This document shows, piece by piece, positions 1 to 64,000 of a stretch of DNA of 64,000 bases. Each line of letters begins with the position of its first letter. Position 1 is the first letter of the stretch. This stretch comes from Bacteroidota bacterium (lineage in GTDB: Bacteria > Bacteroidota > Bacteroidia > Bacteroidales > Prolixibacteraceae), in assembly GCA_023251455.1 (NCBI GenBank), contig JAHEYT010000022.1, forward strand, positions 1 to 64,000, read 5' to 3'. Made by a program: the position numbers and the translations under genes. The notes under the pieces were generated by a model. That model made no database searches, was not told where the DNA came from, and saw only the letters and a program-made list of their open reading frames with translations.

Positions 1-2
1 TG

Positions 3-530
3 AATAATGCTTATGAATTGGGCGATTTAAGAAAAGACTACTCTATGGCATCGTCATATGTCGATAACAAAACCGGGAAAACCATATCCATCAGACACGT
101 AAAAAAATACAGGGACGTGCCTTACCAGAGCGGCGATGCAAACATTGATTTTCCTGTAATCCGCTACGCCGATGTGTTGTTAATGTATGCTGAAGCTTTA
201 AATGAAAACGGCAAAACTTCGGAAGCCTGCTCGATGCTAAATAAAGTAAGGCGCAGGGGATTTGGTTATCAGTCAACCGAAACATCAGCTGTTGATATCA
301 GCACCGCAGACAAGGTCGTCTTTCGCGATAAAGTTTTGCAGGAAAGAAGAGTTGAGTTGGCTTTTGAAGGTCAGCGTTGGTTCGACCTAATCCGCACAGG
401 TCGTGCCGTGCAATTGATGAAATCAAAAGGATTTAAAATAAACGATACACAGTTAATTTGTCCGATTCCTCAAAAACAGGTCGACATCAACCCTGGAGTA
501 ATGGTGCAAAACACATATCGCATCGACTAA
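3..530 (+). CDS. RagB/SusD family outer-membrane nutrient-binding lipoprotein, C-terminal part (5' truncated by window edge)
   Basis: Frame is open to the window start (..NNAYELGDLRKDY); C-terminal SusD signature YADVLLMYAEALNE...RRVELAFEGQRWFDLIRTGRA. Confidence 0.9.
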   Translation, partial: NNAYELGDLRKDYSMASSYVDNKTGKTISIRHVKKYRDVPYQSGDANIDFPVIRYADVLLMYAEALNENGKTSEACSMLNKVRRRGFGYQSTETSAVDISTADKVVFRDKVLQERRVELAFEGQRWFDLIRTGRAVQLMKSKGFKINDTQLICPIPQKQVDINPGVMVQNTYRID

Positions 531-758
531 AGCATCGCATAAGATCGCAGCAAATAATTTCAACAAGGGAGAAGTAGGTCAATCTACTTCTCCTTTGTTA
601 TTTTTAAATAAGGAGCTTCACTTAAACAATTTCACTTTTCTTAATAAGCAATTGAACCGATTTATTAGGATTGCCATTGCAAATCCTTATTTTTGAATCG
701 TAATTCTAAACACTAAATCAACCCGACTCACCATGTGGGTTATTCTAAAAATCAAATC

Positions 759-1496
759 ATGAAGAGAAACATTTTAATGACTTTATCATTAGCCATTGTG
801 CTTTTGATAGCAATTCCCGGATTTTCACAGACCGTGAACAAGCTTTCGAAAAAAGAGCAAAAAGAAGGCTGGGTGCTGTTGTTTAACGGCAAAAATTTTG
901 ACGGCTGGAGACAATGTAACGGAACCGCCATGCCTGCAAACTGGGTGCTCGAAGAAGATGCCATGAAAGTATTTACCGGCGCGGGTAAAACCCCCGGACA
1001 AGGCGCAAATGGCGACATTCTTTTCCCAGGGAAAAAATTTAAAAACTTCGAACTTTCGATCGACTGGAAAGCCAGCAAAATGGCCAACTCAGGAATTTTC
1101 TACAATGTGCGCGAAGTTCCGGGCAAACCGATTTATTATGCCGCTCCTGAAATTCAGGTTCTCGACAATGTGGATGCTACCGACAATAAAATCGACAGCC
1201 ATCTGGCTGGCTCGTTATACGACATACTTCCTGCTGATCCAAAAACAGTTCATCCGGCAGGACAGTGGAACACCATCGTAATCAAGGTGAAAGATGGCCA
1301 GGTCACCCACACTCAAAACGGCGTGAAAGTAGTTTCGTATACTTTGTGGACTCCGGAATGGGATGCCATGGTTGCCAAAAGTAAATTCAAAGATTTTCCG
1401 GGCTGGACTGAAGGAATTTCAAAAGACGGTTATATTGGTCTTCAGGATCACGGATACCCGGTTTGGTTCCGCAACATCAAGATCCGCGAACTTTAA
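759..1496 (+). CDS. DUF1080 / 3-keto-disaccharide hydrolase-like secreted protein
   Basis: Signal peptide MKRNILMTLSLAIVLLIAIPGFSQ; GWVLLFNGKNFDGWRQ ... GYIGLQDHGYPVWFRNIKIREL is typical of DUF1080. Start moved from 735 to ATG 759. Confidence 0.88.
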   Translation: MKRNILMTLSLAIVLLIAIPGFSQTVNKLSKKEQKEGWVLLFNGKNFDGWRQCNGTAMPANWVLEEDAMKVFTGAGKTPGQGANGDILFPGKKFKNFELSIDWKASKMANSGIFYNVREVPGKPIYYAAPEIQVLDNVDATDNKIDSHLAGSLYDILPADPKTVHPAGQWNTIVIKVKDGQVTHTQNGVKVVSYTLWTPEWDAMVAKSKFKDFPGWTEGISKDGYIGLQDHGYPVWFRNIKIREL

Positions 1497-1801
1497 GACG
1501 TGTCTCAGCAAATTAAAACAGCTGGTTAATCAACAATATTTCATAAAAAGGGAATGATCCGAAAGGGTTGTTCCCTTTTGTTTTTTAGAAGAAATTAGCA
1601 GTTTCTAATACCGGTATCAAGAAGCATGTTACCACCAAAGTCTTCGATCAGATAAATCGGGAGTATAACTTCTAACGTTATCGGCAACCCGGAATATGAG
1701 CTTGACATATTTTTAACTTTTTCTGGAATAATTCGTATTTAATCAGACAGTTATCAAATTGCTGGTTTTAATATTTACTTACACTTTAATACTAAAACCA
1801 T

Positions 1802-2371
1802 ATGATTTCAACAATGGTTTTAATTATCTCTTTGTTGTTAATGATCTTGATAACAGCAGTTGTTGGAAGGGCAATAATCAAGAAACAACAAATTATTGGT
1901 CGCCCCCCTATTCCTGCCGTATTTTTCTTACTCGCAAAAACTCTTGTACTCGTAAACCTCACATTTCTACTCTTGAAAGGACTAAATATTTATGTCAATA
2001 GACTCTTTGTTCCCAATGAATTCATCGACATCATTGCTTTATCCTTTCTAATCGCCGGAACTGTGATATTATTTCTCTCTACAATAAAGCTGAATAAAGA
2101 TCTGGTATTCGGTTTATCTTCTTCTGAAACTCACCGACTACAAACAAATGGTATTTATTCGGTAAGTCGGCATCCATTCTATTTAGGATTTATATTCATC
2201 CTGTTTTCGTCATGCCTTTTCAATCCTCATTATTTAAATATACTGGCATTCATTGGTGCTTGGATCATACACCATTTTATAATGATTAAGGAAGAGCAAT
2301 TCCTTAGTTTTCAATATGGCGAAGAGTACAGACAATACAAAAAAAGAGTGAACAGATACCTTACTTTTTAA
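1802..2371 (+). CDS. isoprenylcysteine carboxyl methyltransferase (ICMT/PEMT)-like membrane protein
   Basis: Multi-TM; motif GIYSVSRHPFYLGF...EEQFLSFQYGEEYRQYKKRVNRYL. Confidence 0.8.
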   Translation: MISTMVLIISLLLMILITAVVGRAIIKKQQIIGRPPIPAVFFLLAKTLVLVNLTFLLLKGLNIYVNRLFVPNEFIDIIALSFLIAGTVILFLSTIKLNKDLVFGLSSSETHRLQTNGIYSVSRHPFYLGFIFILFSSCLFNPHYLNILAFIGAWIIHHFIMIKEEQFLSFQYGEEYRQYKKRVNRYLTF

Positions 2372-2382
2372 AAGCCCCAGCC

Positions 2383-3129
2383 ATGAAAGTACTAATCGTT
2401 TATGCACATCCAAATCCGATGTCATTCACAAAAGCAATCCTTGATAACTTTGTTAAAGGGCTCAGGGAAGCCGGACATCAGTATGAAATTCTCGATTTGT
2501 ACAAGGAAAAGTTCAATCCTGTATTTCAGGATATAGATTTTTCATTTTTTGTTGATCAGGATATACCCAAAGATATTTTTCAGCAGATGAACCTGAGAGC
2601 CATGATTGTTACTCTGGCAGGCGGTCCAATAAAGCGGATGATGGCAAAATGGTATATCAGAAATAAGACCGATGATGAACTAATAAAACTGATCAACTCA
2701 CAAAAGCCAAAAGATGTTTTGTTACATCAAAAGAAGGTAGCCGGGGCCGATGTTCTTGTGTTTATTACGCAGGTTTTCTGGATGCACTTCCCTGCAATGG
2801 TCAAAGGTTGGATGGAAAGAGTTTTAACCTATGGATTCGCCTACAAATTGAATGAGAAGGGTTGGAGTGGAGACCCTGATGGACGGATACCATTACTTAA
2901 AATAAAAAAAGCTGTGATCATGCATCCTACATTCTTTAATGAAAAAGTATACCTTGAAAAAGGATTTAAAGCTGCTATGGAAAAAACAATTGATGACTGG
3001 AGCCTGAAATATCCAGGCATCGAAAATGTTGACCATATTTATTTTCATTCAATTTTATCAGTAAGTCCGGAGACAAGGAAAAAATATCTTGAAATCGCTT
3101 ATTTAAAAGGAAAAGAATTGAAATATTAA
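2383..3129 (+). CDS. NAD(P)H dehydrogenase (quinone)/flavodoxin-like fold oxidoreductase
   Basis: MKVLIVYAHPNPMSFTKAILDNFVKGLREAGH...; VFITQVFWMHFPAMVKGWMERVLTYGFAY. Confidence 0.85.
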   Translation: MKVLIVYAHPNPMSFTKAILDNFVKGLREAGHQYEILDLYKEKFNPVFQDIDFSFFVDQDIPKDIFQQMNLRAMIVTLAGGPIKRMMAKWYIRNKTDDELIKLINSQKPKDVLLHQKKVAGADVLVFITQVFWMHFPAMVKGWMERVLTYGFAYKLNEKGWSGDPDGRIPLLKIKKAVIMHPTFFNEKVYLEKGFKAAMEKTIDDWSLKYPGIENVDHIYFHSILSVSPETRKKYLEIAYLKGKELKY

Positions 3130-3251
3130 TATAATGGGCTACAGCTTACATGCGGTAATTTGAATTTGAATACATTCCTAAACAACACAACTTTTTGAAG
3201 GTTATCTTCCGCGATCCGCCTCTGCGTAAAATTTCTAAAGCAAATCTCCAG

Positions 3252-3806
3252 TTAAAACCCCAACTCATCGCTGATTTCCTGCATAGCTGTTAAAGCCAGT
3301 TCTGCAAAATCGTTGATGGGGATTCCAATTAGCTCACATTCCAGAATATTTTCGCGTTTCACCGAAGCTGCAAACGCCTTTTCCTTCATGCGTTTGGTGA
3401 TGGATTTGGTTTTAACCGATGCCAGTTTTCGGTCGGGGTAAACCATTGCGGTTGCCATGATAAGTCCGGTGATGGTTTCGCCAGCCGCCAGCGCGTGTTG
3501 AAAAACGGTTGTCCGCTCTTTACCGGTAGCCATTTCGTTGTGCATCACAATGGCGTCGATGGCTTCCGCCGAAAGTAAACCATCGAGCATACCGGCAGCG
3601 TACGGGCCATGTTTGTACGGATCGGCATTGGTAATTTCAACGTCGATGTCGTGCAGCAATCCGGCTATCCCCCACTCTTCCTGATCTTTGTCCAGTTTTT
3701 GGGCAATGGCGCGCAGAACAGCCTCGCTGGCAACACAATGTTTGATCATGTTAGTATTTTGAATGTGCTGATTCAAAAGTTTATACGCATTTTCACGTGA
3801 AATCAT
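3252..3806 (-). CDS. HD domain-containing hydrolase
   Basis: H..(SE)AVLRAIAQKL...WGIAGLLHDIDVE HD motif; likely start MISREN at 3806 rather than 4001. Confidence 0.8.
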   Translation of the reverse strand: MISRENAYKLLNQHIQNTNMIKHCVASEAVLRAIAQKLDKDQEEWGIAGLLHDIDVEITNADPYKHGPYAAGMLDGLLSAEAIDAIVMHNEMATGKERTTVFQHALAAGETITGLIMATAMVYPDRKLASVKTKSITKRMKEKAFAASVKRENILECELIGIPINDFAELALTAMQEISDELGF

Positions 3807-3859
3807 CGCAGTAGTTTTAATTTTGCTGCTGCAAATTAGCAAAAACAAACCGAAACCAG

Positions 3860-4369
3860 ATGCCTCTCGAAATTGAACGTAAATTTTTGGTCGACACACG
3901 GAAATGGAACCCAACAGTAGAGGGAACCCGATTGGTACAGGCTTACCTGAGCATTGACCCGAACCCAACTGTGCGAGTACGTATTGCCGGAGAGAAGGCA
4001 TTTTTAACTATCAAAGGCCGCACAAAGACCATTTCGCGTCCGGAGTTTGAATACGAGATACCGGTTAACGAAGCTCAGGAGATGATGATGCTGGCCATTT
4101 CGAATCCGGTTGAAAAAATACGTTACGAAATAATGCACGAAGGTTTTCTTTGGGAAGTTGATATTTTTTCAGGAAAAAATGAAGGACTGGTTATTGCCGA
4201 ACTCGAACTTGAATCAGAAGATCAGCTATTTCCGCGACCCGACTGGCTTTTAACCGAAGTTTCGGGCGACAGGCGATACTATAATTCCTACCTTTCGGAG
4301 CACCCTTTTCAGGAATGGACAGACCAGGATGGCCTGATTTTTGAAACGCCAGACAACAAGTTGAAGTAA
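3860..4369 (+). CDS. CYTH domain protein (triphosphate tunnel metalloenzyme / class IV adenylate cyclase-like)
   Basis: N-terminal EIERKFLV motif; RVRIAGEKAFLTIKGR; EFEYEIPVNEA. Confidence 0.9.
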   Translation: MPLEIERKFLVDTRKWNPTVEGTRLVQAYLSIDPNPTVRVRIAGEKAFLTIKGRTKTISRPEFEYEIPVNEAQEMMMLAISNPVEKIRYEIMHEGFLWEVDIFSGKNEGLVIAELELESEDQLFPRPDWLLTEVSGDRRYYNSYLSEHPFQEWTDQDGLIFETPDNKLK

Positions 4370-4405
4370 AAAACGTTTTTTAGATAGCCAATTAACCGAA
4401 TAGAT

Positions 4406-6397
4406 ATGCAGCTTAAAAAACTTTGTGCAGGATTTATCATCCTGATCAGTGTTTCCTTATTCGCAGCGACCAATCCCGTCGACAAAAAGAAAGAAATTAT
4501 ACTCAGCAAAGCAGATTCCATCAAGTTGGGGATCGATTTTCTGAAAAAGCACATCCAACCGAATACGGCCTGGCAATCGGAGAATCCTGAAATATTACGC
4601 ACTGTAAACGGACTGATCCATTTTGCGGAAGACGAACGCATCGACACCATCCTGGTAAAACTTCAGAAATTCCAGAATAATAGCGACTTAAGGTACATCA
4701 GCCGTTCACCCGAAAATGTAAGCGATTCATTACAGGTTCAAGGCTATCAGGATTATCGTACAATTTTGGAGAAAATGAAGCAACTCGACCGAGCCATCTG
4801 GAATGGAGTGGATATGAAAACAATTCCGCTGCCGGAAAACCTGACTGCCGATCCGGATAATAAAATTCAACTCATTGCTGAGGGAGACGAAGAGGCGATC
4901 ATTCGGAGAACCCGAATTATTTTACCCGATAGTTTGAAGAATGTGTTTGCTGTTCAGGATTCGCTTGGAAAGGCCGCAAACGATTTCAACAAAATTAAAA
5001 ATCGCCAGAAAGCGCGCAGTTTCCTGCTTGAAGCTGCCCGTCAACGGTTCAATACCCAAATCGAAAAAATGAATCTCGATTCGACCATCACAGCCTACCG
5101 GAAATATGCAGTACGAGTATTCTCCGACTCGCTGCAAACCCAACTAAGCGATTCGTTAAAACTTCGAAACCAGCAAATTCTGGCTCATTACAACGATTCA
5201 ATTGTTCGGTCGGTTAACGATTCGATCAATGTATTTGTACAAACCTTGCAGCGATACGCTCAAAACGATTCTATTCCGGTTTATATACAAAGCTTATCCG
5301 GAAAGCCTTCGCAGCTTTGGCTCCGGAATAACCAACGTGCAATCAACCGAATGTATATCAAAAACATACAGAACGACTCCATTGGAATCCAGCTGATGAA
5401 CATCGACAAACAAACCATCGGGATTGCCATTGAGGACAACATTACTTTTACCCGGATAGCGCAGAAACAACACCGCGATTTTGTGTTTCAAAAGTTTACT
5501 CCCAATCAGAAACTAACCAAAATCCAAAAGAAATACGATATTGTTGCGCCCTGGGATTTGGGAGGAAACGGAACTTTAGGGTTTACCCAAATGTATCTCA
5601 GCAATTGGAAAGCCGGGGGAAGAAGCGCACTTTCGTTCCTGAGCGTATTGAAGGGATATGCCAATTATTCAAGCGACAGTAAACTAAAATGGGAAAATAG
5701 CGGTGAAATCCGGAATGGTTGGGTCAGACAAGGTGGCGATATTGACCAGACACAGAAAAATGACGATAAATTGGAACTGATTTCGCGCTTGGGTGTAAAT
5801 GCATTTAAGAATTGGTATTACAGTGCTGAAATTGATTTTAAAACACAGTTTTTTAATGGGTACAATTATCCCAATGATTCTGTTCCGATTTCAACTTATA
5901 TGTCGCCCGCCACAACCTTTATCAAACTTGGACTCGACTATAAACCGAACAAGAATTTTTCTTTATTTCTGTCGCCAATCACGGCAAAGTACGTTTTTGT
6001 GCGCGATACTGCATTGATAGACCAAACCAAATACGGGGTTTCAGCCACCAGCCGAAGTTTCTGGGAACCTGGGCTCAACGTTGATCTCCGTTACAAAATA
6101 GATTTTACCCCGCGAATCAGTTATGAAACCAAGTATAAAATGTTCCTGAATTACCAGCAGCCATTTAAAAAAGTTGACATAAACTGGGAAAATACGATAG
6201 TCGCCCAGCTCACCAACCGGATTAGTATGACATTTATGCTGTACATGCTTTACGATGACAATGTGACCTTTCCGACCGGAAAATTTGCAACCGACGGTAC
6301 TGAAATATATAAGGCCAAATGGCAAACAAAAGAGCTGACCACTGTTGGCTTCTCTTACAAAATTAACAAGCACATTTATCAGCGAAAAAAGATTTAA
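4406..6397 (+). CDS. DUF3078 domain-containing protein (outer membrane/beta-rich C-terminus)
   Basis: Signal peptide; C-terminal APWDLGGNGTLGFTQMYLSNWKAGGRSALSFLSVLKGYANY typical of DUF3078. Confidence 0.75.
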   Translation: MQLKKLCAGFIILISVSLFAATNPVDKKKEIILSKADSIKLGIDFLKKHIQPNTAWQSENPEILRTVNGLIHFAEDERIDTILVKLQKFQNNSDLRYISRSPENVSDSLQVQGYQDYRTILEKMKQLDRAIWNGVDMKTIPLPENLTADPDNKIQLIAEGDEEAIIRRTRIILPDSLKNVFAVQDSLGKAANDFNKIKNRQKARSFLLEAARQRFNTQIEKMNLDSTITAYRKYAVRVFSDSLQTQLSDSLKLRNQQILAHYNDSIVRSVNDSINVFVQTLQRYAQNDSIPVYIQSLSGKPSQLWLRNNQRAINRMYIKNIQNDSIGIQLMNIDKQTIGIAIEDNITFTRIAQKQHRDFVFQKFTPNQKLTKIQKKYDIVAPWDLGGNGTLGFTQMYLSNWKAGGRSALSFLSVLKGYANYSSDSKLKWENSGEIRNGWVRQGGDIDQTQKNDDKLELISRLGVNAFKNWYYSAEIDFKTQFFNGYNYPNDSVPISTYMSPATTFIKLGLDYKPNKNFSLFLSPITAKYVFVRDTALIDQTKYGVSATSRSFWEPGLNVDLRYKIDFTPRISYETKYKMFLNYQQPFKKVDINWENTIVAQLTNRISMTFMLYMLYDDNVTFPTGKFATDGTEIYKAKWQTKELTTVGFSYKINKHIYQRKKI

Positions 6398-6456
6398 GGA
6401 AAAGACGGAAGACTGGAGGCCGGAGCACCGCTCCCTGAGCAGCGGGTTTCCTGAGA

Positions 6457-6502
6457 GTTCGACTGAGCTCACACCGAAGTCAGCGAAGCGTGTCGAAGGA
6501 AG
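6457..6502. repeat. dispersed TTCGAC...GTCGAAG imperfect palindrome (REP-like)
   Basis: gttcgactgagctcacaccgaagtcagcgaagcgtgtcgaagga; related copies at 7596-7618 and 17519-17551. Confidence 0.5.
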
Positions 6503-6615
6503 CATCCATCTGGCAGGCCGTAATCAAATGTACAACGCGGAATCTCATAAATTAACCTATATTTGGATGCTGTACCTTTAATCCCAAAAATCATCATTAA
6601 AAAAAAACGACAAAA

Positions 6616-7002
6616 ATGAAAACATATAAAAAATACTTCAAGATAACTGCCGAACCCGCCGATGTTTACAATGCACTGACAAACAAAGTGATGATTGAAA
6701 TCTGGACAGGGGAAGATGCAGTGATGGAACCAGTTGCCGGAACCGAATTCTCGATGTGGGAAGAAAGCATTTGCGGATTGAACCTCGAATTTGAACAGGA
6801 TAAAAAAATCGTTCAGGAATGGTTTTTTGGTGAAGAAGATGAGGATAAAAAATCGATTGTAACCATCAAATTACACCCTGATAAAGGCGGCACCAGCATG
6901 GAAGTGGTGCAAACCAATATTCCTGACGAAGCTTACCGAAACATTTCTGAAGGCTGGGAAGAAGACTATTTCAACGGGCTGAACGAGCTGTTTAAGCAGT
7001 AA
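6616..7002 (+). CDS. SRPBCC / AHSA1-like (START-fold) protein
   Basis: MKTYKKYFKITAEPADVYNALTNKVMIEIWTGEDAVMEPVAGTEFSMWE ... GWEEDYFNGLNELFKQ. Confidence 0.8.
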   Translation: MKTYKKYFKITAEPADVYNALTNKVMIEIWTGEDAVMEPVAGTEFSMWEESICGLNLEFEQDKKIVQEWFFGEEDEDKKSIVTIKLHPDKGGTSMEVVQTNIPDEAYRNISEGWEEDYFNGLNELFKQ

Positions 7003-7088
7003 GAAAATAAGGAAAAGTCATTAGTCATTCGGAAAGCTGGTTTTCAATGTCTTCTTTCCCAATGACTAATTGACTAATAACTATTTCC

Positions 7089-7535
7089 TTATTTGTTTGA
7101 AAGCCCCTCATTGCCGGTATCGGCAATATATTTCCAGCGACCGTTTTTATCTTTCTTCCAGACAGTCATGTAAGTACCACGTGAAGTATCTTTTTGTGCG
7201 ACAAATGTCCAGAAACCATAGGTATAACCCAGCTCGCCGCTTGTAGCAATTATTGCTTTAGCCGGTCGCCAGGTCAGGACAACACCACTGTCGCTCTTGC
7301 CTTCATAACTTTTGATCAGGCTCAGTTTCCCAACAATAGGCATCTGTTTGGGTTTCAGCAAAACTACGCTATCGTCAGCAAATTCGATGAATGACTTTTG
7401 AATGCCATGCTTGACTGAATAATCAGAAAAAGCAATATCGGCATCTTTCAAAACCTGAGGATCGGCTACGGATTTCTTTTCAGAACAGGAAAACAAAACC
7501 CAAATGATCAGTAGTAGAAGTATTGATGTCTTCAT
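7089..7535 (-). CDS. DUF4440/SnoaL-like lipoprotein
   Basis: Lipobox LFSCSEKK; ADIAFSDYSVKHGIQKSFIEFADDSVVLL; TYGFWTF...YMTVWKKDKNGRWKYIADTG. Confidence 0.7.
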   Translation of the reverse strand: MKTSILLLLIIWVLFSCSEKKSVADPQVLKDADIAFSDYSVKHGIQKSFIEFADDSVVLLKPKQMPIVGKLSLIKSYEGKSDSGVVLTWRPAKAIIATSGELGYTYGFWTFVAQKDTSRGTYMTVWKKDKNGRWKYIADTGNEGLSNK

Positions 7536-7621
7536 AACCTGAATAAATATTAAAATCGAACAAGAAATAAGAATGTCTCAAATCTGCGTTAAATCGATGG
7601 CTGAGCTTGTCGAAGCCGGAA

Positions 7622-8524
7622 CTATTTCGATCCCAGCGAAATTAATAAAATACCGATTAATATTCCGGCAAGATAGACAGCTTTCCGGGGAATATTTTTC
7701 TCTTTGAAAACAAGTGCTCCTACTGCAAATGAAATAACCACTCCCCCACGCCTCAGTGCTGATACAATGGAGATCATCGATTCGGGGTGACTCAACGAAT
7801 TAAAGTACAAGTAATCGGCGAGCACCAGAAAGACACCAATCAGCGGAATTGACCACCGCCAGTGAAACGAAGTCCGTTCTCCTTTGGGTAACCGCCAACG
7901 ATTGACTGCCAGGACAGGCAATAATATGGCCACCTGGTAAAACGAAAACCATGCCTGCACCGCCATCCGGTCGATTCGGCGCATCAGGAATTTATCGTAC
8001 AAACCGCTGGCTGCTCCCAAAAACGTTCCGGCCATAATGAAGAAAACCCATTTATTCGTCGAGAAGTGTATGCCTTCTGACTTTCCGGTAGTGGAAAGCA
8101 TATAGAAAAACAGCAAAGTGATAATTACCCCAACCCACTGGAAGGGATTGAGGTGTTCGCTGAAAATCACAATGGCGCCCAGCAAGGTCCAGATTGGACC
8201 GGTGGCACGGATTGGGGCAACAATGGTGATCGGAAGATTTTTGACCGCATAAAATGCCAGAATCCAGCTTGAAACCACCAACATCGATTTCAGGAAAATG
8301 AACCCGTGTTGTTCTAAGGTGATTTCAGGAACAAAAAGCTGAATGGTTTTGAAGAATTCGGGATAAATATTTGAACCAACAGTAATTGGCAAAAAGATGA
8401 TTGAACTGGTTAACGTGGAAATGAAAAGTACCGGTATCACCGCATTTTTATGAACCGAGAGCTTTTTAAAAACTTCATAAATTCCCAATAAAACGGCAGA
8501 TGCCAAGGCTAAAATTACCCACAT
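7622..8524 (-). CDS. EamA/DMT-family transporter
   Basis: About 10 hydrophobic segments; VWILALASA..., PIRATGPIWTLLGAIVIFSEHLNPFQWVGV. Confidence 0.8.
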   Translation of the reverse strand: MWVILALASAVLLGIYEVFKKLSVHKNAVIPVLFISTLTSSIIFLPITVGSNIYPEFFKTIQLFVPEITLEQHGFIFLKSMLVVSSWILAFYAVKNLPITIVAPIRATGPIWTLLGAIVIFSEHLNPFQWVGVIITLLFFYMLSTTGKSEGIHFSTNKWVFFIMAGTFLGAASGLYDKFLMRRIDRMAVQAWFSFYQVAILLPVLAVNRWRLPKGERTSFHWRWSIPLIGVFLVLADYLYFNSLSHPESMISIVSALRRGGVVISFAVGALVFKEKNIPRKAVYLAGILIGILLISLGSK

Positions 8525-8672
8525 ATTTTCGCTATGCTAGAGACACAATGCATTGCGTCTGTACATTTTTCATTTCCGACAGCAAAACTAGAAAGACTTG
8601 AAGACCAACCGATCGATTGACCTTCAGGAGAAGTATTTGTTTATTGAAACTTAATGTTATCCGATAAATTCC

Positions 8673-9584
8673 CTAAACTTCTTCCGGTTTCCTTTTTTTC
8701 CTGACCACTAAAATGGCTCCAGACAAGGCAAGCAAAGCTCCTAGTATCGAAAGTACAGAAAAATGTTCAGGGGCGATCCAGCTTACCTGAAGCCAGGTGA
8801 GAACACCCATGATAACAAAAGTGATGATCGGATTCATAATCAGCAAAACGCTGACCTTTCCGGCTTCCATATATTTGAGGGCAAGCGACAAACACACGTA
8901 AGAGATGAGCGTGTTGGCTCCCAGAAAAATTAAAAGCAACCAATAGCCGAAACTTAAATGCGCGAGACTTTCGAAATTAGCAAAGGGCAAATAGAGCAGA
9001 ATTGGTAATCCGAAGATGAATAAATTCAAGGTAGTTACCGGATGCTGGCGGATTAGCTTTTTCTGCATGGCCGCATAAACCGCCCAGGTGAGAGCTGCGG
9101 AAACCGTTAGCAACATCCCTTTGGTGTATTCGCTTTTGTTGGCGGGCAAAGCGGTTAAATGCTGCTGGTAAAAAATCCAGAAGCCAATTAGTGCAAGCAG
9201 AAAGCCAAGTCCCTGAACCAACGAAAGTTTTTCTTTGAAAAAGACAACTCCGAAAATAGCCAGTACAACCTGACCTGTTTGAACGGCAACCTGCGCATTC
9301 CCCGGAGTGGTGTACTGAACACCCCACATAAAACCAATGTAATTCCAGGCTAGCATTAAGGTTGAAATAACAAGGATCAACGAAGGTTTATATAGAATTT
9401 TTAGGGCTTTGGGGTCGTTAAAAAGAGCCCAAACAGCCATTCCTGAAAAGGCCAATGAAAACCTGAACCAAACAATGGTTGGCGAATCAATCGCTTTGGA
9501 GGCAACTTTTAGCGCAATGGCCAAAACACCCCACATCAAAACGGTAATTAGTGTAAATAAAATTCCTTTTGCCTGATTGCTCAT
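8673..9584 (-). CDS. EamA/DMT-family transporter
   Basis: About 10 TM; KGILFTLITVLMWGVLAIALKVAS..., GAILVVRKKRK end. Confidence 0.85.
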   Translation of the reverse strand: MSNQAKGILFTLITVLMWGVLAIALKVASKAIDSPTIVWFRFSLAFSGMAVWALFNDPKALKILYKPSLILVISTLMLAWNYIGFMWGVQYTTPGNAQVAVQTGQVVLAIFGVVFFKEKLSLVQGLGFLLALIGFWIFYQQHLTALPANKSEYTKGMLLTVSAALTWAVYAAMQKKLIRQHPVTTLNLFIFGLPILLYLPFANFESLAHLSFGYWLLLIFLGANTLISYVCLSLALKYMEAGKVSVLLIMNPIITFVIMGVLTWLQVSWIAPEHFSVLSILGALLALSGAILVVRKKRKPEEV

Positions 9585-9676
9585 TGAAAAAGTTCCAAGT
9601 TTCAGGTTTCAAGTTGTCAAAACAATGAATGACAATTTAATGACGTGAAACGAATGACTATAATTGACTAATTAAA

Positions 9677-9709
9677 AAAGGTGTCACCGAAATGAACAGC
9701 GACACCTTT
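9677..9709 (-). terminator. hairpin AAAGGTGTC/GACACCTTT downstream of pheT
   Basis: 9-bp perfect stem immediately 3' of the pheT stop, A/T-rich flanks. Confidence 0.65.
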
Positions 9710-9735
9710 CAAAAGTTTTTATCTGTTATCAGAAA

Positions 9736-12186
9736 TTACCGCAACTGAGCGCCCAATTCGCGCTCGTAAGTAGAGACCAGTTTCTGCATAATTTTTTCAA
9801 TCTGTTTGTCGTTCAGCGTCATTTCATCGTTGCGCAAAATGTAGCTGATGGCGTATGATTTTTTGCCTTCCGGAACACCCTTTCCTTCGTAAACGTCAAA
9901 CAAATCGACCGATTGCAACAGTTTACGTTCTGAACGGAAAGCCAAATCGCGCAGTTGGTTGAACTGAACAGTTTTATCGATCAGCAAGGCCAAATCGCGG
10001 CGAACTTCAGGATATTTAGGTAATTCAGCAAACACCACTTTGTTGTTTTTCAGCTCAACAAACACAGTATCCATACTGAAATCGGCAAAATAGACCGGAC
10101 TTCCAATACTAAAAGCTTTCAGCGTTTTTCCTGAAACCACACCAAATTCGACCAGCTTTTTGCCATTAATGAAATATTGCACTCCTTCGCTGATCAACTC
10201 ATTTGAAAAACCTTCTGACTTTAGGTTCAAAACCGAAAAGCCAAGACGTTTCAGAATGTTTTCGGCATACGATTTCAGAAGGAAGAATGAAGTTTTGTTA
10301 GCCGAATTCGACCAATTGGCAGCCTCTTTGTCGCCAGTGACGAATATGCCCAAATGTTCTTCTTCTCGATAATTACGAACCGGATTTTCTTTCAGGCTGC
10401 TGCCGTTAAAGAAATAACAGTTTCCGAATTCATATAAACGCAGATCAGGATTTTTACGGTTTGCATTGTGGGCAATCGACTCTAAACCACCGTAAAGCAA
10501 GGTCTGGCGCATACTTCCCAAATCGTTGCTCAGCGGATTAAACAGTTTCACCGTACTTTCGATCGGGTGAACCGAATTGGTTTCGTAATATGATGTTTTA
10601 GTGAGCGAATTCGACCAAATTTCGTTGAAGCCTTGTGCAGTAAGCATTTCAGCAATCAGATTGCGGAGTTTAGTCGGATTTGGCTTCACCGAATATTGCA
10701 GCGATGAATTGACATTGATTGGCAATTCGATGTTGTTGTAACCATAAATGCGGAGAATTTCTTCGATCACATCGCATTCACGTTTTACATCAACACGATA
10801 TGGTGGAACAAGCAACGAAAGTCCGTTTTCAGTTTCAGATTCGATACAGATTTCAAGAGCATCCAAAATCTGCTTAATTTTCTCTTTACCCAGATCAACG
10901 CCAATCAGTCGCTTGATGTTGGTATAAGTTACATCTACTTTAAAATCGGAAACCGGGTTTGGATAAACGTCAACGATTTCCGAAGAAATTTCGCCGCCAG
11001 CCACTTCTTTAATAAGCAGAGCTGCACGTTTCAGTGCATAAATAGTTCCGTTCGGATCGGTTCCACGTTCAAAGCGGAACGAAGCATCGGTACTCAAAGT
11101 GTGACGACGAGCAGTTTTGCGAATATAAACCGAATCGAACCAGGCGCTTTCGAGGAAAACACTGGTTGTTGAGTCTTTCACGCCTGAATGCAAACCTCCA
11201 AAAACACCGGCAATACACATGCCTTCCGATTCATTGCAGATCAACAAATCGTCTTGGTGCATTTCGCGTTCGATTCCATCCAAAGTGACAAATTTTGAGC
11301 CAGCAGCAGCAGTGCGAACCACCACTTTTCCACCTTTAATTTCAGCCGCATCAAATGCGTGAAGCGGCTGACCTGTTTCGAAAAGCACAAAGTTGGTGAC
11401 GTCAACAATATTATTAATTGGCCTGATGCCAATAAGTTTCAAATTATTTTTAAGCCATTCAGGAGATTCTTTCACTGTAATATTCGAAACAGTAACTCCG
11501 GAATAACGCGGACACGCAGCCGAATTCTGGACTTCAACCGGAATTTCGAGTGAATGGTTATCCACTTTAAAAGCCTCAACCGAAGGACGGTGATAGCTAA
11601 TCGGATGTTTTTGTTTGATGTAAGCAGCCAAATCGCGGGCAATACCAATGTGTGAAGCGCTGTCGATGCGGTTTGGAGTCAAATCGACTTCAAGCATAAA
11701 ATCCGATTCGATTTTGAAATACTCGCTGGCAGGAGTTCCGGGAACAGCCGACGAATCAAGTATCATAATTCCATCGTGACTGGTGCCAAGTCCGATTTCG
11801 TCTTCGGCACAAATCATTCCCTCAGAAACTTCGCCCCTGATTTTTGACTTTTTAATTTTAAACTCAGTATCGCCATCGTACAAGGTAGTACCGACCACGG
11901 CCACCACCACTTTTTGTCCGGCAGCCACATTTGGAGCTCCGCAAACAATGGGTAAAACTTCACCGCTACCCACATTCACCGTTGTTTTGCTTAGGTGATC
12001 CGAATCCGGATGTTGTTCACAAGTCAAAACTTCGCCAATCACCAATCCGCGTAAACCACCTTTAATGGTTTCCACTTCTTCCATGCTTCCAACTTCCAAT
12101 CCAATCTGCGTAAGGAAAGCGGAGACTTCATCAGCAGTATAATCGAGATTGATGTATTCTTTTAACCAGCGGTAAGATATGTTCAT
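9736..12186 (-). CDS. pheT: phenylalanyl-tRNA synthetase beta subunit
   Basis: MNISYRWLKEYINLDYTADEVSAFLTQIGLEVG; tRNA-binding, B3/B5 and C-terminal FDX-ACB domains recognisable; start moved to ATG 12186. Confidence 0.96.
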   Translation of the reverse strand: MNISYRWLKEYINLDYTADEVSAFLTQIGLEVGSMEEVETIKGGLRGLVIGEVLTCEQHPDSDHLSKTTVNVGSGEVLPIVCGAPNVAAGQKVVVAVVGTTLYDGDTEFKIKKSKIRGEVSEGMICAEDEIGLGTSHDGIMILDSSAVPGTPASEYFKIESDFMLEVDLTPNRIDSASHIGIARDLAAYIKQKHPISYHRPSVEAFKVDNHSLEIPVEVQNSAACPRYSGVTVSNITVKESPEWLKNNLKLIGIRPINNIVDVTNFVLFETGQPLHAFDAAEIKGGKVVVRTAAAGSKFVTLDGIEREMHQDDLLICNESEGMCIAGVFGGLHSGVKDSTTSVFLESAWFDSVYIRKTARRHTLSTDASFRFERGTDPNGTIYALKRAALLIKEVAGGEISSEIVDVYPNPVSDFKVDVTYTNIKRLIGVDLGKEKIKQILDALEICIESETENGLSLLVPPYRVDVKRECDVIEEILRIYGYNNIELPINVNSSLQYSVKPNPTKLRNLIAEMLTAQGFNEIWSNSLTKTSYYETNSVHPIESTVKLFNPLSNDLGSMRQTLLYGGLESIAHNANRKNPDLRLYEFGNCYFFNGSSLKENPVRNYREEEHLGIFVTGDKEAANWSNSANKTSFFLLKSYAENILKRLGFSVLNLKSEGFSNELISEGVQYFINGKKLVEFGVVSGKTLKAFSIGSPVYFADFSMDTVFVELKNNKVVFAELPKYPEVRRDLALLIDKTVQFNQLRDLAFRSERKLLQSVDLFDVYEGKGVPEGKKSYAISYILRNDEMTLNDKQIEKIMQKLVSTYERELGAQLR

Positions 12187-12453
12187 GATAAAATGTCTTT
12201 TATGTCTGAAATTCAATGATCGGCAAAAGTAATGATTTTTTAGGGTGGGGAAACAAAAAAGCTTGTCAAAATAACATCCTTAACAATGACATTCAGACCA
12301 AATGAATATTGCGAAAATTAGGATTGTGGTGCTCTCCAATACCTGAAATTCCTGAAATAAATCATATTCCTGTGAATTTAACGACTTTTATCAGCTTTGT
12401 AACAGGTCTAAATTTCTATATTTCAACCCAAATAAAAACCAAAGCCTTCCAGA

Positions 12454-14559
12454 ATGAAGAAGATCGGAATATCAATTGCTGCATTTTCATTATGCCTATG
12501 TTCGTGCTTCACTATTAATGCCCAAACGAGAGACATGAATAACCCATTTTTCAGCGAATACAAAACGCCTTTTCAGGTTCCGCCTTTTAACGAAATAAAG
12601 TTGGAACATTTCAAACCAGCCATGGAAGCCGGCATGGCCGATCAACTTGCTGAAATTAAAGCGATAACTGAGAATAAGGAAGCTCCAAACTTTGATAACA
12701 CTATACTGGCGTTTGACAATTCGGGCGAATTACTTACGAAATCACGTATCTTTTCGAACCTGAACTCGGCTAACACCAACGACCAGATGCAGGCACTGGC
12801 ACGTGAAATTACCCCAATGCAATCGGCTCACCGCGACAATATCATGCTCAATATGGATCTTTTCAAACGGGTAAAGGTCGTTTTTGAAAAACGAAATTCC
12901 ATGAATCTGAATCATGATCAACTGCGTTTGGTGGAAAAAGTCTATAAAGATTTTGAGCGAAGCGGTGCTAATCTTCCGGAGGAGAAACAGGCAGAATTGC
13001 GCAAACTGAATGAACAACTTTCGATGCTTAGCCTCAAATTCGGTGAAAATACACTGGCCGAAACCAACAAGAATTTCAAAATGGTTGTCGACAATAAGGA
13101 AGACCTGAAAGGTTTACCTGATGATGTTATTACTTCGGCTGCCGAACTGGCTAAAAAAGCTGGTCAGGAAGGAAAATGGATTTTCACACTTCAAAAACCA
13201 AGCATGTTACCGTTTCTTCAGTATGCCGAAAACCGCAGTCTGCGCGAAAAGTTATATAAAGGCTACCTGAATCGCGGAAATTATAACAATGCCTTCGACA
13301 ACAAACAAGTTATTGCAAACATCATCAAGTTGCGTGACGAGCGGGCAAAACTTTTAGGATTTCCGAATTTTGCATCCTACGTGGTAGATGAAAACATGGC
13401 CAAGACTCCCGAAAATGTTAATGACTTTCTGATGAAACTTTGGGTTCCGGCACTTGAACGTGCAAAAAAGGAACGGGACGACATGCAGGCCATGATTAAC
13501 AAGGAAGGTGGCCAATTCAAGCTCGAATCATGGGATTGGTGGTTTTATGCCGAAAAGGTTCGTAAAGCCAAATACGATCTGGATGGAGCCCAGTTGAAAC
13601 CTTATTTCAAACTCGAAAATGTAATCGACGGGATGTTTTATGTGGCCAACAAATTGTATGGTGTAAAATTCATCAAACGCACCGATCTTCCTGTTTATAA
13701 TGAAGAGGTAATGACTTATGAAGTTCAGGAAGCAGATGGCCGCCACATCGGAATTTTCTATATGGATTTTCATCCACGTGCCGGTAAAAATAATGGAGCA
13801 TGGTGCACATCCTTTCGTTCTCAATCATACAAAGACGGGAAACTCATAACACCAGTCGTTTCCATCGTTTGTAACTTTACCCGCCCGGCTGGCGATGTTC
13901 CGGCTCTTTTGAGTTTTGAGGAAGTAACCACATTGTTCCATGAATCAGGCCATGCTTTCCACGGGTTATTTACCGACGGACCGTACAAGCGCACTGCCCG
14001 CGATGTTCCACGCGATTTCGTAGAACTTCCATCGCAAATCATGGAAAACTGGGCTTCGGAACCCGCTGTTTTGCGTGTTTATGCCAAACATTACAAAACC
14101 GGCCAGGTCATTCCGGAAGAATTGATCACCAAGCTAACCAAGAGTGCACAATTCAACCAGGGATTCGAAACTGTTGAATATTTGGCTGCCTCATTGCTCG
14201 ACATGGACTATCATACCAATTCGGTTAATGTTGATGCCGCTGCCTTCGAAAAAGCCTCGATGGATAAGATTGGCTTGATTAATGAAATTGCTCCGCGTTA
14301 CCGAAGCACCTATTTCTCACACATTTTCTCGGGAGGTTATTCTGCCGGATATTACGTTTACATCTGGGCTGCTGTGCTCGACGCCGATGCGTTTGATGCT
14401 TTCAAACAAAGCGGAAATTTGTTTAATCCTGAACTGGCGGCCAAATTCAGAACCTTGTTAACCAAATCGGGTTCCGACGAAGGAATGACTATTTACAAGA
14501 ATTTCCGTGGTCAGGAACCATCGATTGAACCTTTATTGAAACGCCGGGGACTAAAATAG
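12454..14559 (+). CDS. M3 family metallopeptidase (peptidyl-dipeptidase Dcp-like), copy 1
   Basis: HESGHAFHGLF zinc motif; NPFFSEYKTPFQVPPFNEIKLEHFKPA. Confidence 0.93.
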   Translation: MKKIGISIAAFSLCLCSCFTINAQTRDMNNPFFSEYKTPFQVPPFNEIKLEHFKPAMEAGMADQLAEIKAITENKEAPNFDNTILAFDNSGELLTKSRIFSNLNSANTNDQMQALAREITPMQSAHRDNIMLNMDLFKRVKVVFEKRNSMNLNHDQLRLVEKVYKDFERSGANLPEEKQAELRKLNEQLSMLSLKFGENTLAETNKNFKMVVDNKEDLKGLPDDVITSAAELAKKAGQEGKWIFTLQKPSMLPFLQYAENRSLREKLYKGYLNRGNYNNAFDNKQVIANIIKLRDERAKLLGFPNFASYVVDENMAKTPENVNDFLMKLWVPALERAKKERDDMQAMINKEGGQFKLESWDWWFYAEKVRKAKYDLDGAQLKPYFKLENVIDGMFYVANKLYGVKFIKRTDLPVYNEEVMTYEVQEADGRHIGIFYMDFHPRAGKNNGAWCTSFRSQSYKDGKLITPVVSIVCNFTRPAGDVPALLSFEEVTTLFHESGHAFHGLFTDGPYKRTARDVPRDFVELPSQIMENWASEPAVLRVYAKHYKTGQVIPEELITKLTKSAQFNQGFETVEYLAASLLDMDYHTNSVNVDAAAFEKASMDKIGLINEIAPRYRSTYFSHIFSGGYSAGYYVYIWAAVLDADAFDAFKQSGNLFNPELAAKFRTLLTKSGSDEGMTIYKNFRGQEPSIEPLLKRRGLK

Positions 14560-14583
14560 AATTTACACTAAAAAAATAAATCC

Positions 14584-16698
14584 ATGAAGAAAATCGGTTT
14601 ATCAGTTGTTGCATTAGCATTGATATTGAATGCATGCAATACGACCAAAGAACAAAAAAAAGACATGAACAATCCATTCTTTAAAGAGTACACCACTCCA
14701 TTTCAGGTTCCGCCATTCAACGAAATCAAGCTGGAACATTTCCTGCCTGCCATTGAAGCAGGAATTACCGATCATCTGGCTGAAATTAAAACAATTACCG
14801 ACAACAAAGAAGAGCCAACTTTCGAAAATACCATTCAGGCATTCGATGAGTCTGGATTACTCTTATCAAGGGCAAACCTGACTTTTAGTAACCTAAATTC
14901 AGCAAACACCAATGATGAGATGCAGGCTCTGGCACGCGAAATTACTCCAAAAATTACGACTCACAGCGACAATATCATGCTGAATAAAGCGCTTTTCACC
15001 CGTATTAAAGCGGTGTACGACAAGCGAAAAGAAATAAATCTGAATCCGGAACAACTTCGGGTGACTGAAAAATACTACGAGGATTTTGTTCGCAGCGGCG
15101 CCAACCTTCCGGATGACAAGCAGACCGAATTGCGCAAACTGAACGATGAATTGTCGATGCTTTGTTTGAAATATGGTGAAAATATATTGGCTGAGACAAA
15201 CAAAAATTTCAAATTGGTGGTTGACAATGAAGCGGATCTGAAAGGTTTGCCTGCTGATGTTATTGCAGGTGCTGCCGATCAGGCTAAAAACGACAGTCTG
15301 GCTGGGAAATGGGTATTTACCCTTCAAAAACCAAGCTGGATACCATTCCTTCAGTATGCCGAAAACCGCGAGTTACGCAAAAAACTTTACGATGGTTGGC
15401 TCATGCGGGGCAATAACAACAATGCCAACGACAATAAGGAAATCGTTGCAAAAGTGGTTACCCTTCGCGAACAGCGGGCTAAATTACTCGGATTCGATTC
15501 ACATGCGGCTTATGTGGTTGACATTAACATGGCCAAAACTCCGGGTAATGTGTACGATTTTCTTCATAAACTTTGGACTCCGACTTTAAACCGTGCAAAA
15601 GTTGAACTTGCCGACATGCAGGCTTTGAGCGATAAAGAAGGTGGAAAATTTAAGCTCGAGATGTCGGATTGGTGGTATTATGCCGAAAAAGTACGCAAAG
15701 CCAAATTCGATTTAGACGAATCGGCTACCAAACCATATTTTAGCCTCGATAATGTGGTTAAAGGAATGATGCATGTTTCGGGCAAATTGTACGGAATTAA
15801 ATTCGTCGAACGCACCGATTTACCAATATATAATGAAGAAGTAAAAGCTTATGAAGTTCAGGAAGCTGATGGTTCACACATTGGTGTTTTTTACATGGAT
15901 TTCCATCCGAGACCAGGCAAAGGTGGTGGTGCATGGTGTACCTCCTTCCGTGACACATGGTACCAGAATGGAAAGAAAGTTACTCCTGTAGTTTCAATCG
16001 TTTGTAACTTCACCCGACCAGTTGGCGATGTGCCTGCCCTTCTGAGCCTCGACGAAGTAACCACTTTGTTTCACGAAGCAGGCCATGCACTGCACGGTTT
16101 ATTTACCGACGGGCCTTATCGCCGCACTGCCGGAAATGTTCCACGCGATTTTGTAGAACTGCCATCGCAGATTATGGAAAATTGGGCTACTGAACCTGAA
16201 GTATTGCGGGCTTATGCCAAACATTACAAAACCGGAGAGGTAATGCCTGATGCATTGATTGAAAAAATATCAAAAAGCGCCCAGTTTAATCAGGGCTTTA
16301 TCACCGGAGAATACATTGCAGCTTCCTTATTGGATATGGATTGGCACAGCAAACCATTTACCGGAGATGTACTTGCCTTCGAAAAAGCTTCGATGGACAA
16401 CATCGGATTAATACCGGAAATTGCACCACGATACAGAAGCACCTATTTCTCACACATCTTCTCCGGAGGATTTGATTATTCCGCAGGTTACTATGTTTAT
16501 TTGTGGGCTGCCGTGCTCGACGCAGATGCTTTTGATGCATTCGAAAAAAGCGGCAATATCTTTAATCCTGAAATTGCTGCCAAATTCCGCACCCTGCTTG
16601 CCAAAAGCGGATCGGACGAGGGAATGACCATTTACCGCAACTTCCGTGGACAAGATCCATCGTTGGAACCACTTTTGAAAAACAGAGGTTTGAAATAG
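14584..16698 (+). CDS. M3 family metallopeptidase (Dcp-like) lipoprotein, copy 2
   Basis: HEAGHALHGLF zinc motif; lipobox LILNACNTT; extensive similarity to copy 1. Confidence 0.93.
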   Translation: MKKIGLSVVALALILNACNTTKEQKKDMNNPFFKEYTTPFQVPPFNEIKLEHFLPAIEAGITDHLAEIKTITDNKEEPTFENTIQAFDESGLLLSRANLTFSNLNSANTNDEMQALAREITPKITTHSDNIMLNKALFTRIKAVYDKRKEINLNPEQLRVTEKYYEDFVRSGANLPDDKQTELRKLNDELSMLCLKYGENILAETNKNFKLVVDNEADLKGLPADVIAGAADQAKNDSLAGKWVFTLQKPSWIPFLQYAENRELRKKLYDGWLMRGNNNNANDNKEIVAKVVTLREQRAKLLGFDSHAAYVVDINMAKTPGNVYDFLHKLWTPTLNRAKVELADMQALSDKEGGKFKLEMSDWWYYAEKVRKAKFDLDESATKPYFSLDNVVKGMMHVSGKLYGIKFVERTDLPIYNEEVKAYEVQEADGSHIGVFYMDFHPRPGKGGGAWCTSFRDTWYQNGKKVTPVVSIVCNFTRPVGDVPALLSLDEVTTLFHEAGHALHGLFTDGPYRRTAGNVPRDFVELPSQIMENWATEPEVLRAYAKHYKTGEVMPDALIEKISKSAQFNQGFITGEYIAASLLDMDWHSKPFTGDVLAFEKASMDNIGLIPEIAPRYRSTYFSHIFSGGFDYSAGYYVYLWAAVLDADAFDAFEKSGNIFNPEIAAKFRTLLAKSGSDEGMTIYRNFRGQDPSLEPLLKNRGLK

Positions 16699-16710
16699 AA
16701 AAATTCTTTA

Positions 16711-16779
16711 GGAAATAGTCATGAGTCATTAGAAAAGTAGGTTTTCAACCATTTCAAAATGACTATTGACTTTTTACTG
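16711..16779. repeat. AGTCATTAG...AATGACTATTGACT imperfect palindrome (dispersed family)
   Basis: atagtcatgagtcattagaaaagtaggttttcaaccatttcaaaatgactattgactttt; related to 7011-7083 and 47198-47253. Confidence 0.5.
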
Positions 16780-16796
16780 TTGATTAAGGGACCAAG

Positions 16797-16830
16797 GGCC
16801 CGTTTCGCTTAGGTGAAACGGGCCTTTTTT
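16797..16830 (+). terminator. Rho-independent terminator
   Basis: GGCCCGTTTC gcttaggt GAAACGGGCC TTTTTT. Confidence 0.85.
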
Positions 16831-16966
16831 GTGTCAGATTTTCGATAAGGAAAAATAAATCAAAATGAGGGGTAACCTTTTCAATCTTAAGTGGATAAAA
16901 ATATAAAGACACACATATCTTTTATAAGGTAAGATATCACAATTTCCCACTTAAAACACAAATCTT

Positions 16967-17500
16967 ATGGCCGATTTTACTCAAGCATTCCAGTTAATGA
17001 TAGCCCACGAAGGTGGCTACGTTAACGATCCGGATGATCCGGGAGGCGAGACCTACAAAGGGGTTGCCCGTAAAATTCACAGTAAATGGGATGGCTGGCA
17101 AAACGTAGACATGCTGAAACGCCAGACCGGATTTCCTGCCAATCTCGACAAAGATGCTGAACTTCAGGAAGCTATTGCCGATTTTTATCGGATTAACTTC
17201 TGGGATAAAGTTAAAGGAGATAACATTGAAAATCAAAAGATCGCCGAATCGATTTTTGATTTTGCCGTCAACGCCGGAGTTGGAACCAGCGCTTCATTGG
17301 CACAATTGGTTATTGAGTCTAAAACCGATGGGGTAATTGGGCCCGAATCAATTGCCAAAATCAACGCATTTAACATCGACCACTTCCTGGCTGCATTTAC
17401 CGTAGCTAAAATTGCCCGTTACGTTAGTATCGTAAAGAAAAGACCTACCAGCCGGAAATATTTCTACGGATGGGTTTTACGCGCCCTTGGCGAAAATTAA
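16967..17500 (+). CDS. glycoside hydrolase family 108-type N-acetylmuramidase / phage endolysin-like
   Basis: FQLMIAHEGGYVNDPDDPGGETYKGVARKIH (catalytic EGGY and T-K-G motif), C-terminal PG_binding_3-like part. Confidence 0.87.
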   Translation: MADFTQAFQLMIAHEGGYVNDPDDPGGETYKGVARKIHSKWDGWQNVDMLKRQTGFPANLDKDAELQEAIADFYRINFWDKVKGDNIENQKIAESIFDFAVNAGVGTSASLAQLVIESKTDGVIGPESIAKINAFNIDHFLAAFTVAKIARYVSIVKKRPTSRKYFYGWVLRALGEN

Positions 17501-17518
17501 ATATTAACTCACTTCTGA

Positions 17519-17551
17519 CTTCGACATGCTACTAAGCGTAGCGTGTCGAAG
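17519..17551. repeat. CTTCGACATGCTAC/GTAGCGTGTCGAAG palindrome
   Basis: 13/14-bp inverted repeat, 5-nt loop, between the muramidase and holin-like genes. Confidence 0.65.
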
Positions 17552-17574
17552 CCGGAAGGCAAATCAAACAAATC

Positions 17575-18060
17575 ATGGGATTTTTACAAAACCTATTTTC
17601 AGGAGGAGCCAATACGCTTGTCGATTCGGTAGGCAAAGTGCTCGACAATGTGGTCACGACCAAAGAAGAAAAAATGCAGCTTGAAAACGAAATCCGTAAA
17701 TCAGAGATGCAGTTTCAACTTGATCTAAAAAAGCTTTCGAACGAAGAACAACAAATGATACTTGGCGACATCAGCAGCGCCAGACAACGGGAGGCTCAAG
17801 TGCAAACCAGCGAACATGCTACAAAACTGGCAAAAAATGTTTCTCCGTATTTAGCCCTGGGAACAACTTTCATCACGCTTACTCTGTTTTTTGTCCTAAT
17901 ATTCAGGCCGGGAAATGTACCCCAGGAAAGTAAAGAGATTATCCTTTACATTCTTGGGGTTCTGAGCGCCATATTGACACAAATCTACAGTTACTATTTT
18001 GGCTCTTCGGCAGGCAGTGCAGCAAAATCACAAACAATTGCCAGTATAAAAGAAAGATAG
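17575..18060 (+). CDS. holin-like membrane protein (resembles 3TM/GTA-type holins)
   Basis: Charged amphipathic N-terminus then NVSPYLALGTTFITLTLFFVLIF / EIILYILGVLSAILTQIYSYYFGSSAGSAAKSQT; adjacent to muramidase. Confidence 0.7.
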   Translation: MGFLQNLFSGGANTLVDSVGKVLDNVVTTKEEKMQLENEIRKSEMQFQLDLKKLSNEEQQMILGDISSARQREAQVQTSEHATKLAKNVSPYLALGTTFITLTLFFVLIFRPGNVPQESKEIILYILGVLSAILTQIYSYYFGSSAGSAAKSQTIASIKER

Positions 18061-18076
18061 GCAGATAATATTGAGA

Positions 18077-18116
18077 TACAGCCCGCTTCTGGGTTCAGAA
18101 GCGGGCTGTATTTTTA
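18077..18116 (+). terminator. strong hairpin terminator
   Basis: TACAGCCCGCTTCTG GGTT CAGAAGCGGGCTGTA TTTTTA, 15-bp perfect stem. Confidence 0.88.
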
Positions 18117-18162
18117 ATATTGTAGAACCAACTTAAAGGGCTTTACGGAAGCACTGAATTAA

Positions 18163-19548
18163 TTATCTCATCAAATCTTCAATTTCATCCGGGGTAATTG
18201 GAATCCTGTCGCCAATGATTTCACTTCCTGTTGCAGTGACCAGAATATCATCCTCCAGACGAATTCCTCCAAAATCAAGATATTCTGAAAGGCGATTAAA
18301 GTTGATAAAATCAGTATTTATCTTCTCAGCTTTCCATTTTTCAATCAATGCCGGAATAAAGTAAATTCCAGGCTCGTTGGTGATTACAAATCCAGGTTGA
18401 AGTTTTCGGCCCATGCGCAAATATGCGGTTCCAAACTGGTCAACCGGACGGGTTTCGTCATCGTATCCGACATAAATCTGTCCCAAATCTTCCATATCAT
18501 GAACATCCAAACCAAGCATGTGCCCCAATCCGTGCGGCATAAACAAGGCATGTGCCCCATTCCTGACTGCTTCTTTTACATCACCTTTCATCAGGCCAAT
18601 TTCTTTTAATCCTGAAGCAATCACCTCTGCAGCAGACAAATGAACAGACAAATAAGTCGATCCAGGTTTGGTCAGTTCGCGGCCACGGTTGTTTGCGGCT
18701 AATACAATCTCGTAAATTTCGCGTTGCTTCTGGGTAAATTTTCCACTAACCGGAACAGTTCGGGTAAAATCGGAGGCATAATGAGAACCTATTTCAGCAC
18801 CAGCATCAACAAGTAATAACCTGCCATTTTGCAATGTTTTGGAATGATCGTGGTTATGTAGCGTTTCGCCATTCTGCGATAAAATAACCGGGAACGAAAC
18901 CATTCCTCCGCCTGCATTGGCAATTCCTTCGATGGTCCCGGCAATGGTTTGTTCCCAAACACCGGCTTTTGCCATTTTCATTGCTGTAACATGCATTTGG
19001 TAACCAACAGAACAGGCTTTCCTGATCTCTGCAATTTCCTGATCTTCTTTAACCGATCGCAAGGCGATTATTGCTTTAATCAGTTCAAGCGAAGAATACG
19101 CTTTTAGTTTTGATGGGGAAATACCAAAAAGATCGCTGAGTAAAAGTTTATTTTCGGCGCGGTATGGAGGTAAAAAATGAATTCTACGGCCGGAATGAAT
19201 TGCCTTTTCAATGACAAATTGCAGATTTTTATAGGAATCCGTTCTGGCAATTCCTACGGTAGCGGCTTTTTCTTTCAATGGAACCTGTGGCCCCATCCAG
19301 ATAATATCTTCCATGCTGACATCATCACCAAAAATGGTTTCTTCGCCAGTCTCGGTGTCAATAATACCCGCCAAACGCTGAAAATCAAGCCCGAAGAAGT
19401 AAAGAAACGAACTATCCTGCCTGAAATAGTAGGTATTATCGGCATAATTCATCGGAACATCAACATTTCCTAACAAAACAATTAAGCCTTCCGATATATT
19501 GTGTTTTAAATACTGACGACGTGCAATATAAGTATCTGAATTAAACAT
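18163..19548 (-). CDS. Xaa-Pro aminopeptidase (M24B)
   Basis: LLVDAGAEIGSHYASDFTRTVPVSGKF; HGLGHMLGLDVHD; NEPGIYF; GIRLEDDILVT. Confidence 0.93.
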   Translation of the reverse strand: MFNSDTYIARRQYLKHNISEGLIVLLGNVDVPMNYADNTYYFRQDSSFLYFFGLDFQRLAGIIDTETGEETIFGDDVSMEDIIWMGPQVPLKEKAATVGIARTDSYKNLQFVIEKAIHSGRRIHFLPPYRAENKLLLSDLFGISPSKLKAYSSLELIKAIIALRSVKEDQEIAEIRKACSVGYQMHVTAMKMAKAGVWEQTIAGTIEGIANAGGGMVSFPVILSQNGETLHNHDHSKTLQNGRLLLVDAGAEIGSHYASDFTRTVPVSGKFTQKQREIYEIVLAANNRGRELTKPGSTYLSVHLSAAEVIASGLKEIGLMKGDVKEAVRNGAHALFMPHGLGHMLGLDVHDMEDLGQIYVGYDDETRPVDQFGTAYLRMGRKLQPGFVITNEPGIYFIPALIEKWKAEKINTDFINFNRLSEYLDFGGIRLEDDILVTATGSEIIGDRIPITPDEIEDLMR

Positions 19549-19719
19549 GTGCTTTAAATTTTAATTAGTCAGGGAAGATAGAAAAAATACCCTACACAAG
19601 AAAGGATTAAGCTAATACAAATGTTTTATACCATATAATTTAAGATAAAATCAGACAATAAAATTTCCAACCGATATTTAAATATTTCGTAAATTATAGT
19701 AACCCAAAAACTCAACACC

Positions 19720-20442
19720 ATGAACAATACTTTAATGGTTTATTTGAATAAAAGGCTGCACCAAAATGGTCCAAAATATTTGGACCACAACAGCCAACCA
19801 GGACCTGTAATTTGTATTTCAAGAGAAGTCGGTTGTGGTGGAGTTAACATTGCCAAACAACTGGCCAATGAACTTGATAAACAATGCCTGTGCAAAAAAT
19901 GGAAAGTCCTGAGTAAAGAAATCCTCGAAGAAAGCGCCCGTGGCTTAGACATGGATCCGAATAAGCTTCGGAATTATCTGAAAGAAGGTGACCGCGGTAT
20001 CTTTGATGATGTTTTATCGGCCTTCAGTGAAAAAAGATACAAAAGCGACCGAAAAATTAGTAAAACGCTGATTGATCTGGTATTAAGTTTTGCTAACGAT
20101 GGCTATTGCATCATTGTTGGACGAGCCGGGCATATTATTGCCAAAGATATTGAAAAGTCACTGCTGGTGAAATTGACAGCGCCACTCGATTGGCGGATTA
20201 AACAAATCATGGAAAAGAATAATCTGAACATGAGAGAAGCCATCGAGTTTATTGAAAAAACGGAAAAGGAACGCGAGAATCTCCGCAAACACATCGCTGG
20301 CGATCATGCAAATACCGGTGAATTTGATCTGACAATCAACTTGTCAAGAATAAAAGTTGAAAATGCCATCTCATTAATCTGTTACGCATCACAGATCAAA
20401 GGAATACTTGAAACGAATAAAAGTAAAGTAGAAGTTTTTTAG
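19720..20442 (+). CDS. cytidylate kinase-like family protein
   Basis: GPVICISREVGCGGVNIAKQLANEL (P-loop-like), GRAGHIIAKDIEKSLLVKLTAPLDWRI. Confidence 0.85.
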   Translation: MNNTLMVYLNKRLHQNGPKYLDHNSQPGPVICISREVGCGGVNIAKQLANELDKQCLCKKWKVLSKEILEESARGLDMDPNKLRNYLKEGDRGIFDDVLSAFSEKRYKSDRKISKTLIDLVLSFANDGYCIIVGRAGHIIAKDIEKSLLVKLTAPLDWRIKQIMEKNNLNMREAIEFIEKTEKERENLRKHIAGDHANTGEFDLTINLSRIKVENAISLICYASQIKGILETNKSKVEVF

Positions 20443-20447
20443 GAATT

Positions 20448-20516
20448 CCAAGTTTCAGATTTCAAGTTCCAAGTCTGCACTATGCCTTGGAACTTGAAAT
20501 CTTGAATTTGGAATTA
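20448..20516. repeat. long imperfect palindrome TTCCAAGTTTCAGATTTCAAGTTCCAAG...CTTGGAACTTGAAATCTTGAATTTGGAA
   Basis: Arms visibly complementary; related single arms at 9589-9615, 26393-26420 and 47664-47695. Confidence 0.65.
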
Positions 20517-22598
20517 TTTGAGCCATTTATCCAGCCATTGTTTAAATACCCGCTGCCATAAAATTCCGTTTTGCGGTTGCAAAACCCAATGATTTTCGTC
20601 CGGAAAGATTAGCATTTGAGCAGGGACTCCGCGTAAAACGGCGGCATTAAAAGCGGCCATACCCTGAGACGCTAGAATCCGGTAATCTTTTTCTCCATGA
20701 ATTACCAGAATTGGCGAATCCCATTTGTCAACAAACAAGTGCGGCGAATTGGCATACGAACGTTGGGCAACGGCATTCGTTTTATCCCAGTATGGTCCAC
20801 CCAAATCCCAGTTTACAAACCACATTTCTTCGGTTTCCAGATATTGCTGTTCTAGGTTAAACATTCCATCGTGCGAAATGAATGCCTTAAACCTTTTTTC
20901 GTGATGTCCGGCCAGCCAGTATACAGAGAAGCCTCCATAACTAGCACCAACACAGCCCAGTTTATCTTTATCAACGAATGGTTCTTTGGCAACTTCATCA
21001 ATGGCCGAAAGGTAATCCTTCATATTTTGGCCACCATAATCGCCACTGATTTGCTCCAGCCATTCCTGTCCAAAACCGGGTAATCCACGGCGATTTGGTG
21101 CAACAACAATATATCCGTTGGCTGCCATCTGCTGAAAATTCCAGCGATACGACCAAAATTGACTGACCGTTGACTGGGGCCCACCTTCGCAAAACAAAAG
21201 GGTTGGATATTTCTTATTCGGATCAAAATGAGGTGGATAAATTACCCAGGTTTGCATCTGTTTATTATCGGTAGTTTTTATCCAGCGTTCTTCCACCTTT
21301 GCCAATGTCAGTTGATCCAAAATTGGTTTATTCAAGAACGAAAGTTCTGTCTCGGCACCTGTTTTTGGATTGATAACGTAAATCTCATCAGGTTTGCTCA
21401 TCGAATGTTTCATTCCAATAAGCTTGTCTTTAGCTTCGGCTACAAAAGCATAATCCTGAACACCTTTTGTAATCTGAGTGATTTTTTTGCTGGCCAAATC
21501 CAAACTATAAACCTGTGTTAATGCGTGCCAACAGCTCACAAAATAAAGGGTTTTGCTATCGGAACTCCAGGCCAGGTTGCTTGAGTTCTGGTCGAAATTC
21601 GCTGACATATCTGTTTTTTCACCGGTTAGCAGATTCATCACAAACAGGCGATTTTTGTCGGCTTCGTAGCCATCGCGTTCCATACTTTCCCAGGCCATCC
21701 ATTTTCCATCGGGCGAAAAAACAGGATTCTGGTCATAACCCATCATTCCCTGGGTTTTGTTCTCCGTTTTCTTCGTTTCAACGTTGTAGAAATAAATATC
21801 AGAATTGGTTGAAAGTGCATATTCTTTGCCTGTTTTCTTCCGGCAAGTATAAGCTATTGTTTTGCTGTCAGGGCTCCAATCCAATTGTTCAACGCCACCA
21901 AAAGGCTTCATTGGGCTTTCGTAAGGTTCGCCTTCCAATAAATCAACCGCATTGGTGATTTTATCGTCTTTATAATCAGCTACAAACGGATGAGGAACAG
22001 TTTGTACCCATTCGTCCCAGTGCTTGTACATCAAATCGTTTTCAAGATAAGCATTGGCTTTGGGCAGATCTGGGAACAGATCGTGAACATCCTTTTTCAT
22101 TTTCACATCGGCAGTAAAAAGGATTTTTGACCCATCCAGAGAATATTTAAATCCTGAAATACCACCTTTTATTTCTGAAATCTGAGTAGGTTCCGAACCA
22201 TCAGTATTCATTTCCCAAAGTTGCATTTCTCCTGACTTTGACGACAAAAAGCCAATCTTTGTACCGCCAGGTTTCCAAACGGCAGATGATTCTTTTTCAG
22301 GAGTTGAAGTGATGCGTAAAGGATTGCCTCCATTAACCGAAACGGTATATAAATCGCGGTACGACTTATTTTCTTCAATGTTGTAATTGGTCACTGCATA
22401 CAAAACTTTCGTTCCATCGGGCGAAACAACAGGCTCACCAATTCGGCCAAAGCTCCATAAAACTTCCGGAGTCATAATATCTGAAGCTAGTTTTGGAACT
22501 TCAGGATTCAAATTCATTGTCATTTCTTTTGTCGTTTTCGGATTTGTAAATGAAAACAAAATAGCCATCAAGGCAAGTGAACAAACAGACTTTATCAT
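20514..22598 (-). CDS. S9 family prolyl oligopeptidase/acylaminoacyl-peptidase
   Basis: GASYGGFSVYW nucleophile elbow; VIHGEKDYRI; ENHWV; N-terminal beta-propeller repeats. Confidence 0.92.
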   Translation of the reverse strand: MIKSVCSLALMAILFSFTNPKTTKEMTMNLNPEVPKLASDIMTPEVLWSFGRIGEPVVSPDGTKVLYAVTNYNIEENKSYRDLYTVSVNGGNPLRITSTPEKESSAVWKPGGTKIGFLSSKSGEMQLWEMNTDGSEPTQISEIKGGISGFKYSLDGSKILFTADVKMKKDVHDLFPDLPKANAYLENDLMYKHWDEWVQTVPHPFVADYKDDKITNAVDLLEGEPYESPMKPFGGVEQLDWSPDSKTIAYTCRKKTGKEYALSTNSDIYFYNVETKKTENKTQGMMGYDQNPVFSPDGKWMAWESMERDGYEADKNRLFVMNLLTGEKTDMSANFDQNSSNLAWSSDSKTLYFVSCWHALTQVYSLDLASKKITQITKGVQDYAFVAEAKDKLIGMKHSMSKPDEIYVINPKTGAETELSFLNKPILDQLTLAKVEERWIKTTDNKQMQTWVIYPPHFDPNKKYPTLLFCEGGPQSTVSQFWSYRWNFQQMAANGYIVVAPNRRGLPGFGQEWLEQISGDYGGQNMKDYLSAIDEVAKEPFVDKDKLGCVGASYGGFSVYWLAGHHEKRFKAFISHDGMFNLEQQYLETEEMWFVNWDLGGPYWDKTNAVAQRSYANSPHLFVDKWDSPILVIHGEKDYRILASQGMAAFNAAVLRGVPAQMLIFPDENHWVLQPQNGILWQRVFKQWLDKWLK

Positions 22599-22778
22599 GA
22601 TGATTAGTTTAAATATTTTGCTGCATTAAATGATTTAGTGGCGGTGAATGTAAGTATTGTCGGGGAAATAAAAAATGAAACGAGTCATGAGAAATACTTC
22701 TCGGAGAGAAAATAATCCGCCAGCTGAAGGATGGCAAGTTCCATGTGGTAACTAAAAATCAAATCATAAACACATAAA

Positions 22779-22812
22779 AAAGCATCTGCTATTGAATAAC
22801 AGATGCTTTAAT
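22779..22812 (-). terminator. hairpin terminator of the NigD-like gene
   Basis: AAAGCATCTG/CAGATGCTTT stem with A/T flanks just 3' of the gene. Confidence 0.75.
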
Positions 22813-22840
22813 AAAAAAACCGAATTGATTGAAACCGTTT

Positions 22841-23524
22841 CTAGTATTTGTATTCTCCGGTATATTCAAAGTCTTTGCCGTCGAATCCTTTGGCAATTAC
22901 TTTGAATGGTGTACTGTTTTTACCAGTCACTTTAAGCGCACTTAAATCGAATGAAACGAAAGCGGAAAGTGGAATCTCCTCTGCATCATCATTAGCGTTG
23001 TGCCTCAATTCAAGGACCACAGGCCCGTTGGCAGTATTGATCGCTCCAGGCTGTTTCACCAGATTGATAAAATGAGTTTTATTGCCACCCCAGTACTTTA
23101 ATTCAAAATTCAACATGTTGTTTTTAATCCATTTATCTTCAACATGAATAGGATCGTTGCCGATACTGTCTTCCTTTGCCGGGGTAATGTCGAAAATCCC
23201 CTTGTACAAAATCTTGCGCAACGAATTGATCTGCACATAGTAGTATTCATTATGATCCGGATTATCCTTATTACCGAGAATGGTAAAGTTCACCAGAACA
23301 CGTTCGTTATTGAACACATCATCGTCAAATCTTGAATGGGTAGCAGGGTAAAGAACTTCGCCGTCGTCCATCGTAATTGTAAACGATTCAGACGAAGCGT
23401 CTTTATTCACCAATCCAAATCCGACCCAGGCATTGTCTAAGGAATATCCGTCATCATCCATATCGCAGCCAGGCAACAGGCTGAATAAGGAACCCACCAG
23501 TAATAAAACAAATAGCTTTTTCAT
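22841..23524 (-). CDS. NigD-like lipoprotein
   Basis: Lipobox LLPGCDMDDDGYSLDNAWVGFGLV; conserved NigD-type layout. Confidence 0.8.
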   Translation of the reverse strand: MKKLFVLLLVGSLFSLLPGCDMDDDGYSLDNAWVGFGLVNKDASSESFTITMDDGEVLYPATHSRFDDDVFNNERVLVNFTILGNKDNPDHNEYYYVQINSLRKILYKGIFDITPAKEDSIGNDPIHVEDKWIKNNMLNFELKYWGGNKTHFINLVKQPGAINTANGPVVLELRHNANDDAEEIPLSAFVSFDLSALKVTGKNSTPFKVIAKGFDGKDFEYTGEYKY

Positions 23525-23787
23525 TTTAATTCTATATTTATAATTGTTTTCATTTGCTCTAACTTATCGCGGATAATCTCGCTAAAGAAAACTTTAAGGT
23601 TTTCCGACATGTTATAGATTTCAAAAAGTAGAATATGGTTGCGTTGCCTGATTATTTTTTTCGCCGGAATGTCAGTCGACATGAAAGAAAAGCTTCTGGC
23701 ACAATAATTGAATTAATATATCTATATATTTATATTTTTATATTTGAATTCAAACCATAAATACAAACAATTAATAAACAGTAAATT

Positions 23788-24291
23788 ATGAAACATCTAT
23801 TTCTGACATTGATGATCACTTCTATCGTTTTTTCAGCCTGCGGAAATAAAAACCCGGAAGGCAGTAAAAACACTGAGCTAGCCAACTCTTCAGTAAAAAC
23901 AAGCAATTCAAATAGTTCCGAGAAATTGACAAAAGCACTTTTCGTTCAAAAAGTTTGGGACTTCACCAAATCGCCTAACGATTGGAAATACTTGGGCAGT
24001 AAACCAGCGATCGTTGATTTTTATGCGGATTGGTGCGGACCATGCAAAATTGCAAGTCCGATACTTGACGAAATTGGCAGCGAATATGCTGGTAAAATTC
24101 TGGTTTATAAAATCAATACGGATCAGGAGCGCGAATTGGCTCAGGTATTTGGTATTACCGGAATTCCAGCTTTCCTCTACATTCCAGCCAATGGGAAACC
24201 AGTCATGATGTCAGGAATTGGCAGATCGAAAGAAGATACCAAAAAGATGTTTATTGAGAATATTGAAAAATATCTTTTGGTGAAGAAATAA
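23788..24291 (+). CDS. thioredoxin-domain lipoprotein
   Basis: Lipobox VFSACGNK; VDFYADWCGPCKIASPILDEI; TGIPAFLYI. Confidence 0.9.
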   Translation: MKHLFLTLMITSIVFSACGNKNPEGSKNTELANSSVKTSNSNSSEKLTKALFVQKVWDFTKSPNDWKYLGSKPAIVDFYADWCGPCKIASPILDEIGSEYAGKILVYKINTDQERELAQVFGITGIPAFLYIPANGKPVMMSGIGRSKEDTKKMFIENIEKYLLVKK

Positions 24292-24341
24292 CACAGGAGA
24301 CGGAAGTCAGAAGCAAGAAGACTGAAGATCGAAAAAAAACA

Positions 24342-24369
24342 AAAACCCCGAAATCACTTTCGGGGTTTT
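24342..24369. terminator. bidirectional terminator
   Basis: AAAACCCCGAAA TCAC TTTCGGGGTTTT between convergent genes. Confidence 0.9.
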
Positions 24370-24396
24370 CTATTTAATCGAATTGATTGATCAAAA

Positions 24397-26052
24397 TTAT
24401 TTAGCTCTTTCCAGCGTAATGGTTTTAGTTGGCTGATCGCAAACTTCGGTCGGTCCCCAATATTGGATAGGTCCAGGATAAACAAATGAAGTTTCAATGG
24501 CCCATTTCTCACGATTAGCAGCCAGGTATTTGAACGGAGCGCTTTCCAATTCCACCAAAGCTTTCTGAATAACCGGTTTCATGTGTCCGTGGCGACGTTC
24601 CATGTTCATCATCATCGTTACCGGAACACCACCAGCAATCCATTCTGCGGCAGGAGCTGTAAGGTTACGAACCGATGACATATAACCTGTTTTGCCTTCA
24701 GCAATCAGGAATGAAGCATTGTAGCCCAATGAATAGCAGTAGTCGGCATCGAAGTTTGATGGAGCAGCACAACGACCTTCGTATCCGAAGAAATGATACT
24801 GTGTTCCGAATTTGCCTTTGAATTCTCCAGCTTTTTTCATTTCTTTCAATTTGCTCTTCACCATTTCGCCCAACAGTTTTTCAGTTTCGATGAGCGATAC
24901 CTGCACGTTTCCGTGTGGGTCGCGGTCGAGAGTTAACTGATCGGCAATTCCGGAAGGAAGTGAAGTATATACTTTTGCCGATTCGGCTGATAAAATTCCG
25001 GCAACGAATGCGCGGCCTTCAGCTTTATTGGTAAACGATTTGAATTTCTGTTCTGTTTCGGATCCTTCAGCCAATAAATCGTTCAATTCCGAAATCAATG
25101 CTTTCATTTCAGGAACAAATTCAACCAAACCTTCAGGAATTAAAGCTACACCAAAGTTTTCGCCGTTAGCTGCACGTTTGGCAACGATTCCGGCCATATA
25201 ATCTACGATTTCACCTAAAGTCTGTTTCTTCAACTCAACTTCTTCTGAAATCAAAGTAATGTTTGGCTGGGTCTGTAAAGCACATTCCAAACCGATGTGA
25301 GAAGCTGAACGTCCCATCAGTTTAATGAAATGCCAGTATTTTTTAGCAGAATTGGCATCGCGTTCGATGTTACCAATCAGTTCTGAATAAACTTTGGTTG
25401 CAGTATCGAAACCGAATGAAGTTTCGATCATGTCGTTTTTCAAGTCACCATCAATCGTTTTTGGACAACCGATTACCTGTATTCCGGTATTTTGAGCGGC
25501 ATAATATTCGGCCAACACACAAGCGTTGGTATTACTGTCGTCACCACCAATAATGATGAGTGCTTTAATGCCCAATTCTCTCATAATCTCGGTACCTTTA
25601 TCGTACTGAGCGGTTTCTTCGAGTTTGGTGCGACCTGAGCCAATGATATCGAAACCACCTGTATTGCGGAATTCGTCGATAACCGAAGCGGTAAGTTCTA
25701 CATAGCTATGATCAACCAGGCCACCGGGGCCACCTAAAAAACCATACAATTTACTTTCAGGATTGATGTTTTTGATACCATCGAAAATGCCTGAAATCAC
25801 ATTGTGACCGCCAGGAGCCTGACCGCCAGAAAGGATCACTCCAACATTCACTGCCGGATATTGTTTTTTCTCACCGGCCTCGAATGTAATCAAAGGCATA
25901 CCATAAGTATTCGGGAAAAGCTTCTTAATTGCATCCTGATCAGCAACCGACTGGGTGTTTTCACCTTCAACCAGTTTAACTGATGATTGTAATGATTTAG
26001 GAAGTTTTGGCTGATATTTAGCCCTTTCTGATTGCAATGCGCTAATGGTCAT
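24397..26052 (-). CDS. pfp: diphosphate--fructose-6-phosphate 1-phosphotransferase
   Basis: [61 protein letters not shown]. Confidence 0.94.
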
Positions 26053-26173
26053 AGTTTTTATTTTTTGATAGGATTTACTTTTTTGAACCGACGCAAAATT
26101 AAACTAAAACCATGATTTTACAATCAGATTGAAAGCACATTCATCTTATTTAAAGTAAATTTAAACAGATTAG

Positions 26174-26383
26174 CTAACCTATCAAAAAATCAGCAACATT
26201 GCCCAAAGTACTGACTGAGCCTTTATAAAACTCACTGAATTTACAGTGGCTACAGGTTACGACAGTGAACTTTCGGTTTTGAATGTCGAAAAAACGGGAA
26301 AATCCGCTTCCGGTTGTTCTGATTTCATCAATTTCAGCTTTCATATTGCCGCATTTAGGGCAATGATACTTTGTTGGTTGCAT
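26174..26383 (-). CDS. zinc-ribbon protein
   Basis: YHCPKCGN...VVTCSHCKFSEFY two CxxC knuckles. Confidence 0.75.
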   Translation of the reverse strand: MQPTKYHCPKCGNMKAEIDEIRTTGSGFSRFFDIQNRKFTVVTCSHCKFSEFYKGSVSTLGNVADFLIG

Positions 26384-26509
26384 GGTTTAAAAGTTTAAAA
26401 TTCCAAATTTCAAGTTACTAATGATGGCACAAATAATTAGCGATATTTTACAACTGCCATCAGTTCCAAACATCAGCCGTCATAATCATTTTGTGACTAA
26501 AGCCTGAGA

Positions 26510-26704
26510 CTAGTCACTTATATTTCCCTCCTTGCCTTCATCGGTAGTTGTCTTTTCAACTGTCCGGCGGGCATCACGAAGAGCCTTGTTAATTATCCAT
26601 TCTATTTGTCCGTTTGCACTTCGAAATTCCTGAGCAGCCCATTTTTCAACGGCATCATACACGTCAGGATCAATCCGGAGTACAAATGATTTTTTCTTTG
26701 CCAT
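26510..26704 (-). CDS. Arc/ribbon-helix-helix-like DNA-binding protein
   Basis: KSFVLRIDPDVYDAVEKWAAQEFRSANGQIEWIINKALRDA. Confidence 0.82.
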   Translation of the reverse strand: MAKKKSFVLRIDPDVYDAVEKWAAQEFRSANGQIEWIINKALRDARRTVEKTTTDEGKEGNISD

Positions 26705-26772
26705 ATCTCACTCCCCTCTTTTTCTCATTCCAAAATCACATCAAACATTAAATTTCAATTTTGACTAAAGCG

Positions 26773-27708
26773 CTATTTGGTCAATACAAAACTACTGATT
26801 GCTTCAACAAGATCATTGTTTATAGGCAATTCCGGCTGATTGTAAGTTTGAAGATTCTTCATTCGGTCAACCTCAGCATCTTTAAAAATATGGTTCATGC
26901 CTTTAATAATCACCAATTTCGCATCAGGTTTTGCTGTCTGAAGCCGTTTAGCATCCTCAACACTAACCTGAATGTCGGTAGTGCCCTGAACGATTAAAGT
27001 TGGCTTTTTCAGTTTCGCAATTTCAGTTTGCGGATCGTATTTGAACCATGAAATCATATAAGGCTGGACACTAGGCCGGAAAAGCGAGAAGAGCATTTGT
27101 GGAACATTTTCAACCTTGTTTCCTTTGATCAATTCGTCCAAAATCGGTGTCGACTGATCTAAAACAATCTGAGGTTGTGCCTTTAATTGCTCTCGGATGA
27201 TCTGATCGGCGGCTTGTCCAGCTCCGGCAATGGAAACAAATTTTCCGACGAGTTTATTTTGGGAAACGACTATTCCAATCAGCGATCCTTCGCTGTGTCC
27301 AATCACAGTAATCGATGAGAAGCTCTTATTTTGCTTCAGAAATTGCACCCAACTTACTGCATCCTGAATATAGTCTTCAAAACGTAAGTCGGCTTCTTTA
27401 ATTCCAGCCTGTTGGCTTTTAGCAATGCCACGTTTATCGTATCTGAGCGATGCAATTCCTTTTTTCACCAATTCGGAAGAAAGCATCTTCAGCGAGTTAT
27501 TCTTCATCATTGGGTTATTGCCATCCCTGTCGGTTGGACCAGAACCAGCAATAATCAATGCAACCGGAAAGGGAAGTTTTATTTCTGGCATAGTTAAGGT
27601 TCCTTCAATATTGCCTGTCTCAGTTTTTAATGTAATTGTTTCTTCTGATTGTGCCAGTGCAGCTAATGCAACTAAAAACCCAATAATAAAAATAATATGC
27701 GCCTTCAT
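26773..27708 (-). CDS. alpha/beta hydrolase (secreted)
   Basis: AGSGPTDRDGNNP; VIGHSEGSLIGI; IVQGTTDIQVSVEDAKRL; MNHIF. Confidence 0.9.
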   Translation of the reverse strand: MKAHIIFIIGFLVALAALAQSEETITLKTETGNIEGTLTMPEIKLPFPVALIIAGSGPTDRDGNNPMMKNNSLKMLSSELVKKGIASLRYDKRGIAKSQQAGIKEADLRFEDYIQDAVSWVQFLKQNKSFSSITVIGHSEGSLIGIVVSQNKLVGKFVSIAGAGQAADQIIREQLKAQPQIVLDQSTPILDELIKGNKVENVPQMLFSLFRPSVQPYMISWFKYDPQTEIAKLKKPTLIVQGTTDIQVSVEDAKRLQTAKPDAKLVIIKGMNHIFKDAEVDRMKNLQTYNQPELPINNDLVEAISSFVLTK

Positions 27709-27712
27709 GATT

Positions 27713-28252
27713 TTAGTATTTTCTTGTTTCTGGTTTTGGTTTCATTATTTCGTCCATGGCATACATGATTGCCTGCGACCGTTGCGTTCCAAACAGAACC
27801 TTCTTCCCGTTGGTTAAATAAAGCTGTAAGCCAATATTTCCGCTAACATTGTATGCTTTTTGCCATTTCCGGCCAAAACCACGACGAACACCCCAACCAC
27901 CATATTCTATAATTGGTTTGTATTTCCGGATTTCATACCGTTGAATTTCAGCTTTTGAGATCAGCATATTCTTACGAATAAGAGGAAAAAATCGGTAATG
28001 AATCCCTTCCTGATCAATCCACACCTCAAGTTTCAGTGAAAAATAAACCCAAAGCATGATACACATAAAAACAAACACTACAATCAGTACTCCATTGGGA
28101 GCAGGACTATCACCAACCTGAATACCACGAACCAGTTGCTGATAAAGTGAATAAATTGATGTGACCATGACCGGAACAGTTGTTCCCAGAATCATAACAA
28201 TCCACCACCATTGCCTGAATTGCTGCTCTTCTTTAAATAAAACTTTGTTCAT
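27713..28252 (-). CDS. membrane protein with PH-like C-terminal part (DUF6141-like)
   Basis: Two TM segments then EVWIDQEGIHYRFFPLIRKNMLISKAEIQRYEIRKYKPI...; adjacent to SPFH gene. Confidence 0.6.
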   Translation of the reverse strand: MNKVLFKEEQQFRQWWWIVMILGTTVPVMVTSIYSLYQQLVRGIQVGDSPAPNGVLIVVFVFMCIMLWVYFSLKLEVWIDQEGIHYRFFPLIRKNMLISKAEIQRYEIRKYKPIIEYGGWGVRRGFGRKWQKAYNVSGNIGLQLYLTNGKKVLFGTQRSQAIMYAMDEIMKPKPETRKY

Positions 28253-28255
28253 TTC

Positions 28256-29104
28256 TTATTGATAGAGGGTGCCAGTATTTACAACTGGAGTGGCTTCTTT
28301 GTCGCCGCACAAAACAACCAATAAATTACTAACCATGGTTGCTTTTTTGTCTTCGTCGAGAGTTACAATCTCACGTTTGCTCAATTCGTCCAAAGCCATT
28401 TCAACCATACTTACCGCCCCTTCCACTATTTTAAACCGGGCTGCAACAATGGCGGTTGCTTGCTGACGTTTCAACATGGCCTGTGCAATTTCCTGCGCAT
28501 ATGCAATGTAATTGATGCGAGCTTCAATCACATGAATACCTGCAATATCCAACCGTTCACGAATTTCGTTTTCAAGGACAGAATTAACCTCTTCCCCACC
28601 GTCGCGAAGTGTAATTTTCGCATGGTCATCTTCAATGTTGTCATACGGATACAGGCCAGCCAACTTGCGCAAAGCGGCTTCGCTCTGCACAACGACGAAA
28701 TGCTCGTATTCGTCAACACCAAAAGCCGCACGGTATGTTTCTTCAATCTTCCAAACCAGAACCAGACCAATCATAATCGGATTCCCAAGTTTGTCATTCA
28801 CCTTAATCGGTTCGCTGTTAAAATTTCGGGCTCGAAGCGAAAATTTCTTTTTCACGAAGAATGGGTTTACCCAGAAGAACCCATTGTCCTTCAGAGTTCC
28901 TTTGTATGCTCCGAAAAGGACTAAAACATAACACTGATTCGGATCGACAGCAATAAAGCCAGGCGCCAGAAGAATAAACAAAAAGATCAGGATAACAGAC
29001 GGAACTACAATTCCAGAAACAAATCCGGTAATTGCTAAGGCCAGAAATATAAATTCTAAAACCAGGAACAAATAACCGGAACGGGCAGTAAAAGATTTTT
29101 CCAT
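28256..29104 (-). CDS. SPFH/band-7 domain protein
   Basis: YVLVLFGAYKGTLKDNGFFWVNPF; LRARNFNSEPIKVNDKLGNPIMIGLVLVWKI; ARINYIAYAQEIAQAMLKRQQATAIVAAR. Confidence 0.93.
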   Translation of the reverse strand: MEKSFTARSGYLFLVLEFIFLALAITGFVSGIVVPSVILIFLFILLAPGFIAVDPNQCYVLVLFGAYKGTLKDNGFFWVNPFFVKKKFSLRARNFNSEPIKVNDKLGNPIMIGLVLVWKIEETYRAAFGVDEYEHFVVVQSEAALRKLAGLYPYDNIEDDHAKITLRDGGEEVNSVLENEIRERLDIAGIHVIEARINYIAYAQEIAQAMLKRQQATAIVAARFKIVEGAVSMVEMALDELSKREIVTLDEDKKATMVSNLLVVLCGDKEATPVVNTGTLYQ

Positions 29105-29144
29105 ACTATCAGATTTAAATTATTTTGATATTATATTGATATCA

Positions 29145-29175
29145 CAAATATAAATAAAAAAAGCACCTTTGTCAA
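29145..29175 (-). promoter_or_regulatory. predicted Bacteroidota-type promoter for the SPFH gene
   Basis: Minus strand TTG (29173-29175) - 20 nt - TATATTTG (29145-29152). Confidence 0.55.
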
Positions 29176-29196
29176 GATGCTTTTAAATATATAATC

Positions 29197-29235
29197 GGCA
29201 AAACGATTTGCTATTATTTGTTAAAACGATTTGTC
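29197..29235. repeat. candidate left-end transposase sites L1 (29197-29213) and L2 (29221-29235)
   Basis: GGCAAAACGATTTGCTA and TTAAAACGATTTGTC; L1 is 15/17 identical in inverted orientation to 43217-43233. Confidence 0.45.
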
Positions 29236-29260
29236 GTTGAAACGCACACGGATCATCTTA

Positions 29261-29306
29261 TCTAAAAGAAATAGAGCAGTATTGTTACCGCCCTATTTCT
29301 TTTAGA
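29261..29306. terminator. 14-bp perfect inverted repeat at 3' end of RelA/SpoT-like gene
   Basis: TCTAAAAGAAATAG - 18 nt - CTATTTCTTTTAGA, overlapping the stop codon. Confidence 0.55.
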
Positions 29307-30312
29307 TGTCCTTGTTAGAATACCCCAATGATGAAAAAACTTCACTTAAAACATCTTGTTCGAATTTCCAAGATTCCTTCAGTTTGTAACCTAATCTTTG
29401 TATAATAAAGAACATCAAAAGAAGAACTACCGGTTGTTGTCTTAAATGAGACTTTAGCGACTCAACAGCGATCCGTATTTCTTTTTTGTGATTTCTTAAA
29501 ACTTCAACAACATTTTCTAATGTATATTTTGACGGCAATTCAACAACATTAAATATTTCCTTAGAAATGGCAAAATCAACATCATTAAAATTAAAAGGTA
29601 ATTCTAATATTTCATTTGAAAAAGAAATAAGTTGTCTAACTATGTTTTTTTCATTTTGCGATTGGGTAACCATGTGATTATTTGCTGAAATAAAATATTC
29701 ATCAGTTATTTCCATAAGAGCCATAGATTTTGCCATAATTCTTTTTAGATCATTATCATATTCAAACTCTCCTTTATATATTGTATCATGGCTAATCTGA
29801 GCCCAAGCATGCTGAAGTAAAGTTTTTAATTGGACTTCGCAAACATACAAATCCAGATCTTCTTCAATTATTTCATCTATAAAAATGACACTCAGGGGTC
29901 TCAATAAAACATGCACAGCGCAATATGAGAATTTCTCAGCATCTAAATTAAATGAATATTCGTCTTTTATTTCAACGATTGACCAAACTTCTTTGTTTGA
30001 AATTATAGCATCTTTTATTAAATCTTGTTCTTTTTTTGATGTTACTACTATTCTAGTGCGTACTTTATCAGTTATTTCTTTTAACGGATCTTTGTATTTC
30101 TTATCTCTATAAAAAGCTTTTTTTAAAATAGAATCATCAGATTTAAGACAAAAATTTGGTGGAATCTCCAGGTTAATATCCTTATTAAAACCGTCCAAAG
30201 AGTTCATTAATTCATTTAACTTATGGTCGAAAGCTTGTCCAACTAATTCTAAATTAGGTTTTAGACTTTCGAAACTTGAAATGAATATTTGCTCTTTAAG
30301 CTTCTCTTCCAT
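29302..30312 (-). CDS. RelA/SpoT-domain (p)ppGpp/alarmone synthetase-like protein, no HD domain
   Basis: DKVRTRIVV, FSYCAVHVLL (Y-x3-H), CEVQLKTLLQHAWAQISHDTIYK = synthetase motifs; about 140-aa C-terminal extension; likely start MEEKL at 30312. Confidence 0.85.
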   Translation of the reverse strand: MEEKLKEQIFISSFESLKPNLELVGQAFDHKLNELMNSLDGFNKDINLEIPPNFCLKSDDSILKKAFYRDKKYKDPLKEITDKVRTRIVVTSKKEQDLIKDAIISNKEVWSIVEIKDEYSFNLDAEKFSYCAVHVLLRPLSVIFIDEIIEEDLDLYVCEVQLKTLLQHAWAQISHDTIYKGEFEYDNDLKRIMAKSMALMEITDEYFISANNHMVTQSQNEKNIVRQLISFSNEILELPFNFNDVDFAISKEIFNVVELPSKYTLENVVEVLRNHKKEIRIAVESLKSHLRQQPVVLLLMFFIIQRLGYKLKESWKFEQDVLSEVFSSLGYSNKDI

Positions 30313-31384
30313 AAGGCTCTCCTTTAACAAGGATTAAAGAATTACCACCAGAATTTGTTCTCAATAATTCATTTAGTGCTTCCTCCGAAATAATAGGAAT
30401 AACCTGAACATTTCTATCAAATGTATCTTCGGGCCCTTCGATTCTTACTTTATTAGGAAAAAAAACTTTCTTTGTTTTTAATGAAAAATCAAGTAATGTC
30501 GTATTTTTCACGAATGGTCTTGGATAGTCAATTAGAATTTGAGTTGAAAAATTTTGTTTTATATCATCATTCCTGCTAAAAAATCTATCTCTAATCGATT
30601 CAGGGTCAATTATATCTGAAACATCATATTTCATAGTATTCCTCATCAGCGATGTCAATTCGATTCTTTCAATAGGATTTTCAATTTGATCATAAATGAA
30701 GTCGTTAACTTGATCATAAAACCTTCTGGTTAAAATCTTATCATTGGAATTTAAATCAAGTCCGAGAAAGTCTTTAGAAAAGAATTCCGCAGGATTCAGT
30801 GTCGGATTAAATTGATTATCAAACAGCAAGCTAGAATATAAGTTATTGGGGAATGATTCATTGGCATTATTTTCTTCATAAATTATTCCTAGTTTGTAAA
30901 ATTTAGTTGATGGCGAAAGAAATATATCTTCAACAAATTGAATATCAACTTTACCATTTGTATGCTTTAAGGAAAGCGCATTATGTACCTCCGCTTTTAA
31001 CGCTATGACAAAATTTTCCTCGTTAAAGCTTTTACCCTTAATAATGAAAATATATCCTCCTGGGATATTTGACCTCTTTTGACTTTTCGCAAGCCTTTGC
31101 GCAATTCCTTTAGAATGTGAAATAAAATCACCATTATTCTTAATTATATCATCTACATACCTAAAAAAACTATCTTCATTAAAATCAGAAATCTTTAATT
31201 GAAATGATTTTGATTCAATGCCAATAGCATTGTTAATTCTTTTCTTTAAAAGTTCAACAATTCTGGCCTCTAAATCCAATGTTTCATTTTCAAACTCGCA
31301 AATTGAATGCTGTTGATCTCGTTGTTTTTTAAAAATTGTATGTACTACAATTTTTAAAAAGTTAGTCTGTGTGATGTTGATCAT
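30296..31384 (-). CDS. uncharacterised 362-aa protein overlapping the RelA/SpoT-like gene; possible distant NdpA/YejK nucleoid-associated protein relative
   Basis: Long ORF; layout PGGYIFIIKGK..., KFYKLGIIYE...FFSKDFLGLDLNS...TRRFYDQVNDFI loosely resembles NdpA. Confidence 0.6.
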   Translation of the reverse strand: MINITQTNFLKIVVHTIFKKQRDQQHSICEFENETLDLEARIVELLKKRINNAIGIESKSFQLKISDFNEDSFFRYVDDIIKNNGDFISHSKGIAQRLAKSQKRSNIPGGYIFIIKGKSFNEENFVIALKAEVHNALSLKHTNGKVDIQFVEDIFLSPSTKFYKLGIIYEENNANESFPNNLYSSLLFDNQFNPTLNPAEFFSKDFLGLDLNSNDKILTRRFYDQVNDFIYDQIENPIERIELTSLMRNTMKYDVSDIIDPESIRDRFFSRNDDIKQNFSTQILIDYPRPFVKNTTLLDFSLKTKKVFFPNKVRIEGPEDTFDRNVQVIPIISEEALNELLRTNSGGNSLILVKGEPYGREA

Positions 31385-31733
31385 GATTTAATTTTTAGTT
31401 GTATCGTTTGATAGTTATGGTAATTAACTTGGGAAAAGCGATCAGTCTGCTAAAATAATAACATCACAATAACAACAATCTACACTTATTAAAGCAGATT
31501 TAAGTATCAAAATTATTTCTTGATTCTACTAAATTAAATCTTTTTTCAATCATAATAGCTGTATATGACAATAATAATATTTTAAACTTCATTAAGCACT
31601 ATTACTTAATGCACAGCAAATTATCTTTATAGGAATAAATAAGCTTCTGTCCTAGTGAAAAATAGAGCTGACACACCTTTATTTTTAAGCCTGGGGCTTA
31701 GAAACTCACTAATGAGGAGTTGGAGCCAATAAA

Positions 31734-31758
31734 AAAGAGCCGAATAAATCGGCTCTTT
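31734..31758. terminator. bidirectional hairpin downstream of MuB-like gene
   Basis: AAAGAGCCGA ATAAA TCGGCTCTTT, A-run 5' side. Confidence 0.8.
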
Positions 31759-31899
31759 GCGGGTTAATCCTGATATGCTTTTGTAAAACGCTTTTGTCCC
31801 CATCGCCCGCTAGGTGTTGGCTAAACTTACCGACACAACAGAACTTGAACAAATATATTGAATTATTTAATCATGAAATAGTTTCGTGTATTCGTTAGC

Positions 31900-32796
31900 C
31901 TAACTTAGGATCAGCAAACTCTCTGCCCTTCGAAGGCCACCAATGCCGCCGTTATTGTCGTTAATCAGACACCGGCTGATGATCCGGTTCATTTGTTCGC
32001 TTGGACAATTATTCGCCTCTAAAACGTCAGAAATAAGCTTCTTATAAAAGTTGCTTCTTTCTCTTTGATCAATTGGAACTATGCGAGTGAATTTTTCGCT
32101 AAACCGGCTAAAAATTTCAGCGTATCCAACAGTTCTGTTACTTATCCCTCGTTCAATTTTAGCGCGTAACCCATCAGCACCCATCATGTACCAACCTACA
32201 AACCCCTCGGTCGCATTCCAAAATTCTTTCAATTCAAGAAAGGCCTGATATTCCAAGTCTCCCGCCTCGTCAATAATCAAAATGGGTTTATTCATCGTCT
32301 TTAAATGTATTTTCAACGATGTTTTAACGTCATAATAACGCCCTTTAAATTCAGTTCCAACGCTTTTTGCGATCAGGCGAATAAACTGAGTTTTAGTTTT
32401 TGCCTGTGAACAATCGATGTAAAAACAGTTTTTTAAAGTTCTGGCAATGTACTTAGCTGAGTATGTTTTGCCAATTCCGCAATCATCAACAAAAATTCTG
32501 GCTTTGCTATTGATTTTACAGAAAATAATTTCTTCCTCAATTATCTTAAACACATCCGTTTTTGCTGTTTTCCACTTCCTGCTATCAAGCAAAACGTCAA
32601 ACTCCTGAGCAAGTAACAACCATTTTAAAGGCGACAATACACCTTCTCTTTCTCCGTTGTGAATTCGCGTAAAAATTGCCCCTGACAGACCATACATTCT
32701 GGCAAACTGACCGTTTGTGCCGTCAAAATTACGACGCCGCAACATCATAGCCTCGTAAACTCTTTCTTTAATTTCGGGTGTAATTGTGATAGCCAT
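31900..32796 (-). CDS. MuB-like AAA ATPase / transposition target-selection protein
   Basis: N-terminal HTH; ARIFVDDCGIGKTYSAKYIA Walker A-like; PILIIDEAGDLEY Walker B; immediately downstream of MuA-like gene. Confidence 0.87.
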   Translation of the reverse strand: MAITITPEIKERVYEAMMLRRRNFDGTNGQFARMYGLSGAIFTRIHNGEREGVLSPLKWLLLAQEFDVLLDSRKWKTAKTDVFKIIEEEIIFCKINSKARIFVDDCGIGKTYSAKYIARTLKNCFYIDCSQAKTKTQFIRLIAKSVGTEFKGRYYDVKTSLKIHLKTMNKPILIIDEAGDLEYQAFLELKEFWNATEGFVGWYMMGADGLRAKIERGISNRTVGYAEIFSRFSEKFTRIVPIDQRERSNFYKKLISDVLEANNCPSEQMNRIISRCLINDNNGGIGGLRRAESLLILS

Positions 32797-32810
32797 AACT
32801 TGGTTCTTTG

Positions 32811-34877
32811 TTAAAATCTATCTTTTAAACTCATATTAAATGGTGTTGAAATAGTCTTAAAAATATCATCTTCATCTTCAACGTCTTCCATGATCTCTAC
32901 TGGCCCAATACGTTCTGTAATTGGTTTTCGTAATCCTGTAATCTGAAATTTATTATTTAGTGTCTTTGGCGTATTGTCGATCACGGTTACTTTTTCGATC
33001 GCTTTTTTCCTGCGGTTGATATATCCATCAATTGAGGATACATATTTTGCCATCGCTTCATAGTTGAAAAGATCGTCGGGTGTGCGTTCAATCTGAGCCT
33101 TATTGTGAGCCGGTTTAGCTACGGCCTCACAAACACATCGGTCGGTACCGCGCAAATAGACCAGAGCTTTCATTATATGGCCATCGTTGCCATCGAGCCA
33201 GTAAACATCAAGCTCTTTTCCTTCAATTTGTTCAATAATTCCGGTTAATCGGTTGCTATAAACAATTCGTCCATTTTCGCCAATCAGGTACTTTTTATTA
33301 TTCAGCTTAATCTGACCGACATTGCATGATGTTTCTGTCTTATGTCCAAGGTAAGGAAGGAAAGCGCGCCAGTTTGTTGGTTTTACTTCAGGGTTTTGTG
33401 TTTCCAGAAATACTTCCCATCTGGTTTTACCTTTTATTTTGGAGTGTTCCATGTTATTCCAGGTTTCAATGTCTTTCAAACAACCTTCAGCCAGTAAATC
33501 GTAAGGCACAATAGGTTGCGGTTTTGCTCCAGCCTGATTCGATTCTGAAAGAGCAAACGGACGAGCCAACCAGCCTTCACGCTCTTTCTCCAAATCGTAA
33601 CGTAATGGACGGTAATAAGCTTCAATTCGTTTTCCGCGGGCATTATTGGCTTCAATATGTATGTATTGAAACATGGAGCCTTCCTGAAGGAAAGTATTCA
33701 GGAATGAGCTGTTTAAACTCATTTCACCCTCTAATTCTGCCGGAAGGTTCAAACCCCATCCGGTATAGTTGCGAACCATTTGACGGTAAAAATCAATGAT
33801 AATTCCCTCTTTGGTTTGTCCGTAAACCCATGTTGTGAAGGCTTCAGAGCCCAAATCAATCGCATTGTAAAACCACATGCGCTTACCTTTGGCATATTCG
33901 AATGGTGGCTGACGGTCATCAATAGAAATGATTGAGTTAGCAAACTTAGGCTGTATCATGTCGTGGTATGGTCTAAATTTCGACATCCAAACCTGACGAT
34001 TTCCGGAGCGAATGGTATGTGTTCCAACTTTCGAAGACCATTTAGATAAATAACTTTTAATTGTTGATTGAGATAGTTTTGGGAACTCCCCCGGATCGTA
34101 AATTTCGCCGGTTCCGTTGTTTATTACTTCAACATATCCGGATAGAAAACCATCGTACTGGCGTGAGATCTTTGTGGCTGTTGGTTTATCCGTTTGATAG
34201 GAAAACATCGAATCAAGCAACTCCTTAACTCGTTCGTCGAGCTTAACCGCCGATTTATTACAGAAATTGCCGTGAATCAATGCCTCATAACCTTCCTTTT
34301 TGTAGTCTTTCATTTTGCGTTGTAAGGCGGTTGAGCTTTCGGGTAGTGTATGTGGCCGAATAACTTTAAACCGGTTACATTCGCTCGAAACGATTTGCCA
34401 GGTTCCTCTTATGCTTCCTCTTAAATTGCGTCTAAGCGCAATACGTTTAGAATGTACACGTTCAACACAATTAAGAACAGACGCGTTTAAAGTACATTCG
34501 TCGATAATATTACCTGGCAACAATTTCCCATCATTAATTCGATAATTGATAAAATATTCATAAGCGGCAAGGTCTTTTTCAAAATGCTTTTCAAAAATTG
34601 ACTTTTTAGGTTGATGCTCTGGATTTCCAAAAGCCTGAATAAGTATTTTTTGCCACGAGGGTGGTACTGTTTCAAAAGTAATTAGCATCGGAGTATTAGG
34701 GCCACGCATACGAGAACGTTTTATATAACCCTTTTCAATTCTTTTTTGGAGTCCTCTTTCTCCAATTAATTGCAAACTTTCATTATCGGCGCTTTTTCCC
34801 GAAATAAGATAACGAGCTTTTACGCAAAGTTCACCGTTATAGTATTCAAAAGGTTTCCCAGATAATTCGTAATTCAT
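32811..34877 (-). CDS. Mu-type DDE transposase
   Basis: PKFANSIISIDDRQPPFEYAKGKRMWFYNAIDLGSEAFTTWVYG; HIEANNARGKRIEAYYRPLRYDLEKEREGWLARPFA; Mu_transpos_C-like C-terminal region. Confidence 0.88.
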   Translation of the reverse strand: MNYELSGKPFEYYNGELCVKARYLISGKSADNESLQLIGERGLQKRIEKGYIKRSRMRGPNTPMLITFETVPPSWQKILIQAFGNPEHQPKKSIFEKHFEKDLAAYEYFINYRINDGKLLPGNIIDECTLNASVLNCVERVHSKRIALRRNLRGSIRGTWQIVSSECNRFKVIRPHTLPESSTALQRKMKDYKKEGYEALIHGNFCNKSAVKLDERVKELLDSMFSYQTDKPTATKISRQYDGFLSGYVEVINNGTGEIYDPGEFPKLSQSTIKSYLSKWSSKVGTHTIRSGNRQVWMSKFRPYHDMIQPKFANSIISIDDRQPPFEYAKGKRMWFYNAIDLGSEAFTTWVYGQTKEGIIIDFYRQMVRNYTGWGLNLPAELEGEMSLNSSFLNTFLQEGSMFQYIHIEANNARGKRIEAYYRPLRYDLEKEREGWLARPFALSESNQAGAKPQPIVPYDLLAEGCLKDIETWNNMEHSKIKGKTRWEVFLETQNPEVKPTNWRAFLPYLGHKTETSCNVGQIKLNNKKYLIGENGRIVYSNRLTGIIEQIEGKELDVYWLDGNDGHIMKALVYLRGTDRCVCEAVAKPAHNKAQIERTPDDLFNYEAMAKYVSSIDGYINRRKKAIEKVTVIDNTPKTLNNKFQITGLRKPITERIGPVEIMEDVEDEDDIFKTISTPFNMSLKDRF

Positions 34878-34887
34878 TTTTCTTTTT

Positions 34888-34950
34888 GGTAAGTGGCTAT
34901 AAGTCTTATTGTATCATCAGAACTCGGTTCCGGTCAGAGAACCGAGTTCT
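34888..34950. promoter_or_regulatory. leader hairpin unit 1 (upstream of transposase gene)
   Basis: GGTAAGTGGCTATAAG box then AGAACTCGGTTC CGGTCAGA GAACCGAGTTCT, 12-bp perfect stem. Confidence 0.6.
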
Positions 34951-34983
34951 TTATAAGTCAATTACATGTTACAACGCCGATTA

Positions 34984-35469
34984 TTAACCGTCATGAAGCT
35001 TTTGTCCGCCATAAAAGGCTTGTTTTATCTCTGATGAATTATAAGAGTTAATTGATTCAGAAATATCTTTTTCAATAGATAAAAATTCTTTTCTTTTCTT
35101 TTTGAAATCGCGACATATAGCTCTAAGTTTATTGACGGGGATCTCATCAAAGAATCTCATTCCGCTTTCACTGATTGCTATAATTTTTGCGGCATCAATG
35201 TTTCTTTCTTTGCCGAATAAATCTAACCATGATACTATTGAATCGATGGTTTTTATTCTCATTGTTTCAGTTTCAGGGGCTTTAGGGTTTAATATGTATT
35301 CAAACCTTAAACAAAAATCAGTCAACGTCTCGTTATCCATATCCATCGGACTATTTTTAACCAGAACGTTAATCTCATCGCTCGTAATTCCTTCCTGATT
35401 CAACCGTCGTAAAAGGACATAATATCTCTTTACTAGTTGATTGTGGTTAATTTCATCTAGCATTTTCAT
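34984..35469 (-). CDS. hypothetical element protein
   Basis: ORF 161 aa, coding-like, between hairpin units in the Mu-like element. Confidence 0.6.
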   Translation of the reverse strand: MKMLDEINHNQLVKRYYVLLRRLNQEGITSDEINVLVKNSPMDMDNETLTDFCLRFEYILNPKAPETETMRIKTIDSIVSWLDLFGKERNIDAAKIIAISESGMRFFDEIPVNKLRAICRDFKKKRKEFLSIEKDISESINSYNSSEIKQAFYGGQKLHDG

Positions 35470-35503
35470 ATTATTTATTTAAATGGAACTTCTCTATTTT
35501 TAA

Positions 35504-35545
35504 GATTCCGGGGCCGCCCTGAGAATCGGCGGTTATCCCGGAATC
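35504..35545. promoter_or_regulatory. intergenic hairpin with nested stem
   Basis: GATTCCGGG ... CCCGGAATC outer stem, CCGCC/GGCGG inner stem. Confidence 0.55.
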
Positions 35546-35579
35546 ATTGCTAAAAAATGCTGTTTAAACGGCGTTTAAA

Positions 35580-36005
35580 TTACCCTACCTTTTTGAGTGC
35601 CTGAAATACAAGGTTTGTGCTGTTCGTTGCCGGTTCTGTCTCAATCAGGCTCAAGGCCTCCCTTATTCCTGTTTTTTGTTTGTCTGTTAAGTTTTTCGGC
35701 AGTTTGACGTGTCTCTCTTCAACGGAAAACGCTCTTTCGGTTTGGTCATCGTTAAGTAACATTTCTTCCAGCAAGTTCATCGCCCAAAAAATCTCACCAT
35801 TCTGAGGCGGATAATCATTAAAATTATAACATTGGACCAGCCTTACTATACTAAGTTGCATGTTCAATAATGAGCTGGAGTCTCCTGATAGGGTCACTGT
35901 AATTTTTAGGTTTTCTTTGTCTAATTCAACCATGATTTTTAATCTTTTAGGTAAGTAATTCAGTTGTTTTGCTATATTTGTATTGGATTTATAATTTTCA
36001 TTCAT
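35580..36005 (-). CDS. hypothetical element protein
   Basis: ORF 141 aa downstream of tape-measure-like gene. Confidence 0.6.
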   Translation of the reverse strand: MNENYKSNTNIAKQLNYLPKRLKIMVELDKENLKITVTLSGDSSSLLNMQLSIVRLVQCYNFNDYPPQNGEIFWAMNLLEEMLLNDDQTERAFSVEERHVKLPKNLTDKQKTGIREALSLIETEPATNSTNLVFQALKKVG

Positions 36006-36014
36006 TTGTTTTTA

Positions 36015-36082
36015 GGTGAGTGGCTAAAGGTTGGGTTTAAGAGTTTACCATGATAAAGCGGTTCCGGTCAGGGAAGCGCTTT
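36015..36082. promoter_or_regulatory. leader hairpin unit 2 (upstream of 141-aa gene)
   Basis: GGTGAGTGGCTAAAGG box then AAAGCGGTTCC GGTCAG GGAAGCGCTTT. Confidence 0.6.
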
Positions 36083-36084
36083 TT

Positions 36085-39000
36085 TTATAGCCTATCCTTT
36101 AAAGTTTTGTTCATATCCTTCATTTCATCCCGAATGACAACAAGCTCTTTGTTGTATGATGTATTTTCCGCTATTTGCCTCATATAAAGCAGCGTTCTGC
36201 TTGCATCATCCTGACCCATTGCAATCTGTTTTAAAACATCTTTAATATCTATCCTTACAGCCGTTAATTGTCCGATTAATGCCGATCCGGTATCTTCTGT
36301 TAGATTTCTGTATATACCCGTCATGGCAGTACTCGAACTTGCCCCAACGCCATATTGGTCGGTAACCAACTTAACTGCCGCGGAGTTTTCTTCTCCTGAT
36401 TTTACAATTGTACTATATATACCCTCTAAAATTGCCTGCTCGCGTGGACTTATTTTTTCGCCGTTAGGGCCGACTTCATCATTCTGAAGGAATTCTTTAA
36501 TTTTCGGCAAAAAGTTGGTAGTGATATCGGTATTTGTTGAGTCAATTATCGCTTGCATCAACGCCTTTTTCATCAACTCACCAAAAGATTGGGCAAAACC
36601 GCCAAGACTATTTTCCCCCAATCTCAATCCGTCTTCAATTCCCTGATAAATTGAATCTGAAACCTCAGAAGCATCAAAACCAAGTGCATTCCTAAAAGTT
36701 TCCTGAAGCAATTCGGCTCGTTGTTTTTGAGATTCAACAATACCCTGAACCCATTCAATCTGTTGTTTATCTAAAACTAAACTACCATCAGCATAAGCCT
36801 TAACAAAATCATCTGGAGTCCAATTGGCCGTTTCTCCGCTCAACTGGCTTCTATATTTCTGCCATCCAATCTGCGCAAGTGGCCCATTTGGAAAATCTTT
36901 CTTTTGCTGATTGAAGTATTTCTGAGCCGCGGCATATTCCTCTTTGGTGAGAATATGAGAGGTTTGTAGTTTTTGGTTATTTAAATCAATGGCTTTGCCA
37001 TATTCATCGAATTGCTTCGCGGCAAGTTCAAAATAATTACTTCCGGCCAAATTTGCCAGAATAGTTGATTGTTGTTTTAAAAGTTCATTAACGTTTTCAA
37101 GAGCCTTTGTTGTGGGGTCTTCTTTTTTTGTTCCGGAAGAAAGCGCAGTTATTAGAGTAGAAGCAGCGCCAAATGCAGCGCCTACAAAGTTGCCCGAAGC
37201 AAGGTTCATGACAATATCAGCCATACCCTGCAGCTGCTTACTTTCGTCCTGGCTTAATCCAAGCTGTTCAATCATCTCACCGGTAAACTGGCGGGCACTG
37301 TTTAAAATATCATCCTGAAGTTTTGACTTGCGTGTAAGGGTTTCAATTTCGATTTCGCCCTGCAATAACTGTGCATTTTGTTTGTCTTTCGGATCGTTCG
37401 ACTTTTTAAGGAGCGCAATGCGTTGGTTGTTGTATTTTACCCAAGTATCGAAGTTAAGCTTCATCAACTTTGCTTCGCGATCGAACCCCGTAGCCTGAAT
37501 CTGGTTTTTTTGTTTCTCTATTTTTTCCTCAAAATCAATTTTTTGTAAGGCATATTTATTGTCAATTTCTGTGTTTGCACTGTTACGCAATGTCGGTATT
37601 GCAGCTAATAAAGCAGCATCCTTAGCCTCTGTGGCAGACTTCTCCTGTTCGTCGTAATATTTGTTAATCGCGGCCTTTTCTTTCTCAATTCCTTTGAGCC
37701 GGAAGTCAGATACTTCCTGCCATATTTCTTTAATCTTTTCGCCAGCCTTTTCGTTGATAGCGTCAACTTTGCTGTTTTTTAATTCTTCGGCAGCAATTAC
37801 TTTCTCATCAACTTGTTTCTGATCAGCTTCGGGAAGAACAGAAACGTACTTATCCGTTTTTTTTCCGGTTTTCAGGTCAATACCTCCGTTGGCCTCATTC
37901 ACTTTTTTTAACTGACTCTCTTTTTGGTTGGCAATGTCAACGAGGGTTTTCCTAAAATCCAGTTCGGCTTGTTTGCGTTGTTTTTCGGCGCTGTCTTTTT
38001 GGGAATTCAAAAGGGTTTGTTCAATTTCAATCTGGTTGCTTATGCGTTGCCGGCCAATCTCACTTTCGTAGTCGATTTGCTTTTTCGATAGCTGATTAGC
38101 TTTGTCCTGTGCTTTTTGGGCAGCTTCATCCACGGCAGTTTGTTTTCTGTTGATTGCTGCCGCCAGTTGGTTTTCATCCCGGCGACTTCCTATCTGCGAC
38201 TGGCCTTCAAGCTGAACCTGCGATTTTTTCAGTTCGGCCAGCGATTTAAGGGCTTTAAGGGTAGGCTTTTCAAACTTGGCAACCAAATCAACGGCCTCTT
38301 TGCCCGTCATACCATAGGCAGTCTCCAGTTCCGAATTGATGAGTAAAAGTTCATTTTTTAATTCGGTATATTTTTCAGGGCGCGAACGTTGTAAATAATC
38401 AGATTTAATGCCGGCACCTAATTTCTTCGACACCTCGTTATACCGTTCAGCCAATGCCATTAACTGCTCATTTTTCGTATATTCAAAGGTCAATGCCTCA
38501 ATCTTATCAGCCGACATCTTGTTATCAAGTGCCATCTGATTTTTTGTAAGCTCGTATTTATCCTTAGCAATTACAGCCTGTCGCGTAAAATCTACTTTTT
38601 GAATCTCAATAATTTTACTGAGGTTCTGAATAAGTTTGTCGGTATTTTCAACGCCTTTATCGAACGTTCCTGAGCGCAAATCACTTATTTGTTTTTGTGC
38701 CTCGGCGCTTTTAACCTCCTGCTCAATGGTTCGCCGTTCAACCTTCTCCATTTCTTCGGTATATTTCACAGCGCCCAATACAGCCCGGTCCATTCCTTCC
38801 CAAAAGTTACTCCAATCGCCAGAGGCAATGGCGCGGAAAAAATAATTTGTTGCGGTTGTTGCCGCATTCATCGTTTTTTCAAAAAAGCTGGAAGTCTTTT
38901 CCGTTGATTCAATAATTTCCTTTGTAACTTTCATCGCAGCAACAACCGAGAACAGTCCAACAGCCCAACGGCCAAGGCCACCAATTAACGACGTTTGCGA

Positions 39001-39387
39001 TTTTTCTTCCGCTACATTTCCGGAAGTAAGTTGCTTTTGCATGGCAAGCAATGCGCCCTGCTCTGCTACAAGGTCGCGCCTTGCGGTTGCCAGTGCCGAG
39101 GAAGCTGCAATCTTATCTTTACCCGTTGAGCTGCTAACAGTATTATTTAGTTCCTTGATTTGTTGCTGAAGGTCTTTTATGGCCTGCTTCTGAATCTGAA
39201 TAGATGCCTTTAATTGCGTTGCAGTCTGGGTGGCAAAATCGTTCATTGCCTTGGTCATCTTTACCGCTTCTTTCTCAACAGTATCAGTAACACCGGCAAT
39301 CTCAGCTTTCATCTTTGCACCCTCTGCCGCAAAATTGGTATGCTTCAGTACAAAATCAATATCTACAGGTTCAACAGAGTTGCTCAT
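36085..39387 (-). CDS. phage tail tape-measure-like coiled-coil protein
   Basis: 1100 aa; N-terminal DIDFVLKHTNFAAEGAKMKAEIAGVTDTVEKEA; hydrophobic patch GGLGRWAVGLFSVVAAMKV; long Lys/Glu/Gln-rich helices. Confidence 0.68.
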   Translation of the reverse strand: MSNSVEPVDIDFVLKHTNFAAEGAKMKAEIAGVTDTVEKEAVKMTKAMNDFATQTATQLKASIQIQKQAIKDLQQQIKELNNTVSSSTGKDKIAASSALATARRDLVAEQGALLAMQKQLTSGNVAEEKSQTSLIGGLGRWAVGLFSVVAAMKVTKEIIESTEKTSSFFEKTMNAATTATNYFFRAIASGDWSNFWEGMDRAVLGAVKYTEEMEKVERRTIEQEVKSAEAQKQISDLRSGTFDKGVENTDKLIQNLSKIIEIQKVDFTRQAVIAKDKYELTKNQMALDNKMSADKIEALTFEYTKNEQLMALAERYNEVSKKLGAGIKSDYLQRSRPEKYTELKNELLLINSELETAYGMTGKEAVDLVAKFEKPTLKALKSLAELKKSQVQLEGQSQIGSRRDENQLAAAINRKQTAVDEAAQKAQDKANQLSKKQIDYESEIGRQRISNQIEIEQTLLNSQKDSAEKQRKQAELDFRKTLVDIANQKESQLKKVNEANGGIDLKTGKKTDKYVSVLPEADQKQVDEKVIAAEELKNSKVDAINEKAGEKIKEIWQEVSDFRLKGIEKEKAAINKYYDEQEKSATEAKDAALLAAIPTLRNSANTEIDNKYALQKIDFEEKIEKQKNQIQATGFDREAKLMKLNFDTWVKYNNQRIALLKKSNDPKDKQNAQLLQGEIEIETLTRKSKLQDDILNSARQFTGEMIEQLGLSQDESKQLQGMADIVMNLASGNFVGAAFGAASTLITALSSGTKKEDPTTKALENVNELLKQQSTILANLAGSNYFELAAKQFDEYGKAIDLNNQKLQTSHILTKEEYAAAQKYFNQQKKDFPNGPLAQIGWQKYRSQLSGETANWTPDDFVKAYADGSLVLDKQQIEWVQGIVESQKQRAELLQETFRNALGFDASEVSDSIYQGIEDGLRLGENSLGGFAQSFGELMKKALMQAIIDSTNTDITTNFLPKIKEFLQNDEVGPNGEKISPREQAILEGIYSTIVKSGEENSAAVKLVTDQYGVGASSSTAMTGIYRNLTEDTGSALIGQLTAVRIDIKDVLKQIAMGQDDASRTLLYMRQIAENTSYNKELVVIRDEMKDMNKTLKDRL

Positions 39388-39426
39388 CTTTTTGTTATTT
39401 AGTTTTTGAATAATTTGATTTTAAAA

Positions 39427-39454
39427 TGTCCGGGGAAGGTCAGTCCCCCGGACA
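39427..39454. promoter_or_regulatory. leader hairpin unit 3 (upstream of tape-measure-like gene)
   Basis: TGTCCGGGG AAGGTCAGTC CCCCGGACA, followed by GGCTAAAGG box. Confidence 0.6.
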
Positions 39455-39499
39455 AAGGCTAAAGGCTGTGAGAAAGAGCCGAAAAGCCTACCATGAGAA

Positions 39500-40141
39500 T
39501 TAATATTTTCGTATGAAATGTACGTCAAGTTGACCGCGTCCATTTATCCAACGAATCCCTGGAACAACTTCCTGTCTGTGTATTTGTTGGCCTGTAACTT
39601 TTTCCAATTCAGTAAGGCCGTCGCAAACTTTCCAAAGTAATTTAGTTACTTCAATCTGCTTTTTGCCAACTGCATAAACAGTGTGCAAATCATCAATCAT
39701 TGTTTTATAGTTTGGATTTAAAACAACCTTATTTTCTTCCTTATTAAAATCTGTGTAATTGAAGTATCTCCAATCTTCTGGGCTTAATTCAGTTAGTAAT
39801 GTCAAAACCGTTTTAATCTCTTCATGATTAATCTCCAACAGTTCATAGAACTTTTCTTTCTTAAGTTTAAGCCCTAATATTTTTTGGTCGGTGTGATTAG
39901 AATCAATCGTCAGTTGCTTTAAATAATTGCTGATAATTCGTTCTGAGTGTTCTTCGAAATCAAACTCTAGCATTATAGAGCAATAGTTGTGCAACGTTTG
40001 TTCAAGCTTGTCCAAGTCTGGGGAATAACCCCATTCTTGCAATTTGGTTAATACAGTACCTAAAATTTTGCATACATGTGGGCATCTTTCAACTTCGGAT
40101 TCAATGGCCAGCGTGTCTTTTGTAATAACTAGTTTTTCCAT
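39500..40141 (-). CDS. hypothetical element protein
   Basis: ORF 213 aa in tight array. Confidence 0.6.
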   Translation of the reverse strand: MEKLVITKDTLAIESEVERCPHVCKILGTVLTKLQEWGYSPDLDKLEQTLHNYCSIMLEFDFEEHSERIISNYLKQLTIDSNHTDQKILGLKLKKEKFYELLEINHEEIKTVLTLLTELSPEDWRYFNYTDFNKEENKVVLNPNYKTMIDDLHTVYAVGKKQIEVTKLLWKVCDGLTELEKVTGQQIHRQEVVPGIRWINGRGQLDVHFIRKY

Positions 40142-40165
40142 GATTTGATTATTTTAAAATTAAGG

Positions 40166-40651
40166 TCAAAATTTCTTTGTAAGGGATTCAATATCTGTAA
40201 AAAGACGTTTTTTTGCTTCTCCATAGTTATTATCGCATAGCGTCAGGTAGTCATTCACTTTTTGTTTTATCGCCTCTTTGGGTATGCCCTTATAGTCTAC
40301 CAACATAATGAACATCTTTTCAATAGTTTCGAGGTAAAGCAAATTTTCAGGAGAGTCGGATAAGCCTATCTTACTGGCTTCTTTAGCTTTAAAATTTAAA
40401 ACGTTTGGTAAATCGGTCAGAAGAGTCTTTTTTGCTTTCTCGTAGTCGTATCTATTTTCAATTAGGCAACAGTCAACCTTCTTTTTTAGGTTTTGTGATG
40501 AGAACGTACTATCAACCATTTTCATCATAAATTCAATACTCTCAAAAAAAAGATTATTCGCTTTTATATCGAGAGGTGTAAGTTTTTGGGCAGTTAATTT
40601 GTCGCTTAGCAGGATGGGGTATATACTTCCATAAATAATTGGATCAGACAT
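40166..40651 (-). CDS. hypothetical protein with two copies of a ~50-aa module
   Basis: FFESIEFMMKMVDS...KKKVDCCLIENRYDYEKAKKTLLTDL and YLETIEKMFIMLVD...KQKVNDYLTLCDNNYGEAKKRLFTDIE. Confidence 0.65.
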   Translation of the reverse strand: MSDPIIYGSIYPILLSDKLTAQKLTPLDIKANNLFFESIEFMMKMVDSTFSSQNLKKKVDCCLIENRYDYEKAKKTLLTDLPNVLNFKAKEASKIGLSDSPENLLYLETIEKMFIMLVDYKGIPKEAIKQKVNDYLTLCDNNYGEAKKRLFTDIESLTKKF

Positions 40652-40670
40652 AGCTTTGATATTTTAAAGT

Positions 40671-40940
40671 TTAGGGTTGTGTTTCTATGGGAGTCTGAAT
40701 CTGGGTTTCAAAATCAGCAAAAAGATGTTTTTTCGCTTCCTCATAATTGTTGTCATATTGCACCAGGTAGTCATTCACTTTTTGCCTTAGCATCTCAGTT
40801 GTACCGTCATCAATCATTTCAAATAGCATGATCAGCGATTCGATATAAAGCACATTCGCATAAGAACCTGCAAAGTCAATTGTTTTGGCCTTACTTTTAG
40901 TTGATCGAAAGAACTTCGGGATTTTTAATTTAAATGTCAT
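40671..40940 (-). CDS. hypothetical protein with one copy of the same ~50-aa module
   Basis: YIESLIMLFEMIDD...RQKVNDYLVQYDNNYEEAKKHLFADFE. Confidence 0.6.
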   Translation of the reverse strand: MTFKLKIPKFFRSTKSKAKTIDFAGSYANVLYIESLIMLFEMIDDGTTEMLRQKVNDYLVQYDNNYEEAKKHLFADFETQIQTPIETQP

Positions 40941-40951
40941 ATCGGTAGTTT

Positions 40952-41260
40952 TTAAAGTATTGGGCTTGATCCTTCACCGTATTTTTCAGCTTGGTAATTC
41001 ATCCGGGCGGAGAACTGTTCGGAGGGTTCGGTATTCAAAGCCTCTGAAATGGCTTTCATGGCCTCAGTTTCCTTAGTTTTATTTTCAGTTAAGTATTCGG
41101 CTGTGGCTTTTAATACGTCGGGGAAGTGCAGATTTCTAACGTCACCGTTCAAAACTCTTAAAACGGTATAGTAGCCTAATCCGGAACGGTCGGAAATAGC
41201 TTTTACCGCCCCATGAGCTAACCTTTTTCGAACGTCTGATAAATCAATAATTGTGTCCAT
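40952..41260 (-). CDS. HTH regulator (phage repressor/activator-like)
   Basis: VRKRLAHGAVKAISDRSGLGYYTVLRVLNGDVRNLHFPDVLKATAEYL HTH-like; twin palindromes in its promoter; start taken at MDTII 41260. Confidence 0.68.
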   Translation of the reverse strand: MDTIIDLSDVRKRLAHGAVKAISDRSGLGYYTVLRVLNGDVRNLHFPDVLKATAEYLTENKTKETEAMKAISEALNTEPSEQFSARMNYQAEKYGEGSSPIL

Positions 41261-41288
41261 TTGTGCAGCTTTATTATTTATAACTGCA

Positions 41289-41358
41289 CAAATATAAATA
41301 AATGTTTGACTAATATTAGTCAAACACAATAAAATGTTTGAATAAAATTACTCAAACA
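41289..41358 (-). promoter_or_regulatory. promoter with twin 24-bp operator palindromes
   Basis: -7 TATATTTG (41289-41296, minus); TGTTTGACTAATATTAGTCAAACA (41303-41326, perfect) and TGTTTGAATAAAATTACTCAAACA (41335-41358). Confidence 0.75.
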
Positions 41359-41368
41359 TTGTTAAAAC

Positions 41369-41401
41369 AAATAAAGTCAGGTGTTTAGCCTGACTTTATT
41401 T
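41369..41401 (-). terminator. hairpin terminator downstream of the 243-aa gene
   Basis: AAATAAAGTCAGG TGTTTAG CCTGACTTTATTT, 13-bp stem. Confidence 0.8.
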
Positions 41402-41426
41402 TAAACTGGTGGCTATATTTCTTAAA

Positions 41427-42158
41427 TTAAATGCTTAGTTCTTTGTAATACGGCCTAGTATGTTCATCTGTAAAATCGAAAATGTTACAATATTTCTCTA
41501 CCAAACCTTCAAACTTTCGTCCCCCTCTGAAAATCCAATTTAGCTTCTCAAAACTCTTATAAAAAATAATTCTATTCAGTATCTCAATTGTTCTTTTAAC
41601 ATCATACAGGCAATTATTTTCAATTAAGAAACGTTCAAGTTCGGTTTGAACAATAGAAGAATACCAACTAAAAAGACTCATTCCCTTTGATTGATTTTCA
41701 TTTAATGAAAATGGCTCATTGAAAAATAAATCGATATTAATCCCGGCTTTATTTTTGTCTCGTTCATACAAATTTACAGTCAACGACTCGCCAGCCCATC
41801 GGTTTTCAAAGGAATCTAAATCCAGTTCAAGAATAAAAATACTCTGATAATAATTATAAATAGCTGCAAACAGAGTTGTATCAAAATCATTGAATTCAGT
41901 GATTAACATGTTGGCTACATTGGTTATTATAATCGCTTCGTTTTCAATAATTTTGATGCATTCTTTATTGTCAGAATTTGTTATTTCAGCAAAATCATTT
42001 TCAGTATAGTACTCATTAAAAGCTTTTGATTTTACCTTCGTATTTTGTCTGTTGGCAGTAACGAGGGCATAAATGCTAAAATACCGATCACCATTAATGA
42101 TGTAAGGCTTAAGATTAGTATTTAAATAGTGTTTTACTGTTATCTTTCCCATTATCAA
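41427..42158 (-). CDS. uncharacterised 243-aa element protein
   Basis: Intact ORF with coding-like composition; no confident family. Confidence 0.6.
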   Translation of the reverse strand: MIMGKITVKHYLNTNLKPYIINGDRYFSIYALVTANRQNTKVKSKAFNEYYTENDFAEITNSDNKECIKIIENEAIIITNVANMLITEFNDFDTTLFAAIYNYYQSIFILELDLDSFENRWAGESLTVNLYERDKNKAGINIDLFFNEPFSLNENQSKGMSLFSWYSSIVQTELERFLIENNCLYDVKRTIEILNRIIFYKSFEKLNWIFRGGRKFEGLVEKYCNIFDFTDEHTRPYYKELSI

Positions 42159-42261
42159 GCTTTAAAATGCTGAAAAATTGGTTTTTATACTCGTTCTATT
42201 CTCACAAAGATACAGCGATTGCCGGAAAAATAAAATGTCTAACAGTTATAAACAAATTAAC

Positions 42262-42573
42262 CTACCATTTAAAGTGTGGAATTTCGATCTTTAGTTTCTG
42301 TGGGGTGGGTTTTAACTTCATTACTTCGTTGATCTGATCGTTATTCAACTGGAGCCGGTCTGTGATGGTTCTTTCAGCTAAATCAAATTCATTAATGAGT
42401 TGCTTTATTGTCTCTTCGTACTTTAACCGGCATATTGAAGTGTGATAATAGTAGCGCAAAATCAATTTTCTGTCTCTTTTATTGATTAGGGTTTCAGATC
42501 GACCGCGGCCCAGCTTAATGGGTCCCGTTTCTTCAGCAAAAAAGGGCTTAAATAACTTTTGATTACCCCGCAT
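42262..42573 (-). CDS. small element protein, possible HTH
   Basis: 103 aa; YEETIKQLINEFDLAERTITDRLQLNNDQI resembles an HTH; first gene after the promoter-distal noncoding region. Confidence 0.55.
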   Translation of the reverse strand: MRGNQKLFKPFFAEETGPIKLGRGRSETLINKRDRKLILRYYYHTSICRLKYEETIKQLINEFDLAERTITDRLQLNNDQINEVMKLKPTPQKLKIEIPHFKW

Positions 42574-42587
42574 ACTTTGGTTTTCAA

Positions 42588-42609
42588 CAAAAATAAAAAA
42601 TCTGCTTTA
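42588..42609 (-). promoter_or_regulatory. predicted promoter of the 103-aa gene with overlapping AAAGCAGATTT site
   Basis: Minus: TAAAGCAGATTTTT|TATTTTTG; same 12-mer inverted at 31490-31501. Confidence 0.5.
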
Positions 42610-42845
42610 TTAGTATGCGCTTGTTGCTTAAAGGTTATAAACAATTAATCTATTATCCGGATCATTGTCAAAATGATCTAAGTCCTTGTTAAATTATGGC
42701 ATTGCGTATCGAATATTCGCGTTAACAAACCCCGCTTGCAGCGCATTAAAACCTGCGCACACACGTTTTTAATTGCAAAATCAACAAAAATTTAACTAAA
42801 TTAGCTGTAAATAAGCTATTTACACACTCTTAAGAATATTATGTT

Positions 42846-42975
42846 GTGGTATTATAGGGGGGTGTATCCCTGCATTTTACACCACTTTAGGCATATTTTT
42901 TAGCACTAATGGGGTACTTATCCCTATGTTTTTTAGTGCTTTTTGTTCGGGTGTTACCCTTTCTTCTGTTCGGGT
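42846..42975. repeat. cluster of GGGT...ACCC/CCC palindromes and nested hairpins
   Basis: GGGGGGTGTATCCCTGCATTTTACACC; AGCACTAATGGGGTACTTATCCCTATGTTTTTTAGTGCT; CGGGTGTTACCC. Confidence 0.5.
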
Positions 42976-43216
42976 AAAGCCATTTTAAGGACATTTTAAG
43001 CGTAAAACTTTAACTATCCTGGAAGTGCCTTTTGGGTCTTTAAATGGCATTTTTATCTCATTTAAAGGAGTTTTAAGTAAAGCCCTAAATGGTGCAAATG
43101 GCCTTATTTTATTAGGATTTCCATCGTTATTCACAGCTAAATTAAACTTACACAAAAAAAAGGCCCAAAAATGAGCCCTGTAATTAAAGTAAGTTTAAAC
43201 CGAAATTAAACTTTCG

Positions 43217-43299
43217 TAGCAATTTGTTTTGCCTCGCTAATTTTTAAGTTGTAGTTAATCAGATAAATACAAACTGTTGTTTTATGCAATTTGTTTTAT
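43217..43299. repeat. candidate right-end transposase sites R2 (43217-43233) and R1 (43286-43299)
   Basis: TAGCAATTTGTTTTGCC and GCAATTTGTTTTAT, inverted relative to L1/L2 at 29.2 kb. Confidence 0.45.
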
Positions 43300-43322
43300 C
43301 CCCCTTAAATACTTTTTTTGGT

Positions 43323-43547
43323 TCAATTCAAATTCAATTCAATATTACCGACATTCCCTGATTTCAATACTCCAAGTTGTGATGCAAAGTTTAAAATTGC
43401 ATCAATACTGCTCTGTGAGGGTTCGAAACCGATCTGATTAAAATCGACATCAAATTCATCCGAATTATTAAGATGTAGGATTTCAACTTCCTTTTTACCG
43501 GCATAATATGAATTGATCAAATAATTCAAGGTAGAGAATTTACTCAT
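43323..43547 (-). CDS. small hypothetical protein in operon with ECF sigma factor (probably host)
   Basis: 74 aa; ...EPSQSSIDAILNFASQLGVL; follows sigma gene on the same strand. Confidence 0.55.
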   Translation of the reverse strand: MSKFSTLNYLINSYYAGKKEVEILHLNNSDEFDVDFNQIGFEPSQSSIDAILNFASQLGVLKSGNVGNIELNLN

Positions 43548-43616
43548 AGGCTAACGTTATTGTTTTTAGTTATGCAGAAATAACGCAGCCTGAGTATTAT
43601 TATTGCGATGCTCTTC

Positions 43617-44210
43617 TTAAATTTTCGTCAGGCTCAGATTTTTTTTCTCAATCAATTTCCGGAGATTGATCAGGGCATAACGCATCCGACCCAAAGCCGT
43701 GTTAATACTGACGTCCGTCAAATCGGAAATCTCCTTGAAACTTAATCCCTGATAATGCCTCATCATAATTACCTGACGCTGGTCGTCTGGCAATTCCTCA
43801 ATCAAAAGGCGTACATCACTGGTAATTTGGTCGTAAACCAACTTGTCTTCGATATTCTCTTCCGAATATTTCTGAGAATTGAAAAGGTCGATGCTGGTGT
43901 CATCGTTCGAAGTAGTACTTAGCAATTTCTCTTTCCTGAAATGATCGATAATCAGGTTATGGGAAATACGAAGCACCCAGGAAATAAATTTACCGTTTTC
44001 GGTATATTTCCCAGATTTCAACGATCGGATAACCTTAATAAAGGTATCCTGAAAGATGTCCTCTGCAAGATGATGGTTTTTTACGATTAAAACAATGTAG
44101 GTAAAAACTCTCTTTTTATGGCGGGCAATTAATAGTTCAATAGATGCCTGATCACCATCGACAAATTGTTTTACGAGCGAATTGTCGCTCAGATCTTCTG
44201 TTCTGAACAT
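43617..44210 (-). CDS. ECF-type RNA polymerase sigma-70 factor
   Basis: AEDIFQDTFIKVIRSL region 2; LPDDQRQVIMMRHYQGLSFKEISDLTDVSINTALGRMRYALINLRKLIE region 4. Confidence 0.93.
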   Translation of the reverse strand: MFRTEDLSDNSLVKQFVDGDQASIELLIARHKKRVFTYIVLIVKNHHLAEDIFQDTFIKVIRSLKSGKYTENGKFISWVLRISHNLIIDHFRKEKLLSTTSNDDTSIDLFNSQKYSEENIEDKLVYDQITSDVRLLIEELPDDQRQVIMMRHYQGLSFKEISDLTDVSINTALGRMRYALINLRKLIEKKNLSLTKI

Positions 44211-44376
44211 GACTCTGAATTATTATGTGACTGTTTTCAATAATTAAAGAGTATAGTTCCGTCGATAGGCAAGCTTTTTTGAATGAGAGTTAAACAATTT
44301 GCTAATTTTGTGCTGGTAAAAGTCGATCAATTTTTCGAATAAACCAAATTTTTTTGCATTTATAATAACATAACGA

Positions 44377-47184
44377 ATGAGTTCTCCTTCAAATTTTTCA
44401 TCATATATCCAAATAAAAGGCGCCAGAGTTCACAATCTCAAAAATATTGATTTAAAAATAGATCGAAATAAATTCATTGTAATCAGTGGATTATCAGGCT
44501 CCGGAAAGTCATCTCTTGCATTTGACACCCTTTATGCCGAAGGCCAGCGTCGGTATGTTGAAAGTTTATCGTCATACGCCCGCCAGTTTCTCGGGCGAAT
44601 TAACAAACCCGAAGTTGATTACATCAAAGGAATACCACCGGCAATTGCCATTGAGCAAAAAGTGAATACGCGTAATCCACGCTCAACAGTTGGGACTTCA
44701 ACCGAAATTTATGATTACCTGAAATTGCTTTTTGCCCGAATCGGGAAAACAATCTCCCCTATTTCCGGGAAAGAAGTTAAACAGCACCATGTAAGTGATG
44801 TGATTAACTTTATTCAATCCTTTCCTGAAAATACCCGTTTCATGATCGGATCACCATTAAAAATTAAGAATGGCCGTACCTTAATTCAGGAAGCCGAATT
44901 ATTGCTTCAGCAAGGATTTTCGCGCCTTGAGCTTGGTGGAGAAGTCCGTAAAATTGATGAAATTCTGAAAGGAAATAATCAGGAAGAATGTAAGGACTCG
45001 ACTTGCAACATTGTTATCGATAGGGCTACTGTTCTACTTAACGATGAAGACAACGTAAGTAGAATAGCTGACTCGGTACAAACAGCTTTTTTTGAAGGCC
45101 ATGGTGAATGTATCATTAAAATTTATGAGGATTCGGATGTCAAGGAAGAGCATTTTTCCAATCTTTTTGAAGCTGACGGCATCGAATTCGAAGAGCCTAC
45201 CGTCCATATGTTCAGTTTTAATAATCCGATTGGCGCCTGTAAAACCTGCGAAGGATACGGAAAAGTAATCGGGATTGACGAAGACCTTGTTATTCCGAAT
45301 AAATCTCTATCGGTATATCAGGATGCCGTTGCCTGCTGGAAGGGAGAAAAAATGGGCGAATGGAAAGATGCACTGGTTTATGCTGCTGAAAAATTCAATT
45401 TCCCGATTCATAAACCATACTATGAACTGACCGAAGAACAAAGACATCTTTTATGGACTGGCAACAAGCATTTTCAGGGATTGAACCAGTTCTTCAAAAT
45501 GCTTGAAGAAAACACCTATAAAATTCAGTATCGGGTCATGCTTTCGCGATACCGTGGAAAAACCAACTGCCCCGATTGTTTGGGCACTCGCCTTAAAAAG
45601 GAAGCCATGTATGTGAAAGTCGGCGAGAAATCTGTTCAGGATTTGGTATTGCTACCGATTGACGAACTTCAGAAATTCTTTCTGCACCTGAAACTTTCAG
45701 AACACGAAACAAAAATAGCCGAACGAATTTTGACCGAAATAAACAACCGACTTGATTTTTTAACTGATGTTGGTCTGGGATATTTAACCCTCAACCGACT
45801 TTCTGCTACCCTTTCAGGCGGCGAATCGCAGCGCATTAACCTGGCCACTTCATTGGGAAGTAGTCTGGTTGGTTCGATGTATATTCTGGATGAACCCAGC
45901 ATTGGTCTGCATTCCAGAGACACCCAACGACTAATTAGGGTATTGCGGAAACTACAAAAACTAGGAAATACAGTTATCGTTGTTGAACACGACGAAGAAA
46001 TTATTCGTGAAGCTGATGAAATTATCGACATTGGTCCATTGGCAGGAAGACTGGGCGGCGAAGTAGTTTTCCAGGGAACTCACGAACAACTGGAGTCAAC
46101 TTCAGAAAGCATGACCGCCAAATACCTCACCGGCAAAGAAAAAATTGATGTGCCCAAAACCCGCCGCAAATGGAGCAATTTCATTGAAATTACCGGAGCT
46201 CGCGAGAACAACCTGAAGAATGTCGATGTCAAATTTCCGCTCAACACCATTTGCGTGGTGACCGGAGTGAGTGGGTCAGGAAAATCGTCATTAGTTACCA
46301 AGGTCCTGTATCCGGCAATGGCTAAAATGTTTGGCGGATTCAGCGAAAAGACCGGACAACACGATATCATCCGGGGCGATTTCAACCTGATTACTTCTGT
46401 CGAATTTGTAGATCAGAACCCAATCGGAAAATCCTCGAGGTCTAATCCAGCGACCTACCTGAAAGTTTACGACGAAATCCGGAAATTATATTCTGAACTG
46501 CAAAGTTCGAAATACAATGGATTTAAACCGTCCCATTTTTCATTTAACATTGAAGGTGGCAGATGCGAAGAATGTCAGGGAGAAGGCGAGATTACAGTGG
46601 AAATGCAGTTTATGGCCGACATTCACCTAGAGTGCGAAAGCTGCAAAGGAAAACGGTTTAAAGACGAAATTTTGGAAGTCACCTTTGAAGAAAAAAACAT
46701 CTACGATATTCTGGATTTAACGGTTGACGAGGCCATCGATTTTTTCAACAGCCACAAATCAACTTCATCAAAAAAGATTGCCAAACTGCTGAAACCGTTA
46801 CAGGACGTTGGTTTGGGATACGTCAAACTCGGACAATCATCCAGTACTTTATCGGGCGGTGAAAGCCAAAGAATCAAACTGGCATCTTTTCTGGCCAAAG
46901 AAAAAGGAAGCCCATCGCTGTTTATTTTCGACGAACCAACTACAGGGCTTCACTTTCACGACATCCGGAAATTACTCGATTCGTTCAACGCGCTGATTGC
47001 CCGTGGGCATAGCATCATTATTATTGAGCACAATCTGGACGTAATTAAATGTGCCGATTGGGTTATCGATTTAGGTCCGGAAGGTGGAAAAGACGGTGGA
47101 AAAATTTTATTCCAGGGAACACCTGAAGATTTGGTGAAAATTCAGGAATCGTATACAGGCGCGGCACTAAAGGAGAAACTCTGA
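44377..47184 (+). CDS. uvrA: excinuclease ABC subunit A
   Basis: GLSGSGKSSLAFDTLYAEGQRRYVESLSSYARQFLG; CXXC zinc motifs; two LSGGESQRI signatures. Confidence 0.96.
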   Translation: MSSPSNFSSYIQIKGARVHNLKNIDLKIDRNKFIVISGLSGSGKSSLAFDTLYAEGQRRYVESLSSYARQFLGRINKPEVDYIKGIPPAIAIEQKVNTRNPRSTVGTSTEIYDYLKLLFARIGKTISPISGKEVKQHHVSDVINFIQSFPENTRFMIGSPLKIKNGRTLIQEAELLLQQGFSRLELGGEVRKIDEILKGNNQEECKDSTCNIVIDRATVLLNDEDNVSRIADSVQTAFFEGHGECIIKIYEDSDVKEEHFSNLFEADGIEFEEPTVHMFSFNNPIGACKTCEGYGKVIGIDEDLVIPNKSLSVYQDAVACWKGEKMGEWKDALVYAAEKFNFPIHKPYYELTEEQRHLLWTGNKHFQGLNQFFKMLEENTYKIQYRVMLSRYRGKTNCPDCLGTRLKKEAMYVKVGEKSVQDLVLLPIDELQKFFLHLKLSEHETKIAERILTEINNRLDFLTDVGLGYLTLNRLSATLSGGESQRINLATSLGSSLVGSMYILDEPSIGLHSRDTQRLIRVLRKLQKLGNTVIVVEHDEEIIREADEIIDIGPLAGRLGGEVVFQGTHEQLESTSESMTAKYLTGKEKIDVPKTRRKWSNFIEITGARENNLKNVDVKFPLNTICVVTGVSGSGKSSLVTKVLYPAMAKMFGGFSEKTGQHDIIRGDFNLITSVEFVDQNPIGKSSRSNPATYLKVYDEIRKLYSELQSSKYNGFKPSHFSFNIEGGRCEECQGEGEITVEMQFMADIHLECESCKGKRFKDEILEVTFEEKNIYDILDLTVDEAIDFFNSHKSTSSKKIAKLLKPLQDVGLGYVKLGQSSSTLSGGESQRIKLASFLAKEKGSPSLFIFDEPTTGLHFHDIRKLLDSFNALIARGHSIIIIEHNLDVIKCADWVIDLGPEGGKDGGKILFQGTPEDLVKIQESYTGAALKEKL

Positions 47185-47197
47185 GAAAAGGCCATTT

Positions 47198-47253
47198 GAA
47201 AAGAGTCAATAGTCATTAGAAAAACAGTTTCCTAATGACTATTGACTCTTTTC
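47198..47253. terminator. 22-bp perfect inverted repeat between convergent uvrA and YjbQ-family gene
   Basis: GAAAAGAGTCAATAGTCATTAG - 12 nt - CTAATGACTATTGACTCTTTTC. Confidence 0.75.
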
Positions 47254-47660
47254 TATGATAATATTGTGATCACCAATTTGCGTCGGCCTCCGTAATTTCG
47301 GAATTCGCACAAATAAATACCTTGCCAGGTACCCATATTTAACTGATGCTTGGTAATTGGAATAGTCAAACTGGCGCCAATGAGCGATGATTTTAAGTGA
47401 GCAGGTTGATCGTCAGAACCTTCCAAAACGTGTGTAAAATCCGGGTCATTCTCCGGAACCAGCTTGTTCATAAAAGTCTCGAAATCGTAACGCACAGAAG
47501 GATCAGCATTTTCATTCAGGCTGATTCCTGCTGAAGTATGCTGAATCAGGATATTCAACAATCCTTTCTCCGGAAGTTTTGGCAACTGTCGTTCAATCAA
47601 ATCCGTTATCAGATGGTACCCGCGTTTGAAGGCAGGAAGAGTTATTTCGAGTTGTTCTAT
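47253..47660 (-). CDS. YjbQ/UPF0047 family (secondary thiamine-phosphate synthase-like) protein
   Basis: GLLNILIQHTSAGISLNENADPSVRYDFE; GTWQGIYLCEFR. Start shown near MIEQLE; the exact start is uncertain (ORF extends to 47675). Confidence 0.9.
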   Translation of the reverse strand: MEQLEITLPAFKRGYHLITDLIERQLPKLPEKGLLNILIQHTSAGISLNENADPSVRYDFETFMNKLVPENDPDFTHVLEGSDDQPAHLKSSLIGASLTIPITKHQLNMGTWQGIYLCEFRNYGGRRKLVITILS

Positions 47661-47724
47661 CATTATAAGTTCCAAATTTCAGATTTCAAATTCCATGTTT
47701 TGGGTCACTTTAACTGACCACTAC

Positions 47725-48957
47725 TTAATGTTTCCCCATAAAATCATCGAATGCATTGTAAACACCACCTGATCGTTGTTTCTCGTGTTGAATGGCCTGC
47801 TGTTCTTTCCATTGTTCTGCCATTATTTTAAGTGTCGGATCGGCATGTTTTTGAAACATTTTTGTAGTGATGCAAAACCGCGGCTTACGGTGATCTTCCG
47901 GATCTTTGATGCGATCTTTGGTACATCCTCCATAACAATGACGTAACCAGCTACATTGACGACATTCGCGAGGCAAAACAGCTTTGGCTGCACCAAATGT
48001 CTGTTGGGTTTTCGAATTCAGCATATTGATGATCCGGTCGTGCATCACGTTGCCCAATTTCCATTTGGGTTCAACAAAAAAGTCGCAACTATAAACATTT
48101 CCGTTGTGCTCAACCACCACATAAGGTCCACATTCTTTCATCGAAGTGCATTCGGGTGCTTCCATCCCAACATACGAATGAAATACCGATTCAAAATGAC
48201 GGATCGAAGTGGTCGGAACGCCATCGACAAAATCGGCCAGCCACAAATCGAACATCCGGATCAGGAAATTTCCGTAATCGACGGCCGACACTGAAAAAGG
48301 CGCGGCTTTTGTTGGATCGTTTTTATCGGTTTCAACAATCGGGATAAACTGCATAAATGTGTATCCCAGGTTCTTGTAATAGGCGTACAATTCATCGGGG
48401 AATTGTACAGAATAGGAAGTCAGGCAGCACATGGCATTAGCCGCAACTCCTTCTTGCAGAAGCATGATAGCATTTTCCTCCACACGCTGGTGTGTGCCTT
48501 TTTGTCCTTTATCGAAACGGTAACGATTGTGAATATGTTCGGGGCCATCGAGCGAAACACCAACCAGCCAGTCGTATTCTTTCAGAAATGATGCCCAATT
48601 TTTGTCAAGCAGCATGCCATTGGTTTGCAAGCCGTTTCCAACCATTTGGTTATGCCCGTATTTTTTCTCCAGTTCGATGGCTCGCTTGTAAAAATCGAGC
48701 CCCATCAAGGTGGGTTCGCCGCCCTGCCAGGCCAGTGATACACTTTCGCCTGACTGCTGCATCACCTGTCGGATCAGCTCTTCCTGAATTTCAGGACTCA
48801 TTCGGTGTACCGGCGATTGCTTAAACAACTCCGATTTCTCCAAATAAAAACAATAGCTACAATCCAGGTTACAATCGGGACCGGTGGGTTTTATCAGAAC
48901 TGAATTTAGAGGACGATGCTTAGCCATAACTATTACATTGGATTCTTTGTCAGGCAA
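47725..48957 (-). CDS. anaerobic sulfatase-maturating enzyme-type radical SAM protein
   Basis: KPTGPDCNLDCSYCFYLEKSELF (CxxxCxxC), SPASM cysteines CRQCSWLRHCYGGC. Confidence 0.9.
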   Translation of the reverse strand: MPDKESNVIVMAKHRPLNSVLIKPTGPDCNLDCSYCFYLEKSELFKQSPVHRMSPEIQEELIRQVMQQSGESVSLAWQGGEPTLMGLDFYKRAIELEKKYGHNQMVGNGLQTNGMLLDKNWASFLKEYDWLVGVSLDGPEHIHNRYRFDKGQKGTHQRVEENAIMLLQEGVAANAMCCLTSYSVQFPDELYAYYKNLGYTFMQFIPIVETDKNDPTKAAPFSVSAVDYGNFLIRMFDLWLADFVDGVPTTSIRHFESVFHSYVGMEAPECTSMKECGPYVVVEHNGNVYSCDFFVEPKWKLGNVMHDRIINMLNSKTQQTFGAAKAVLPRECRQCSWLRHCYGGCTKDRIKDPEDHRKPRFCITTKMFQKHADPTLKIMAEQWKEQQAIQHEKQRSGGVYNAFDDFMGKH

Positions 48958-48993
48958 ACTTAAGAATAATCGGCTTCAAAAAAAGAGGAGAAG

Positions 48994-49425
48994 TTAGTCA
49001 ATGACACCCTTATGCAACAGCAATTCCTGAAGTTCCATAATTTTAGTTCGTCGTTCATACGAAAATACAGAACTGGTTTCCTGAAGATGAGTGAAAAGGA
49101 ACAAGGACTTCAACAAATAATTTATTTTAGCCAGCGAAAGCGAAGAACCAACATCCTGACCAAGAACTTTCAGTATGTCGGCCAGCTTTTCCAACTGATC
49201 TTCACTCGTAAAATACTGTTTTGCCACAGCCAGAAAATCATCATTATCAAGTACAACAACCTGATCAATATCCAGTTTTAATTCCTGAAGCAAGGCTTCT
49301 TTCACAACAGATTCAAGAGCTACCTGCTGGTTTTCTTCTTTCATTTTTAATATCCGGCGAAGCAAAATAGCCAGAAAAAGTCCCATTTCTTCGATCTGGC
49401 GGATAAGGTAGTCGCGCGATGCCAT
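48994..49425 (-). CDS. conserved hypothetical protein
   Basis: 143 aa; MASRDYLIRQIEEMGLFLAILLRRI..., helical. Confidence 0.65.
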   Translation of the reverse strand: MASRDYLIRQIEEMGLFLAILLRRILKMKEENQQVALESVVKEALLQELKLDIDQVVVLDNDDFLAVAKQYFTSEDQLEKLADILKVLGQDVGSSLSLAKINYLLKSLFLFTHLQETSSVFSYERRTKIMELQELLLHKGVID

Positions 49426-49573
49426 AGTATTTACCCATTTTAGTACTGACGGGGTGCCTTCGAGTCACCCCGTCAGTCTGATTAATTTCTGAAACTTAAC
49501 AAAAATAAATTGAACGATACAATTAATAGAATACTGAACAGTTTATTATTTTGGAAATATTATTTTTGCCAGC

Positions 49574-52078
49574 ATGAGGTCGATTCAATTATTTATAACA
49601 ATTATCCTTCTGTTTCTGAGCTACACCGGCTTACAGGCACAAAGCAATAACGCAACCTTATTGGGGAAAGTTACCGACGGAACAGGGAAACCTCTTGAAT
49701 TGGCCAATATTTCGCTGAAAAATACATCCATCGGAACCGTTTCTAATCGTAATGGTTCATACCTACTTCGGATTCCGGCAAAAAAAAATATAACCATTGT
49801 GTATTCGATGGTTGGTTACCAATCTGTTGAAAAAAGCATTAAAGCTTCTGAAGAGCAGAAAATAGAATCAAATGTCTCGCTCAAGCAAATTGATCAGGAA
49901 ATTGAAGAAGTTCAGGTCACCCAGAATCGCCGGACTAAAACAAATATGAACCGGATCGATGCCAAATACATGACCAGCATGACTGATGCAGGAACCGGAG
50001 GAGTTGAAGCTTTAATCAAAACGTTGCCGGGAGTATCAACTAACAATGAACTGAGTTCGCAATATTCGGTACGTGGTGGAAATTTTGACGAAAACCTGGT
50101 GTATGTGAACGATATTGAAGTTTATCGGCCATTACTTACCCGGTCAGGACAACAGGAAGGAATGAGCTCCATAAATTCGGATATGGTTTCGTCAATCGAA
50201 TTTTCGGCAGGTGGTTTCGATGCCAAATACGGCGACAAAATGTCGTCGGTCCTCGATATCAAATACCGTAAACCAACTGAATTTGCAGGATCGGCGACTG
50301 CCAGCTTTTTGGGCGGATCGCTGCATGTGGAAGACTTGAGCAAAAACGGCAAGTTTTCGCACATTTCCGGAGTCCGCTATAAAACCAATCGATACTTATT
50401 GGGTTCTCTCGACGATAAAGGCGAATACAATCCAAGTTTCGTTGATTTTCAAACCTATCTGACCTATAAATTCAACCACTCGTTTGATGTTTCGTTCATG
50501 GGAAATGTGGCTAAAAACCAGTACAATTTCATGCCACAAACCCGGGAAACAAGTTTCGGAACAATTAACCAGCTTTACAATGCTACCGTATATTTCGAGG
50601 GTCAGGAAGCCGATAAATTTACAACTACAACAGGTGCGTTGGTTGCAAATTACCATCCCGGAGAAAGACTAAACCTGAAATTTATTGTTTCTGCTTTTCA
50701 ATCGAAAGAAGCTGAAACTTACGATATTCTCGGACATTATTTCCTGAACGAGATGGAACAGAACACGCAAACGGGTACCGCCGACAGCTCTCTAAACATT
50801 GGTGTTGCCACATTTCTAAACCACGCACGAAATTACCTGGATGTCAGTGTTTACAGTATGGAGCACAAAGGAGCATATAATTCTGAACATCACCTCCTAA
50901 ATTGGGGCGTCAAGTCTCAGATTGAGAAAATTGACGACCGCATGAATGAATGGGTTTTGCGCGATTCAACCGGGTATGCAATCCCCTACCAAGGCGACAA
51001 AATCGAGTTGTTCAGCACAACCAACATGAAATACAACATGAATTCGACCCGAATGACTGCTTTCATTCAGGATACGTACCAGATACCAATCAGCAAGGGT
51101 GCTTTGTACGCCACTGCCGGAATCCGGACACAATACTGGTCGTATTCAGGCGAATTTTTGGTTAGTCCAAGAGCGACATTGCGTTATTATCCTGAATGGA
51201 ACCAGAATTTTGTGTTCCATCTTTCAGGAGGAATTTATGATCAGCCCGCATTCTACAAGGAGTTGAAAGACCGGAATGGAATTATTTATCCGGATACAAA
51301 AGCTCAGCGGTCGACACAAATAGTTTTTGGTACCGACTATATTTTCAGGGCGTGGGACCGCCCGTTTAAATTTACTTCCGAGATGTACTACAAATTCATG
51401 TCGAACCTCACGCCTTACCAGATTGACAATGTGCGCATCCGCTATTTGCCCAATCAAAAGGCAAAAGGCTACGCAACCGGCCTCGACATGAAAGTAAACG
51501 GCGAATTTGTGAGTGGCATCGAATCGTGGGCAAGTCTTTCGGTGATGAAAACGGAAGAGGACATTATTGGTGATTTCTATTATAAATATTACAATCAGGC
51601 AGGCGAACAGATCATTCCCGGGGTGACAGAAGATCAAGTTCGCGCGTCCAGTCAGATTCAGCATCCGGGATACATTCCCCGTCCAACCGATCAGCGCTTT
51701 AATTTCAGCGTTTTCTTTCAGGATTATTTTCCCGGAAATCCGACCTGGAAGATGCACCTGACCGCTTTTTACGGATCGCGTCTACCTACCGGACCAGCAA
51801 ATTCAGAGCGATACATGGATGTTTTTCGCATTCCGCCCTACCGACGCATCGACCTGGGTTTTTCGAAAGTTTTGATTAATCAGGATCATAAAAAATTCCG
51901 GAATAAAGCGTTTAATTCGATCAAAGACATGTGGCTAAGCATGGAAGTATTTAACCTATTGGGAATCAACAACACGATTTCGTATCTGTGGGTGGCCAAC
52001 AACTCGGGCGATATGTTTGGTGTACCCAATTACCTGACCAAACGAAAATTGAATCTGAAACTGACTGTAAAATTCTAA
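49574..52078 (+). CDS. TonB-dependent receptor with N-terminal carboxypeptidase-like regulatory domain
   Basis: LLGKVTDGTGKPLELANISLKNTSIGTVSNRNGSY; plug YSVRGGNFDENLVYVNDIEVYRP; C-terminal beta strand LKLTVKF. Confidence 0.93.
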   Translation: MRSIQLFITIILLFLSYTGLQAQSNNATLLGKVTDGTGKPLELANISLKNTSIGTVSNRNGSYLLRIPAKKNITIVYSMVGYQSVEKSIKASEEQKIESNVSLKQIDQEIEEVQVTQNRRTKTNMNRIDAKYMTSMTDAGTGGVEALIKTLPGVSTNNELSSQYSVRGGNFDENLVYVNDIEVYRPLLTRSGQQEGMSSINSDMVSSIEFSAGGFDAKYGDKMSSVLDIKYRKPTEFAGSATASFLGGSLHVEDLSKNGKFSHISGVRYKTNRYLLGSLDDKGEYNPSFVDFQTYLTYKFNHSFDVSFMGNVAKNQYNFMPQTRETSFGTINQLYNATVYFEGQEADKFTTTTGALVANYHPGERLNLKFIVSAFQSKEAETYDILGHYFLNEMEQNTQTGTADSSLNIGVATFLNHARNYLDVSVYSMEHKGAYNSEHHLLNWGVKSQIEKIDDRMNEWVLRDSTGYAIPYQGDKIELFSTTNMKYNMNSTRMTAFIQDTYQIPISKGALYATAGIRTQYWSYSGEFLVSPRATLRYYPEWNQNFVFHLSGGIYDQPAFYKELKDRNGIIYPDTKAQRSTQIVFGTDYIFRAWDRPFKFTSEMYYKFMSNLTPYQIDNVRIRYLPNQKAKGYATGLDMKVNGEFVSGIESWASLSVMKTEEDIIGDFYYKYYNQAGEQIIPGVTEDQVRASSQIQHPGYIPRPTDQRFNFSVFFQDYFPGNPTWKMHLTAFYGSRLPTGPANSERYMDVFRIPPYRRIDLGFSKVLINQDHKKFRNKAFNSIKDMWLSMEVFNLLGINNTISYLWVANNSGDMFGVPNYLTKRKLNLKLTVKF

Positions 52079-52081
52079 AAA

Positions 52082-52864
52082 ATGAAACTTCAGATATTTC
52101 AGGCTGATGCTTTTGCTTCCAGCCTTTTCAAAGGGAATCCTGCCGCAGTAGTTCCATTAAAACAATGGCTTCCGGACGAACTGATGCAACAAATCGCATT
52201 GGAAAATAACTTATCCGAAACCGCCTTTTTCATTCCTGAAGGCGATCATTTTCATATTCGCTGGTTCACGCCCAAAGCCGAAGTCAGACTTTGCGGCCAT
52301 GCTACCTTGGCGACAGCTCATGTGATTTTCAATGAACTAGAATTTCAGGGTGAGCCAATAGAATTCAACAGCAAAAGCGGAATTCTGATAGTCAAAAAAG
52401 TTGAAGATAAAATGCAACTTGACTTTCCGGCCGACTTTGCTCAACCTGTAGAACCGGTTCCGGTTTTTGCAGAAGCTTTCGACACTCATCCTTTAGCAAC
52501 CTTCAAAGGAAGAACAGATTACCTTTTGCTTTTTGATTCAGAAGAAACAATACGAGAAATTCAGCCTGATATATCATTATTGCTGTCAACCAATGCCCGC
52601 GGAATCATGGTTACTGCAAAAGGAAACGAAGTTGATTTTGTGAGCCGTTTTTTTGCTCCGGCAGTTGGTGTAAACGAAGATCCGGTAACCGGCTCGGCAC
52701 ACACCACGCTGATTCCTTTCTGGGCGAAACGGTTGAATAAAACCGAAATGACGGCACTTCAATTGTCAGAACGTGGCGGCCAGTTGTGGTGTACCCTTTC
52801 CGAAGATCGGGTTTTAATTGCAGGGAAAGCGGTTACTTATTTGAGGGGCGAGATTGAGATCTGA
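52082..52864 (+). CDS. PhzF family isomerase
   Basis: QIFQADAFASSLFKGNPAAVVPL; FHIRWFTPKAEVRLCGHATLATAHV; GVNEDPVTGSAHTTLIPFW. Confidence 0.93.
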   Translation: MKLQIFQADAFASSLFKGNPAAVVPLKQWLPDELMQQIALENNLSETAFFIPEGDHFHIRWFTPKAEVRLCGHATLATAHVIFNELEFQGEPIEFNSKSGILIVKKVEDKMQLDFPADFAQPVEPVPVFAEAFDTHPLATFKGRTDYLLLFDSEETIREIQPDISLLLSTNARGIMVTAKGNEVDFVSRFFAPAVGVNEDPVTGSAHTTLIPFWAKRLNKTEMTALQLSERGGQLWCTLSEDRVLIAGKAVTYLRGEIEI

Positions 52865-52934
52865 ATCAAAATTTGAGTTGACAACTTTTTTGTCTACAAA
52901 TTCGTACCTTTATACAGTTGAAATAAGTTCTGTT

Positions 52935-53171
52935 ATGACCACATTTGAATTAAAGAAATTGCTCATTAGTCGAATAAAAGAAATAAATGACACCTCATTT
53001 TTGAATGAGATCAAGTCTCTTCTTGAATCCAAATCATCTGAGAAGATGCTCGTATTGACTTCAGAACAAAAGGATGAAATTAATAAATCAAAAAAGGAGA
53101 TTAAAAAGGGACATTTCATTGACCAATCTGAATTAGACAAAGCGGTTGAAAAATGGGCAAACGAAAAATAA
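52935..53171 (+). CDS. putative antitoxin of type II TA pair
   Basis: 78 aa from ATG 52935; overlaps toxin-like ORF by 19 nt. Confidence 0.65.
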   Translation: MTTFELKKLLISRIKEINDTSFLNEIKSLLESKSSEKMLVLTSEQKDEINKSKKEIKKGHFIDQSELDKAVEKWANEK

Positions 53172-53452
53172 TTTGGTCTCACAGAGCACAAATAAAGCTT
53201 TTTCAAATTCTCGAATTCTATTCCGAACGAAATCAAAGTAAAGTCTATTCGTTGAAACTGAACGCGGCAATTAAAAAGCAATTATTACAAATACAAAGGC
53301 AACCCGAAATTGGTATTAAATCAGAAATTGAATCTGTTCGTGGATTGATCTATGATAATTTCATTATTTTCTATGAGGTAGACTCAAACAATATCATTAT
53401 CCACTCCATTTGGGATTGCCGCCAAAATCCTGAAGATTTGAAGATCGTTTAG
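53153..53452 (+). CDS. RelE/ParE-family toxin
   Basis: IIWSHRAQIKLFQILEFYSERNQS...; VRGLIYDNFIIFYEVDSNNIIIHSIWDCRQNP. Confidence 0.82.
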   Translation: MGKRKIIWSHRAQIKLFQILEFYSERNQSKVYSLKLNAAIKKQLLQIQRQPEIGIKSEIESVRGLIYDNFIIFYEVDSNNIIIHSIWDCRQNPEDLKIV

Positions 53453-53527
53453 CAATTGCTTCTCAAATTATTCTAAAAACTTTCTTCCCACCCGCTTGTT
53501 TCCCTTATCAAATCTGAAAAGAGAAAC

Positions 53528-55555
53528 ATGGAACAATTTAATCATACCAATGCTCTGATTCACGAAACATCGCCGTATTTGTTGCAACATGCGCATAATC
53601 CGGTGAACTGGCAACCGTGGGGTGAAAAAGCGTTGAATCAGGCCAAAACCGAAAACAAACTTTTACTGATCAGCATTGGCTATTCGGCCTGCCACTGGTG
53701 CCATGTGATGGAACATGAGTCGTTTGAAGATGCAGAAGTGGCACAAATCATGAACAATCATTTTGTTTGCATCAAAGTTGACCGCGAGGAACGCCCCGAT
53801 ATCGACCACATTTATATGACTGCCGTGCAACTTTTAACCGGCCGCGGTGGCTGGCCCCTCAACTGTATTACTTTACCCGATGGACGGCCAATCTGGGGCG
53901 GAACCTACTTTCAGAAAGAGAAGTGGATACAGGCATTGGAAGCAGTTTCTATATTTTATGCTGAAAATCCGAAAGAAACATTCGAGTACGCTGCAAAACT
54001 ACAGCAGGGAATCGACCAAAACTCATTGGTCCCGATTTCGGGTGAAAATGCAGGAATTGATCCTTTGCTTTTGCCATCGCTTTTGAAAAAATGGCAAAGC
54101 TATTTCGACACGAAAAATGGCGGAACCAAAGGCGCTCCCAAATTTATGCTTCCTAACAACTGGCAGTTTTTATTGCAGGCGGGACAACAATTTCAGGATC
54201 AAACTATTCTTGATCAGGTGAAACTTACCCTTCAAAAAATGGCTTTTGGCGGACTTTACGACCAGATTAGCGGTGGTTTTGCCCGCTATTCGACCGACGA
54301 AAACTGGAAAGTTCCGCACTTCGAGAAAATGCTCTACGACAATACTCAGCTTCTCTCGCTATATGCTGAAGCTTATCAGACTGATCCAAATCCGCTTTAC
54401 CGTCAAGTGGTTTCTGAAACTATTGAATTTCTGAAACGGGAGTTACTTTCTCCTGAAATTGGTTTCTATTCGGCGCTCGATGCCGACAGCGAAGGCGAAG
54501 AAGGGAAATTTTATACCTGGACAAAGCCTGAATTGCAGCAACTTTTGGGTTCAGATTTTGATCTATTCAGCGATTATTACAATGTGAATTCATTCGGTTT
54601 TTGGGAACATAACCAATATATTTTGATGCGAACCGAAGACGATCATTCCTTTGCGCAGAAACATCAACTGGCAATTGACGATTTAAAAGCAAAAGTTCAT
54701 TCGTGGAAACAGCTTTTACTAAATGAACGTGCCAAACGAGTCCGACCGGGTTTAGATGATAAAATTCTCGCCTCGTGGAATGCGCTGACGATTTCAGGAT
54801 TAGTGAATTGCTACAGGGCTTTTGGCAATGCGGAGTATCTGGAATTGGCATTAGTAAATGCTAGCTTCCTGAAAGAAAAAATGATGAATGCAGATGGTAA
54901 ACTGCTCCATTCGTACAAAAACAATCAGGCAAAAATCTCCGGTTTTCTGGAAGATTATACGCTGGTAACCGAATCTTTCACAGCAATTTTTGAAACTACC
55001 GGACAAAAAGAATGGCTCGACACGGCTCAACACCTGACCGAAATTACATTTCAGGAGTTTTTTGACGAGCAAAAATCCATTTTTTATTTCACCTCTACTC
55101 AACAGCAGGATTTGATTACCCGAACCATCGAAATTCACGACAATGTGATTCCGTCATCGAACTCGGTCATGGCAAAAAATCTGTTCCGCCTCTCCTATTT
55201 GCTTGATCGACCCGATTACCTGAAAACTTCACAAAAGATGCTTGACCTTATCAGCGGCAATATGTCTGATTATCCATCTGGTTACAGTAACTGGTCGCAA
55301 CTGATGCTCGATTTGAGCGGCAATCATTTCGAAGTGGCAATTGTGGGAGAAAATGCCATCAGCTTGCTGAACGGACTTCAGAAAAACTATTTACCCAATG
55401 TAATTTTCTGCGCCGGAACAACTGAAAACGGTTTACCATTGCTTCAAAGCAGATATGTTTCAGGCAAAACACTGATCTATATTTGTCAGGACAACAGTTG
55501 CCAGCTTCCGGTTGAAACGGTGGCGGAAGCAATTGAGATAATCAGGAAACAATAG
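53528..55555 (+). CDS. DUF255 / thioredoxin-domain protein (YyaL/SPATA20-like)
   Basis: [63 protein letters not shown]. Confidence 0.96.
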
Positions 55556-55680
55556 TGTTCAGTCTCAGTAACCCAAAGTCGTTTATGGACATTAGGTTCA
55601 CATCATTTGTCGTTAAAAATCAAACAACAAACAAGTAGCCCACAACGAATGACTACTTAATGACAAATAATAACAGGAAG

Positions 55681-56214
55681 ATGAATCGCAAAGTGATCCT
55701 TTACATCGCCATGAGCCTCGATGGTTTTATTGCCAAACCTGATGGCGATATCAGTTTTTTATCACTGATGGAACAGGAAGGTGAAGATTACGGTTATTTG
55801 GACTTTACAGCAACGGTTGATACCGTCATCCTCGGACGAAAAACTTATGACAAAATTCTTTCAATGGGCATCGAAGTACCTTATGGCGATCGACAGGTAT
55901 TTGTTCTAACACGCAACCCGACTCACGCCACAGGTAATTTCACTTTTTATTCCGGGAGTCTTCCTGGTCTGATTTTCAAGCTAAAAAATCAGGATGGGAA
56001 ACACATTTATTGTGACGGCGGTGCTGAAACCGTTCACGCATTTCTGAAAGATTATTTATTTGACGAGCTGATTATTTCCATTATTCCAGTACTTCTTGGC
56101 GATGGAATCCGGCTTTTCGGGCAGAGTTTTCCGGAGCAGAAACTAAAACTGGTCGGTACAAAAGTGTTTGAAAAAGGTCTGGTGCAATTGCACTATATTC
56201 GGGCAAGAGATTGA
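55681..56214 (+). CDS. dihydrofolate reductase / RibD C-terminal-domain family protein
   Basis: VILYIAMSLDGFIAKPDGDISFL; VILGRKTYDKIL; IYCDGGAETVHAFL; start moved to ATG 55681. Confidence 0.9.
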   Translation: MNRKVILYIAMSLDGFIAKPDGDISFLSLMEQEGEDYGYLDFTATVDTVILGRKTYDKILSMGIEVPYGDRQVFVLTRNPTHATGNFTFYSGSLPGLIFKLKNQDGKHIYCDGGAETVHAFLKDYLFDELIISIIPVLLGDGIRLFGQSFPEQKLKLVGTKVFEKGLVQLHYIRARD

Positions 56215-56270
56215 TAAATACCAAAGCAATCCGTATTTTGCAGGCATAACTAATCTTGACTTAATCTGCA

Positions 56271-57575
56271 ATGAAATCCTTTCTATTTTTAATCTTCTGC
56301 CTGACATTTTTGAATTCGTTCGGGCAACCAGACAAACAACAACTTGAGCGCGAATTATTCAATCTGCCCAATGTTTCGTTCATCAATGTAAGCAAACCCG
56401 GCGACCTTTTCCTAACATACGATTTGATGGTGAAACAGCCCATCGATCACCAGCACCCTGAAAAAGGATATTTCAATCAATGGGTACAATTGAAGCATCG
56501 GGGATTCAATAATCCAACCGTGATTGAAACGCATGGTTACCAAATGGGACGCGGTGGAAATGAAGTTGAACAAATATTGAATGCCAACAACATTGGAGTC
56601 GAATTTCGCTTCTTTGGCAAGTCTGTTCCCGATTCGATGCAATGGGAATACCTGTCGAACAAACAAGCTGCTGCCGACCTTCACTACGTTAACCAGCTTT
56701 TCAGACAGTTGTACAAAGGTAAATGGTTCAGCACCGGCATCAGCAAAGGCGGACAAACAACGCTGTACTACAAATACTTGTATCCGGAAGATGTGGACGT
56801 TGCTATCCCCTATGTGGCTCCAATCGACAACGCTTTTGAAGATACCCGTCTTTACACTTTCATGGATACCATTGGCACACCTGTATGTCGTCAGCGGATT
56901 TTCGATTTCCAGAAATTTTTACTGATGAACGAAAAAGAAGCTGTCGAAAAGCTGAAATGGTTTGCCAAAGGCGGAAATATGACATTTAGTTATGTGGGTG
57001 ATCTCGGTAAAACCTTTGAATACGCTGTTTTGGAATATCCGTTTGCATTTTGGCAATGGGGTCGTGCGTCTGACAGTATCCCGACAAACAAAAATCTCGA
57101 CGATTATCTCAGCGAATTGATGAAAACGTCCAGCATCTCCAATTTTTCTGATTCAGACATCAAAAAGTATGGTCCGCATTATTACCTGGCGGCCACCGAA
57201 ACCGGATATTACGGATATAATATTGCGCCATTAAAAAAATACATTCAGCATTTCACCTCAAATCCATCAGCTACATTTCCACCCAAGGAAGCCAAAGCGA
57301 CAACTTACGATGGAACTTTTCATGCAGGTTTGCAAAAATGGCTGGCTGAAAAAGGGAATAACATCCTATATATTTATGGAGGCATTGATGCCTGGTCGGC
57401 CGCACGGGTATTGGTTTCAGATCGGGTAAATTCCAAATCGTTCCTGATTCCGGGGGCAAGTCATGGTACCGCCCGAATCAAAAATTTGCCTGAAGGAATG
57501 AAAATAGAGTTTGTAGGAAAAATTAAAGATTGGACTGGGCTTGATTGTATAATGGATGTTCTGAAAACCAAATAA
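56271..57575 (+). CDS. S28/S37-like secreted serine peptidase (tripeptidyl aminopeptidase-like)
   Basis: ADLHYVNQLFRQLYKGKWFSTGISKGGQTTLYYKYLYPEDVDVAIPYVAPI. Confidence 0.72.
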   Translation: MKSFLFLIFCLTFLNSFGQPDKQQLERELFNLPNVSFINVSKPGDLFLTYDLMVKQPIDHQHPEKGYFNQWVQLKHRGFNNPTVIETHGYQMGRGGNEVEQILNANNIGVEFRFFGKSVPDSMQWEYLSNKQAAADLHYVNQLFRQLYKGKWFSTGISKGGQTTLYYKYLYPEDVDVAIPYVAPIDNAFEDTRLYTFMDTIGTPVCRQRIFDFQKFLLMNEKEAVEKLKWFAKGGNMTFSYVGDLGKTFEYAVLEYPFAFWQWGRASDSIPTNKNLDDYLSELMKTSSISNFSDSDIKKYGPHYYLAATETGYYGYNIAPLKKYIQHFTSNPSATFPPKEAKATTYDGTFHAGLQKWLAEKGNNILYIYGGIDAWSAARVLVSDRVNSKSFLIPGASHGTARIKNLPEGMKIEFVGKIKDWTGLDCIMDVLKTK

Positions 57576-57578
57576 AAT

Positions 57579-58463
57579 ATGAAGCTGACTTCCATTTTAT
57601 TCTTTTGTCTGCTCCAACTGATCGCACTTTCGCAACCTGTTAAACATTCGTTTGTTTGCACCGATTACACTCAGGGCAAGGTTTTTATTATTTCTGAAGA
57701 AGGAAAAGCCATCTGGGAATATCCGGCAACGAATTGCAACGATGTGTGGATGTTACCAAACGGGAATATTCTTTTCAATACAGGCAATGGCGTGAAAGAA
57801 GTTACGCGCGACAAACAGGTTGTTTTTCTGTATGATTCGAAAAGCGAAATTTATGCATGCCAGCGACTGGCAAATGGAAATACTTTTATTGGCGAATGCA
57901 ATTCGGGTAAACTGCTCGAATTGGCTCCTGATGGTAAAATCGTAAGATGTATTAGTCTGTTGCCTGATTCAGTTGATGGTGGTCATGCGTTTATGCGAAA
58001 CGCCCGCAAACTGGACAATGGCAATTACCTGGTAGCCCATTACGGACTGGACGTAGTTCGTGAATACAATGCTGGAGGAAAAGTAGTAATGGAATTTCCG
58101 GTAAAAGGTGGACCCCATTCGGTGATTAGATTACCTGACGGGAATACGCTGGTTGCCTGCTCCGACCACAACGGCGAACCTAAAGTTGTTGAATTTGACC
58201 CTTCAGGAAAGATTGTCTGGCAGGTGTTAAAAAACGATCTTCCGGGAATTGAACTCAAGTTTATGACCGGTTTGCAGCGGCTTCCAAATGGCAACACTGT
58301 AATGACCAATTGGCTTGGGCACAATCAGTTTGGCAAAGCTCCCCATGCCATTGAAGTTACGCGCGATAAAAAAGTGGTTTGGGTTTATAATGATTTTTCA
58401 TTTGTCCAAACGCTGTCAAGCATTCAATTGATTGATAAGGAGTACAATCCTATTCTTCACTAG
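57579..58463 (+). CDS. secreted beta-propeller protein (PQQ/NHL-like repeats)
   Basis: Repeated LANGNTFIGECNSG / LDNGNYLVAHYG / LPDGNTLVACSDHNG / LPNGNTVMTNWLG blades. Confidence 0.78.
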   Translation: MKLTSILFFCLLQLIALSQPVKHSFVCTDYTQGKVFIISEEGKAIWEYPATNCNDVWMLPNGNILFNTGNGVKEVTRDKQVVFLYDSKSEIYACQRLANGNTFIGECNSGKLLELAPDGKIVRCISLLPDSVDGGHAFMRNARKLDNGNYLVAHYGLDVVREYNAGGKVVMEFPVKGGPHSVIRLPDGNTLVACSDHNGEPKVVEFDPSGKIVWQVLKNDLPGIELKFMTGLQRLPNGNTVMTNWLGHNQFGKAPHAIEVTRDKKVVWVYNDFSFVQTLSSIQLIDKEYNPILH

Positions 58464-58478
58464 AAACTTCCATTCCAT

Positions 58479-58518
58479 AAAAAATCCCGAAACCGTTTAA
58501 CCGATTTCGGGATTTTTT
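58479..58518. terminator. bidirectional terminator
   Basis: AAAAAATCCCGAAA ... TTTCGGGATTTTTT between convergent genes. Confidence 0.9.
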
Positions 58519-58536
58519 ATTTTCGTAGTGAAGTTA

Positions 58537-59772
58537 TCAAAATTGATGAAAAACACTTTCTTCCAGATACGGATGGTTCTTTGGTACCAGATTGGCTTTC
58601 GATAAAGTGTTTGTAACCACCAAAGTAAATAGTCCGAGGAAACCAAGGTAGGTGCCGATTTCGAGTATTCCGAATTTAGCTTCATGGACCACGGCTGGCC
58701 AGATGTAATAATACAGTTCGGTATATTGGCCAATCATTAAAATAACAATCACTGGAAGGATAAATACCTTACTTCTGGAGGTCATTCTTGGCATCAGAAA
58801 CAGGAATGGAATAAACCAGTTCAGGATAATATTGGCATAAAATAAAACGCCAAAAGCACCATGAGAACGGCTCACGTAATAAATGGTCTCCTCAGGAAGA
58901 TTGCCATACCAGATGATCATGAATTCAGCAAAATTGAAATAGCCCCAAATAATGGAAAGCATAAAAATATACCTCGAAAAATCGTGCAAATGACTACGGT
59001 TCAACATCCGGTAATGTCCAACTTTATGCAGAATGATGACGATCAATGTAATTACCGTAGCGCCATGCAAGAAGGCAGCAATAAAGCTTTTGGCAGCAAA
59101 CAATCCGCTAAACCAATGCGGATCAAGCGACATGATCATATCAATCGCAAATAAAGTAAAGCTAATAGCGATGATAAAAATGAAGACCTTGGAATATTTT
59201 TCAGAGTCATAAAAGTGCTGCATTCCACCTTCTGCATCTTCTTTCAATGATATTTTGCGTAGAAGACGAACCATGATAATCCACAATCCGAAGAAAAGAA
59301 TAACCCGCAGGAAGAAAAACGGGATATTTAGGTAAGGCGCTTTATGGGCAAGTAAAGCATCTGTTTCGGTAATTCCTTCGTGCGACCAGTGAAAGATAGT
59401 GTGCATGCCAAAATACATCAGCAAAAAGAAAACAGCCGCCACAGGGATATAGGATGCAATCGCTTCCGGAATCCTTTTGAATGCTGACGACCAGCCCGCC
59501 TGTGCAATGTATTGTATCGCGCCAAAGAAGGCTGCGCCAATCGCTATTGAAACGAAATAATAATTGTTCAGCAGGTAATTCGCCCAAGCCCGGTGTGGGT
59601 CGAGTACAAAACCGGCAACCATCGAAATCAATCCGATGCCAATCAGCCCATACAACAGGGTTTTAAATTTCTGGGGAACAATCAATCTGTCTTCCAAGTT
59701 CATATTTTTCATTCTGCCGTTTATTTTTTCCTCTTTTTGAGGGTTATTTCTTTTCCGTCCGAAAAGTGGCAC
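58537..59772 (-). CDS. actF: alternative complex III quinone-binding membrane subunit (ActF-like)
   Basis: Multi-TM NrfD-like; terminal gene of the act cluster; likely start at an internal Met (MKNMNLEDR/MNLEDR). Confidence 0.82.
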   Translation of the reverse strand: MPLFGRKRNNPQKEEKINGRMKNMNLEDRLIVPQKFKTLLYGLIGIGLISMVAGFVLDPHRAWANYLLNNYYFVSIAIGAAFFGAIQYIAQAGWSSAFKRIPEAIASYIPVAAVFFLLMYFGMHTIFHWSHEGITETDALLAHKAPYLNIPFFFLRVILFFGLWIIMVRLLRKISLKEDAEGGMQHFYDSEKYSKVFIFIIAISFTLFAIDMIMSLDPHWFSGLFAAKSFIAAFLHGATVITLIVIILHKVGHYRMLNRSHLHDFSRYIFMLSIIWGYFNFAEFMIIWYGNLPEETIYYVSRSHGAFGVLFYANIILNWFIPFLFLMPRMTSRSKVFILPVIVILMIGQYTELYYYIWPAVVHEAKFGILEIGTYLGFLGLFTLVVTNTLSKANLVPKNHPYLEESVFHQF

Positions 59773-59898
59773 CCGACATACTCATCGTAATACACAGACG
59801 GCTGTTTTTATTTTTATTATACCCGTCGGCTGAAGCCAACGGCAAAGGATAATCTATTAAAAAGTTCGCAACCCGAAACCTGTAACTCGTAACCCGAA

Positions 59899-60465
59899 TC
59901 ATTGCTTGTGCAACACATCCTTGACATACATAGCCACTTTCCACCTGTCCTCGGGGCGCACTTGTGATCCATGTTGCGGCATCACTCCAAAACCAACGGT
60001 AACCACATGGTAAATCTCGCCTGCCGGAGCATTCCTGATTTTATCTGATAACAACGTCTTAGGTGGGAAAGGGTATTTCCCGCTTGTAAATAAAAAACCT
60101 TTTCCATCGCCCTTTTCACCGTGACAGCTTATGCAATAAACTGTAAATACCTGCTTCCCACGTTCCAGATTTTTGGCATTCGATTCGTATGGATTCACCA
60201 ATGCCAAACCTGCTTCCACCCGATCAGTATCATTTTTCTCATACAGGTAAGGCTCATAACCCAGAGGAATTGTGCCTTCAACGGGATTACGCATCGTTTT
60301 TCCATCAGCAAAATTTGGATTGGCGGTATAAGTTTCATAGGCTGCTGAATGCGCCATATCATCAAAATATTGCCAACCGGGATTATTCCGGTCGCGATCG
60401 CACGATCCGAAAACTATAATTAGGGCAATTGCCGCAAGACTTTTTATCGTGTTTTTCAAGTTCAT
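59899..60465 (-). CDS. actE: alternative complex III mono-heme cytochrome c (ActE-like)
   Basis: Lipobox FGSCDRDRN; CISCHGEKGDGKG heme motif; VGFGVMPQHGSQVRPEDRWKVAMYV; start moved to 60465. Confidence 0.88.
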   Translation of the reverse strand: MNLKNTIKSLAAIALIIVFGSCDRDRNNPGWQYFDDMAHSAAYETYTANPNFADGKTMRNPVEGTIPLGYEPYLYEKNDTDRVEAGLALVNPYESNAKNLERGKQVFTVYCISCHGEKGDGKGFLFTSGKYPFPPKTLLSDKIRNAPAGEIYHVVTVGFGVMPQHGSQVRPEDRWKVAMYVKDVLHKQ

Positions 60466-60478
60466 TCGATAATTATTT

Positions 60479-61009
60479 TCAGTTTGTGATGGCATCTTTT
60501 TCGTAGACCTCTGAGGCTCCATGCAACTCGAACAATTGGGTGATTTCGGGCTTCTTGATTCCCATTTTATCCTGATCCAGCAAAATGATAAACTTGTCAT
60601 CGGTAGCACGTATATCAATAATGTCAGCCTTTTTCCCCGGAAATATTTTTGACCGAACTGAAAAAGTAAACAAAGTCAAAAGAGTTATTGTCAAAATAGT
60701 TGCTACAATGGAAACCACGATAAACGATGGAAACGTATTGAAAGGTTTTCCTCCGAAATGCAAAGGCCAGTCGATCACAGCTGCGTAATACATACCTCCG
60801 ATAATAGCCGTTACACCAAATAATCCGAAGAAAAAAGCCGCAGTTGTAATGTTGGTTTTATTCTTCATCCCATGTAAAATTTCATGGATTGGATAAGGCG
60901 TATAAACTTCTTCTATGACGACGCCCTTTTCAAGAGCTTTCTCAAACGCATCGATCAGCGTATGCTCATCATTGAAAACACCTACTAGATATTTCTTATT
61001 CATAATCAT
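60479..61009 (-). CDS. actD: DUF3341 protein (ActD-like)
   Basis: LVGVFNDEHTLIDAFEKALEKGVVIEEVYTPYPIHEI; two TM; act gene order. Confidence 0.9.
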   Translation of the reverse strand: MIMNKKYLVGVFNDEHTLIDAFEKALEKGVVIEEVYTPYPIHEILHGMKNKTNITTAAFFFGLFGVTAIIGGMYYAAVIDWPLHFGGKPFNTFPSFIVVSIVATILTITLLTLFTFSVRSKIFPGKKADIIDIRATDDKFIILLDQDKMGIKKPEITQLFELHGASEVYEKDAITN

Positions 61010-62390
61010 GGTGATGACCGGGTTTAAGGTGACTGGTCTGCTGTTTATTGTATTTCGAAATCATCTTCACTTCGCTGATGGCAATTTGCGGAATGTAGCG
61101 GAAGAACAACAATACTCCGGCTGAGAACATTCCAAGCGTACCAATGAAAAAACCAATTTCAATGAAGGTAGGATGATATTCGGCCCAACTCGCAGGCAAA
61201 TAGTTTTTAGACAATGAGGTGACAACAATATTGAATCGTTCGAACCACATACCTAAATTGATAAAGAGTGAAATAACAAAAACCACCCAAAGGTTGCGGC
61301 GAACTTTTCTCGACCAGAATAACTGCGGTAAAAGTGCATTAAAAATGAACATTCCCCAGAACTGCATGGCGTATTCGCCGGTAATACGGTTCTTAAAGAA
61401 GGTGTACATTTCGTATTCTGAGCCTGAATACCAGGCAATAAATATTTCAGTAATGTAAGCGGTTCCCATGATCAGGGAGATAAAAACCAATATACGACAA
61501 ACGGCATCGACATGGTTTTCGGTGATAAAATCGCCCATGTTATACAATTTCTTCATCAAGGTAACCAAAGTTAAAACCATGGCAAATCCGGAGAAGATAG
61601 CACCAACTACGAAATATGGAGGAAATAAGGTGGTATGCCAGCCTGGTTCAATCGAAACTGCAAAGTCGGTCGATACAATGGAGTGAACAGAAACTACCAA
61701 AACAGCAGCAATTCCGCCCAACACAAAAGCTAAACCTTCGTAGCGTAACCACTCACGTGATGAACCGACCCAACCGAATGCAAAAAATCCGTAAACAGCT
61801 TTTTTAACCTTCGACTTGGTGGTATCGCGAATTGTTGCAAAATCAGGAACCATTCCGAAATACCAGAAACTGGCAGAAATAAGTAAGTAGGCCGAAATTG
61901 CCATGAAATCCCAGAAGAGCGGCGAGTTAAAGTTTACCCACAAAGGACCACGTGTATTTGGATAAGGGAAAATGTAGAAGAACAACCAGGGACGACCCAT
62001 GTGCATCAACGGGAATAACGCCGCACAAAAAACAGCGACCACAGTCATTGCTTCAGCAGCTCGGTTAATGGCAGTTCTCCATTTCTGACGCAAAATTAAT
62101 AGGAAGATGGAGAAAGCAGTTCCTGCGTGCCCGATACCGATCCACCACACAAAATTGATGATTTCCCAACCCCAGGCCACGGTACTGTTAACACCCCATG
62201 TTCCGATACCTTGTGTGAGTGTTATGTATATGGCTCTCACGCCAACCGCAAGCATAACCAAACTGACTCCCATAGCGATATACCACCATTTGGGCACTTT
62301 GGCATCAATGGGTGCCAGAATCTCCTGCGAAATCTGACTGAGCGATTTCTCTCCGTCAATTAATTTTCCTCGTATGTCCGTTTTATACAT
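60996..62390 (-). CDS. actC: NrfD/polysulfide reductase-like membrane subunit (ActC-like)
   Basis: Multi-TM; GIGHAGTAFSIFLLILRQKWRTAINRAAEAMT; LFPLMHMGRPWLFFYIFPYPNTRGPLWVNFNSPLFWDF. Confidence 0.92.
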   Translation of the reverse strand: MYKTDIRGKLIDGEKSLSQISQEILAPIDAKVPKWWYIAMGVSLVMLAVGVRAIYITLTQGIGTWGVNSTVAWGWEIINFVWWIGIGHAGTAFSIFLLILRQKWRTAINRAAEAMTVVAVFCAALFPLMHMGRPWLFFYIFPYPNTRGPLWVNFNSPLFWDFMAISAYLLISASFWYFGMVPDFATIRDTTKSKVKKAVYGFFAFGWVGSSREWLRYEGLAFVLGGIAAVLVVSVHSIVSTDFAVSIEPGWHTTLFPPYFVVGAIFSGFAMVLTLVTLMKKLYNMGDFITENHVDAVCRILVFISLIMGTAYITEIFIAWYSGSEYEMYTFFKNRITGEYAMQFWGMFIFNALLPQLFWSRKVRRNLWVVFVISLFINLGMWFERFNIVVTSLSKNYLPASWAEYHPTFIEIGFFIGTLGMFSAGVLLFFRYIPQIAISEVKMISKYNKQQTSHLKPGHHHDYE

Positions 62391-62418
62391 AGTTCAACCT
62401 ATTTCTTTTGATTGATGA

Positions 62419-64000
62419 TCATGCTTTATTATTTCTCACTTTGGTCAGGTAACCAACCGACGGCAAAGTGTGTAATTCTTCCAGCAAATGGTAATTGCGC
62501 TGGTCTTTAAACAGCTTCGAAATGCGGCTTTCCGGATTTTCCAGATCACCAAAAACAATGGCGTTTCCGGGGCACGACTGAGAACAAGCTGTTTTGATTT
62601 CGCCCTCAGCAATTGCCCGACCTTCCAATTTGGCCAACTGCTTTTTCTCCTGAATACGTTGAACGCACATCGAGCATTTTTCTACCACACCGCGCGAACG
62701 AACGGTTACATCCGGATTCAGAACCATTCGGCCCAAATCGCTATTCGAGGCGAAGTCGAATTTATCGTTCTTCACATACTGGAACCAGTTAAACCGGCGC
62801 ACCTTATAAGGGCAGTTATTCACGCAATATTTAGTTCCAACACAGCGGTTGTATGCCATCTGATTCAAACCTTCCTCGCTGTGAGGCGTTGCTGCTACTG
62901 GGCAAACATTTTCGCAAGGCGCATTTCCGCAATGCTGACACATCACCGGCTGAAACGAAACTTTCGGGTTCTCAGGATTTTCAGAATAATAACGGTCAAT
63001 GCGTATCCAATGCATGATTCGACGGTTCCGAACCTGTTCTTTTCCGATGACCTGAATATTGTTTTCGGCCTGGCATGCAATGGCGCAGTTTCCGCAACCA
63101 GTGCATGAATTCAGGTCAACAGCCATCCCCCAGTGATGCCCGTTATAAACCGGAGCTTCGTAAAGTGTAACCGACTTTTCTTCGTGTTCGGCTTTTATCT
63201 CGTTTCCTGAAACCGGATTTTTGATGTATTCGTCTAAAGTTGTTTCGCGAACAATCGGGCGACCTTCCATTGAATAATGGGTTTGCGAAATAGCCAACTC
63301 AAAAACTTTTCCCGCAACTTTCTCAACTTTTGCTGAAGTCAGGAAATATTGACGCGTTCCATTTTCGGTGCCGATACTCGGGTACAAGTTCGTTCCGGTT
63401 TGATCGCCAACTTTTCCGGAAATTTCACGGCCGTAGCCTAACGCAACTGAAATAGTATCTTTTGCTTGTCCGGGCTGAACAAATACAGGCAATTCAATGC
63501 CGTTTACCTGGATAACATCTTCGTTTTTCAGACCATTTTCGGTAGCGTAAGCAACCGGAACAGCAGCAAAATTATCCCAGCTGATTTTAGCAACCGGATC
63601 GGGTAATTCCTGCAACCACGGGTTGTTGGCCAGTTTTCCGTTGCCAATACCTACACTTTCGTAAAGGACAACTTCAATTCCTGAAACAGTACTTTTTATC
63701 TGGCTTGCCGCCTGAGAAAGTCCTTCCTGAGAATACACCAGTTTTGATTCCTGAGCCGTTTCGAAAACACCGTTTTGCAACGAAGTATTCCAGAACTGGC
63801 GGAAATCAGTTGTATTTTTTTGCTTCGGAAATTGATTCTCTTTCCAGAAGTTTTTGATATAGTCACGATAATTGGGGTCAACGCCAGTCCATTTCAGCAA
63901 AGTTGCCTGAGCTTGGCGGCTATTGAATATAGGAGCAATTACTGGCTGTGAAAGACTGTAAATACCAACTTTTGGCTCCAGATCGTTCCAGCTTTCCAGA
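62419..64000 (-). CDS. actB: alternative complex III Fe-S/molybdopterin-oxidoreductase-like subunit (ActB-like), 5' part beyond window
   Basis: DLNSCTGCGNCAIACQAENNIQVIGKEQV...CQHCGNAPCENVCPVAATPHSEEGLNQMAYNRCVGTKYCVNNCPYKVRRFNW; frame open to 64000. Confidence 0.92.
   Translation of the reverse strand, partial: LESWNDLEPKVGIYSLSQPVIAPIFNSRQAQATLLKWTGVDPNYRDYIKNFWKENQFPKQKNTTDFRQFWNTSLQNGVFETAQESKLVYSQEGLSQAASQIKSTVSGIEVVLYESVGIGNGKLANNPWLQELPDPVAKISWDNFAAVPVAYATENGLKNEDVIQVNGIELPVFVQPGQAKDTISVALGYGREISGKVGDQTGTNLYPSIGTENGTRQYFLTSAKVEKVAGKVFELAISQTHYSMEGRPIVRETTLDEYIKNPVSGNEIKAEHEEKSVTLYEAPVYNGHHWGMAVDLNSCTGCGNCAIACQAENNIQVIGKEQVRNRRIMHWIRIDRYYSENPENPKVSFQPVMCQHCGNAPCENVCPVAATPHSEEGLNQMAYNRCVGTKYCVNNCPYKVRRFNWFQYVKNDKFDFASNSDLGRMVLNPDVTVRSRGVVEKCSMCVQRIQEKKQLAKLEGRAIAEGEIKTACSQSCPGNAIVFGDLENPESRISKLFKDQRNYHLLEELHTLPSVGYLTKVRNNKA

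Follow-up and report, generated by a model that had tools for sequence, protein, structure and literature searches.

The minus strand of the window, a 64,000-nucleotide stretch of a Bacteroidota contig (JAHEYT010000022.1), carries two overlapping genes, the first for a protein of the NA37/YejK family and the second for an HD-less RelA/SpoT-type synthetase (Table 1). The earlier note on this DNA had claimed 2 overlapping minus-strand ORFs; both are present and intact, remaining open over about 700 codons with a normal codon-position composition, and the reading as a two-gene unit is supported. The AAAGGAG ribosome-binding site lies 6 nt upstream of the synthetase ATG at position 30312, and the synthetase gene overlaps the NA37 gene by 17 nt. 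A longer in-frame version of the synthetase starting from the TTG at 30330 was rejected, because both the position of the ribosome-binding site and the ATG starts of the relatives favor 30312. Since an intrinsic terminator precedes the pair, the 2 genes are likely to form a separate transcription unit. The inverted repeat at the end of the synthetase gene was not flagged by the terminator scanner.

Table 1. Features of the gene pair and of the mobile element that carries it (positions in the window).
Feature	Position	Strand	Evidence
NA37/YejK-family protein, 362 aa, first gene of the pair	30296..31384	-	Pfam NA37 8.7e-15, phrog_1974 1.1e-22, AF2, Foldseek
HD-less RelA/SpoT-type synthetase, 336 aa, helical C-terminal extension	29302..30312	-	Pfam RelA_SpoT 1.9e-9, AF2, Foldseek, motif counts
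AAAGGAG ribosome-binding site of the synthetase, within the NA37 coding sequence	30319..30325	-	Direct sequence reading
Terminator-like perfect 15-bp inverted repeat, arms 29307-29293 and 29274-29260, spanning the synthetase stop codon	29260..29307	-	Direct reading
Intrinsic terminator between the MuB-like gene and the pair	31734..31758	-	Terminator scan
Mu-like mobile element, 14,115 bp, with the pair as terminal cargo	29190..43304		Empty sites in six same-genus genomes
Target-site duplication TTAAATA, left copy	29183..29189		Identical 7-mer at both junctions
Target-site duplication TTAAATA, right copy	43305..43311		Identical 7-mer at both junctions
MuB-like transposition ATPase	31900..32796	-	phrog_296 2.2e-31
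MuA-like transposase	32811..34877	-	phrog_310 2.3e-35

The 362-aa partner had previously been described as a protein of no confident family, with a layout loosely recalling NdpA/YejK. The former statement was wrong, whereas the resemblance, once checked by profile and structure, could be upgraded to a family assignment: the protein matches Pfam NA37 (PF04245) with 55.4 bits against a gathering cutoff of 24.6, and its AF2 model (pLDDT 89.9) has one strong Foldseek match, E. coli YejK (9be2; 2.0e-10, the next best being 0.04). By profile and fold, the partner is a member of the NA37/YejK family, and the 2 matches rule out a protein that is only loosely NdpA-like. The synthetase matches RelA_SpoT (PF04607) above the curated cutoff and yields no Pfam match to the HD hydrolase domain. 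In its AF2 model (pLDDT 88.6), residues 187-328 form an all-helical extension, in agreement with the earlier description of an HD-less synthetase with a C-terminal extension, here of about 150 aa. By Foldseek, the model matches RelP/RelQ (1e-7) and CapRel (1e-5) over the synthetase core; the best solved-structure matches, covering residues of about 18-197, are the (p)ppGpp synthetases RelP/RelQ.

The sequences flanking the element at 29190 and 43305 are adjacent in 6 genomes of the same genus, each with an intact empty site, which identifies the intervening DNA as an insertion; several of the empty sites contain a single copy of TTAAATA. The proposed carriage of the pair by a Mu-like element is hence proven by the empty sites together with the 7-bp target duplication, and besides the MuA and MuB homologues the element encodes a protein with similarity to tail tape-measure proteins (PHROG profile). 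The pair is placed at one extreme end, behind the terminator (31758-31734), and its GC content of 29-30%, versus 39-42% for the MuA, MuB, and tape-measure-like genes, points to separate acquisition. None of the 139 other genomes searched in the host's family contains the pair. Apart from MuA/MuB and the tape-measure-like gene, the element appears to have few other phage genes, and its gene order is unlike that of Mu, with the tape measure before MuA and the cargo after MuB; it is possibly a reduced element or a satellite. The closest MuA (54% identity, genome G589) belongs to a Mu-like element that also seems to carry an NA37 gene, based on a weak match of 23 bits (A4), without a synthetase (L198:1991-3043).

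Scanning of one genome per species yielded 71 relatives of the synthetase, from Bacteroidota, Rhodothermota-type bacteria, Kiritimatiellae, and alpha-, beta- and gammaproteobacteria, among others. In 70 of these, the gene next upstream, on the same strand, codes for an NA37 homologue; the contig of the sole unpaired relative (L088) begins 72 bases before the synthetase frame. On IMG/VR contigs, where the window protein alone found no match and a family profile retrieved the members, all 53 testable members are paired in the same way, and L260 is cut by the contig start. The co-conservation of the 2 genes, a prediction that could have failed, accordingly extends to 70/70 testable genomic and 53/53 viral loci. 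NA37 was found beside none of the 9 IMG/VR RelA/SpoT proteins of other clades (under 120 bits), and among Bacteroidota genomes the pairing is confined to the synthetase clade of the window and one distant sister (L011, L097). The association is far above chance. The most common arrangement is an overlap of exactly 4 nt (54 of the 73 measured pairs, with start codons chosen by script), and the pairwise distances in the NA37 and synthetase trees correlate at r = 0.955, compared with a maximum of 0.36 in 2,000 permutations, which shows co-inheritance to which vertical descent contributes. At one locus (L124:1639-4718), NA37 and the synthetase are followed by a second, more canonical NA37 (Pfam, 128 bits).

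Relatives of the pair reside in diverse mobile DNA. A tblastn search of plasmids found the pair in records from Klebsiella pneumoniae, Ochrobactrum, and gonococcus, the IMG/VR profile search placed others on viral contigs and prophages, and in E. coli the pair occurs in 4 of 5,426 genomes, within islands at tRNA-Thr beside proA that also carry an integrase. The pair belongs to a strictly co-inherited, mobile two-gene module. A SLATT/DUF4231 membrane-protein gene directly precedes NA37, sometimes overlapping it, in 12 of the 77 surveyed loci as well as in the E. coli islands; most loci, including that of the window, have neither SLATT nor another conserved third gene. The flanks of the wider family contain phage integrases (7/133) and restriction, pAgo, PsyrA, and Mza defense genes, a descriptive count with no matched control, for which reason a statistical claim of enrichment in defense islands was dropped.

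Both genes also have counterparts in other company. In Bacteroidota, other NA37 genes adjoin genes for LmuB (1.5e-70), TmtA (1e-147), or a match to an endonuclease effector (3e-14). Others adjoin genes for TPR proteins (about 600 aa), and the NA37 proteins of this last group are close to the window clade. These arrangements, in which NA37 adjoins or overlaps the gene for LmuB (Lamassu SMC-like), TmtA, the endonuclease effector, or the TPR protein, are seen at L205:1439-4326, L195:3362-6993, L197:3569-7281, L191:1745-4623, and L193:1769-4718. At 3 further loci (L194:3538-5719, L202:2148-4366, and L204:166-2452), NA37 overlaps the gene downstream of it, whose product of about 404-424 aa is without a match in Pfam or PADLOC. 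Conversely, the synthetases of another, related clade, in which NA37 is missing, carry fused SLOG (LSDAT_prok) and RyR domains (L121:3145-5739, L122:2865-5492) and adjoin an HD-like gene (L121) or a NUDIX gene (L122).

The active site of the window synthetase deviates from that of its relatives. The synthetase motifs had been reported as kept, and D82, Y130, H134, and E159 are indeed present, whereas one residue has changed in each of the motifs RxK (Arg), DxxGxR (Gly), YxSxH (Ser), and ExQxR (Arg). We compared the motifs with those of 126 other family members and 16 outgroup synthetases of other clades. Position 55, Cys in the window, is Arg in all 124 family members where it is present and in 16/16 of the other clades; position 85, here Arg, is Gly in 120 of 124 members and Ala in the rest; and positions 132 (Ala) and 163 (Lys) are Ser and Arg, respectively, each in 125/126 members. 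R55C, G85R, S132A, and R163K thus affect 4 positions conserved across the superfamily, and only the window copy has lost all of them. By motif alignment, C55 is equivalent to the Arg of RxK represented by FaRel2 R64, which contacts ATP (PMC11782079), and by CapRel R79, which coordinates adenine (PMC9712102), and with the 3 other substitutions its change has probably weakened or abolished ATP binding. Because 4 conserved active-site positions are substituted, the window synthetase may be impaired; the enzyme is likely weakened, altered, or dead, despite both open frames. Sequencing error was rejected as the source of these changes, which are several unrelated substitutions, some of 2 bases, in a continuous frame. 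None of the 140 family genomes contains a relative close enough for a selection test on the window copy.

Naturally rearranged copies bear on how the 2 proteins relate. In one (L223), NinB is fused to the last ~87 residues of NA37, and in another (L211/L212), a polymerase-beta-palm-like domain (PolB-palm) is fused to the last ~146; in both, the synthetase motif set is intact. Broken synthetases accompany an intact NA37 in gonococcus (L007/L093) and in L054, and away from contig edges we found no intact synthetase without the NA37 C-terminus. In the N. gonorrhoeae loci (L007:4509-6555, L093:4575-6621), the synthetase is split into 2 frames. A toxin-antitoxin arrangement predicts this asymmetry, with broken synthetases tolerated and the NA37 C-terminus kept beside intact synthetases, and the pattern suggests that the C-terminus may restrain the synthetase, as an antitoxin would. 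The chimeras represent just 2 independent events, and deletions sparing the synthetase would tend to spare the 3' end of NA37 anyway, making the asymmetry suggestive only. Together with the other partners of NA37 and the NA37-less SLOG/RyR synthetases, the asymmetry favors a view of NA37 as a regulator that can be exchanged, with the synthetase being one effector among several.

We consider it somewhat more probable than the contrary that the module is a toxSAS-like toxin-antitoxin or abortive-infection system with NA37 as sensor and antitoxin. For neutralization, trigger, product, and role in defense, we infer the following course. NA37 would be translated first, with synthesis of the synthetase coupled to it through the gene overlap, and would keep the enzyme inactive via its C-terminal segment. 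On sensing that the nucleoid is disturbed or that foreign DNA is present, the putatively DNA-associated N-terminal body of NA37 would release the synthetase, which, as the effector, would transfer pyrophosphate from ATP to a nucleotide or a tRNA 3' end, stopping growth. A pairing of sensor/antitoxin and alarmone synthetase had already been suggested for this locus; the two-gene unit, the NdpA/YejK family, the carriage by the element, and the co-conservation all speak for it, whereas for the copy in the window the suggestion is weakened by the 4 active-site substitutions.

The chance is nearly even that the window pair is a decaying relic, with a catalytically dead synthetase and at most NA37 still working, the functional module being found only in relatives. 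Besides C55, R85, A132, and K163 in place of near-universal residues, this is consistent with the terminal branch of the window synthetase, the longest of 64, with that of the window NA37, also the longest in its tree, with the deviation of the latter at 9 of 35 near-invariant columns, and with a related locus (L038) in which the NA37 frame is interrupted and the synthetase shares S132A and R163K. Decay is harder to reconcile with the 2 open frames and their normal composition, with the confidently predicted synthetase fold, and with the retention of K57, S61, K65, the catalytic D82, R87, the G-loop Y130, H134, E159, and Q161.

Two further explanations concern the family as a whole. It is rather unlikely that the pair serves mobile elements for addiction or regulation, with NA37 modulating the element's expression or replication, the synthetase signaling via (p)ppGpp, and neither having an anti-phage role. 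Mobile elements carry most of the copies seen, the (p)ppGpp synthetases RelP/RelQ are the closest solved structures, and the YejK homologue NdpA2 counters the silencer MvaT, thereby regulating transfer of the ICE PAPI-1 in P. aeruginosa (PMC8565334), all of which would fit. Nonetheless, a low-GC unit of its own behind a terminator and the rarity in E. coli form a pattern typical of accessory defense cargo, and some NA37 genes stand in operons with defense genes. More unlikely still is nucleotide signaling, whereby a messenger made by the synthetase would activate a separate effector (SLATT at the loci that have it) and NA37 would act as a sensor or activator, not as an antitoxin. The SLATT genes in front of NA37 are compatible with such signaling, as are the other-clade synthetases with their SLOG and RyR fusions and their NUDIX or HD-like neighbors; the lack of SLATT or another conserved third gene in most loci, including the window, argues against it.

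If the module is a toxin-antitoxin or immune system, NA37 on mobile elements gains a concrete job, the restraint of an alarmone-type toxin, and toxSAS regulation extends to a new, DNA-associated regulator. The module unites two well-known families, YejK-type nucleoid proteins and RelA/SpoT synthetases, in a single mobile unit across Bacteroidota, alpha-, beta-, and gammaproteobacteria, and others, and the E. coli versions make it directly testable in K-12. A broader and doubtful, although conceivable, reading is that NA37/YejK serves as a general, swappable sensor-adaptor of immune operons, which would watch the nucleoid and free the attached effector when a phage reorganizes or degrades host DNA. 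The effector attached to this one fold would then be an alarmone synthetase here; elsewhere it would be an LmuB SMC-like, TmtA, endonuclease-type, or TPR protein.

Searches of the open literature, with preprints and subscription papers outside their scope, for NA37, NdpA, or YejK together with toxSAS, defense, or SLATT returned no description of the pair, and the PADLOC models had no match to the NA37 partner. The pair is hence without prior description in the literature searched or in the defense-model library and may have been described elsewhere. The synthetase domain weakly matches the PADLOC candidate PDC-S33 (2.5e-5, residues 31-186); PDC-S33 is a single gene, and membership was not accepted because the match is partial and weak. 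Much like the toxSAS systems FaRel2/ATfaRel2 and PhRel2/PanA, the module combines an HD-less synthetase with an adjacent, co-inherited cognate gene, an antitoxin-like gene order, and a location in mobile DNA. By contrast, in place of a small antitoxin of the pZFD/PAD1/Panacea or Tis1-like kind it has a 360-aa NA37/YejK protein, so that the earlier remark on an atypically large partner was correct, and its synthetase has a long helical C-terminus. The RSH motif set (RxK, DxxGxR, YxSxH, ExQxR) is intact in the relatives and not in the window copy. Given the different partner fold and the altered active site of the window copy, the pair should not be classed with the known toxSAS systems. Pyrophosphorylation of tRNA is the established toxic activity of CapRel and FaRel2, the former also being an anti-phage system (PMC9712102, PMC11782079). 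With CapRel, a fused, prophage-borne toxSAS, the window synthetase shares the toxSYNTH fold, the G-loop Tyr, and a prophage-type location; unlike in CapRel, the candidate regulator is a separate upstream gene of unrelated fold, R79 is replaced by Cys55, and the C-terminal region is all-helical in the model instead of an antitoxin pseudo-zinc-finger fusion, full-length superposition being poor (rmsd 18-24 A). RelP and RelQ, the closest in structure, are housekeeping enzymes encoded by single genes; they have neither a C-terminal extension nor NA37 as a partner. Finally, the window NA37 shares Pfam family and fold with E. coli YejK, from which it differs in its divergent sequence (16% identity to 9be2), in its obligate pairing with a synthetase, and in being mobile rather than core.
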